37,309 bases of DNA, taken from assembly GCA_945900945.1 (NCBI GenBank), contig CAMDKL010000048.1, positions 1 through 37,309 on the forward strand. Reading direction: 5' to 3'. Under the pieces are notes generated by a model. The model did no database searches, was not told where the DNA came from, and was given only the letters and a program-made list of their open reading frames with translations. This DNA comes from Pirellula staleyi DSM 6068 (GTDB lineage: Bacteria; Planctomycetota; Planctomycetia; Pirellulales; Pirellulaceae). A program made the position numbers and the translations under genes. Below, piece after piece: positions 1 to 37,309 of the stretch (the stretch's first letter is position 1; every line of letters starts with the position of its first letter).

Positions 1-93
1 AAACGCTTCTAACAAAAGTGCTTCGCCGAAAAGCAATGGAACCAGTCGATAGTTATGCTTGTCCGTCAGGAAGTCGGCAATCGAAACATGGTG

Positions 94-1497
94 TTAGCCG
101 AACATATATCTAAAGAGGAGGAACAGCGTACCCGACATGGTCAGGCAGACCGGCAGAGTCAGAACCCAAGCGAGCAGTATCTTGGTGATCATACTTCGTT
201 CCAAGTTGTTCACACCGCCGGAAGCAAACATGGCACCAGCAATTCCAGACGATAGGACGTGGGTCGTGCTTACGGGAAGTCCGAGGTAGGTTGAAGCGGC
301 GATGGTACTCGCGGCCACGATTTCTGCCGACGCTCCCTGGGCGTATGTCAAATGGGTCTTACCGATCTTTTCTCCAATGGTTACCACGATCCGCTTCCAA
401 CCGATCATCGTCCCTATACCGAGCGAAAGCGCGATGAGCACGATGACCCAGGTTGGTGAGTAGTCCGTATGCATTTTCAAAGCCTCTGCGCTTTCGAATA
501 GCGATTTCATGGATTTCGAGTTGGAGTACTTAGGGTCGTCCTTGAGATGCTTCGTTTCATTTCGGAGCAGAAGGATGTTCTTTCGAATCTCAAAGGCAGG
601 CGTTTCTCCTCGAACAGATAAATCCGTAGTCGCTGAAGTTAAGCTGGCCAGAAGCGTTAGAGGCCCCCGTGCCTTGTCGAGGACCACCTTAAGGGTTGAA
701 GCCGAAGGATCGGATTCTAACTTTTCCCAGTTTCGCTGGACCACTGATACGCGGTCCGCTATTTCATTCTTTGCGATCCGATCGTCCAAAGCAAACTTGG
801 CTGGCACAATCCCGATCAAAATGAGCATCATCAAGCCGATCCCCTTTTGACCGTCGTTAGAGCCGTGCGAAAAGGAAACCAAACCGCATGTGCAAATCAG
901 AATGCAGCGAATCCAAAGCGGCGGCGGCGTGTTCCCCTCGGGTGCTTTAAAAACGGAGGCATTCTTTTTTAAGGCGAGCGCAAGCAGACTTAGCAGCATC
1001 AGCGCCAGAATAAATCCGAAAAGAGGCGATATCAAAAGAGATAGTCCGACTTCGCCTGCTTTATGCCAATTCACAGCCGCCTCGCCTGTGCCTGGCAACA
1101 GACTGTAAGCGATTCCCACACCGATGATCGCACCAACTAGAGTGTGCGAGCTCGATGCTGGTATGGAGAGGAGCCAAGTTCCCAAGTTCCAGAAAATAGC
1201 CGTAAGTAAGATCGCAGCCACCATTCCCAAACTATGGACCATGTTTTGATCCACCAGCGTTTCCACGGGGAGCATGTTGATGATCCCCATCGCGACAGCG
1301 GTTCCACCCACGAACACTCCAATTCCATTCAAGATCCCAGATAGCATTACTGCCCGCCACGGTTTCATCGAATTTGTATAGATGACCGTTGCAACGGCGT
1401 TGGCAGTGTCGTGGAATCCGTTAATGAACTCGAACGCACAGACGCACACGATGCACATAAGCAAAAGAACCGAGGAACCGAAATCGAGTCCGAACAC
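94..1497 (-). CDS. pit: PiT-family inorganic phosphate transporter
   Basis: This is an integral membrane permease of the PiT family, which imports inorganic phosphate (often as a metal-phosphate complex) using H+ or Na+. The 467 residues contain the duplicated family signature: GFHDTANAVATVIYT near residue 27 and a matching C-terminal half with STIAASTYLGLPVSTTHVL. Hydrophobic segments fill both halves and are separated by a hydrophilic loop of roughly residues 230-345 (DDRIAKNEIADR onward), as in other bacterial PiT proteins with a long central loop. The start is a GTG: a strong GGAGG lies 7 bases upstream of it, which supports this choice. It is read alone on this strand, and no PhoU-like partner is visible in the 93 bases downstream. 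Family assignment is secure; the ion coupling is not visible from sequence. Confidence 0.93.
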   Translation of the reverse strand: MFGLDFGSSVLLLMCIVCVCAFEFINGFHDTANAVATVIYTNSMKPWRAVMLSGILNGIGVFVGGTAVAMGIINMLPVETLVDQNMVHSLGMVAAILLTAIFWNLGTWLLSIPASSSHTLVGAIIGVGIAYSLLPGTGEAAVNWHKAGEVGLSLLISPLFGFILALMLLSLLALALKKNASVFKAPEGNTPPPLWIRCILICTCGLVSFSHGSNDGQKGIGLMMLILIGIVPAKFALDDRIAKNEIADRVSVVQRNWEKLESDPSASTLKVVLDKARGPLTLLASLTSATTDLSVRGETPAFEIRKNILLLRNETKHLKDDPKYSNSKSMKSLFESAEALKMHTDYSPTWVIVLIALSLGIGTMIGWKRIVVTIGEKIGKTHLTYAQGASAEIVAASTIAASTYLGLPVSTTHVLSSGIAGAMFASGGVNNLERSMITKILLAWVLTLPVCLTMSGTLFLLFRYMFG

Positions 1498-1925
1498 AGG
1501 CTATCCTCCGAGCATATTCCAGAAATGTTCAGTGTACTTGTTACCAAAAAATGGCCGACTTAACATGCACAACCAGGCGCTTCGGATATTAAGGTTTGAT
1601 GAAGCTTTTCGTAGCCGGTCAAAGCAGGCGTCTCCAAAATGCCTCAAGGCTCGCGTTGCATCCCCTTTTTGTCGGCTCTTTTTGACACTTTTAAGTGAAC
1701 GCCATTCGCTCCCAAGCTCCAGCTTGGGAACGCACACTCTGGAAGCACTGCTTCCCGGACCCTGCATTCGACCGGCACGACTATCATTCCTCGGAGCAGA
1801 ACGGATGTTCTGCCAGTACCTGCAGGGTGTCGAAGCAGAGCTTCTGGGACTCTCGTCACCCTAGCGGAATTGCTAAATGGGTAACTTTCAACTAGGATAA
1901 CAGGAGAGGAAAAGCTGGTCCGGCG
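1498..1925. other. Palindrome-rich intergenic gap between pit and the DUF1549 gene
   Basis: This 428-base gap separates two divergent genes. Short open frames cross it but have no recognisable composition or start signal. It holds a cluster of perfect short inverted repeats: CCCAAGCT/AGCTTGGG (1711-1728), GGAAGCA/TGCTTCC (1741-1755) and GAAGC/GCTTC around 1830-1842. Promoters for both flanking genes should lie here, but I cannot identify them. Confidence 0.6.
1711..1755. repeat. Tandem short palindromes (CCCAAGCT and GGAAGCA hairpins)
   Basis: Two perfect inverted repeats lie side by side: an 8-bp arm pair with a CC loop at 1711-1728 and a 7-bp arm pair with a single-base loop at 1741-1755. 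From general knowledge, sequences of this kind (an inverted CCCAAGCT unit followed by GGAAGC.GCTTCC) recur between genes in planctomycete and cyanobacterial genomes. Function is unknown; a hairpin in RNA or a REP-like element is possible. Confidence 0.55.
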
Positions 1926-4217
1926 ATGTCTAGCTCAATCCTTGTTGCCTGTTCGGCAATCCCTCCAACTGGATTCCCAATGATTTCCTTGCCCTATCCC
2001 CTATCCGCAAAACGCTCTGGCTTTTGGTTTATTGGATTTATTGCAATAGGAGCAATAGCTTGCTTTGGGTCAGAGCCGGCCACCACCGACGCGGCTTCCA
2101 AATCAACTTTGAAATTCGAGCTTGATATCCAGCCCATTCTCACCGCTCGCGGTTGCAATTCGGGCCCTTGCCATGGCAAAGCGCGAGGACAAAATGGGTT
2201 TGCATTGTCGCTGCTCGGTTTCGATGCCAACATGGACTACGAAGCGATCGTCAAGAACTCCCGCGGTCGCCGACTCTCTTTTGCTTCACCCAATGAGAGC
2301 TTGCTCCTAAACAAAGCTGTCGGTAGACAACCGCACGGTGGTGGTATCCGCTTTAGCGAAACGGACGAAGACTATCGCTTGCTTTTGGACTGGATCCAAG
2401 GCGGAGTTTCTCGCACAACCGACACCGATCCCAAACTGCTCAGCATTGCCGTCTCTCCCGACCCACATTCCATGATCGCTGGCCAGCATGAGTTGCTGAC
2501 TGTGACCGCCAAGTACAACAATGGCTTACTTCGCGATGTAACTCAAATGTGTGCTTTTCAGTCCAACGAACCTGCGATCGTTTCAATCGCGTCCAACGGC
2601 CGTTTGCAAGCTGGAGCATTGCCCGGCGAAGCGACCATTATGGCAAGGTACATGGGCAGAATTGCGACTTGGAGCACCGCCGTTCCGCGACCGGTTGCTG
2701 TACCGAGCCAGCAATATGAGTCCTTACCAAGAAACAACTTCATCGATGAATTGGTATACCGAAAGCTCGCTACACTTAATATCCTACCAAGCCAAACGTG
2801 CAGTGAGTCCCAGTTTGTACGAAGACTCTATCTAGATGCAATCGGTCGGTTGCCCACGCCTGAGGAATTGACTGCATATGAACTTGATTCCGAGCCAAAC
2901 AAACGATCGCGATGGGTCAGGTCCGTGCTCGATCAACCCGAGTACGCGGACTTTTGGGCGAACAAGTGGGCCGATCTTCTACGTCCCAATCCCTACCGTG
3001 TCGGCATTAAGGCGACGTATAGCCTCGACGCTTGGTTGCGAGATGCATTTCGCAAGAACCTTCCGTACGATCAGTTTGTCCGCCAGATTGTTACGGCTCA
3101 GGGAAGCACATGGCGAAACGGTGCGGTCACTATCTTTCGAGACCGTCGTGAACCAGAAGAAATCACAACGATGGTTAGCCAGTTGTTCCTGGGGGTGCGA
3201 TTGGAATGTGCCAAATGCCATCAGCATCCGTTTGAAGTCTACAGCCAAGCTGATTTTTTTGGCATGGCCGCTTTCTTTGCGAAAGTTGGCTACAAAGGAA
3301 CGGGACTTTCACCTCCGATTTCCGGCGGTGAAGAAATCGTGTTTGCAAAAGACAAAGGCGAAGTAAAACACCCTTTGACCAATGAGGTGTTGCCACCCAA
3401 GGCACTTACGGGCACATCACCAGAACCATTACCAAGTCAAGATCCACGAGTCAGTTTGGCCGATTGGATGCTTTCGGTAGATAACCCTACCTTTTCACAA
3501 GTTGCCGTCAATCGGATTTGGGCGGAAGTGATCGGAGTCGGGATTGTGGATCCTGTCGACGACTTGCGAGCAACCAATCCACCGAGCAACGCTGCGTTAC
3601 TTTCCTCGCTAGCGATTCATTTTCGCGAGCTCGGTTTCGACCCAAAAAAACTGTTGCACACGATTTTCACGAGCCAAGTGTATGCATTATCGTCGCAACC
3701 CAACGAGTCCAACTCTGCGGATTCTCGGAATTTTTCAAGACACTATCGCAGACGATTGAAAGCCGAGGTTCTATCGGACGCAATCTCGGACATAACACTA
3801 CAACCGGAAGACTTTGATGGGATGCCCAAAGAGACTCGAGCTATGCAGCTTTGGACACATCGGACCAACTCGGAGCTGCTGGATGCATTTGCTCGTCCCG
3901 ACCCCAACCAAGACCCTCCATGCGAACGCGTCGTCGGGACAACCATGACGCAAACGCTCCATCTCATGAACGCGTCGCACATCCTAAAGCGAATCGCAGC
4001 AGACGGCGGGCGATGTGAACAGCTTGCAAAATCCGACAAGGACGCAGCCACTATTGTTTCCCAACTTTATTTGACGATTTTCAATCGAAAACCCGATGAA
4101 ACAGAAATCAGCTCACTTGAAGCTGAGTTTGCTAAACCCAATGTTGACCGACGCCGACTGGTCGAAGACATCATGTGGTCCATGCTCAATTCACCCGAGT
4201 TCCTCTATTTGGACTAG
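1926..4217 (+). CDS. Secreted DUF1549/DUF1553 cytochrome-like protein with Ig-like domain
   Basis: This belongs to the large planctomycete family carrying DUF1549 and DUF1553, exported proteins often grouped with cytochrome-c-like domains and of unproven function. An export segment (FWFIGFIAIGAIACFG) lies near residues 33-48. Next comes a haem-like motif with unusual spacing, C77-x4-C82-H83 (GCNSGPCHGKARGQNGF), then an Ig-like (BIG2-type) region at about 170-255. DUF1549 covers about 268-460 and includes a canonical C428-AK-C431-H432; DUF1553 runs from about 500 to the end. The start is uncertain: ATG at 1926 gives a long n-region, while ATG at 1980 (MISLPYPLSAKR) would give a more ordinary signal peptide. 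AGGAG at 1902-1906 is rather far from either. It is followed 13 bases later by a DUF1501 gene, its standard partner. Confidence 0.92.
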   Translation: MSSSILVACSAIPPTGFPMISLPYPLSAKRSGFWFIGFIAIGAIACFGSEPATTDAASKSTLKFELDIQPILTARGCNSGPCHGKARGQNGFALSLLGFDANMDYEAIVKNSRGRRLSFASPNESLLLNKAVGRQPHGGGIRFSETDEDYRLLLDWIQGGVSRTTDTDPKLLSIAVSPDPHSMIAGQHELLTVTAKYNNGLLRDVTQMCAFQSNEPAIVSIASNGRLQAGALPGEATIMARYMGRIATWSTAVPRPVAVPSQQYESLPRNNFIDELVYRKLATLNILPSQTCSESQFVRRLYLDAIGRLPTPEELTAYELDSEPNKRSRWVRSVLDQPEYADFWANKWADLLRPNPYRVGIKATYSLDAWLRDAFRKNLPYDQFVRQIVTAQGSTWRNGAVTIFRDRREPEEITTMVSQLFLGVRLECAKCHQHPFEVYSQADFFGMAAFFAKVGYKGTGLSPPISGGEEIVFAKDKGEVKHPLTNEVLPPKALTGTSPEPLPSQDPRVSLADWMLSVDNPTFSQVAVNRIWAEVIGVGIVDPVDDLRATNPPSNAALLSSLAIHFRELGFDPKKLLHTIFTSQVYALSSQPNESNSADSRNFSRHYRRRLKAEVLSDAISDITLQPEDFDGMPKETRAMQLWTHRTNSELLDAFARPDPNQDPPCERVVGTTMTQTLHLMNASHILKRIAADGGRCEQLAKSDKDAATIVSQLYLTIFNRKPDETEISSLEAEFAKPNVDRRRLVEDIMWSMLNSPEFLYLD

Positions 4218-4230
4218 TTGAAAGGTATCT

Positions 4231-5547
4231 ATGCTTCGAAGAACTTATTTGCAGCTGGGTCTGGCAGGACTCGCGGGTGGCAGTTTTGTCGACCTGCTAG
4301 CCATGCGTAATGCCTCAGCTGGCGAGACCAAAGGTGGGGCCAAACCGAAGAGTAACTGCATCTTGATTTGGATGGATGGCGGTCCGACCCATTTCGAAAC
4401 ATTCGATCCGAAACCAGAAGCTCCCGCTGAGATTCGAGGCGAGTTTCGGCCCATCGAAACCAATGTTTCGGGTATACGTATTTGCGAGCACTTGCCGAAG
4501 CTGGCCAAGATTGCGGACAAGTATGCGATCATTCGATCCGTACATCACAACCAAGCGAACCACGGTGCTGGCAACCATTACATGATGACCGGTGCTCCGC
4601 CTCGCATCCCTGTCGGATGTGGGGCTTTCGTCAGTTTCCATCCGAGCCTCGGTTCGGTGGCCGCCCTGGAACGCCCAGCTCCTCACGGTATGCCGAGTTA
4701 TTTTACAATGCCAAGTATGTCGCGATCGGGTGGTCCCAATTTTCTTGGTGCCAAATATGCTCCTTTTGTAGTTGCAAACGATCCGAACAACGAACAGTTT
4801 CGAGTGCGCGATGTAGAGCTACCAAAGGATTTGCTTACGGAGCGTTTTGGAAAACGTCAGGATTTACGAAAGTTAGTGGATCGTATGCCGAGGTACAGTG
4901 ACCCACAAGTAAGTGATCCTGTAAGCTCGTACGACGAAAATTATCAACAAGGGTACGATTTGGTGATGACGCCGGAGGCTCAAAAGGCTTTCGACATTCA
5001 TAGCGAACCAGCTGAGATACGCGAGGCCTATGGTCGCAACAGTTTTGGCCAACGTGCTTTATTAGCAAGAAGGCTCGTCGATGCTGGCGTTCCGTTTGTA
5101 ACCATTTACGATGGCGGCTGGGATCACCATTCCGACCTGTTTGGAGCTTTGAAAAAACGCTTGCCCTCATGGGATCAAACGGTCGCGACCTTGATCAACG
5201 ATCTGGACCAACGTGGAATGCTAGAAACCACTATGGTCATTGCACTCGGTGAGTTTGGACGAACACCCAAGATCAGCACATTGGCTGGACAGGACAAAGC
5301 AGGTCGTGACCATTGGGCCAATGCGATGTCGATTCTGTTCGCAGGTGGTGGAACGCCCGGCGGACAAGTAGTCGGTGCGACGGACCGACAAGGTCACTCC
5401 GCAAGCGAACGAGTTCTCTCCCCCGAAAACTATGTCTCGACCGTCTATCGCAAACTTGGAATCGATCCTGCCAAGATCTACTACACCCCCTCCGGCCGAC
5501 CGACTCACCTAGTCAGCGACCATACCCCTATCCAGGAACTGATGTAA
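4231..5547 (+). CDS. DUF1501 protein with Tat-like signal (sulfatase-like fold)
   Basis: This 438-residue DUF1501 protein begins with a twin-arginine-like leader (MLRRTYLQLGLAGLAGGSF), suggesting export in a folded state, perhaps with a metal. DUF1501 proteins are related to the alkaline phosphatase/sulfatase superfamily. Matching motifs here are ILIWMDGGPTHFETFDPKP near residue 46, IYDGGWDHHSDLFG near 291, MVIALGEFGRTPKI near 334 and GRDHWANAMSILFAGG near 358. The start has AAAGG 6 bases upstream, and the 13-base gap to the DUF1549 gene indicates co-transcription. The two families are found together hundreds of times in planctomycetes; the substrate has not been established, though polysaccharide-related roles have been proposed. 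No residue expected of the family is obviously missing. Confidence 0.93.
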   Translation: MLRRTYLQLGLAGLAGGSFVDLLAMRNASAGETKGGAKPKSNCILIWMDGGPTHFETFDPKPEAPAEIRGEFRPIETNVSGIRICEHLPKLAKIADKYAIIRSVHHNQANHGAGNHYMMTGAPPRIPVGCGAFVSFHPSLGSVAALERPAPHGMPSYFTMPSMSRSGGPNFLGAKYAPFVVANDPNNEQFRVRDVELPKDLLTERFGKRQDLRKLVDRMPRYSDPQVSDPVSSYDENYQQGYDLVMTPEAQKAFDIHSEPAEIREAYGRNSFGQRALLARRLVDAGVPFVTIYDGGWDHHSDLFGALKKRLPSWDQTVATLINDLDQRGMLETTMVIALGEFGRTPKISTLAGQDKAGRDHWANAMSILFAGGGTPGGQVVGATDRQGHSASERVLSPENYVSTVYRKLGIDPAKIYYTPSGRPTHLVSDHTPIQELM

Positions 5548-5623
5548 TCGTGTTTTTGCAGCGTTATGGCAAAGCGAGAACGCGATTTTCTCTACCGTGC
5601 TTCGTACGGAAAATTAGTGGCAC

Positions 5624-5665
5624 AGGCTTCCAGCCTGTGGACGTCAAATCACAGGCTGGAAGCCT
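5624..5665. repeat. Nested inverted repeat between operon genes 2 and 3
   Basis: A 15-bp arm at 5624-5638 (AGGCTTCCAGCCTGT) is repeated perfectly in inverted orientation at 5651-5665, with a 12-base loop. Each arm is also nearly self-palindromic (ACAGGCT-tcc-AGCCTGT; AGGCT-gga-AGCCT), so either one large or two small hairpins can form. From general knowledge this GTGFQPV-type repeat is abundant in planctomycete genomes. It lies between the DUF1501 gene and the PPC-domain gene and could attenuate or stabilise the transcript. Confidence 0.8.
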
Positions 5666-5702
5666 ATACCACAATGAAGAACCGATAGTCATTTTCCGCT
5701 CG

Positions 5703-7160
5703 ATGCTAAGTTGTGCCGTATTGGCAGCAAGTTCGGTGGGTGCACTTCATGCCGCCGAAAAACCAGAACTCACGCGAATTTTCCCGGCAGGTGGCCAAGC
5801 GGGTACCGTGGTTGATGTCGAAGCGACTGGTAAATTCCCAGTCTGGCCAATTCAAGCTTGGTCGGATACCGATTCCATCCGGTGGTCGTTTGAGGAAAAG
5901 TCAGGAAAGCTAAAGGCAAACATTGACGCGAGCGCGAAGTCTGGACGGCACTGGTTACGATTGTATCATCCCAATGGAGCAACATCGGTTCGGCCCTTTC
6001 TTGTTAGTAATGCAGCCGAACAGATTGAGGTAGAACCCAATAATCGCATTGCCGATGCGAACGCGATTGCTTCGATCCCATTTTGCTATCACGGTGCACT
6101 AAGCAAACGTGGAGACGTGGACTTGTTTTCGACGGTGCTATCAGCTGGTCAACGGCTGGTAGCGACCGTGGACTCATCGCAACTGTTGCGAACCCCAGTC
6201 GATGCAAGCTTACAACTTTTGGACTCTCGCGGATTCGTAGTCGCGGAGAATCTGGATCACTTCGGGCTTGATCCATGCTTGGATTTCATTGCACCGCGTG
6301 AGAGCAAGTACTTTGTTCGTGTGTTTGGTTTTCCGACAACGCCGGATAGCACCATTGCCTTCGGCGGAGGAGCCGATTGGATCTATCGACTTCGGCTCCA
6401 ACCTGGCGACGAACCATTACGGGATCCTGCACACTCAAGTCCGTTTCCTGCCCAGAGTAATATTTTAACGATGGAGCCCGACTCGGCTGCTCTTCGCGAT
6501 GATGCGTTGTCGATCGAATTGCCAGCCCATGTACGCGGCTCGATCTCTCATACCGGTCAGCAAAGCTTTCTTCGCTTTCGAGCGGTCGCAGGGCAACAAT
6601 ACCGAGTTCAACTGATCGCTCGAGAACTTGGTTCCGAGTTGGATGCGACGGTAGCCATCCTGGATTCTCAGGGCAAGCAACTAACGAAACAGGACGATGT
6701 CGGCAACGATCGTGATCCTGATTTGAAATGGAAAGCCCCTACAGATGGTGAGTATTTCATCGAAGTCAAAGACTTTCACCAAGCAGGTGGTCCGGGCTTT
6801 GGATTCGAACTAATGGTCCAGGTTCTAGTTCCTGACTTTCAACTTTCGATACCCAGTGATCTGGTACAGGTTTCGATTGGAAAAGAAACAGAAATACAGG
6901 TCAAATTGGATCGCGAGTCCGATTTCAAAGGGGAGATTTGTGTGTCGCTCGAGGGTATCCCCGAGGGAGTAGATTGTCCCGTAGTAAAATCGATTCATGG
7001 CAGCGACACTGAGAAAAAGATAACGCTTCGAGTCAAAAGCACGGTTCCGGTACAAGGCCCTGTGAGAATCTCCGCGAAAGCCGCTGGCTCTTCCGAAGCC
7101 GTTCGCTTGGCTACAACGGGTGATGAAAAGCCAATCTGGCTGAGTAGCGTTGCGGAATAA
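5703..7160 (+). CDS. Secreted protein with two PPC (pre-peptidase C-terminal) domains
   Basis: This 485-residue protein has a short export signal (MLSCAVLAASSVGALHAA) followed by an IPT/TIG-like segment (ELTRIFPAGGQAGTVVDVEA, residues 23-42). A first PPC-like beta-sandwich begins at VEPNNRIADANAIASIPF and includes GDVDLFSTVLSAGQRL. A second (about residues 280-380) contains FLRFRAVAGQQYRVQL and APTDGEYFIEVKD. PPC domains are adhesive or folding modules and no enzymatic domain is visible. A longer open frame extends upstream to 5313, but that part overlaps the DUF1501 gene and reads through the repeat at 5624-5665, so I start at ATG 5703; the exact start lacks a clear ribosome-binding site. 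As third gene of the operon it probably acts at the cell surface with the two preceding proteins. Confidence 0.82.
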   Translation: MLSCAVLAASSVGALHAAEKPELTRIFPAGGQAGTVVDVEATGKFPVWPIQAWSDTDSIRWSFEEKSGKLKANIDASAKSGRHWLRLYHPNGATSVRPFLVSNAAEQIEVEPNNRIADANAIASIPFCYHGALSKRGDVDLFSTVLSAGQRLVATVDSSQLLRTPVDASLQLLDSRGFVVAENLDHFGLDPCLDFIAPRESKYFVRVFGFPTTPDSTIAFGGGADWIYRLRLQPGDEPLRDPAHSSPFPAQSNILTMEPDSAALRDDALSIELPAHVRGSISHTGQQSFLRFRAVAGQQYRVQLIARELGSELDATVAILDSQGKQLTKQDDVGNDRDPDLKWKAPTDGEYFIEVKDFHQAGGPGFGFELMVQVLVPDFQLSIPSDLVQVSIGKETEIQVKLDRESDFKGEICVSLEGIPEGVDCPVVKSIHGSDTEKKITLRVKSTVPVQGPVRISAKAAGSSEAVRLATTGDEKPIWLSSVAE

Positions 7161-7622
7161 GGCAAACTGTTTTTCGGCCAACGCAGGATTCATCCTTTCT
7201 TATTAAAGTCATCATACGATCTGAATGGTCGCGGGTTTTAAACCTCCTCGTTGTGATTGTTTGTCGCGTGACTCGGATCGCTTGTCAGGTAAAATACTAC
7301 CTTGAGTTAGAGGTTGTCGCGATCCATCTTGGTGGTTCCAAAGCGAACGGCAAACTATCAGGATTTGCAAATCCTACGTCACGATTTCTTACTTACCTTC
7401 AAGCCGCATTGAGTTCATCGCCAATTGTCACCCTTACTCCTCTATCGACTCACGATGACCGAGGGCGAGGGCAAGACTCAACGCAAGTCAAAAACTCCCG
7501 ATCGAGCACTTCGTGTCCACCGTTTTGTTCTGGCTCTTTTTCGTGCTCGTGCACGCGCACGAGCACCTTTTCACTGAGCACGAGCACGACATTTGCGTTT
7601 GATTGCCCTATCAATGGCTACA
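7161..7622. other. Gap between convergent genes, with a hairpin; no gene seen
   Basis: This 462-base region lies between two genes that converge. The one open frame across it (7253-7789) has no family resemblance and runs into the CocE gene on the other strand. The notable content is the GTGCTCGTGC hairpin at 7543-7566 followed by GAGCACGAGCACGAC at 7576-7590. Confidence 0.6.
7543..7566. repeat. GTGCTCGTGC/GCACGAGCAC inverted repeat
   Basis: A perfect 10-bp inverted repeat with a 4-base loop (ACGC) is followed 9 bases later by a further GAGCACGAGCAC run that could compete for pairing. It lies between convergent genes, so a role as a bidirectional transcription end is possible, but there is no clean T-run. 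GAGCACGAGCAC-type repeats are common between planctomycete genes. Confidence 0.6.
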
Positions 7623-9524
7623 CTAAGGTAGCACGCTCATACGCACGTTGGTCGGATGTGTTGCCGAACGCAGGATACGGTGTGTCGCCTTTTGAAAGTC
7701 CTCGGGTTTGGCAAGATAGATGTTCTCAACGAATTTCTGAGGATTTCGATCAATCAGGGGGAACCACGTGCTCTGAATTTGAATCATGATCCGATGCCCC
7801 TTCTTAAAACGATGCAGGACGTCGAGCAATTCCAAATGCACCTTGGTCGCAACACCGACATCAAACGGTGCAGGATGCTCAAACGAATCTCGAAACCGGC
7901 CACGTATCACTTCGCTTCGCACCATCATTTGATAATTCGGTAGTGTTGAGGCGATAATGCCATCCGGTTGAACGTCGATAAGCTTCACGATGAAATCGGC
8001 GTCGGTTCCCGTTGTCGTTACCCAGAGATCGACATCGAGGGGCCCAGCAGCGACCCAATCCGTCTCTAGAACTTCGGTTTGATAGACAACGACGTCCGGC
8101 CGTCGTGCTGCAAACCGCTGGTCTTCCGTCATGTACTCCACGGTCATTCGAGGAGTGATCGCTTCGGTGTAGGGCACAGGCTTGGCCGGGTCGCTGACGA
8201 ACTCGTCGTACGAGTCCTTGGATGTATCGATCGGTGGCTCGAAGGACAATGCACCGCGTTCTCGTGCATAGAGTGTCTTGGTAGAAATGTCCCGAGGTGG
8301 CCAATGATCGAAAGTTCGCCATGTGTTCGAGCCGGTCTCAAACACGGTCGCTTCAGCGGGTGCAGAATGTTCAACATCCTTCAAATACTTTTCGAAAAAC
8401 GGAAACTCGATCTCCGCTCGGTAAAAAGCGGCAGTCTTGGAGCCGAACGGAACTGCACCTAATTTGTCTCCGTCGCCGGACGCCCAGCCACCATGAATCC
8501 AAGGCCCTACGACGAGCACGTTGTTTGCCGTTGGGTTCTGTCGTTCAATCGTTTGATACGTCTTAAACGAACCGTAGAGATCCTCAGCATCGTACCAACC
8601 AGTAACAACCATTACCGCGGGTGCAACGTTTTTCAAATGGGGTAGTATCTCTCGCTTCTTCCAAAACTCATCGCGATTTGGGTGGGCCATCATCTCCGAC
8701 CAAAACGGAACCTTGCCTTTGAGATGCCTGCGATTGATCTCCTCGATCGTGTTGGCATCCAGGAACAACTGATAACCGTCCACAGATGGCAATACCTCGG
8801 GCGTTGGTCGCTCCGTCGTTGGCCCCGTCCTCTCGTGAGCATTATTATTCAGCCAACGATACGCGTGCGCTAAGAAGAATGCTCCGTTGTGTAGAAAATC
8901 GTCGAAATACCAATCCCCTACTGGCGCTTGAGGCGAGACAGCACGCAGAGCCAGGTGGGCATCGATCATTCCGGCCGATGCGTAAAAACCAGGATAGGAA
9001 ATCCCAAACATGCCAACACGCCCGTTATGATTGGCAACATTTTTGAGTAACCAATCGATCGTGTCCGATGTATCCGAACTCTCGTCGAAATCGGTGGGCG
9101 ACTTTTTGTTCGCGATGTGCGGCGTGACTTGCTGAAAAGTCCCTTCGGAAAGAAACCTACCGCGTACGTCCTGGTTAATAAAGATGTAACCTGCCTTCAT
9201 GAAGTGTTCGCTAGGACCAAGCGACGTTGGGTAAGTGTCCGAGCCATAAGGAGCACACGAATAGGGCGTTCGTTTCATTAAGATTGGATAGCTGCGTGTC
9301 GTGTCTTTTGGGCTGAAGACGGTCGTATGAAGCTTGCTCCCATCCCGCATTGGGATCATGTGTTCGCTTTTCTGATATCGCAACCGAATCGTACTCTCTG
9401 GACTGATTGCCTCCTGAGCCGTTGCTAGGCTATGAGGAAAATAAGGCGAGAACAGGCAGCCAAAAACCAATGCGAGCTGAAGGAAAAGAGTTGCACAGGT
9501 GCGTCGAGTTGATGAATATCGCAT
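7623..9524 (-). CDS. Secreted CocE/NonD-family hydrolase (peptidase S15-like)
   Basis: This is an alpha/beta-hydrolase of the CocE/NonD (X-Pro dipeptidyl-peptidase, S15) family; members cleave esters or acyl-peptide bonds. It is 633 residues long with a signal peptide (TLFLQLALVFGCLFSPYFP within the first 35 residues). The catalytic domain carries INQDVRGRFLSEGTF and the nucleophile elbow GMFGISYPG with Ser176. The likely acid and base sit in VVTGWYDAEDLYG and VGPWIHGGWASGDG. The C-terminal jelly-roll (PepX_C) starts near VVVYQTEVLETDWVAAGPLDVD. The ATG is preceded by AAAGGA with a 5-base gap, a convincing start. A Uma2 gene lies 46 bases upstream on the same strand and may share a transcript. 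Substrate cannot be told from sequence; ester or beta-lactam-type acyl hydrolysis are both known in the family. Confidence 0.9.
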   Translation of the reverse strand: MRYSSTRRTCATLFLQLALVFGCLFSPYFPHSLATAQEAISPESTIRLRYQKSEHMIPMRDGSKLHTTVFSPKDTTRSYPILMKRTPYSCAPYGSDTYPTSLGPSEHFMKAGYIFINQDVRGRFLSEGTFQQVTPHIANKKSPTDFDESSDTSDTIDWLLKNVANHNGRVGMFGISYPGFYASAGMIDAHLALRAVSPQAPVGDWYFDDFLHNGAFFLAHAYRWLNNNAHERTGPTTERPTPEVLPSVDGYQLFLDANTIEEINRRHLKGKVPFWSEMMAHPNRDEFWKKREILPHLKNVAPAVMVVTGWYDAEDLYGSFKTYQTIERQNPTANNVLVVGPWIHGGWASGDGDKLGAVPFGSKTAAFYRAEIEFPFFEKYLKDVEHSAPAEATVFETGSNTWRTFDHWPPRDISTKTLYARERGALSFEPPIDTSKDSYDEFVSDPAKPVPYTEAITPRMTVEYMTEDQRFAARRPDVVVYQTEVLETDWVAAGPLDVDLWVTTTGTDADFIVKLIDVQPDGIIASTLPNYQMMVRSEVIRGRFRDSFEHPAPFDVGVATKVHLELLDVLHRFKKGHRIMIQIQSTWFPLIDRNPQKFVENIYLAKPEDFQKATHRILRSATHPTNVRMSVLP

Positions 9525-9570
9525 GGGTTTCCTTTGAGTTTTGTGTGAATGGGGTGAGCATCGTGGATGT

Positions 9571-10179
9571 TTAGCCTCGCATCAATGCATCCACGTCCAC
9601 CGAAAGTTTGCCGAGCAGTTTTCCGGTCGCCGTTTGTCCACTCACAAAACGTCCATGGTCGTTGTAGCTATCACCGATAAGTACCAACACGGTCACTGCT
9701 TGATCTTTGGGATCAACAATCCAATACTCGGCAACTCCGGCTTTGGCATAATCAAGTCGCTTGTCCTCGTAGTCGCGTTTGCGAGCTTCCAGGCCATCGC
9801 TAACGATTTCAATCGCAAGGTCAATTTTTGTGGGATAATCGGCGTTCGGTGACGGCAAATGCTCCGGCGAAATATAAAGGAGGTCCGGTTCGCGGATCGT
9901 ACCTGGAAAAAGTTTGGTAGGCAGAGGTGCGAAGAGAACCAAACTGCCTTGGGGTGCGGCAGTCTCCATCGCCTCGAGCAGAAGCTTCAACAACCGTTGA
10001 TGTTTTAGAGTTGGCATGGGCAGAATTTCCAAACGGCCATTTGCCAACTCCGCCATTTGTGTCGTGTGAAATTTCAGAAAATCCTCGTCCGACCATTGGC
10101 CTTGCAGCGGCAGTAAATAGGCCGCTTCCCAAGCTGGTTCGCCGTCTTTAGATGGAAGACGAGGTAAGACGTTTGACAT
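9571..10179 (-). CDS. Uma2-family putative restriction-endonuclease-like protein
   Basis: This 202-residue Uma2 (DUF820) protein has the PD-(D/E)xK nuclease fold. The family core is visible: GRLEILPMPTLKHQRLLKLL, then IREPDLLYISPEH with the metal-binding Asp, then IDLAIEIVSDGLEARKRDYE with the conserved Glu, followed by KRLDYAKAGVAEYWIVDPKD. The family is greatly expanded in cyanobacteria and planctomycetes, yet its biological role is unsettled; some members accompany mobile DNA. It lies upstream of the CocE gene (46-base gap) and is divergent from the ArsR-like gene. The ATG at 10179 has no clear Shine-Dalgarno, but it is the best start in frame. A second, only distantly similar member lies at 19700-20245. 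Confidence 0.88.
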   Translation of the reverse strand: MSNVLPRLPSKDGEPAWEAAYLLPLQGQWSDEDFLKFHTTQMAELANGRLEILPMPTLKHQRLLKLLLEAMETAAPQGSLVLFAPLPTKLFPGTIREPDLLYISPEHLPSPNADYPTKIDLAIEIVSDGLEARKRDYEDKRLDYAKAGVAEYWIVDPKDQAVTVLVLIGDSYNDHGRFVSGQTATGKLLGKLSVDVDALMRG

Positions 10180-10218
10180 GGAATAACACGGAGGAATAGG
10201 GATACGGGGGAATTATAG

Positions 10219-10230
10219 ATACGTGCGTAT
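10219..10230. promoter_or_regulatory. Candidate ArsR-family operator, ATACG-TG-CGTAT
   Basis: A 5-bp perfect inverted repeat, ATACG/CGTAT with a TG centre, sits in an AT-rich stretch between the divergent Uma2 and ArsR-like genes. ArsR/SmtB repressors bind short AT-rich imperfect palindromes next to their own genes, so this is a plausible operator. Evidence is position and symmetry only. Confidence 0.3.
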
Positions 10231-10299
10231 GATGCTATTTTATAGAATAACACAAACTTCGAGGGACGACCAAGGGGGGGCTTCAGTCGCCTTCGCCTG

Positions 10300-10542
10300 T
10301 TGTCCTTGTTGGCAAAACAGGAAATGTGCGTAACGGAATTGACGGTGTGTCTTCAAGACAACCTACCAGCAATTTCGCAGAGGCTCAAATTGTTGCGGGC
10401 GGAACGTATCGTTGCCACGCGACGGCAGGGTAAGCACATTTTCTATCGACTTGCAGACAGACACGTCGCCCATTTGATCGCCAATGGACTTGCTCACGGT
10501 GAAGAACCTGACGAGTCATCTCCAACCCCATTTATTTCTTAG
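10300..10542 (+). CDS. ArsR/SmtB-type zinc-responsive repressor, N-terminally shortened
   Basis: The 80 residues match the recognition and wing part of ArsR/SmtB metal-sensing repressors: CVTELTVCLQDNLPAISQRL is the helix-turn-helix and VATRRQGKHIFYRLAD the beta wing. The last helix carries D-x-H-x10-H-x2-E (ADRHVAHLIANGLAHGEE), which has exactly the spacing of the SmtB/CzrA alpha-5 zinc site. The first 30-40 residues usual in the family (dimer helix and the LADPTRLRIL segment) are missing. The frame upstream reads GGFSRLRLLSLLAKQ, so part of that motif persists, but a TAG at 10243-10245 closes the frame and no ATG or GTG is available. The start is therefore a weak TTG. It may be a decayed gene or use an unusual start. 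It is followed by the His-rich gene after 18 bases. Confidence 0.6.
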   Translation: MSLLAKQEMCVTELTVCLQDNLPAISQRLKLLRAERIVATRRQGKHIFYRLADRHVAHLIANGLAHGEEPDESSPTPFIS

Positions 10543-10560
10543 CATTTAAAGGAAAGAATT

Positions 10561-10752
10561 ATGAGCCAACCCTACGAAAACCACACACATGTACATGGTG
10601 TTAACTGTGGACACGAAGCGGTTCCACATGGCGATCACATCGACTATCTCGTCGATGGGCATTTGCACCATCAGCACAATGGCCACTGCGACAATCATGG
10701 TGTAGTTAAGATTTTCTGGTTCATAACGCTTCGGACGTCGGGACCTTCGTAA
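10561..10752 (+). CDS. Histidine-rich small protein, partner of the ArsR-like gene
   Basis: This 63-residue protein is very rich in histidine, with units such as HTHVHGVNCGHEAVPHGDH and DGHLHHQHNGHCDNHG, indicating metal binding, probably zinc. Such His-rich proteins are often found directly after ArsR-family zinc sensors in bacteria. The ATG is preceded by AAAGGAAAGAATT, a good ribosome-binding site. The C-terminus (KIFWFITLRTSGPS, beyond about residue 50) loses the His-rich pattern. It lies over the 3' end of the convergent metallohydrolase gene (58-base overlap), so the natural C-terminus may have been replaced. A role in buffering or delivering zinc is inferred from composition and neighbour only. 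Confidence 0.65.
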   Translation: MSQPYENHTHVHGVNCGHEAVPHGDHIDYLVDGHLHHQHNGHCDNHGVVKIFWFITLRTSGPS

Positions 10753-13235
10753 AATTTCAAAAAACCTTCAACCGAAACAACTTGTCCCGGTTCGCAATCC
10801 GGGAAAATCGGGTCAGCATGTACGCATGGCACCGGAGGATTCGTCCATACTCGTTTAATGGGTGTCCATGTGTTGACGATCCAGCGATCACTTTGCACTC
10901 CTCGAACGGCGATGAACGAACCTTCGACGATCGTTTCTAAAGGTTCCTGCAAATGAAAGCCGACGGCACCCTTGAGCATTGTGCAAACCTGCACCCGAAG
11001 ATCCATTAGCTTTTTCTCCGTACCATTGGCAAGGTCGATCTTCATATGGACTCCGTCCTGGGTCTTAACAACACGTGTCGCAAAAACGATTCCGTTTGGT
11101 AGCTCTCGCCGAATGGAAAGTCCGTCCGCGTCCTCGGTCCATTCCATTCGGGGTAACGAAATGGACTGCTTGTCCCACACCGTCGGGATATGTTGATGAG
11201 CCAAATAGGTGAGGCCTAGATCTGAAAATATCGCTTCGGGAACATCGATCACAACGTAGCCGCCGTTTTTCCACGGAGCAAACACGCTGATCTTAGTCTC
11301 CCGCTGAGGGTCGAGTGCACCATCCAGAAATCCTCGCCGTGGATGTCGGCCACCAGGATAGGGCAAAACACGAATTCCACTGTTTTCTTCTCCACCTTGA
11401 TTCGCGTGTGCGGATAAGTTTCGCAAAAGTGTCTCACGATTGCGAACTTCTAGCTCCGCTTGCTCCTGCGCGATTCCAGTCGCAAGGCGAACTTCAGTCG
11501 CAGTGAATTGATGATGGACTATCATATTATCAAGCCACCGATCTAGCTCAGTCTGTGTTTCGCTCGGACGCGAGTGACTTTCTACTTCGATCGTATCTTC
11601 CAAGACGGGCAAGGACTGGAAGTATTTTAGGCCTTCGCGGTACTCCGTGAATCCCTCTGGACGGACTACACCATTGCTTCTTGCCATTTCTAGCTGCATT
11701 CGCTGCACAAGGTATTCTTTTTCTTGCAGCGGAATTGCGACCGGCTTTGCGTCGACCTCGACGTACCATGGAGCTGTGTGGGCAAATCGAACTTGACCAT
11801 CTGTGCGAGCTTCCCAAAATCGAATCGCAAACCAACCAGATCGTTTCGGCACAATCTGTTTTGACAATTGGGTGCGAAATGCACCTTGCTCCGTTCGCTC
11901 ATTTTTTACGTAGAGCAAATGATCGGGACGTCCATTGATTACAACTTCGCCGTACAACAAGGGTGTCTCGGATTCAATTTCCATATTGAGTGTCACAGGA
12001 GTGGTATCCGTCCCGATTCGCTGGAAGACTTCGCCTGGATCGTGCCCATCTGCGGTCGCGTATAGCATGGGACCAGTCGTCACAAACGAACGGCCCTTCT
12101 TCAATTCCCGCATCCATGCATCGAAGCCGAAACCGTCAGGGAGATGCACATAGACGCGACCAAACCCAGCGGGCACGGGGTGAACACCGTTGGCGGTTCC
12201 GGCCGATGGTGCCATGCGAAGTCCGCAGTTTAGCAATGTGTAATACATGCCGTGCGTGTAGTCTAACCATTCTCGATGACCTCCCGAAGCCGCACCGTAG
12301 GGAGGCTGAAGAAAGGCAGGGGCTGGCGTGTTCCAATTGCGAAATCCAAACTGTGTTCGCCATGTATGGTTGTTAGACAATTCATAGACGGCATTCGGTG
12401 CAAGAGTTGGGAGCAACATGGCGAAGGGCCAATCAAGCTTGTCCATATCAAAAATCGTCGCGGGATCATTGGTCGTCATCGCATCAATCAACGGTTTCCA
12501 GGGTGGCACCGTTTCAAGTAGACCTTCCTTATGTCCCAAAACGAAGATGGCACCCAAAGTGTGCTTCTGTTTTCCAACGGTGAATATCTCGTACTCCGTG
12601 TTGCGAGGCCAAATCAAGTGCGTGTCGTCAACCTCGATGAGGGCGGAATGCTGCGTATCTAGATTGTTCTTTTCGCCATTGGTCGGAGGGGTATCCGAAC
12701 GTGTGACCCAATAAGTCAACGGCAACGCAACATTGATATCTTCGGCGAGTACGACATTGCGCAGTTCGTCGATCGTGCGATGCAAGTGCGTGTCGCCGGA
12801 GTACCATTTTTTGGCCGTCGGATTATTCCATCGTTTCAGCGGAATTTCCAGTTTGATATCTTGGTCTAAAACAACAATTTCACGTGCAAACCCACGAAAT
12901 GATTTTCCACTCTCAATGGTGAGCAAATAGTTGCCAGAGGGCACTTTTGCAACGCATGGATGCGCACTGACGGTCGTATGGAACTCGACAGATTGTTTGT
13001 TATTCCAATTCTGTTTCTCGTACTTCATTGCCGAGCCATTGGGTAGGTCGGTTGAAAAGTAGAAAGGAGTTCCCTCTTGCGAATTCAAATAGATTCTCGC
13101 CGGGATCGCCCGCTTGGTGTCCTCATCGACTATGGAAAGCCGGATCGTCCGGTCGTCCGCTGGAGTGCCAGAGAACAGTTGAATTACCAATGCGAAAAAC
13201 CCGAGGTAACAACGCAGATTTGGAAATTGGTACAT
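10695..13235 (-). CDS. Secreted CehA/McbA-like (PHP-type) metallohydrolase
   Basis: This 846-residue exported protein has a signal peptide (CYLGFFALVIQLFSGTPA) and then a carboxypeptidase-regulatory-like beta domain (TIRLSIVDEDTKRAIPARI, residues 30-48). The CehA/McbA-type metallohydrolase motif is YSGDTHLHRT with Asp148, His150 and His152 as probable metal ligands. Further PHP-like segments are LLNCGLRMAPSAGTANGV and RSFVTTGPMLYATADGHDPG. CehA/McbA are amide/ester hydrolases within the PHP superfamily. From about residue 600 there is an extra region (VLPYPGGRHPRRGFLDGALD onward) that I do not recognise; it looks like a beta-rich domain. It is third in an operon after the epimerase (17-base gap), so it may release the substrate the two cytoplasmic enzymes then process. 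The 3' end overlaps the convergent His-rich gene. Confidence 0.82.
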   Translation of the reverse strand: MYQFPNLRCYLGFFALVIQLFSGTPADDRTIRLSIVDEDTKRAIPARIYLNSQEGTPFYFSTDLPNGSAMKYEKQNWNNKQSVEFHTTVSAHPCVAKVPSGNYLLTIESGKSFRGFAREIVVLDQDIKLEIPLKRWNNPTAKKWYSGDTHLHRTIDELRNVVLAEDINVALPLTYWVTRSDTPPTNGEKNNLDTQHSALIEVDDTHLIWPRNTEYEIFTVGKQKHTLGAIFVLGHKEGLLETVPPWKPLIDAMTTNDPATIFDMDKLDWPFAMLLPTLAPNAVYELSNNHTWRTQFGFRNWNTPAPAFLQPPYGAASGGHREWLDYTHGMYYTLLNCGLRMAPSAGTANGVHPVPAGFGRVYVHLPDGFGFDAWMRELKKGRSFVTTGPMLYATADGHDPGEVFQRIGTDTTPVTLNMEIESETPLLYGEVVINGRPDHLLYVKNERTEQGAFRTQLSKQIVPKRSGWFAIRFWEARTDGQVRFAHTAPWYVEVDAKPVAIPLQEKEYLVQRMQLEMARSNGVVRPEGFTEYREGLKYFQSLPVLEDTIEVESHSRPSETQTELDRWLDNMIVHHQFTATEVRLATGIAQEQAELEVRNRETLLRNLSAHANQGGEENSGIRVLPYPGGRHPRRGFLDGALDPQRETKISVFAPWKNGGYVVIDVPEAIFSDLGLTYLAHQHIPTVWDKQSISLPRMEWTEDADGLSIRRELPNGIVFATRVVKTQDGVHMKIDLANGTEKKLMDLRVQVCTMLKGAVGFHLQEPLETIVEGSFIAVRGVQSDRWIVNTWTPIKRVWTNPPVPCVHADPIFPDCEPGQVVSVEGFLKFYEGPDVRSVMNQKILTTP

Positions 13236-13252
13236 CAGGATCTCCCCTTGAT

Positions 13253-14293
13253 TCAGCGAAATGCATCTAATCGATCGTATTGCAACCTCGCTCCTGTCCC
13301 TGGTCCTTTTGCTAACTGCACTACGCCCTTATGAATGCTCACCCCTTCTGCGGGTGAATCGGAAAGCAATACCGCACCATCGAGATCTGCGTAATCCATT
13401 AAAGGCATCAACTGTGCTGCCCCGCTAATTCCGATCGAACTTTCGATCATGCAGCCAACCATGGTCTTCATGCCAAGTTGCCGTGCTTCGCGAAGCATAT
13501 GCAGCGCAGGTGTTAGCCCTCCACATTTGCAGATTTTAACGTTTACGCCGTGGTATAACCCGTTGCAACGCTGTACATCGTCTAATACCTGGCAATCCTC
13601 ATCAGCAATAATGGGGAGGCTTGATTCGTTGAAGACTCGTCGTTTATCCCTCTCCGGTGTTTGAATCGACAAGGGTTGCTCGATGAATTCAACCCCCAAG
13701 CCTGCAAGCACTTTTGAATTTGCAATCGTTTCGCTTGTCGACCAACCACAGTTGGCATCCACTCGAAACACCGCATCCGTATGCTTGCGCAACTCCGTCA
13801 CAACATCGAGGTCGTTCGATGTACCCAGCTTAATTTTGTAGATACTCCATCCCGGTTGCTCCTGCAACTTGGCAATCATTTTTGGAATCGTGTCGATACC
13901 GATCGTATAGCTAGACTGTGGAATTCCAGTCCACTCCAGCCCCCAGTCTTGCCAGGTCGGCACTCCGAATCGTTTTCCACGCAGGTCGTGAGCCGCTATG
14001 TCGAGCGCTGATAGAGCAAACATGTCGCAATCCATCGCATCTCGCATCTTGGGCCAGAGCTCGATTGGCGAATGATCAATATAATCGTGTAAGTGTTCGG
14101 GGATTCGTTCGAGTGATGCCGTTATGGAATCAAGTGTATGGCCATAAAAGCTGTTCTCCGTTACTTCGCCGAAACCGAACACACCTTCGTGCTCGAGTTC
14201 AACGATCAAGGACGCCTGAGTCGTAATCGACTCCCTCGCGATAGTGAACTTGTGAGCAAGTGGAAGGCTCACGCGAATCAATTTCATTTTCAT
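13253..14293 (-). CDS. dgcA: Enolase-superfamily epimerase: N-acetyl-D-Glu racemase DgcA or Ala-Glu dipeptide epimerase
   Basis: This 346-residue enzyme has every residue expected of the muconate-lactonising branch of the enolase superfamily. The catalytic K153-x-K155 is in YKIKLG, the Mg2+ ligands are D179 (RVDANCGWS), E205 (IEQPL) and D231 (DEDCQ), and the opposite-face lysine is in VKICKCGG. Near the C-terminus D303-L-D305 (YADLDGAVLL) aligns with the Asp-x-Asp that binds the amino group of L-Ala in Ala-Glu epimerases. That favours a dipeptide substrate. The adjacent DUF1611/DgcN gene instead favours the N-acetyl-D-glutamate racemase role described for DgcA. The first base of the gene overlaps the upstream stop (ATGA, 4 bases), and GAGGAG in the upstream gene serves as ribosome-binding site, so the two are translationally coupled. 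Confidence 0.88.
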   Translation of the reverse strand: MKMKLIRVSLPLAHKFTIARESITTQASLIVELEHEGVFGFGEVTENSFYGHTLDSITASLERIPEHLHDYIDHSPIELWPKMRDAMDCDMFALSALDIAAHDLRGKRFGVPTWQDWGLEWTGIPQSSYTIGIDTIPKMIAKLQEQPGWSIYKIKLGTSNDLDVVTELRKHTDAVFRVDANCGWSTSETIANSKVLAGLGVEFIEQPLSIQTPERDKRRVFNESSLPIIADEDCQVLDDVQRCNGLYHGVNVKICKCGGLTPALHMLREARQLGMKTMVGCMIESSIGISGAAQLMPLMDYADLDGAVLLSDSPAEGVSIHKGVVQLAKGPGTGARLQYDRLDAFR

Positions 14294-15411
14294 TTCGAAA
14301 GTAGCTCCTCGCGTAACTCAATACAAGCTTGAACTAGCTTCGCCGCACCCGTGCGGTAAACATCGCATGCGGGCAATCCGTAGATCTTTTCCGCGCGAGC
14401 GACTTCTGCCAACGCCTCCTCGTTGTTCATAAGACGGGTATTGACTGCGATACCGATTATTTTGCATGGATGTCGCAAGTTAGCGTTGAGATCGCAGGCT
14501 CGCATTTGATCCTTCATCGGAGGAATATCAATATTATCGAAGCCCTTAACCTGCTTGCGTCCAGCTTCGTAGCAAAATATCAATCCGTCTGGAGCACAAC
14601 CGTGAAGCAACCCTAAAGTGACTGCCGAATACGCCGGATGGGAGATACTTCCCTGACCTTCGATTAGCAAAAAATCGTGTCGCTCGTTCTCGACTACCAG
14701 TTTTTCCGCAGCACCATTCACAAAGTCAGCGACCACGCAATCGATTGGAACTCCTTCGCCAGAGATCATAATGCCTGTCTGGCCCGTTGCCAAAAACTTT
14801 GCGTCATGCCCCGCTGCAACCAACCCCATCTGAATCTCCAGCGAGGCTACCATCTTTCCGATGCTGCAATCGTTTCCGACAGCATGGACTCGAACATTAC
14901 CTTTGCGAAATAAATGACGCACCGCCGTCTCTTTAAAACTGTTGCGACGGACATCGATCAAACGACTGCCGCTCTCCTTGGCTAATTGCAAATACACTTT
15001 GTCGTCAGTAAGGAAATCATGCAAGCCTGAGACGATATCGATTTTGCGCTGGATCGCTTCTTGAATTACAGGCCGCCACTCGTGTGGAAGTCTGCCTCCT
15101 GGAGGTGCGATGCCAATGTAGAGGGCGTCAATCTTCTTTACGTCGATTTCATTGGCACCGAAAAGGTTTCCAACTATCGGCACATCGCCTCCCGTACCGA
15201 ACAATTCCTGAGCGGTTTTGCCCGATTCTTTGCGATCGATGACGGCAGCGATGTCGGACGTACGATATCGCAACATGCTGATCGCCGTTTTGGCTAGGAA
15301 TGGCGTCGAATATCCGTCCGTCAGCAACGCTATATGACGGTGTGTCATCAACGCTGCATGTGAAATCGATTTCGCGTCCGTCGCGGAATCCAGGTCGACA
15401 TCAATGGACAT
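14290..15411 (-). CDS. dgcN: DUF1611 P-loop protein, DgcN-like D-glutamate N-acetyltransferase
   Basis: This 373-residue DUF1611-family protein has an N-terminal Rossmann-like part (HIALLTDGYSTPFLAKTA) and a C-terminal P-loop domain with GNDCSIGKM (Gly179 to Lys186 in this numbering) and LIEGQGSISHPAYS. One branch of the family, DgcN, has been reported to N-acetylate D-glutamate so that its partner DgcA can racemise it; the neighbouring epimerase fits this. The frame opens at ATG 15432 (MQGGTCP), but the strong AAGGAGG at 15422-15428 lies inside those codons, 10 bases before ATG 15411, so the true start is the Met of MSIDVDLDSA. The gene overlaps the epimerase by 4 bases. Family assignment is firm; DgcN activity is inferred from context. 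Confidence 0.88.
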   Translation of the reverse strand: MSIDVDLDSATDAKSISHAALMTHRHIALLTDGYSTPFLAKTAISMLRYRTSDIAAVIDRKESGKTAQELFGTGGDVPIVGNLFGANEIDVKKIDALYIGIAPPGGRLPHEWRPVIQEAIQRKIDIVSGLHDFLTDDKVYLQLAKESGSRLIDVRRNSFKETAVRHLFRKGNVRVHAVGNDCSIGKMVASLEIQMGLVAAGHDAKFLATGQTGIMISGEGVPIDCVVADFVNGAAEKLVVENERHDFLLIEGQGSISHPAYSAVTLGLLHGCAPDGLIFCYEAGRKQVKGFDNIDIPPMKDQMRACDLNANLRHPCKIIGIAVNTRLMNNEEALAEVARAEKIYGLPACDVYRTGAAKLVQACIELREELLSK

Positions 15412-15585
15412 TGGGCAAGTTCCTCCTTGCATTTGAAAACTAGATTGGTTGCGAACAACATTACGGCAAAGTCAATATCGCGGATGTTATGATACTCTAT
15501 TGCATGCCATTTCGGTATCGACGTCCATCGATTGGGTAACGAAAACGTCGAGATAGCACGTGGGTGCGGCTGTCCTCAGCCAGAC

Positions 15586-15604
15586 AGGGAGCATCTCCCT
15601 TTTT
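15586..15604 (+). terminator. Terminator-like hairpin AGGGAG-cat-CTCCCT plus TTTT
   Basis: A 6-bp perfect stem with a 3-base loop is followed by a T-run on the plus strand, preceded by a second small hairpin (GGCTG-tcct-CAGCC at 15568-15581). It has the form of an intrinsic terminator read left to right, but no plus-strand gene ends before it. It may instead be part of a dispersed palindromic repeat. Confidence 0.35.
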
Positions 15605-15616
15605 GGCAAGTTTCCA

Positions 15617-16044
15617 TCAATGAAATCGTTTAATGAAATTATCGAAGATGGCAATGGCGCAAAGAAATGCCGGTGAGTCAACGCTCATGCTTTGAAGCTT
15701 GTCCTTGGCCGCTAGCTTTGCGGAATCCATCACACCCAGCGGCAATAGAATCCACTGGAAAGCCATGATCGATAGGCATCCGATGGCGAGTTCGCCAATA
15801 GGTCGAAGTAAATCCATGTGATACAAGTCGGAATCACCATGCCTAGAAGAATAACGAGAATGGGCATGGTCTGCTGGGATTCGGAATCCAAGGTTTCCTC
15901 AGCAACAAAGGCGATAGGGATGAGGGCTGTTCGTAGCGTGTTGAACCGCGATTCATCCGCAGCATCCCAGGTTCGAATGCAGGGAGGGACAACACGGATG
16001 TCTGTGCCAAATGGGCGACGTCCATGGATCGCAGAATGGGCCAA
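15617..16044 (-). pseudogene. Possible frameshifted membrane-protein remnant
   Basis: Two overlapping minus-strand frames look like parts of one hydrophobic protein. The first (15730-16044) contains MPILVILLGMVIPTCITWIY. The second (15617-15826) continues with LLRPIGELAIGCLSIMAF and QWILLPLGVMDSAKLAAKD. Joining them near 15800-15815 would give two consecutive membrane helices and a charged tail, and the YFDLL/DLLRP sequence is shared at the junction. A truncated intramembrane-protease (CPBP) N-terminus is one guess. The evidence is hydrophobic pattern only. Confidence 0.25.
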
Positions 16045-16533
16045 AAATTTTTTGGAATTTTTGGCGAGTGACCAGACGTGTCACACGCAGGGTTAATAAT
16101 TTCTTAACCCTAGCCGCATCCGATAGTTAGCGAACGTTGGAAGGCCCAAAAAGCCAAAGTCGGTTTTCACGCCATTGGTTCCAAAGTACTTCCAGGCAAG
16201 TGTTTACGGAGAGTGCAAATCAAAATTTGACATGGCAATAAGAATCGATACACTGTTCGGAAATGACGCAACATGTTGTGCTATCAAACCTACGAGGTAC
16301 TACCTGTAGTGGTTTTTAGTCCATAGGGTTGCTGACGAAGGACTTGCCAAATCGACCGGGCAAGCCAATCGTTAGCGGTGCGTCGGAAGCTTTCACTTTG
16401 GGTACGAAACCCTGGTCGCAACGGAATTTTCTTTGTTTTGTAGCATGGCAGCTCGATTGGTATCGTGGTGCTATTGCTGCTCTCAATTCACCTTTTCTAA
16501 CGGCAATACTTTTCCAGGGAGTCTAACCAGCGC

Positions 16534-19527
16534 ATGGCAACTATAGAAATGGGACGCGAGCGTCGCAGCAAATCACGTACAACACACGAAGCTCGCGGCG
16601 AACGCGGCGGGCTAAAAATCGAAAGCAGATTCTGCCCCACCGAGGTAGCTAGTCCTTTTGATACGGTTCAATGGGAGATGCGAAGCGCCGCCATTAAGGA
16701 TGAAAATGGCAAGGTGCTTTTTGAACAAACAAACTGCCAGGTTCCCTCGGGTTGGAGCCAACTGGCTACCAACGTTGTCGTCAGCAAATATTTTTATGGC
16801 GATCCAACGAATCTTGAGGAACGCGAATACTCCGTTCGTCAGTTAATTCATCGAGTGACTCGGACAATTGCCGATTGGGGTATCGCTGACGGCTATTTCG
16901 ATACGCTGGAGGATGGCGAAAAATTCTATCGAGATCTGAGCTGGCTGTGCTTGCACCAACATGGAGCCTTCAATTCGCCGGTTTGGTTTAATGTCGGACT
17001 CTATCAGCAGTACAATGTTGTCGGAACCAAATGCAACTGGCGATACAACGTCGCAGCGGGACAGGTCGAACAACCTGAAAACCCTTACGAATACCCACAA
17101 GGCTCAGCCTGTTTCATCCAAAGTGTGGATGATAACATGGAAGACATCATGCGACTGGCTACCAGCGAAGCCATGTTGTTCAAGTTTGGATCGGGGACCG
17201 GAACGGACTTGTCGACCATTCGCAGCAGCCGGGAGAAACTCTCTGGCGGTGGCAAGCCGAGCGGCCCTCTATCCTTTATGCGAGTCTACGACCAAATCGC
17301 AGCCGTAGTTAAATCTGGGGGCAAGACTCGACGCGCAGCGAAAATGCAGTCGATCAAAGTCTGGCACCCTGACATCATGGAATTCATCGAGTGCAAGTGG
17401 AAGGAAGAGCAAAAAGCTCATGCGCTCATCCGCGAAGGCTACGAAGCGAACTTCAACGGTGAAGCGTATTCGTCCGTCATGTTCCAAAACGCAAACTTGT
17501 CCGTTCGTTTAACGGACGAGTTTATGAATGCGGTTTCGGAAAACAAGATTTGGAAGACTCGCTGGGTGAGCGACAAGAGCGATATGGAACCGCCGACTTA
17601 CCAGGCCAAAGATATTCTCAACCGTATGTCCGAATGCGCTTGGCACTGCGGTGATCCTGGCGTTCAATACGACACGACCATCAACAAATGGCACACCTGT
17701 CCAAATAGTGGCCGTATCAACGCCAGCAATCCGTGTTCGGAATACATGTTCCTGGATAACACCGCTTGCAATTTGTCTTCTATCAATTTGATGAAGTATC
17801 GTGGGGCGGATGGAGCCTTCGATGCTGACGGTTTCGTTGCAACTTGCCGATTATTTCTGATCGCTCAGGAAATCCTGGTCGATCACGCAAGCTATCCAAC
17901 GGATCGCATAGCGCACAACAGCCATTTGTTCCGTCCGTTGGGATTGGGTTACGCGAATATCGGTTCGCTCATTATGACCAGCGGTGCCGCTTATGACTCG
18001 GCAGCCGGTCACAGCATGTGCGGAGCGATTACCGCGTTGATGCACGGTGCAGCCAATCTAACGAGTGCAGAGATCGCAGGTGTTGTCGGTACGTTCACCG
18101 AGTTTCCTGACAATGCTGAGCCTATGTTGCGAGTCATGCAAATGCACCGCAACGCAGTCGAGCAAATCGATCCGAGCGGGCCAGCCTACTTGAAGAACGC
18201 CGCCCGCAACCTTTGGGACCGCGTCCTCGAGCTCGGGGCTCGCAATGGGTTTCGAAACGCTCAAGCGACCGTTCTGGCCCCTACCGGTACGATCAGCTTC
18301 ATGATGGATTGCGATACCACCGGCATCGAACCGGACATCGCGTTGGTCAAGTACAAGCAATTGGCCGGCGGCGGCATGCTCAAGATCTTGAATCGATCGG
18401 TATCGCTCGGACTCAAGACGCTCGGCTACTCGCCTGAACAGATTGTCGAGATAGAGAAGTTTATTGGCGAAAAGGATACGATCGAAGGTGCACCGCACAT
18501 CAAAGACGAGCATTTGTGTGTCTTCGATTGTGCGTTCACACCCGCCAACGGTACACGAAGCATTCGCTGGCAAGCACACATCGAAATGATGGCCGCAGCA
18601 CAGCCGTTCTTGTCGGGTGCCATCAGCAAGACTGTCAACATGCCTCCCGATAGCACGGTGGCTGACATTGCCGAGGCTTACTTCTGGGGCTGGGAGTTGG
18701 GTTTGAAAGCCATCGCAATTTATCGCGATGGTTCGAAGCAGAGCCAACCACTGTCGACCAAGAGCGAAGGCAAGAAGGCCGAGGATGCAGCGGCAGCCGC
18801 TGAGGAAAAAGTGGTATACAAGCCACGTCGAGAACGATTGCCCGATACTCGCAATTCGGTCACGCACAAGTTCAGCATCAGCGGACATGAGGGCTACATC
18901 AGCGTTGGCCTCTATCCAGATGGTCGACCAGGCGAAGTGTTTATCACGATGGCAAAAGAGGGTAGCACCATCGGTGGTTTAATGGATAGCTTCGGCACCG
19001 CAACTTCGATTTCGTTGCAGTACGGTGTTCCACTCGAGGTGTTGGTGAACAAATTCAGCAATACGCGATTCGAGCCGATGGGCCACACAACGAACCCAGA
19101 CATCCGAATCGCCAAGAGTTTGGTCGACTACATCTTCCGCTGGCTTGGATTGACTTTCCTCGACAGCTATCGCGAAGAACAAAAGACAAAAGCCGAAGTA
19201 CTTGCTACCTCTAAGGCTGAGTCCACGAAGTCGGTTTCGAATGCTGCAACCAAAGTCGTCAGCAATTTGACCAAGACTCCTGTCAATGGAAATGGCGCCG
19301 AGGTAGCTAGCCCGAGCAATGGCTATACCAAGGCCAGGTTTATTGGTATCGACGACATAACGGGTCGAGGGACGACGCGTACAGCATCGAAACCTGAATC
19401 TCGCGATAGCCAGTTCGCTGGTTTTCAGAGCGACGCCCCGAGTTGCGATAGCTGTGGATCGATTACCGTTCGCAACGGCAATTGCTACCTTTGCCACAAC
19501 TGCGGCAACAGTCTTGGTTGCAGCTAG
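16534..19527 (+). CDS. nrdJ: Vitamin B12-dependent (class II) ribonucleoside-diphosphate reductase
   Basis: This 997-residue adenosylcobalamin-dependent ribonucleotide reductase makes deoxyribonucleotides for DNA synthesis with or without oxygen. The radical-site motif is N399-P-C401-S-E403 (NPCSEYMFLDNTACNLSS). C401 should be the thiyl radical Cys, and C412 with C193 (GSACFIQSV) the redox pair, matching the 11-residue spacing in Thermotoga NrdJ. Other landmarks are FGSGTGTDLSTIRSS and ATVLAPTGTISFMMDCDTTG. A linker of about 60 polar residues leads to a Cys-rich tail with C971, C974, C984, C987, C990 and C996 (CDSCG.. CYLCHNCG), probably a zinc-ribbon that passes electrons from thioredoxin. 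AGGGAG lies 12 bases before the ATG. It stands alone after a long leader. Confidence 0.96.
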   Translation: MATIEMGRERRSKSRTTHEARGERGGLKIESRFCPTEVASPFDTVQWEMRSAAIKDENGKVLFEQTNCQVPSGWSQLATNVVVSKYFYGDPTNLEEREYSVRQLIHRVTRTIADWGIADGYFDTLEDGEKFYRDLSWLCLHQHGAFNSPVWFNVGLYQQYNVVGTKCNWRYNVAAGQVEQPENPYEYPQGSACFIQSVDDNMEDIMRLATSEAMLFKFGSGTGTDLSTIRSSREKLSGGGKPSGPLSFMRVYDQIAAVVKSGGKTRRAAKMQSIKVWHPDIMEFIECKWKEEQKAHALIREGYEANFNGEAYSSVMFQNANLSVRLTDEFMNAVSENKIWKTRWVSDKSDMEPPTYQAKDILNRMSECAWHCGDPGVQYDTTINKWHTCPNSGRINASNPCSEYMFLDNTACNLSSINLMKYRGADGAFDADGFVATCRLFLIAQEILVDHASYPTDRIAHNSHLFRPLGLGYANIGSLIMTSGAAYDSAAGHSMCGAITALMHGAANLTSAEIAGVVGTFTEFPDNAEPMLRVMQMHRNAVEQIDPSGPAYLKNAARNLWDRVLELGARNGFRNAQATVLAPTGTISFMMDCDTTGIEPDIALVKYKQLAGGGMLKILNRSVSLGLKTLGYSPEQIVEIEKFIGEKDTIEGAPHIKDEHLCVFDCAFTPANGTRSIRWQAHIEMMAAAQPFLSGAISKTVNMPPDSTVADIAEAYFWGWELGLKAIAIYRDGSKQSQPLSTKSEGKKAEDAAAAAEEKVVYKPRRERLPDTRNSVTHKFSISGHEGYISVGLYPDGRPGEVFITMAKEGSTIGGLMDSFGTATSISLQYGVPLEVLVNKFSNTRFEPMGHTTNPDIRIAKSLVDYIFRWLGLTFLDSYREEQKTKAEVLATSKAESTKSVSNAATKVVSNLTKTPVNGNGAEVASPSNGYTKARFIGIDDITGRGTTRTASKPESRDSQFAGFQSDAPSCDSCGSITVRNGNCYLCHNCGNSLGCS

Positions 19528-19584
19528 GACCCCATTCAGCTTGGGCACTATTGATTTGGTGGGTTGGCGGCGTTTTCACAATGC

Positions 19585-19665
19585 CACTCACTTTGTGATT
19601 TCGTGAACCGGCGGGCGCTAGCCCCGGGCCTAAATTCGCCGGCGAAATCGCTTTTAAAGTGAGTG
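19585..19665 (+). repeat. Dispersed hairpin repeat, copy 1
   Basis: This is the clearest copy of a family seen four times in the window. The ends CACTCACTTT (19585-19594) and AAAGTGAGTG (19656-19665) are perfect inverted repeats, and GATTTCG/CGAAATC extend the stem. The core is GCGCTAGCCCCGGG (19615-19628), followed by the palindrome TTCGCCGGCGAA (19635-19646). It lies between the 3' ends of nrdJ and the second Uma2 gene. No open frame is present, so it resembles a small non-autonomous palindromic element. Confidence 0.85.
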
Positions 19666-19699
19666 CGATTGGGGGCTAGCTGCCGGTAGTTAGCGTTGC

Positions 19700-20245
19700 T
19701 TACCAAACCGTTTCGAAATCGACATCAATGCCGCTTACGAATGTTAGCTGAATGACATCAGAGCGCGTTGCAAGGATGTATTTTCCGTCTCGAAGCACCC
19801 ATTGTTCAACCTGCTGTTCGAACGGGTCAACAATCCAGTACTCCCATACACCAGATCGTTCATACAGAACTTTCTTCAATGTTCGGTCATTGCCCGATGT
19901 CGAGGGAGAAAGGATTTCGACAACAAGGTGGGGGGCTACCTTAATCTTCGTCGGCGTAATCCTTCGAATGTTCTCATTGAGCACAATCACCAGATCCGGT
20001 TGGACGATATCGAACTCAGAGAGCTGTACGTCGATCGGAGCGTTGTAGAGTACGCCGAGGCCTGCCAATTCGATTTTCGTATAGAGTTGATACTGCAATC
20101 GCTTGGAGACGTGCTGATGCTGGGTGCTGGGTGAGGGATTCACGAAGTGTACTCCATCAATGATTTCATGACGTTGTCCGTCCTCAGGTATTTTTGCGTA
20201 GTCTTCATAGCGCAATTTCTGAATGCTGCCAGTAAGGGTACTCAT
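19700..20245 (-). CDS. Uma2-family putative endonuclease-like protein (second copy)
   Basis: This is a 181-residue Uma2 (DUF820) protein with the PD-(D/E)xK core. It has YAKIPEDGQRHEIIDGVHF at the N-terminus and PSPSTQHQHVSKRLQYQL. FDIVQPDLVIVLNEN supplies the metal-binding Asp and PHLVVEILSPSTSGNDR the Glu, with VLYERSGVWEYWIVDPFEQQ after that. It differs strongly from the copy at 9571-10179 and is a separate subfamily, not a recent duplicate. It converges on nrdJ across repeat copy 1 and is divergent from the large haem-binding gene. The ATG at 20245 starts MSTLTGSIQKLRYEDY, an ordinary family start. Confidence 0.88.
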   Translation of the reverse strand: MSTLTGSIQKLRYEDYAKIPEDGQRHEIIDGVHFVNPSPSTQHQHVSKRLQYQLYTKIELAGLGVLYNAPIDVQLSEFDIVQPDLVIVLNENIRRITPTKIKVAPHLVVEILSPSTSGNDRTLKKVLYERSGVWEYWIVDPFEQQVEQWVLRDGKYILATRSDVIQLTFVSGIDVDFETVW

Positions 20246-20571
20246 GGTTTCTCAATTTCTCCAACGACAAGACCTTCATGCGTGCGCGGACCTCGGAACG
20301 TGCGCGGACATCGAACACACGATATTTTCGTCTAGATTGCACCGGATCGCAAGTCGCAGGAGACGATTTGACGCCTTCCTGCAATGGGTGGTGCAATCGA
20401 TCTCCGCTATCGCTTCGATCGGTTAAACATTTGCTTCAAGCCCTCTCAATGGGTTGTAACCTGCAAGAACAACGGTGTCGGAGACAAAAAACGACTACAA
20501 TGCAAGGAGCAATTTCTGCCACTTTCCCTCTCCTCTACCCATCCCCACCTCCTGTATCAAGAAGTCAAATC
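20246..20571. other. Divergent intergenic region, no gene seen
   Basis: This 326-base region lies between divergent genes and should hold both promoters. A frame open from 20278 into the next gene reads Arg/Ser/Thr-rich sequence without family character, so it is leader. An 11-bp direct repeat, CGTGCGCGGAC, occurs at 20281-20291 and 20299-20309 (18-base period) and might be a regulator site, though nothing else supports that. Confidence 0.5.
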
Positions 20572-23500
20572 ATGTCCAGAATCCATTTGGTTGCCGTAGT
20601 TGCCATTGTTGTCCTCTGCGTTGCTCATGGCGTTTCCGAAGCCACGCAAGCAACCGACGCTAATACCGTGAGGATAGGCAATATTAGCTTCTCGGTTGCC
20701 GACGGTTTGACGATCGAAAGCGTAGCGGACGAATCGTTGATCCAGTGGCCGATCGCTGCGACCTATCACCAAGATGGCGACTTGCTCATTCTCGAATGCC
20801 ACTGGATTAAAGAGAGCGTTCCAAAGCCAAAGCAACTTGAAGCCAAGTCTCATAAAATCGTTCGCCTCTCGGATTCAAACCGTGACGGACGATACGACCA
20901 AAGGCTTGTCATCGCAGATTCACTTGGATTCCCCGAGGGGATCATGGTCCTCGGTGAGGATTTGCTAGTGTGCGCCCCACCGCAAATACTGAAGCTATCG
21001 GACAGAGACAACGATGGTTTTTTTGAATCGCGCGAAATTTGGTTTGATGCCGGGACGATAACGGGTTGTGCCAACGATCTGCATGGCCCCATAATGGGAC
21101 TTGACGGATGGGTCTACTGGACCAAAGGAGCCTTTGCCGAACAGAAGCATGCGTTGATAGATCGGGCTAACCCTGAAAAAGATTCGAGTGCACCGTCGAA
21201 AGCCGCACATATTTATAGAAGGCATCCGAACGGTGGACCCATCGAGCGACTCATGACAGGCGGAATGGATAACCCTTCGGACATGACGTTTTCGCCTGAA
21301 GGAGAGCGATTTTTCTGCTCCACTTTCATGCATCACCCCGGTAACGGATTGCGAGATGGTATCGGACACGCTCCGCGCGGTGGTATGTTCGGCAAACAGC
21401 AGCAAGTTCTAGACGGACACTGGACGACAGGACCACTCTTGCAACCGATTGCCAATCTTGGACCTGCCGCACCTGCGAGCGTACATTACTTGCAGTCCGA
21501 TACGATCGCGAAGTCAACCAAATGGTTTTCAACAACTCCTCCATCGGGCCAACAAAACCGCTTTTTGGTAACTTCGCAATTTAACCTCCATAAAATCGGC
21601 TTGCATCGACTTGTTCCCGACGGCTCAAGTTTCCAAACTGAAACACATGATCTGCTATCAGCCGATCGAGTTGATTTCCATCCGGTCGACATATTGGAAG
21701 AGTCCGATGGCAGCTTACTCGTGTTCGACACGGGCGGCTGGTACGACCTGTGTTGTCCAAGTTCAGGAACGGACCAAAAGGTCGCCATGGGTGGAATCTA
21801 CCGATTGCGAGCCGCCTCAGCTAAAGCCGCGACTAGCGTCTCAACTAAAGTCTCAGCCGACAAGGCTGTTCCGCCATCCATTGCAAAGGCGATTCGATTC
21901 GCGAGTGACAAGACCGTGGATGCTAAATTGCGAAAAGAATCGATGTGGCAAATCGCTTCGGCAATCACCGCCGCGTTGGAAAAAATAGCCCCCGAAGATA
22001 TGCTAACAAAACAAATTGTTGCGTTGCTGGCAGATTCGGACCCAAGTATTCAGCAAACGGCCGCGAACATCGTCGGCTTGAATCGATGGGTATTTGCTGC
22101 GCAGGGACTCGTTGAAGTTCTCAAGAGCGAACATCCCGCTGCGGTTCGCGCTGCCATGGAATCTTTGGGAGTCGTAGGAGATGTTAGCTGTGTAGAACCC
22201 ATTTTGTCAGCCATGGTCCGATTTCCAGACGACCGTCTGATTTCCCATTCAGGCATCTATTCGTTGATGGAAATCGGTGCCACGGACAGCTTGGTTTCAA
22301 TCGCAATGAGGACCACCGACGATACGCAACGTTACGCCGCTGTTTATGCATTGAATCAACTTGGGAGGGTCCCAGATAGTTTGTTGCCGCATCTCGTTAC
22401 AAGTTTGACAGGATCGAACGACAGTCTGCGCATGCTGGCGATTGAGTGCTTGACCAAAAGTCCACATGGCATTTCACTTTGCATTCCATACCTAGAGACT
22501 GCGTGGGAAAAAGAGGATGTCGATCAGCTTGCCGCGGGAGTCACGATCGTTCGGATAGGTCGAACCAATGCCGTATTATTGAGTCGCATAGGCCAGTGGA
22601 TGCGATCCGCCTCGTCGTTTTCCACCATGCGTCAAGATTGGCTGCTGTCTTGTCTGGAACAGGCGTCTAGCGATCGAATACCATCCGAGTGGACCGCGCC
22701 GCTAGCATTGTGGCTCAAGACCTCTGACAACGATACGCTCCTGAAAATTGCACATTCTATTCGCAAAGCCAAGTTTTCGGATGATGATCGCATGACGATT
22801 GCAACCGCATTGCGCGGTCGGGCCGAAGTGATCCTCGCCGACGCACCGGAAGTCACGCTTGCTGCTCTTGCGTCTAGCCCCAATCACGCCGAGCCACTCA
22901 GCAACTTGTGTGCTAAGATTATCATTGAGCAACTCACTGCACCCGAGAGCAAACTGGCGAACCAAGCGGATGCGGCCCTTTCAAGGTCACTATTGAACAT
23001 CGAGTCATCGAGGAATTTGCTCGACGTTTTGGAAAGAGTTCCATCGTTGCATTTGCAAACGACCATTGATGCATTGCTTCGATGTTCCAACACCCAGATC
23101 GATCAGGAACTCGTTGAGAAATTGCCGCGTGTCTCGGCGATCAAGACGCTGCCGGTCGAAAAAGTTTTGGCCAGTGTGAATGGGCGCTCTGCTGATGTAA
23201 AGAAGCAGTGGGCGGCCATGATGCAAACCACGATTCGGCCTCCTGAGAACATTGTTGAGGAGTTGGAGGGTTGGCTCAAACGATTACCGCCCGGCGACGC
23301 AAAACGTGGGTATCAAGTGTTCAGCAACACGAAAGCGGCATGCAGCAGTTGCCATCAAATCGGTTACGTCGGCGGCCGACTTGGTCCTGAACTCAGTTCC
23401 ATCGGGCGTTCGAGATCGAGGCGAGATTTGATCGAAGCGATTGTTTATCCGAGTTTGAGAATGGCACAGGGTTACTATCCAGTTCGTATTCGGACTGTGG

Positions 23501-23709
23501 ACGACGAGGTCTTCAATGGTTTGCTTTCGAAACAGACCGAGAGCTATATTGAGTTGCTTTGCGGTGCGGACAAAATTTGTCGAATTGAAAAGTCCGAGAT
23601 TGAGGAGCAAAGCGAAAGCAAGCAGTCCGTGATGCCCAGCGGATTAGATCAACAGATTGCTCTGGAGGACTTTGCCGACTTGTTAGCATTTCTAGAATCA
23701 AAGCGCTAA
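20572..23709 (+). CDS. Secreted PVC-type beta-propeller / HEAT-repeat / haem-binding CxxCH protein
   Basis: This 1045-residue exported protein has the planctomycete membrane-bound dehydrogenase-like architecture. A signal peptide (HLVAVVAIVVLCVAHGVSEA) leads into a six-bladed-propeller (DUF7133-type) part with RLSDSNRDGRYDQRLVIAD, PMGLDGWVYWTKGAF-like blades and NPSDMTFSPEGERFFCS. HEAT repeats at about 500-880 follow (AAVRAAMESLGVVGD, RMLAIECLTKSPHG). The C-terminal haem-binding domain has C924-SS-C927-H928 (AACSSCHQIGYVGGRLGPEL), then SRRDLIEAIVYPSLRMAQGY and VRIRTVDDEVFNGLLSKQT. The start is ATG 20572 because the signal peptide begins there; the frame is open 98 codons further upstream. Proteins of this family probably oxidise sugars or polyols at the cell surface or in the periplasm and pass electrons to the haem. 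The substrate is unknown. Confidence 0.9.
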   Translation: MSRIHLVAVVAIVVLCVAHGVSEATQATDANTVRIGNISFSVADGLTIESVADESLIQWPIAATYHQDGDLLILECHWIKESVPKPKQLEAKSHKIVRLSDSNRDGRYDQRLVIADSLGFPEGIMVLGEDLLVCAPPQILKLSDRDNDGFFESREIWFDAGTITGCANDLHGPIMGLDGWVYWTKGAFAEQKHALIDRANPEKDSSAPSKAAHIYRRHPNGGPIERLMTGGMDNPSDMTFSPEGERFFCSTFMHHPGNGLRDGIGHAPRGGMFGKQQQVLDGHWTTGPLLQPIANLGPAAPASVHYLQSDTIAKSTKWFSTTPPSGQQNRFLVTSQFNLHKIGLHRLVPDGSSFQTETHDLLSADRVDFHPVDILEESDGSLLVFDTGGWYDLCCPSSGTDQKVAMGGIYRLRAASAKAATSVSTKVSADKAVPPSIAKAIRFASDKTVDAKLRKESMWQIASAITAALEKIAPEDMLTKQIVALLADSDPSIQQTAANIVGLNRWVFAAQGLVEVLKSEHPAAVRAAMESLGVVGDVSCVEPILSAMVRFPDDRLISHSGIYSLMEIGATDSLVSIAMRTTDDTQRYAAVYALNQLGRVPDSLLPHLVTSLTGSNDSLRMLAIECLTKSPHGISLCIPYLETAWEKEDVDQLAAGVTIVRIGRTNAVLLSRIGQWMRSASSFSTMRQDWLLSCLEQASSDRIPSEWTAPLALWLKTSDNDTLLKIAHSIRKAKFSDDDRMTIATALRGRAEVILADAPEVTLAALASSPNHAEPLSNLCAKIIIEQLTAPESKLANQADAALSRSLLNIESSRNLLDVLERVPSLHLQTTIDALLRCSNTQIDQELVEKLPRVSAIKTLPVEKVLASVNGRSADVKKQWAAMMQTTIRPPENIVEELEGWLKRLPPGDAKRGYQVFSNTKAACSSCHQIGYVGGRLGPELSSIGRSRSRRDLIEAIVYPSLRMAQGYYPVRIRTVDDEVFNGLLSKQTESYIELLCGADKICRIEKSEIEEQSESKQSVMPSGLDQQIALEDFADLLAFLESKR

Positions 23710-23756
23710 TTTGGGTGCTGGACTTTGGTAATGGTACGGCGCGAGCCGAACGGCAA

Positions 23757-23833
23757 GCACTTTGCGATTTCGTGAACCGGCGTTGCGCTAGCCCCGGGTC
23801 CGAAGTCGCTGGCGAAGTCGCTTAAAACGCAGT
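23757..23833 (+). repeat. Dispersed hairpin repeat, copy 2
   Basis: GCACTTTGCGATTTCGTGAA, the core GCGCTAGCCCCGGG (23785-23798) and GAAGTCGCTGGCGAAGTCGC follow the layout of copy 1 in the same orientation, but the outer right arm is eroded. It lies between the 3' ends of the haem-binding gene and aspS, which converge. Confidence 0.8.
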
Positions 23834-23937
23834 CCGAAGCTAACGACAAAGGTTCATGCAAGTTCCATTGGGCTCGAGTCGGCAGGTGTCTTCGCCGATG
23901 GGTTGTGAATCTTGTTGCTGAGCGGTTTAGGAAGCTG

Positions 23938-25719
23938 TTAGGACTTGGGGCCGTCGCTGGTGAATTTGATTCCGAGTTCGCGTAGTTGTTTGGCCGACAC
24001 CTCTGACGGAGCCCCCATCATCAAGTCCTCCGCCTTTTGATTCATTGGGAACAAGATCACTTCACGAATGTTGGGTTCGTCCGCCAGCAGCATTACGATT
24101 CGGTCGACACCTGGCGCCGAGCCGCCGTGCGGAGGCGCTCCGAATTTGAAAGCGTTGATCATACCTCGGAATTTCTCGTCGACCAAACTACGATCGTAAC
24201 CGGCCAGTTCAAAGGCTTTGTACATGATCTCCGGTTTGTGGTTTCGTATCGCACCCGAGGAGAGTTCGATTCCGTTGCAGACAATGTCATATTGGAAAGC
24301 CAAGATGTCGAGCGGATTCATGGTCATCAATGCGTCCATCTCGCCTTGGGGCATTGAAAATGGATTGTGGCTAAAGATCACTTTTTGTTCTACTTCGTCG
24401 AATTCGTACATCGGGAAGTCGACGATCCAACAGAACTTGAACGTATTCTTTTCGATGAGATCGAGCTCTTGGCCGATTCGAGTACGAGCCAAGCCAGCAA
24501 GTTTTGCGGCTTGCAATGGCTTGCCACATGCGAAGAATACACCGTCGTTAGGGCCAAGCCCCATTTGTTTGACAAGGTTTCCGACCCGTTCGGGTCCGAG
24601 GTTTTTAGCGATTCCGCCCCCTCCTTCGCCTCCTTTGAAATTGATGTATCCGAGGCCCGCGAAGCCTTCGTCTTTGGCCCATTGGTTGGTTCCATCAAAG
24701 AAGCTGCGGGCTCGAACCCCAGCCTGTGGGGCAGGAATGGCACGCACTACCGAACCCTCCTCGATGGCTTTTGCGAAAACCGCGAATCCGCCTCCGAGGA
24801 AAATTTCCGTGACGTCCGAGATCTCAATGGGGTTGCGCAAATCAGGTTTGTCGCTGCCGTATTTCAGCATCGAATCCTTGTAAGCAATTCGCGGAAACGG
24901 CGGTTTGGTCACAGTCCGCTCCGCCGAAAACTCGTCGAAGACACCGTACAACACCGGTTCAATGGCTGCGAAAACGTCGTCTTGAGTGACGAAACTCATT
25001 TCAAAGTCGAGTTGATAGAATTCACCAGGTGAACGGTCCGCTCGTGCGTCTTCGTCTCGAAAGCAAGGTGCAATTTGGAAATAGCGATCGAAACCAGCTA
25101 CCATCAACAACTGCTTGAACATCTGCGGTGCTTGAGGTAGCGCGTAAAATTTCCCAGGATGAATTCGCGATGGCACCAAGAAGTCACGTGCACCCTCAGG
25201 GCTGGAGGCCGTCAGGATGGGAGTTTGAAATTCTGTGAATCCAGAATCGATCATGCGGCGCCGCAAGCTGGCAATGACGTTGCATCGCAAGACGATATTC
25301 GCGTGGAGTTTTTCACGGCGAAGGTCTAGGAAACGGTTTCGCAATCGAATTTCCTCAGGGTATTCTGCGTTGCCGAACACCGGCAACGGTAAATCAGCCG
25401 CTTCGGAAAGCAATTCGATTGCGTTAGCTCGGACTTCGATTTCGCCCGTGACCAGATTCGGATTGATTGCGTCGTCCGCTCGAGCATTGACGCGCCCGTC
25501 CACTCGAATCACGGATTCGCTCCGAAGGGATTCCGCCAATGGAAACGCAGCGCTATCCCGCTCGACAACGATTTGAGAAACGCCGTAGTGGTCACGCAAA
25601 TCGATGAACAAAAGGTTACCAAAGTCTCGTTTGCGATAAACCCAACCGGACAAGCGAACGCTTTGCCCAACCGAATCTTTGCGGAGTTGCGAGCAATGGT
25701 GAGTTCGATATGCGTGCAT
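23938..25719 (-). CDS. aspS: Aspartyl-tRNA synthetase
   Basis: This class II synthetase charges tRNA-Asp in the cytoplasm. With the Met of [13 protein letters not shown] as start it is 593 residues, the usual bacterial length. The frame is open 14 codons further (to 25761), but that extension is not family-like. The OB-fold anticodon domain is at the N-terminus ([20 protein letters not shown]). Motif 1 and 2 regions follow ([39 protein letters not shown]), then the bacterial GAD insertion (from about residue 290) and motif 3 in [19 protein letters not shown]. The sequence looks intact. It converges with the haem-binding gene and is divergent from trpG across about 200 bases that I could not resolve into promoters. 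Confidence 0.97.
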
Positions 25720-25924
25720 TAAATTGTCGAATAGTGAGAATGGAATCGTGTCGAATTTCAAGCGAATTCAATGGAAAGCAACTTATCGGCAAGCGTCACG
25801 ATTCTCAACCCCAACGTCCGAGTGGACAGGATTTCTTTGCCGACGTATTATCGGAAAGCAGTTTTCTCGAGCCCTAGTTCATTTTGCTCCCAGTTCAGTA
25901 AACCATCATTAGGCTGCAAATCCC

Positions 25925-26533
25925 ATGATCCTCTTGATCGATAACTACGACTCCTTCACCTACAATTTGGTTCAAAGACTTGGAGAAATCGACGCATCCC
26001 TCGACGTTAGGATCTATCGAAACGACGAATTGTCGATCGCTGAGATCCGAGAGATGCGACCGGAGAGGATCATCCTTTCGCCTGGCCCTTGTACTCCGAA
26101 CGAAGCAGGAATTTGTGTTCCGCTGATTGAGCAATTGCATAAGGAGTTTCCGATCTTGGGTGTTTGTTTGGGCCATCAATCGATTGGCCAAGCATTTGGC
26201 GGGGAAATCGTTCGTGCGAAACAGTTGATGCATGGCAAGACCGATCTAATTTTCCACGACGGCGAGGGGATGTTTGCGGGGATTGAAAATCCATTTGTTG
26301 CGACTCGTTACCATTCGCTGGTTATTTTGCCGGAAAGCCTGCCGAAATGTTTACAGGTTTCGGCTTGGGTACACGATCAAGATGGAAATCGGATTATCAT
26401 GGGGGTTCGTCATAGGGAGTATGCGATAGAAGGTTGGCAATTTCACCCCGAAAGCTTCTTAACGGAACCTGGGCCAAAATTGCTTGAGAGGTTTCTCACT
26501 TGGACTGGCACTCCGATCCTTTTGTCACCATGA
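25925..26533 (+). CDS. trpG: Anthranilate/aminodeoxychorismate synthase glutamine amidotransferase subunit
   Basis: This 202-residue class I glutamine amidotransferase supplies ammonia to anthranilate synthase (tryptophan) or aminodeoxychorismate synthase (folate). The start MILLIDNYDSFTYNLVQ is diagnostic. The oxyanion region is LSPGPCTPNEAG, the nucleophile is Cys81 in GVCLGHQSIGQAFGG, and the catalytic dyad is His174 and Glu176 in WQFHPESFLT. The synthase large subunit is not in the window, so TrpG and PabA cannot be told apart; many bacteria use one protein for both. It is followed after 60 bases by aroDE, another chorismate-pathway gene, so a shared transcript is likely. Confidence 0.93.
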   Translation: MILLIDNYDSFTYNLVQRLGEIDASLDVRIYRNDELSIAEIREMRPERIILSPGPCTPNEAGICVPLIEQLHKEFPILGVCLGHQSIGQAFGGEIVRAKQLMHGKTDLIFHDGEGMFAGIENPFVATRYHSLVILPESLPKCLQVSAWVHDQDGNRIIMGVRHREYAIEGWQFHPESFLTEPGPKLLERFLTWTGTPILLSP

Positions 26534-26593
26534 TTTCCGTAGCCTTTGCTGTTAGGTCTGCCCCATTCCTTTCCTCCTAGATTTGCCCGTATC

Positions 26594-28120
26594 ATGCTGT
26601 GCGTCACGATTGCAAGAACAAAACATAAGAGTGCGATTGCAGAACATATTCAAGTTGCGGAGCTAGGGGCAAAACTTGTCGAGCTTCGATTGGACTACAT
26701 TGGTCGTAGCATTGATTTAGCTAGGCTACTTAAAAACCGTCCGACTCCGGTCGTGGTGACATGCCGTAGGAAAGTGGATGGCGGGCGATGGGATCGGTCT
26801 GAGGAAGAACGATTGATGCTCTTGCGATCGGCCATTTCCATGGGGATCGAATATATAGATTTGGAAGAGGACATCGCCACCAAAATCCCTCGTTATGGCA
26901 AGACAAAACGCATCATCAGTCTTCATGATTTTGAGGGAACACCCAAAAAATTAGACACGTTGCATTCTGGATTAGCGAAACTGGACGCAGACATTGTCAA
27001 GATTGCAGTTCAGGGAAATTCGTTTCGGGACACGATTCGCATGTTGCAAATCATGGAAACGGCTTCGGTTCCCACGATTGGCATCAGCATGGGAGACTAC
27101 GGAATACCAAGCCGCATTTTGGCGACCCGGTATGGAGCTCCGTTCACGTATTGTGTGTTCAATCCAGAAAAAGCAGTTGCGCCAGGCCAACTCAGTTTCG
27201 ATCAAATGAAGAACGTATATCGAGCAGACACCATCGATGCGGAGACGAAGATCTATGGAGTCGTTGCCGATCCAATTGCGCATTCGTACAGTCCATTGAT
27301 CCACAATGCGTCTTTTTTGGCAAACAAACTGAACTACCGTTACATACCATTTCGCGTTACTCCTGACGAACTGAATGTGTTCTTGTCATGGTGCAAGGAG
27401 GAAAAAATTGGTGGTTTGAGTGTGACGATACCGCATAAACAATCCATATTGCATCTGCTGGACCAAGCGGAATCAGCGGCGCAGGGAATTGGAGCCTGCA
27501 ACACCGTCGTTTTTGCAAACGAAGATAACGAAATGTTTGGTTACAATACGGACTTTCGTGCCGCTATGGACTGTCTATCGGAAGCGATGACGAACTGGAC
27601 GGGCAAGAAAGATCCGATTGAAAATCAACCGGTTTTGATATTGGGTGCAGGTGGTGTAGCGAGGGCGATAGGCTATGGTCTATCGCAGCGACGGGCCGAA
27701 GTCACCATTACCAGTCGACACCGGGAAAAATCGGAGTCATTGTCCAAACAATTGAACGGAAATTGGATTGACTGGGAGGATCGGCACGTTTTCGATGCGA
27801 GGATCCTGATCAATTGCACGCCGGTCGGTATGTTCCCTGATATGGATGAATCTCCATTTATTACGAACACACTTAAGGGGAACACGTTGGTCTTCGATAC
27901 GGTCTACAACCCCGAGCAAACCATGTTTCTAAAGGGGTCCAAGGCGGCTCATTGTCCCGTGGTTTCTGGTTTGCAGATGTTTATTCGGCAAGCGGCTTAT
28001 CAATACCGATTGTTTACAGGGTTGGAACCTCCCATCGACGTCATGGTCAAGACGCTTAAAAAAGCGATCTCGCCAGTGAATTATAAGGATTTAGACGACG
28101 AGGACGCCGACGATGATTAA
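26594..28120 (+). CDS. aroDE: Bifunctional 3-dehydroquinate dehydratase (type I) / shikimate dehydrogenase
   Basis: This 508-residue fusion performs steps 3 and 4 of the shikimate pathway. The N-terminal type I dehydroquinase has His111 (IISLHDFEGTP) and the Schiff-base Lys136 (DADIVKIAVQGNS). The C-terminal AroE domain starts near residue 220 with IYGVVADPIAHSYSPLIHNA. It has catalytic Lys282 (GLSVTIPHKQS) and Asp320 (YNTDFRAAM), and the NADP-binding loop LILGAGGVARAIGYG. All catalytic residues are present. The start is taken at ATG 26594 (MLCVTIARTK); an upstream TTG at 26546 would add 16 unlike residues. AroD-AroE fusions are typical of plants, chlamydiae and planctomycetes. The 3' end overlaps yraN by 8 bases. 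Confidence 0.95.
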   Translation: MLCVTIARTKHKSAIAEHIQVAELGAKLVELRLDYIGRSIDLARLLKNRPTPVVVTCRRKVDGGRWDRSEEERLMLLRSAISMGIEYIDLEEDIATKIPRYGKTKRIISLHDFEGTPKKLDTLHSGLAKLDADIVKIAVQGNSFRDTIRMLQIMETASVPTIGISMGDYGIPSRILATRYGAPFTYCVFNPEKAVAPGQLSFDQMKNVYRADTIDAETKIYGVVADPIAHSYSPLIHNASFLANKLNYRYIPFRVTPDELNVFLSWCKEEKIGGLSVTIPHKQSILHLLDQAESAAQGIGACNTVVFANEDNEMFGYNTDFRAAMDCLSEAMTNWTGKKDPIENQPVLILGAGGVARAIGYGLSQRRAEVTITSRHREKSESLSKQLNGNWIDWEDRHVFDARILINCTPVGMFPDMDESPFITNTLKGNTLVFDTVYNPEQTMFLKGSKAAHCPVVSGLQMFIRQAAYQYRLFTGLEPPIDVMVKTLKKAISPVNYKDLDDEDADDD

Positions 28121-28595
28121 GAATAGGTACTTGACCTCGGCAGGGGCTTTCGTTCGTTGCTGGACGAAATGGCAATTGTCCCGTGCTTATCCCGTTCGAA
28201 CCCCAAACGAGTCCGTCGGCGCATATGGAGAGCGCATCGCTGCCCTTTTCCTTGAGCGGAAATGGTACATTATTTTGGAAAGATCCTATCGTTTGAAGTC
28301 GGGGGAAATCGACATCATTGCCGTATGGGATCGACGAGTTGTTGTATTTGTTGAAGTAAAGACTTGGGCGGAATGTCGCGAAAATATAGGCGGGCCAAGC
28401 GACGCAGTTGATGAGGCTAAGCAGGAAAAAATTACGAAAACCGCAATGATTTACATGAAACGATATCGGTTGTTGGAGTCCGCTGGTCGAGCCGACGTGA
28501 TCGAAATCGTGCTTGGCGGGATTCCAGGCAGACCATCGATTCGGCATTTTGAAAATGCTTTTGAAGCCGTCGGGAAATTCCAAATGTTTTCGTAG
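28113..28595 (+). CDS. yraN: YraN/UPF0102-family endonuclease-like protein
   Basis: This 160-residue UPF0102 protein has the restriction-endonuclease-like fold. After a family-variable N-terminus (about 35 residues) comes GAYGERIAALFLERKWYII, then LKSGEIDIIAVWDRRVVVFV with the conserved Glu and Asp, and EVKTW supplying the E-x-K, so the PD-(D/E)xK site is intact. The family's physiological role is not settled; links to Holliday-junction processing have been suggested. It starts within the end of aroDE (8-base overlap, ATGATTAA region) and has GAGG 9 bases upstream, so it is likely translated with aroDE. Confidence 0.9.
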   Translation: MIKNRYLTSAGAFVRCWTKWQLSRAYPVRTPNESVGAYGERIAALFLERKWYIILERSYRLKSGEIDIIAVWDRRVVVFVEVKTWAECRENIGGPSDAVDEAKQEKITKTAMIYMKRYRLLESAGRADVIEIVLGGIPGRPSIRHFENAFEAVGKFQMFS

Positions 28596-28669
28596 CCATT
28601 TTTGACCAGTCACCTGCGATTGTTTTCGACCGAAAATTGAATGAATTATCGATTGTTTTTTGATCGGGC

Positions 28670-28999
28670 CTATGCGCCCGCAGTCTCTTTGGCAACTCGC
28701 TCAACCGAGTCAGGATTGCGAAAGCCAAGGGCCACGAAGTAGCCAATGGTATAAATGACAACTGTGGAATCGAGTGCGCAGGGAACCCAGAAGCCACTCA
28801 CAAAAGACTGCTGCGCATTCGATAGCACGAGCCAAACCATGAAGCTCTTTTCCAGGGCGCTGTAAAGCAGGATGGGAATACGCCACTCGGGAACCAATGC
28901 CGCAAGCATCATGCACAAGCCCATGTGACCGACCATGATCCCCAATAAGGTTACCAGCGAACAACAGCGAGAGCAGAGCACGGATCCACCCAGAACCAT
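28670..28999 (-). CDS. Small membrane protein, possibly frameshifted at its N-terminus
   Basis: This 109-residue frame has three hydrophobic helices: LVTLLGIMVGHMGLCMMLAA, ILLYSALEKSFMVWLVLSNA and STVVIYTIGYFVALGF. They are separated by short polar turns, with a plausible cytoplasmic tail (RNPDSVERVAKETAGA). The regular helix pattern suggests a genuine or recently lost protein, but I do not recognise the family. The N-terminal 10 residues are atypical (Cys/Ser-rich). In the neighbouring frame (28710-29138) a better start appears, LNWTMTTLMLFAIVDSRKR followed by GWIRALLSLLFAGNLIG, which would join this one by a frameshift near 28945-28965. That would make a four-helix protein of about 140 residues, so this may be a pseudogene. 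Confidence 0.4.
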   Translation of the reverse strand: MVLGGSVLCSRCCSLVTLLGIMVGHMGLCMMLAALVPEWRIPILLYSALEKSFMVWLVLSNAQQSFVSGFWVPCALDSTVVIYTIGYFVALGFRNPDSVERVAKETAGA

Positions 29000-29202
29000 T
29001 CTGACGTTTGCGGGAGTCTACGATCGCAAAGAGCATGAGCGTTGTCATTGTCCAATTCAATCTCGCGCAAGATGCATGCATGGGTCGCTTCGGTATGCTA
29101 GCCTTCTGAAATCTCAGTGGTATAGCAGCAATTCGCAATCGGTGTATTTGCTCGGATGAAGTCTCGCGGAACTAATAGCCCAGCTTATTCACAGCCCATT
29201 GG

Positions 29203-29275
29203 CACTCATTTTAAATTGAGCGACTTCAGGCCCGGGGCTAGCGCCCGCCGGTTCACGAAACCCGCAAAGTGAGTG
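29203..29275 (-). repeat. Dispersed hairpin repeat, copy 3
   Basis: This is a minus-orientation copy. CACTCATTTT (29203-29212) and AAAGTGAGTG (29266-29275) are near-perfect inverted ends, with the core CCCGGGGCTAGCGC at 29231-29244. It lies downstream of the symporter gene and upstream of the small membrane frame. Confidence 0.82.
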
Positions 29276-29368
29276 CTATTAGGCTAACGCCCTGCGGCTT
29301 AAGAAGTATCCAGGCCAGCCAGACAATGCTGTTGCAAATGGATTTCAATTTCCGCCAGGTTGGACGCA

Positions 29369-30847
29369 CTAGGTGGCCTCTTCGCTGGCCTTGGTATTGG
29401 CAACAAATTGCGGAAGCGTTGAACCCGCCAGCATACCCGTGATACTCGCCATTAAGCCAGCGAGCTGGCTCGGAAACTCTTTAACCCAATCCGGAACCAT
29501 TGCCAACTCTTTTCCCCAGTCCGGAAACAAAGTCAGCGTCAGCCAAACGCCGACCCCCAAGACGATGCTAGCTAGTGCACCCTGCGAGGTTGCACCGCGC
29601 CAGTACAAACCAAACGCCAGCGGCACAAAAGCACCGACCAACGTGACCTGATACGCAGATGAAACCATGTCGTAGATAGGCTTGCCATCCATAGCGATCG
29701 CATAAGTCAAAACCATGGACGCAAACACGAAGATGCTAATCCGCATGGCTCGCAACAAATGGCGGTCGTCGAGACTTGGCATCAAATGCCGAAGAATGTT
29801 TTCGACAAAACTTGTCGACGGCGCGAGCAGGGTTGCGGACGACGTCGATTTGATCGCTGAGACTAGGGCTCCAAAGAAAAGCACTTGGGCAAAAAAAGGC
29901 ATGTGATTCAAGATCAATGTCGGCAAGACTTTTTGTGTGGCATCACCTTTCAAAAGTTCAGCGGCATCGTCTGGCATGATGATCAATGAAGCGACTACGA
30001 TAAACATGGGCACAAAGGCAAAGACCAAATAAGACAGCCCGCCTATGACAGCACCATTTCGAGCAGTATCCGCATCCTTGGCAGACATGACCCGCTGGAA
30101 TACGTCTTGTTGCGGAATGGATCCGATCATCATGGTAATCGCAGAGGCAACGAAAAATAACCAGTTCTTGATCGTTGGTTCCGGTAAGATCGTAAACAAA
30201 TCACGATCGCTCGCCAAAGCGAATACTTTACTTGCACCGCCCGCTTGATCCGCGGACACCCAAGCGATGTAAGATAGGCCGATCACCAAGACAATCATTT
30301 GAATGAAGTCCGTGTAGACGACCGCAAGCATTCCACCCATGATCACGTAGATCAGCACCAGTACCGTCCCGATCACCATTCCGATTGGAGCACTAATAGC
30401 ACCCCCCGACAGAATCGAGAACACCAATCCGAGGGCAGTGATCTGCGCCGCAACCCAGCCTAAATAGCTGAGTATGATCAAAGTGGAACATAGAATCTCA
30501 ATCAAGATTCCATATCGATTGCGAAAGTAATCGCCAATCGTCAGAAGTTTCATCTTGTACAGTCTTTGAGCAAAGAAGAGACCGACGAAAACCAAACACA
30601 TGGATGCACCGAAAGGATCCTCAACCACCTCTTTGAGGCCCCCGTTTACGAACTTGGCGGGGATTCCCAGAACTGTCTCAGCACCAAACCAAGTCGCAAA
30701 ACTGGTAGTGACGACCATGATTAATGGCAGCCGATGGCCTGCGACCGCAAAGTCGGATGTGTTCTTGATCTTGGAGCCAGCCCAGGCTCCAATCGCCAAC
30801 GTACCGAGCAGGTAAAGGATGACAAGAACGAGGAGTGCTGTGTTCAT
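29369..30847 (-). CDS. Sodium:solute symporter (SSS family)
   Basis: This 492-residue permease couples inward Na+ flow to solute uptake. About 13 hydrophobic helices can be traced from LLVLVILYLLGTLAIGAWAG to the last at ITGMLAGSTLPQFV. Family hallmarks are SDFAVAGHRLPLIMVVTTSF followed by ATWFGAETVLGIPAKF in helices 1-2, and GALVSAIKSTSSATLLAPST in helix 8, where the Ser/Thr residues normally bind Na+. The solute (sugar, proline, pantothenate or other) cannot be deduced from sequence. The ATG has no strong ribosome-binding site. It is followed on the left by repeat copy 3 and preceded on the right by copy 4, so it is probably transcribed alone. Confidence 0.92.
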   Translation of the reverse strand: MNTALLVLVILYLLGTLAIGAWAGSKIKNTSDFAVAGHRLPLIMVVTTSFATWFGAETVLGIPAKFVNGGLKEVVEDPFGASMCLVFVGLFFAQRLYKMKLLTIGDYFRNRYGILIEILCSTLIILSYLGWVAAQITALGLVFSILSGGAISAPIGMVIGTVLVLIYVIMGGMLAVVYTDFIQMIVLVIGLSYIAWVSADQAGGASKVFALASDRDLFTILPEPTIKNWLFFVASAITMMIGSIPQQDVFQRVMSAKDADTARNGAVIGGLSYLVFAFVPMFIVVASLIIMPDDAAELLKGDATQKVLPTLILNHMPFFAQVLFFGALVSAIKSTSSATLLAPSTSFVENILRHLMPSLDDRHLLRAMRISIFVFASMVLTYAIAMDGKPIYDMVSSAYQVTLVGAFVPLAFGLYWRGATSQGALASIVLGVGVWLTLTLFPDWGKELAMVPDWVKEFPSQLAGLMASITGMLAGSTLPQFVANTKASEEAT

Positions 30848-30944
30848 TCAACTTGATTCCAGAAAGATTCCAATCTCACTTGAGTAAGATTGGGTGTCGG
30901 GGATACGAATATTGAATCGCTTGAGCGTCTCGCTATTTGTCGCT

Positions 30945-31020
30945 TGCCACGGGCTGCGTTGCAAGCGAAATAAGGCCCGGGGCTAGCGCCCACCGGTTCA
31001 CGAAACCCGCAACGTGAGTG
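30945..31020 (-). repeat. Dispersed hairpin repeat, copy 4
   Basis: This is a minus-orientation copy with the core CCCGGGGCTAGCGC (30976-30989), then CACCGGTTCACGAAACCCGC and ACGTGAGTG at the end. The outer left arm is degraded. It sits in the 249-base gap between the RNase E/G gene and the symporter gene. Confidence 0.78.
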
Positions 31021-31096
31021 GCATTGGGCGAACGCTTGCGGCTCAGGTTGATCACCCATCGCCCGTTCGGACGATGGGTAGACATAAGCTTCTTAT

Positions 31097-32812
31097 TTAA
31101 CCGCGTTCGCTCAAAAAGTGGAGTGGAATGAGGTTTCCATCTTTGTCGCGGCAGTCCATTTCCAAATGCTCTGGGAAGAGCGTGTCGCTTCCCACGATTT
31201 GGACACTAACGCCTGCCGACTCCTCTAACTGGATCATCTCGCGACGTTTGCGATTATTCAAATAGCCCGCGACATTTTCGTTGACTCGTACCACAACTTT
31301 GGCAGCGCTGGGCATTTGGCACGCCATCATGAGCAATCGTTCTACCTCGATCGACATGCTTTCCGCTGTTTTGACCAAACTACGGCCACGGCAACATGGG
31401 CAATCCTCGTAGACGCTTCGCTTGAAACTGGGCCGAATGCGTTGGCGAGTCATTTCGACCAGTCCGAAAGGGCTCGTTCGCAAGATTTTTGTCCGAGCAC
31501 GATCGCGGTCCATGGCATCACGAAGCGTTTTTTCAACCTTTCGCCGATGGGAATCTTTCCGCATATCGATGAAGTCATTTACGATGACCCCGCCCAAGTC
31601 TCGCAACCGCAATTGCCTGGCAATTTCTTTGGCTGCGGTCATATTGAGGTGGAACGCATTGTCCTCCGCGTTTTTGTCCCCACCGCGAAAATTACCGCTG
31701 TTGACATCGATCGCAACCAAGGCTTCGGTTTGATCAATGACGATCGAACCGCCACCTTTGAGTGGAACCACTCGCTGATGAATTCGGCCGATTTCCTGTT
31801 CGAGTTTGTACTTGTAGAAGAGCGGTTCGCGTCCTTCGTACATGTGCAAACGGTCTGCGACTCGCGGCATGACCAGTTCAACAAATTCCTTGGCCCGTCG
31901 AAAGGCATCGGGATGGTCGATGATCACCGAATCGATGTCTTCGGTAAAGGTATCGCGAATCGTTCGAATGAGAATGTCGCTCTCCTCGTAGACATCGCAG
32001 GGTGCTGGCGTCGTCTGAACCCGTTTAACAATCACTTTCCAGAGCCGCAGCAAATACGCGACGTCTCGAGAAAGTTCCTTGCGAGTGCGTTCACAACCGG
32101 CGGTTCGAACGATGAAGCCGACCCCCTTTGGCAACTTCATGTCGAGCATGAATCCACGTAGCTTGCGACGTTCGTCTTCATCCTCGATCTTTCGACTAAC
32201 GCCAACCCGGCCCAAAGCAGGCATGAGGACTAGGTAGCGACCTGGGATACTGATATAGGTAGAAAGTGTGGGGCCTTTTGTACCGATGCCTTCCTTGATT
32301 ACTTGGACGAGTACTTCGTCCCCGCGACGGAAGATCTCTTGGATGGGTGGCTTGAAGCGTGGTCGTCCGCTGCGCAGTTTGTTGCTGCGGCGTGGTCGAC
32401 CTCGGCTATTACCTTGAGGCCCGCGTCCACCTTCTTCGGATTCATCCTCGTCGTCGCCTTCGTCCGCTTCTTCGCTATCGTCCTGCTCTTCGTCGTCTTG
32501 GCCTCCGTCATGTTCTTCATCTACGCCCGGATAGTGACCGTCCATAATCTCGTCGGGATCGTATCCGGCTTGGCGAAAGTACTGTGCCTCGACGTCACTA
32601 ATATGGAGGAAGCCGTTGCGTCCGACGCCAAAGTCAACGAACGCGGCTTGTATGCTGGCTTCGATATTGACGATCTTGCCTTTGTATATATTGCCAACCC
32701 AGTTATTTTGGCTGGTCCGCTCCGTGTAGAGTTCTTCTAGAACTCCGTCTTCCAGCAATGCAATTCTGCATTCCTCGGATTGGGAGACGTTGATGAGCAT
32801 TTCTTTCTTCAT
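31097..32812 (-). CDS. rng: Ribonuclease E/G with an acidic insertion in its S1 domain
   Basis: This 571-residue endoribonuclease of the Rne/Rng family acts in mRNA decay and rRNA processing. The start is the Met of MKKEMLINVSQSEECRIALL; the frame is open 69 codons upstream, but that extension overlaps ptsI and is low in family character. An S1 RNA-binding domain (VGNIYKGKIVNIEASIQAAF) is split by an acidic then basic segment at residues 83-156 before RRGDEVLVQVIKEGIGTKGP resumes it. Catalytic Mg2+ ligands are Asp369 (ALVAIDVNSGNF) and Asp413 (VNDFIDMRKDS), spaced as in E. coli RNase E. The zinc-link is DCPCCRG. There is no long C-terminal scaffold, so it is nearer RNase G in length. It lies 95 bases after ptsI. 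Confidence 0.9.
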   Translation of the reverse strand: MKKEMLINVSQSEECRIALLEDGVLEELYTERTSQNNWVGNIYKGKIVNIEASIQAAFVDFGVGRNGFLHISDVEAQYFRQAGYDPDEIMDGHYPGVDEEHDGGQDDEEQDDSEEADEGDDEDESEEGGRGPQGNSRGRPRRSNKLRSGRPRFKPPIQEIFRRGDEVLVQVIKEGIGTKGPTLSTYISIPGRYLVLMPALGRVGVSRKIEDEDERRKLRGFMLDMKLPKGVGFIVRTAGCERTRKELSRDVAYLLRLWKVIVKRVQTTPAPCDVYEESDILIRTIRDTFTEDIDSVIIDHPDAFRRAKEFVELVMPRVADRLHMYEGREPLFYKYKLEQEIGRIHQRVVPLKGGGSIVIDQTEALVAIDVNSGNFRGGDKNAEDNAFHLNMTAAKEIARQLRLRDLGGVIVNDFIDMRKDSHRRKVEKTLRDAMDRDRARTKILRTSPFGLVEMTRQRIRPSFKRSVYEDCPCCRGRSLVKTAESMSIEVERLLMMACQMPSAAKVVVRVNENVAGYLNNRKRREMIQLEESAGVSVQIVGSDTLFPEHLEMDCRDKDGNLIPLHFLSERG

Positions 32813-32907
32813 CGGATTTGATTGTTCCTTTCGATTGACCTCATCCGTACTGGTTGAACTTTGTTCGGACTCAGCGAACGAGCAACGCGTTGGATGTGAA
32901 TGTTGTT

Positions 32908-34656
32908 TTATGCTTGGAGTACTATTTCGGGCACGAGCCCTGCTAGTTGATTCATCAAGAAAACATCGACTTGGCGAGCCGTCGAAAGACGGAGCGCTCG
33001 CCAAGCCATGGCTTCGCACTGGCCGATAGTGACCGAACGAATTGCTTTCTTCAGTATTGGTATCGCGGCTGGGGCTAAGCTCAGAGTTCGAATCCCCATT
33101 CCGACCAGCAAGAGTGCGTAAGCGGGATTATTACACATCTCGCCACACACGCTGGTCGACTTCTTTTTTTCTGAAACGACCTGTTGCGTCCTCTGGATCA
33201 ACCGGAGGACGGCAGGATCGCACGCTTGGTAGAGATCGGCAACTGAGTCATTGCTGCGATCTACGGCAAGCGTATATTGAGTCAAGTCATTGGTTCCGAT
33301 ACTCACAAAATCGATTTCGTCGATAAATCGATCGAGCATAAGAACTGCAGCAGGGACTTCGACCATCATCCCGACTTGAACTGCACATTGAATGTGTTTG
33401 CCTTCCGACGCTAGATCCTCCGACACGGAGCGGAGCAGGAAGCGAGCGCTTCGCAACTCATCCAGTGTGGCGATCATTGGAAACATAATACGCACATCCC
33501 CCAAACAGGCAGCGCGTAGGATTGCGCGGACTTGAATGCGGAAAAGAGCGGGGTTTCGAAGGCTCAAACGGATACTTCGCAGACCGAGAAACGGATTGTT
33601 TTCCGGTTCTGCTGGCATCGTCATGCCCATTTTGTCCGCACCGAGGTCGAGTGTGCGAATGACAACGGGCCGGTTCTGCATATCGCGCACGACTTGCGCG
33701 TATGCTTGAAAGTGCTCCTCTTCCGTGGGCTCTTGGTCGCGCCCCAGATAGAGGAACTCTGTTCGGTAAAGGCCAACGCCATCTGCTCCGCGAGCGACAC
33801 AGGAAAGTGCTTCGTTTGGGAACTCGACGTTTGCCATCAACTCGATGCGGACACCATCGCTGGTGCACGCTGGTAAATCGCGAATTTCTTCCAACTGCGT
33901 CGCGATCGATTGCCGAAACCGCCGACGCTGCATGTAGTGATCGCGAGTTGCTTCATCAGGCGAGACAATGATACGGCCCAAATGGCCGTCCACGATGACC
34001 TCGTCGCCGCTGCGAATGTTGTGTAGGAAATTGCCGACGCCTACGACTGCTGGGATCTCCATGCCGCGAGCGACAATCGCTGTATGGCCGCCCGGTCCGC
34101 CAGCCTCTGTGCATATACCGAGAACCTTTTCTCGGTCGAATGCAGCCGTTTCACCAGGGGTCAAATCGTGGCTGACAACAATCGCTTCGTGCGGTAACTG
34201 TTTGAGTGTTGCTGTTGGCTGACCGGTGAGCGCCTCCAAGAGAAGCCTCTCCACATCGCGAATATCAGCCGCACGTTCGGATAGGAAAGTGCTGGTGGCC
34301 TTGCGAAACGCCGACGCGTACTTGGTAAAGACCTCGCTAACAGCATATTCTGCCGAGTAGGCCTTGGATCGAATGAGACTCTCAAGTTCCGACTGCAAAT
34401 GGGGATCGTGCAGGATCTGCTGTTGGGCGGAAAAAATATTGCCGAGACGTTCGCCCAACTGAGCCGTGGTGGACTGCCGACTTGTTTCGAGTTTTTCATA
34501 TGCTTGCTTTACTGCATCGACAAACCGACCCCATTCGCGTTCGTCTTCACCGACGGCGACCAAGCAACGAGTAATTCGGTAGCCCTCGCGATCAAACACG
34601 AGAGCTCGTCCAATCGCAACACCGGGCGAAACCGCGATGCCTTGCAATTCCAGCAT
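32908..34656 (-). CDS. ptsI: PTS enzyme I (phosphoenolpyruvate-protein phosphotransferase)
   Basis: This 582-residue enzyme takes phosphate from PEP and passes it to HPr. It starts at MLELQGIAVSPGVAIGRAL; 19 upstream codons are open but not family-like. The phosphorylated residue is His191 in GGPGGHTAIVARGMEIPAVV, equivalent to His189 of E. coli EI; the usual T-S before the His is G-G here. The PEP-binding barrel follows with LYRTEFLYLGRDQEPTEEEH, LDLGADKM, IGTNDLTQYTLAVDRSN and the active-site Cys in SVCGEMCNNPAYA. There is no GAF domain, so it is of PtsI rather than PtsP length. It follows HPr by 89 bases and precedes RNase E/G. Confidence 0.95.
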   Translation of the reverse strand: MLELQGIAVSPGVAIGRALVFDREGYRITRCLVAVGEDEREWGRFVDAVKQAYEKLETSRQSTTAQLGERLGNIFSAQQQILHDPHLQSELESLIRSKAYSAEYAVSEVFTKYASAFRKATSTFLSERAADIRDVERLLLEALTGQPTATLKQLPHEAIVVSHDLTPGETAAFDREKVLGICTEAGGPGGHTAIVARGMEIPAVVGVGNFLHNIRSGDEVIVDGHLGRIIVSPDEATRDHYMQRRRFRQSIATQLEEIRDLPACTSDGVRIELMANVEFPNEALSCVARGADGVGLYRTEFLYLGRDQEPTEEEHFQAYAQVVRDMQNRPVVIRTLDLGADKMGMTMPAEPENNPFLGLRSIRLSLRNPALFRIQVRAILRAACLGDVRIMFPMIATLDELRSARFLLRSVSEDLASEGKHIQCAVQVGMMVEVPAAVLMLDRFIDEIDFVSIGTNDLTQYTLAVDRSNDSVADLYQACDPAVLRLIQRTQQVVSEKKKSTSVCGEMCNNPAYALLLVGMGIRTLSLAPAAIPILKKAIRSVTIGQCEAMAWRALRLSTARQVDVFLMNQLAGLVPEIVLQA

Positions 34657-34745
34657 GCTGAAATGATCTATCTGGTTTGTTGGTTGCTTACGGCAACCGT
34701 TTATGCGAATCAATACGCTCGAAAATCCACGAGATTTAAAAGCGA

Positions 34746-35042
34746 TTAGGTCGAATGTTCGACATTGAGTTCATCGAATTGCTGATCAAACATCATTCGG
34801 ATGACGCGAATGGCTTCATCTGCGTCCGGTCCTTGGGCCCGAAGCACCAACTCGGATCCCTGGGTTGCACCGAGGGTCAACAGGCTCAAAATGCTACGGC
34901 AGTCGGCTATCTGACCGGCGCGTTCTAGCTCGATCTGGCATTGAAAGCCAGTCGCTGCTCGAACCAGTTTGTCTGCTGGCCGCATGTGCAATCCCTCAGG
35001 ATTGTTGACAGTGACCGTGCAATGTTGGATGGCCGTTGACAT
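34746..35042 (-). CDS. ptsH: HPr phosphocarrier protein
   Basis: This 98-residue phosphocarrier is phosphorylated by enzyme I on His19 (NPEGLHMRPADKL). Ser50 in DCRSILSLLTLGA stands exactly 31 residues later, the spacing of Ser46 to His15 in ordinary HPr, so control by an HPr kinase is possible. The common HAR is HMR here. The start is ATG 35042 (MSTAIQHCTV); an in-frame TTG at 35057 is less likely. The protein has a C-terminal extension of about 8 residues after the last helix. It lies 23 bases after the IIA gene, so the two are co-transcribed; it may be the NPr-type carrier of a regulatory PTS. Confidence 0.93.
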   Translation of the reverse strand: MSTAIQHCTVTVNNPEGLHMRPADKLVRAATGFQCQIELERAGQIADCRSILSLLTLGATQGSELVLRAQGPDADEAIRVIRMMFDQQFDELNVEHST

Positions 35043-35065
35043 ACTTTTCTGAATCAAGTGAATTG

Positions 35066-35542
35066 TTAGCTGCCGAATTGATTCCCGTCAGCTTCGACCA
35101 GTAGTTGGGAAATATCGTCAATCGTTTTGGATTGACGCAACAACCGGCAAAACATGTCGTCTCGCAGTTGGCGCGAGATATTTTCTAGTGCCCTCAAATG
35201 ATCCCCAGGGCGATCTGGGGGCGATACCAGCAAGAAGAAAAGGGAGGCCACCTGGCCATCAAGCGACTCAAAGTCCAGGCCAGTCTGGCTCACGCCGACT
35301 GTCCCGATGAGCTTTTCGACGCTCGCATGTTTCGTATGCGGAACGGCAACACCTCGACCAATACCAGTACTGCCTAATTCCTCACGTTTCATAATGGCTT
35401 TGATAATGTCGGCCTGGTCCGCTGCCTTGATATCACCAGCGTTTACGAGTGACTGGACCAGTTCCGTGATCACGCCTTCTTTGGTTGTCGCAGTAAGTTC
35501 TGCACAAATCGCTTTTCGAGATATAAATACATCAAACTTCAT
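35066..35542 (-). CDS. ptsN: PTS IIA protein of fructose/mannitol (PtsN) type
   Basis: This 158-residue single-domain IIA accepts phosphate from HPr on His69 (GRGVAVPHTKHASVEKLIG). The N-terminal start is MKFDVFISRKAICAEL, with AAGGG 10 bases upstream; the 14 open codons before it are not family-like. FFLLVSPPDRPGDHLRALEN is the other conserved family segment. No IIB or IIC permease domain is present here or nearby, which points to a regulatory role like PtsN of the nitrogen PTS rather than sugar uptake. It lies 118 bases after hpf and 23 bases before HPr, the gene order of the rpoN-hpf-ptsN cluster minus rpoN and rapZ. Confidence 0.92.
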   Translation of the reverse strand: MKFDVFISRKAICAELTATTKEGVITELVQSLVNAGDIKAADQADIIKAIMKREELGSTGIGRGVAVPHTKHASVEKLIGTVGVSQTGLDFESLDGQVASLFFLLVSPPDRPGDHLRALENISRQLRDDMFCRLLRQSKTIDDISQLLVEADGNQFGS

Positions 35543-35660
35543 TACTTGTGGACCCTTGCAACTAACCAGTGATTCCGGCACCATTTCGAGGGAAACTGCG
35601 AATTGGATTCGAATAGTGGAAATGGATGAAATAAAAGGTGGAAAACGACAATCGCGAAGC

Positions 35661-35993
35661 CTAGACTTCGTTATTACCCGTGTGTTTGACTGGTGTAGCC
35701 TTGTGATCGGTTACTTTTTCTTTGTGTTTTCGAATCTGCTGCTCGACTTTGCCAATCGTTAAATCCAACGCGGCCAGGATGGATGGGGCCTGAGCTGTGG
35801 CAACGAAGTCAGGCGAATGTTCAGCCGAAACGTTGATTTCGACGGTGGGCTTATCCAAGTGCTCGAGATCCACGGTCACTTCGATCGCATTGATCCGATC
35901 GAATAATCGCCGCACTTTCCCGGCCTTTTCAATGATGATAGCTTGGTCTTCGGGCTTTAGGTGGCCATGGCGAGCTGAAACGTTGACTTGCAC
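35661..35993 (-). CDS. hpf: Ribosome hibernation-promoting factor (HPF/YfiA family)
   Basis: This 110-residue short-form HPF binds the 30S decoding region and silences idle ribosomes. The family pattern is clear: VQVNVSARHGHLKPEDQAII at the N-terminus, KAGKVRRLFDRINAIEVTVD in the middle, VEINVSAEHSPDFVATAQA, and DLTIGKVEQQIRKHKEK at the end. The start is a GTG at 35993 with GGAG 7 bases before it. The frame is open to 36113, but the extra 40 residues are unlike HPF and are rejected. There is no long C-terminal dimerisation domain, so it would act with another factor or give inactive 70S particles as short HPFs do. It leads the PTS gene run. Confidence 0.92.
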   Translation of the reverse strand: MQVNVSARHGHLKPEDQAIIIEKAGKVRRLFDRINAIEVTVDLEHLDKPTVEINVSAEHSPDFVATAQAPSILAALDLTIGKVEQQIRKHKEKVTDHKATPVKHTGNNEV

Positions 35994-36114
35994 GAAGGAA
36001 CTCCACAAGGAGGACGAGGTGTTGGAACACAAAATACAAAACCTACCCCGTTTGAACAGGACTTGGGATGGTAGGTCCACCGAGATTGTAACTCTTTCCA
36101 GCGATGCCCACAAA

Positions 36115-36150
36115 TCCTAGTTGAGGAGGTTTTCCTAGTTGAAGAGGTTT
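36115..36150. repeat. 18-bp tandem repeat upstream of hpf
   Basis: Two adjacent copies, TCCTAGTTGAGGAGGTTT and TCCTAGTTGAAGAGGTTT, differ at one base. They lie about 120-155 bases upstream of the hpf GTG. Paired sites of this size are a common shape for regulator binding sites, but no factor can be named. Confidence 0.65.
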
Positions 36151-36312
36151 GTCGTCAAACTTGACCAGTTTAGACCTGAACGGAGGTCTATTTTGCCGCG
36201 AGAGCAGCTTGGGGCGTACAGCGTGGACGATCGCTCCGCGATTGTAGTGTTTTAAGAAAGCCGTTTTCTCCCACCAATACTTTGAAAACACCACTTGCTC
36301 TCTACACTAGTT

Positions 36313-36361
36313 GGTAGGTACCAGGCAGCTTCCGAATGGGCCGGCCGCTACCGAATGGGCC
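36313..36361. repeat. GGTAGGTACCAGG / CCGAATGGGCC repeats, left of the nucleotidyltransferase module
   Basis: GGTAGGTACCAGG (36313-36325) is followed by CCGAATGGGCC twice (36332-36342 and 36351-36361). The same two words occur on the far side of the two-gene module at 37093-37156. Similar GGTACC-rich REP-like repeats are known in planctomycetes. Confidence 0.7.
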
Positions 36362-36401
36362 CTGGCAAACTCCATCGAAGAGCCCAAGGATCCCAATTTA
36401 A

Positions 36402-36611
36402 TCAGATCCTGAAATTGAGGGGCGGCGTCGAAATGAGATCCGATTGGAGTGGCCCAAGTCGTTTAGCATTCTGAAGATCTTTCGCTAGATCACGCAATTC
36501 GTCGACAATATCCAATCGGCGCAAGACAGCTTCTTGCGACATATCGCAGCTAGCGCCTCGTGATTGTGCCTTGAATAGTTGCATGTTTCGTTCTGACGAA
36601 TTGTGAATCAT
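36402..36611 (-). CDS. Small partner protein of the nucleotidyltransferase (unknown function)
   Basis: This 69-residue protein has a helical, charged core (LRRLDIVDELRDLAKDLQNA, residues 31-50) and short polar ends. I do not recognise a named family. Its start codon overlaps the stop of the nucleotidyltransferase gene (4 bases, CTATGA), so the pair is translationally coupled. Such two-gene units of a minimal nucleotidyltransferase and a small helical protein recur in bacterial genomes and often behave like toxin-antitoxin systems; whether this one does is inference. ATGs at 36584 and 36542 are alternative starts. Confidence 0.6.
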   Translation of the reverse strand: MIHNSSERNMQLFKAQSRGASCDMSQEAVLRRLDIVDELRDLAKDLQNAKRLGPLQSDLISTPPLNFRI

Positions 36612-37072
36612 AGGGTTACCATTCGACGCAAGGCGTCAATATCGGCGAGGTCCTGCGGTCTTCCGGCAACTTCTTTCATACGAATCAGTCCTCCTTTTGA
36701 CACAATCTTTAACGATTGCGTGCCTAGCTGAATCACTTCTCGATCTGCCCAAACTTTTTCAAAGACAGGCGCCACGAGCATCAGGTCGAGCGTCGTCAAT
36801 TCGGTCTCAAAAGCTCGAGAGACACGAAACAGCACGCTCTCCTTGCTGGTACCCGGGTTAAAACGAAACGTTCCTGCTTCTAGATCGTATTCAATCTTAG
36901 CAAGCTGTTCGCGAGCATGATCTAATTGCTCGGGACGAATGAGCATGTCGATGTCTTTCGTCAATCGTGGGTAACCATGAACAACAACCGCCAGCCCTCC
37001 ACAAAGAGCATAATCAATCTCTGAGCGATCAAAACAATCAGCTATTTTAAGCAGCTCATCCTTCAATTTCAT
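36608..37072 (-). CDS. Minimal nucleotidyltransferase (AbiEii/MNT-like)
   Basis: This 154-residue protein has the nucleotidyltransferase fold core: YALCGGLAVVVHGYPRLTKD then IDMLI. That is the family G-G-x(n)-h-D-x-D pattern, with D-I-D (KDIDML) as metal ligands at about residues 40-42. A third carboxylate may be in TTLDLMLVAPVFEKVW. The C-terminus (LIRMKEVAGRPQDLADIDAL) is the typical helical end of this kind of protein. Members modify proteins or tRNA ends by NMP transfer, or have AbiE-type phage defence roles. No clear Shine-Dalgarno precedes the ATG. With the 69-residue partner it forms a two-gene module bracketed by repeats, hinting at mobility. Confidence 0.82.
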   Translation of the reverse strand: MKLKDELLKIADCFDRSEIDYALCGGLAVVVHGYPRLTKDIDMLIRPEQLDHAREQLAKIEYDLEAGTFRFNPGTSKESVLFRVSRAFETELTTLDLMLVAPVFEKVWADREVIQLGTQSLKIVSKGGLIRMKEVAGRPQDLADIDALRRMVTL

Positions 37073-37089
37073 TCGTGATCATATCCGAT

Positions 37090-37156
37090 GATGGTAGGTA
37101 CCAGGTGATGGTAGGTACCAGGTACCTACCGAATGCCAGGCACCAACCGAATGGGC
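37090..37156. repeat. 17-bp tandem repeat and GGTAGGTACC palindrome, right of the module
   Basis: GATGGTAGGTACCAGGT occurs twice in tandem (37090-37106 and 37107-37123). The second copy runs into a perfect 10-bp inverted repeat, GGTAGGTACC-a-GGTACCTACC (37110-37130). CCGAATGGGC follows at 37147-37156. These match the words left of the module at 36313-36361. Confidence 0.8.
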
Positions 37157-37184
37157 ACCAACCGCTTTCCGGGTTTGCAGCTGC

Positions 37185-37309
37185 CTACACACCAAATATA
37201 GCAAGTAGCGTCCCGAATACTGCCACCGGGGCGAAAAAAAAGAACAGGCCTAATCGGGTTCGGCGAGCGAGAAGGCACTGTGAAGCGGCAAAGAATGAAA
37301 GCCCAAAAC
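37185..37309 (-). CDS. C-terminal end of a possible membrane protein (runs off window)
   Basis: The last 40 codons of a minus-strand frame, ending at TAG (37185-37187), encode a hydrophobic tail, RLGLFFFFAPVAVFGTLLAIFGV, preceded by a basic turn (LLARRTR). The pattern is a plausible last membrane helix of an incomplete gene, but a chance open frame is possible because only 125 bases are visible. Confidence 0.3.
   Translation of the reverse strand, partial: FGLSFFAASQCLLARRTRLGLFFFFAPVAVFGTLLAIFGV

Follow-up and report, generated by a model that had tools for sequence, protein, structure and literature searches.

The window analyzed here, 37,309 nucleotides from Pirellula staleyi DSM 6068, contains three closely spaced genes on the minus strand, listed in the order of their transcription:

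14290..15411, minus strand: DUF1611 protein (DgcN-like), 373 aa, assigned by Pfam and NCBIfam
13253..14293, minus strand: enolase-superfamily epimerase/racemase, 346 aa, assigned by Pfam MR_MLE_C/N
10695..13235, minus strand: CehA/McbA-like protein, 846 aa, assigned by NCBIfam CehA_McbA_metalo

The open reading frames lie exactly where a sequence-only reading had placed them, with the DUF1611 and epimerase frames overlapping by 4 bases (14290-14293) and 17 bases (13236-13252) separating the epimerase from the CehA-like gene. The same reading had begun the DUF1611 gene at 15411, and this start is preferred by eye over the longest-ORF start at 15432, since an AAGGAGG sequence between the two ATG codons lies 10 bases upstream of the 15411 ATG. 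A ribosome-binding-site-like sequence, also judged by eye, precedes the CehA-like gene. The gap between the epimerase and CehA-like genes held none of the listed promoter- or terminator-like patterns, and neither type of pattern was in excess across the whole region (7 promoter-like patterns versus a shuffle mean of 6.4, and 7 terminator-like patterns versus 6.9). Judging from this spacing, the three genes may be co-expressed, and the 17-base gap permits co-transcription of the CehA-like gene with the pair upstream.

The downstream CehA-like gene

The third protein resembles CehA/McbA metallohydrolases in scoring 86.8 bits with the NCBIfam domain model CehA_McbA_metalo, above its threshold of 80, and in carrying an H-x-H motif, formed by H150 and H152, although the domain match spans residues 196-493 and excludes this motif; no Pfam match was found at an E-value of 0.001. 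Among 18 aligned CehA-like sequences, H150, H152, and H225 are invariant, and a canonical histidine position is occupied by Ala229 in all 18. Unlike the annotated, plasmid-borne CehA/McbA members, which were compared as annotated rather than assayed proteins, the window protein places Ala229 and Met273 or Leu278 where their later histidines align, and among the matches listed it has an extra C-terminal part of approximately 290 residues. It is probably exported, as its N-terminus looks signal-like by eye.

Neither a single-protein search of the PDB (up to E 1) nor a family-profile search of solved structures in the PDB (up to E 10) returned a match. The predicted structure has a mean pLDDT of 74.9, with values under 50 across most of residues 150-241, the active-site region, and its fold matches are weak and mutarotase/phosphorylase-like, the best being cellobiose phosphorylase (E 6.5e-5, TM 0.15-0.16). 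No PHP protein appeared by title among 50 listed of 1242 fold matches, a result that concerns a model of low confidence in the relevant region. Given these TM scores and the low pLDDT, a function drawn from the modeled fold was dropped.

Whether this gene belongs to a pathway with its neighbors was addressed through gene neighborhoods. Strong DUF1611 places outside the window numbered 62 in the survey; 60 form the main neighborhood set, the 61st (G113:C4) is part of a second set, and one in genome G094, cut by a contig end, was left out. None of 80 other DUF1611 loci has a CehA-like gene nearby (0/60 and 0/20), and neither a DUF1611 gene nor an epimerase gene was found near any of 41 CehA-like loci (36 distinct, as five places occur in both collections), where these counts include contigs shorter than the 8 kb flank (e.g., L037, L041, L053, L056, L057, L177, L179, L181, L182, L190, and L192) and loci with flanks of approximately 1.5 kb or less (L093-L121). 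In a genome of the same genus, the orthologous pair is followed by a convergent open reading frame and no CehA-like gene, and CehA-like relatives adjoin sulfatases, an FGGY kinase, and other genes.

These neighborhoods bear directly on the three-gene D-glutamate route that had been proposed from the window, in which extracytoplasmic cleavage of a D-Glu compound by the exported CehA-like protein would be followed by racemization of the product inside the cytoplasm by the pair. The lack of the gene beside the pair in related genomes is the first of the observations that the sequence-only reading had named as refuting its proposal. The shared strand, the 17-base spacing, the ribosome-binding-site-like sequence, and the H-x-H motif are all consistent with such a route, and some relatives carry the pair near other probably hydrolytic genes (beta-lactamase/M15 and amidohydrolase/beta-lactamase types), so the slot of the hydrolase could be filled differently here. 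Set against this are the only partial retention of the CehA/McbA histidines, the company kept by the CehA-like relatives, and the absence of the gene from the 80 other loci, that of the same-genus orthologous pair included. Since the gene is not found beside the pair in the relatives examined, the three-gene route is probably no real unit; we regard it as very unlikely, and the CehA-like gene was rejected as a pathway step. The best explanation is that it is a lineage-specific neighbor that happens to sit downstream rather than a conserved partner of the pair. It is thus a caution against inferring pathways from one operon, as the gene looks joined to the pair here and is separate from it in the examined relatives.

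Families and active sites of the DUF1611-epimerase pair

Membership of the first protein in the DUF1611 family is clear, with both Pfam domains scoring above their curated cut-offs (C-terminal domain PF07755, 231.6 bits against 25; N-terminal domain PF17396, 85.9 bits against 22.6). It is 34% identical to the annotated DgcN of Pseudoalteromonas sp. CF6-2 and 38% identical to that of Ruegeria sp. TM1040, and its top PDB sequence match is 7xrj. The epimerase matches Pfam MR_MLE_C (97.8 bits) and MR_MLE_N (41.2 bits), and its top NCBIfam model is DgcA, described as N-acetyl-D-Glu racemase; identity to the two annotated DgcA proteins is 32% and 28%. The pair is thus like DgcN-DgcA of CF6-2 and TM1040 in having adjacent DUF1611 and enolase-superfamily genes with the same active-site residues. 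It differs in that both window proteins score under the curated cut-offs for DgcN (NF041892, 264.8 bits against 480) and DgcA (NF042940, 214 bits against 400), and in that the planctomycete epimerases form a clade of their own, apart from the CF6-2 DgcA, which groups with E. coli YcjG (support 95/65, long branches).

The active site of the epimerase is strongly conserved. Residues K153, K155, D179, E205, D231, K253, and K256 are invariant in 49/49 aligned rows, and the enzyme carries the MLE-type signature of the enolase superfamily (K-x-K, Asp/Glu/Asp ligands, and second Lys), to whose residues we assign the presumed catalytic and metal-ligand roles. R20, which we take to be a ligand of the Glu side chain, is kept in 48 of the 49 rows. 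The sequence-only reading had also pointed to Asp303-x-Asp305 as a feature that binds the amine of a dipeptide in Ala-Glu epimerases. The motif is indeed present, in all 49 aligned enzymes; because these include both annotated DgcA proteins, it cannot settle the substrate, and the idea that it marks a dipeptide-specific enzyme was dropped on account of the TM1040 and CF6-2 enzymes.

The epimerase could alternatively be a plain L-Ala-D/L-Glu epimerase of murein recycling, with the DUF1611 protein serving not as a D-Glu acetylase but, for example, in ATP-using peptide activation. The top PDB sequence match of the epimerase, 3iji, is titled muconate cycloisomerase and is presumably a Bacteroides dipeptide epimerase. 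The annotated names diverge, the TM1040 enzyme being called N-acetyl-D-Glu racemase and the CF6-2 enzyme L-Ala-D/L-Glu epimerase DgcA, and the latter name fits a dipeptide epimerase, as does the P-loop-like motif GNDCSIGKM of the DUF1611 protein for a non-acetylating role. The motif residues, however, are common to the DUF1611 protein and the annotated DgcN of both CF6-2 and TM1040, and the DgcA model outscores that of the E. coli-type L-Ala-D/L-Glu epimerase (NF011708), which gives 152.3 bits against a cut-off of 343. The window epimerase is like E. coli YcjG in its enolase fold family, D-x-D motif, metal ligands, and lysines, and unlike the YcjG type in this sub-threshold score; the 8 kb region around E. 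coli ycjG contains no gene annotated as DUF1611 or DgcN. Together with the neighborhood evidence below, these data make the plain dipeptide epimerase a somewhat unlikely, if substantial, alternative.

Neighborhoods of the pair and its putative role

The DUF1611-epimerase pair is a conserved two-gene module: within the order, a relative of the epimerase lies at 45 of the 60 other DUF1611 loci, on the same strand in 44, and the remaining 15 loci have no epimerase nearby. Elsewhere, DUF1611 genes are paired with genes for PLP-type racemases.

In a sister family (f7), 17 of 21 loci have at least two of six murein-recycling genes within approximately 8 kb, compared with 0/20 control regions taken at round coordinates in genomes of the same family; as the probes were drawn from these same loci, the test measures recurrence, and related loci are not independent. 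The neighbors are named by family, their AmpG-, NagZ-, LdcA-, MpaA-, and NagK-type matches all being under the NCBIfam cut-offs. Several pair loci of this family have an M14 gene, as E. coli ycjG adjoins the murein amidase gene mpaA. Embedding in murein-recycling clusters sets the f7 pairs apart from DgcN-DgcA, and it would suit a dipeptide epimerase as well. A further link to the dgc cluster is provided by the NhaC-family gene: the order in Pseudoalteromonas sp. CF6-2 is M14 - NhaC - dgcR - dgcN - dgcA, and the NhaC protein of one planctomycete pair locus (L079) is 51% identical to that of CF6-2. This shared neighbor argues against a plain dipeptide epimerase.

The window DUF1611 protein belongs to a different clade of 18 rows (support 100/99), in which the six murein genes are absent from the surroundings of all 18 loci. 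Among its 17 other loci, six carry genes for a beta-lactamase domain fused to an M15 or an amidohydrolase domain, the two probes sharing the beta-lactamase domain and possibly matching one protein, and four more have an NhaC gene; the window locus itself has none of nine tested neighbor types. Relatives of the beta-lactamase/amidohydrolase neighbors occur elsewhere in the window genome as partial matches, and searches of this genome for AmpG (TIGR00901) and S66 LdcA (PF02016) were empty at an E-value of 0.001, so the idea of the organism as a full murein recycler was dropped. The case for murein recycling is therefore argued from another clade. The D-glutamate/murein role once suggested for the window genes accordingly holds up through relatives, in the f7 clusters and the NhaC gene common to the dgc cluster, and finds no echo in the murein neighborhoods of the window's own clade. 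That the pair acts on an N-acylated amino acid other than Glu is quite unlikely: the DUF1611 genes that are paired with PLP-type racemases would fit such a substrate, and the conserved R20, the murein neighbors of the relatives, and the shared NhaC gene speak against it.

We modestly favor the reading in which the DUF1611 protein and epimerase form a conserved D-glutamate salvage module with the CehA-like gene as a chance neighbor. The pair would probably convert D-glutamate of bacterial cell walls to L-glutamate. Most likely, the DUF1611 protein would N-acylate D-Glu, the activity that its annotated relative DgcN is named for; the epimerase would then use its two lysines to invert the alpha carbon of N-acylated or L-Ala-linked D-Glu, and removal of the acyl group or Ala elsewhere would give L-Glu. 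In the sister-family relatives, the source of D-Glu would be peptidoglycan fragments.

A broader proposal, which we hold only tentatively and consider unlikely as a whole, is that the planctomycete DUF1611 protein and epimerase represent an undescribed branch of peptidoglycan recycling, in which D-Glu from muropeptides would be N-acylated and racemized either alongside the classical L-Ala-D-Glu route or in its place, served by an NhaC-family carrier of its own, and in which DUF1611 proteins would be general partners of racemases that have one or the other of two unrelated folds (enolase-type and PLP alanine-racemase type). None of the papers found on planctomycete peptidoglycan recycling describes the DUF1611-epimerase pair in its title or the opening of its abstract, and a literature search on D-glutamate in Pseudoalteromonas gave no match. 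For Shewanella, one article refers to the DgcN-DgcA pathway (PMC10845958).

The pair is a relative of an already annotated D-Glu pathway. The peptidoglycan of planctomycetes was long debated, and the recurrence of the pair in AmpG-, NagZ-, LdcA-, and NagK-type clusters of the sister family suggests a testable role for DUF1611 proteins in cell-wall recycling in these bacteria.

Gene layout and the surroundings of the CehA-like gene

The three genes lie on the minus strand of the window, each named by a domain or family match:

14290-15411, minus strand, DUF1611 protein gene
13253-14293, minus strand, enolase-superfamily epimerase gene
10695-13235, minus strand, CehA/McbA-like protein gene

The sequence-only reading had described this arrangement, and it holds: the DUF1611 and epimerase genes overlap by 4 bases, and 17 bases separate the epimerase and CehA-like genes. 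Past the CehA-like gene, a 515-base interval is followed on the same strand by a Uma2-family gene and then a CocE/NonD-type hydrolase gene. The window also holds planctomycete-type families, and named relatives of the CehA-like protein are mostly from planctomycetes (e.g., Rhodopirellula, Stieleria); both observations point to a planctomycete host.

The same reading had tentatively joined the CehA-like gene to the pair in one D-glutamate route, a link that gene neighbourhoods do not bear out. Besides the window's own, 146 genomes of the order gave 62 strong DUF1611 places. In 60 of these, taken with flanks of up to ~8 kb, an epimerase relative was found in 45 cases, on the same strand in 44, and a CehA-like relative in none; the latter was likewise missing from 20 further DUF1611 loci (nine same-genus loci, seven in genomes with full-length CehA relatives, and four others). 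Conversely, 41 loci of CehA-like relatives (29 from a family search, with short flanks, and 12 named ones of the genome collection; 36 distinct) showed no DUF1611 gene and no epimerase gene; among the neighbours of such relatives are sulfatases, an FGGY kinase, an MFS transporter and a cupredoxin-domain protein. Among the matches listed, 13 genomes have a CehA relative in one piece and at nearly full length (42-64% identity), and the DUF1611 places listed for these genomes are on other contigs, except in two genomes (G272 and G302) where millions of bases intervene. In the best same-genus pair found (genome G318; DUF1611 589 bits, epimerase 610 bits), the next ORF is convergent. The CehA-like gene in the window most plausibly lies beside the pair by chance.

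The H-x-H motif and a third His are kept across 18 aligned CehA-like sequences, all of which have Ala where annotated members show a later His; around the His-motif region the structure prediction is of poor quality. For CehA of strain CFD-1, a review reports four His residues to be important in carbofuran hydrolysis (PMC8292978); their numbering maps onto the window protein only with uncertainty. Among the matches listed, some relatives have swapped halves (query ~550-838 before ~25-545):

G133:C101:12332-14707, swapped-halves CehA-like relative
G285:C346:1926-4343, swapped-halves CehA-like relative
G301:C188:24845-27253, swapped-halves CehA-like relative

Since one open-frame length is given for both pieces, this order shows the protein to be modular.

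Chemistry of the pair

The window pair belongs to an already known kind of D-glutamate module. Its DUF1611 protein shares motif residues with annotated DgcN proteins, and its epimerase has intact metal ligands and lysines in an alignment of 49 rows. Asp-x-Asp (303/305), previously taken as the sign of a dipeptide-amine ligand, lacks that discriminating value: it occurs in 49/49 rows, those of E. coli YcjG and of two annotated DgcA proteins among them, so that N-acetyl-D-Glu and L-Ala-D-Glu are both possible substrates. The DgcA annotations themselves differ (N-acetyl-D-Glu racemase in Ruegeria sp. TM1040, L-Ala-D/L-Glu epimerase in Pseudoalteromonas sp. CF6-2). The DgcA HMM scores the window epimerase higher than the E. 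coli-type HMM does, yet both scores are below their cut-offs, and in the tree the enzyme groups with neither reference. In the favoured scheme, D-Glu would first be acylated by the DUF1611 protein and then racemised by the epimerase.

A PLP-type alanine/ornithine racemase-like gene directly follows some DUF1611 genes in place of the enolase-type epimerase (L036:7458-9775; L136:3842-6126, a Vibrio europaeus plasmid), as if DUF1611 proteins paired with racemases of two folds. Same-genus genomes also have a divergent DUF1611 gene, upstream of which lies a gene that matches the epimerase weakly, in gene order opposite to the window (loci L059, L176, L178-L181, L183), and at L083:6303-8993 a DUF1611 gene adjoins a galactarate/altronate dehydratase-type gene. 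The window's genome has a second DUF1611 gene (G000:C25:30716-31288; L082:7947-9056), without an epimerase nearby, between UDP-glucose/GDP-mannose dehydrogenase-type and esterase-like genes.

NhaC-family neighbours and murein-recycling contexts in relatives

CF6-2 is reportedly the strain used for the study of DgcN/DgcA, and the gene order in its record is M14, NhaC, dgcR, dgcN, dgcA (L134:1071-5880). Tellingly, an NhaC-family neighbour is common to this cluster and planctomycete pair loci; identity, measured for locus L079 only, is 51% (291/570 aligned positions). The NhaC-family protein is a candidate D-Glu or peptide carrier. Its gene occurs at 7/61 planctomycete DUF1611 loci (L033, L034, L062, L071, L072, L078, L079).

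The window DUF1611 protein falls in a clade (18 rows, support 100/99) other than that of f7, a sister family in the same order. None of the six murein-type neighbours described below occurs at the 18 loci of this clade, and searches of the window's own genome for AmpG and S66 gave no match. Six of the 17 other own-clade loci carry beta-lactamase-domain genes, M15-fused or amidohydrolase-fused, and four more an NhaC-family gene.

Pair loci in f7 lie near genes for an AmpG-type permease (TIGR00901, 165 bits, cut-off 350), a GH3 enzyme nearest beta-N-acetylhexosaminidase (184 bits, cut-off 207), S66 LD-carboxypeptidase, M14 carboxypeptidase, a NagK-like kinase and a beta-lactamase/S11/peptidoglycan-binding protein, names that denote Pfam families and best matches, the NCBIfam scores of probes being below equivalog cut-offs. 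At least two of the six lie within ~8 kb at 17/21 f7 loci and at least three at 15/21; none occurs in 20 control regions from f7 genomes, and at least one in 2/40 non-f7 loci (window included). The literature searched, as far as its accessible text goes, holds no description of a murein-recycling context for the DUF1611-epimerase pair. Relatives of the pair have such a context, and in them murein would be one source of D-Glu.
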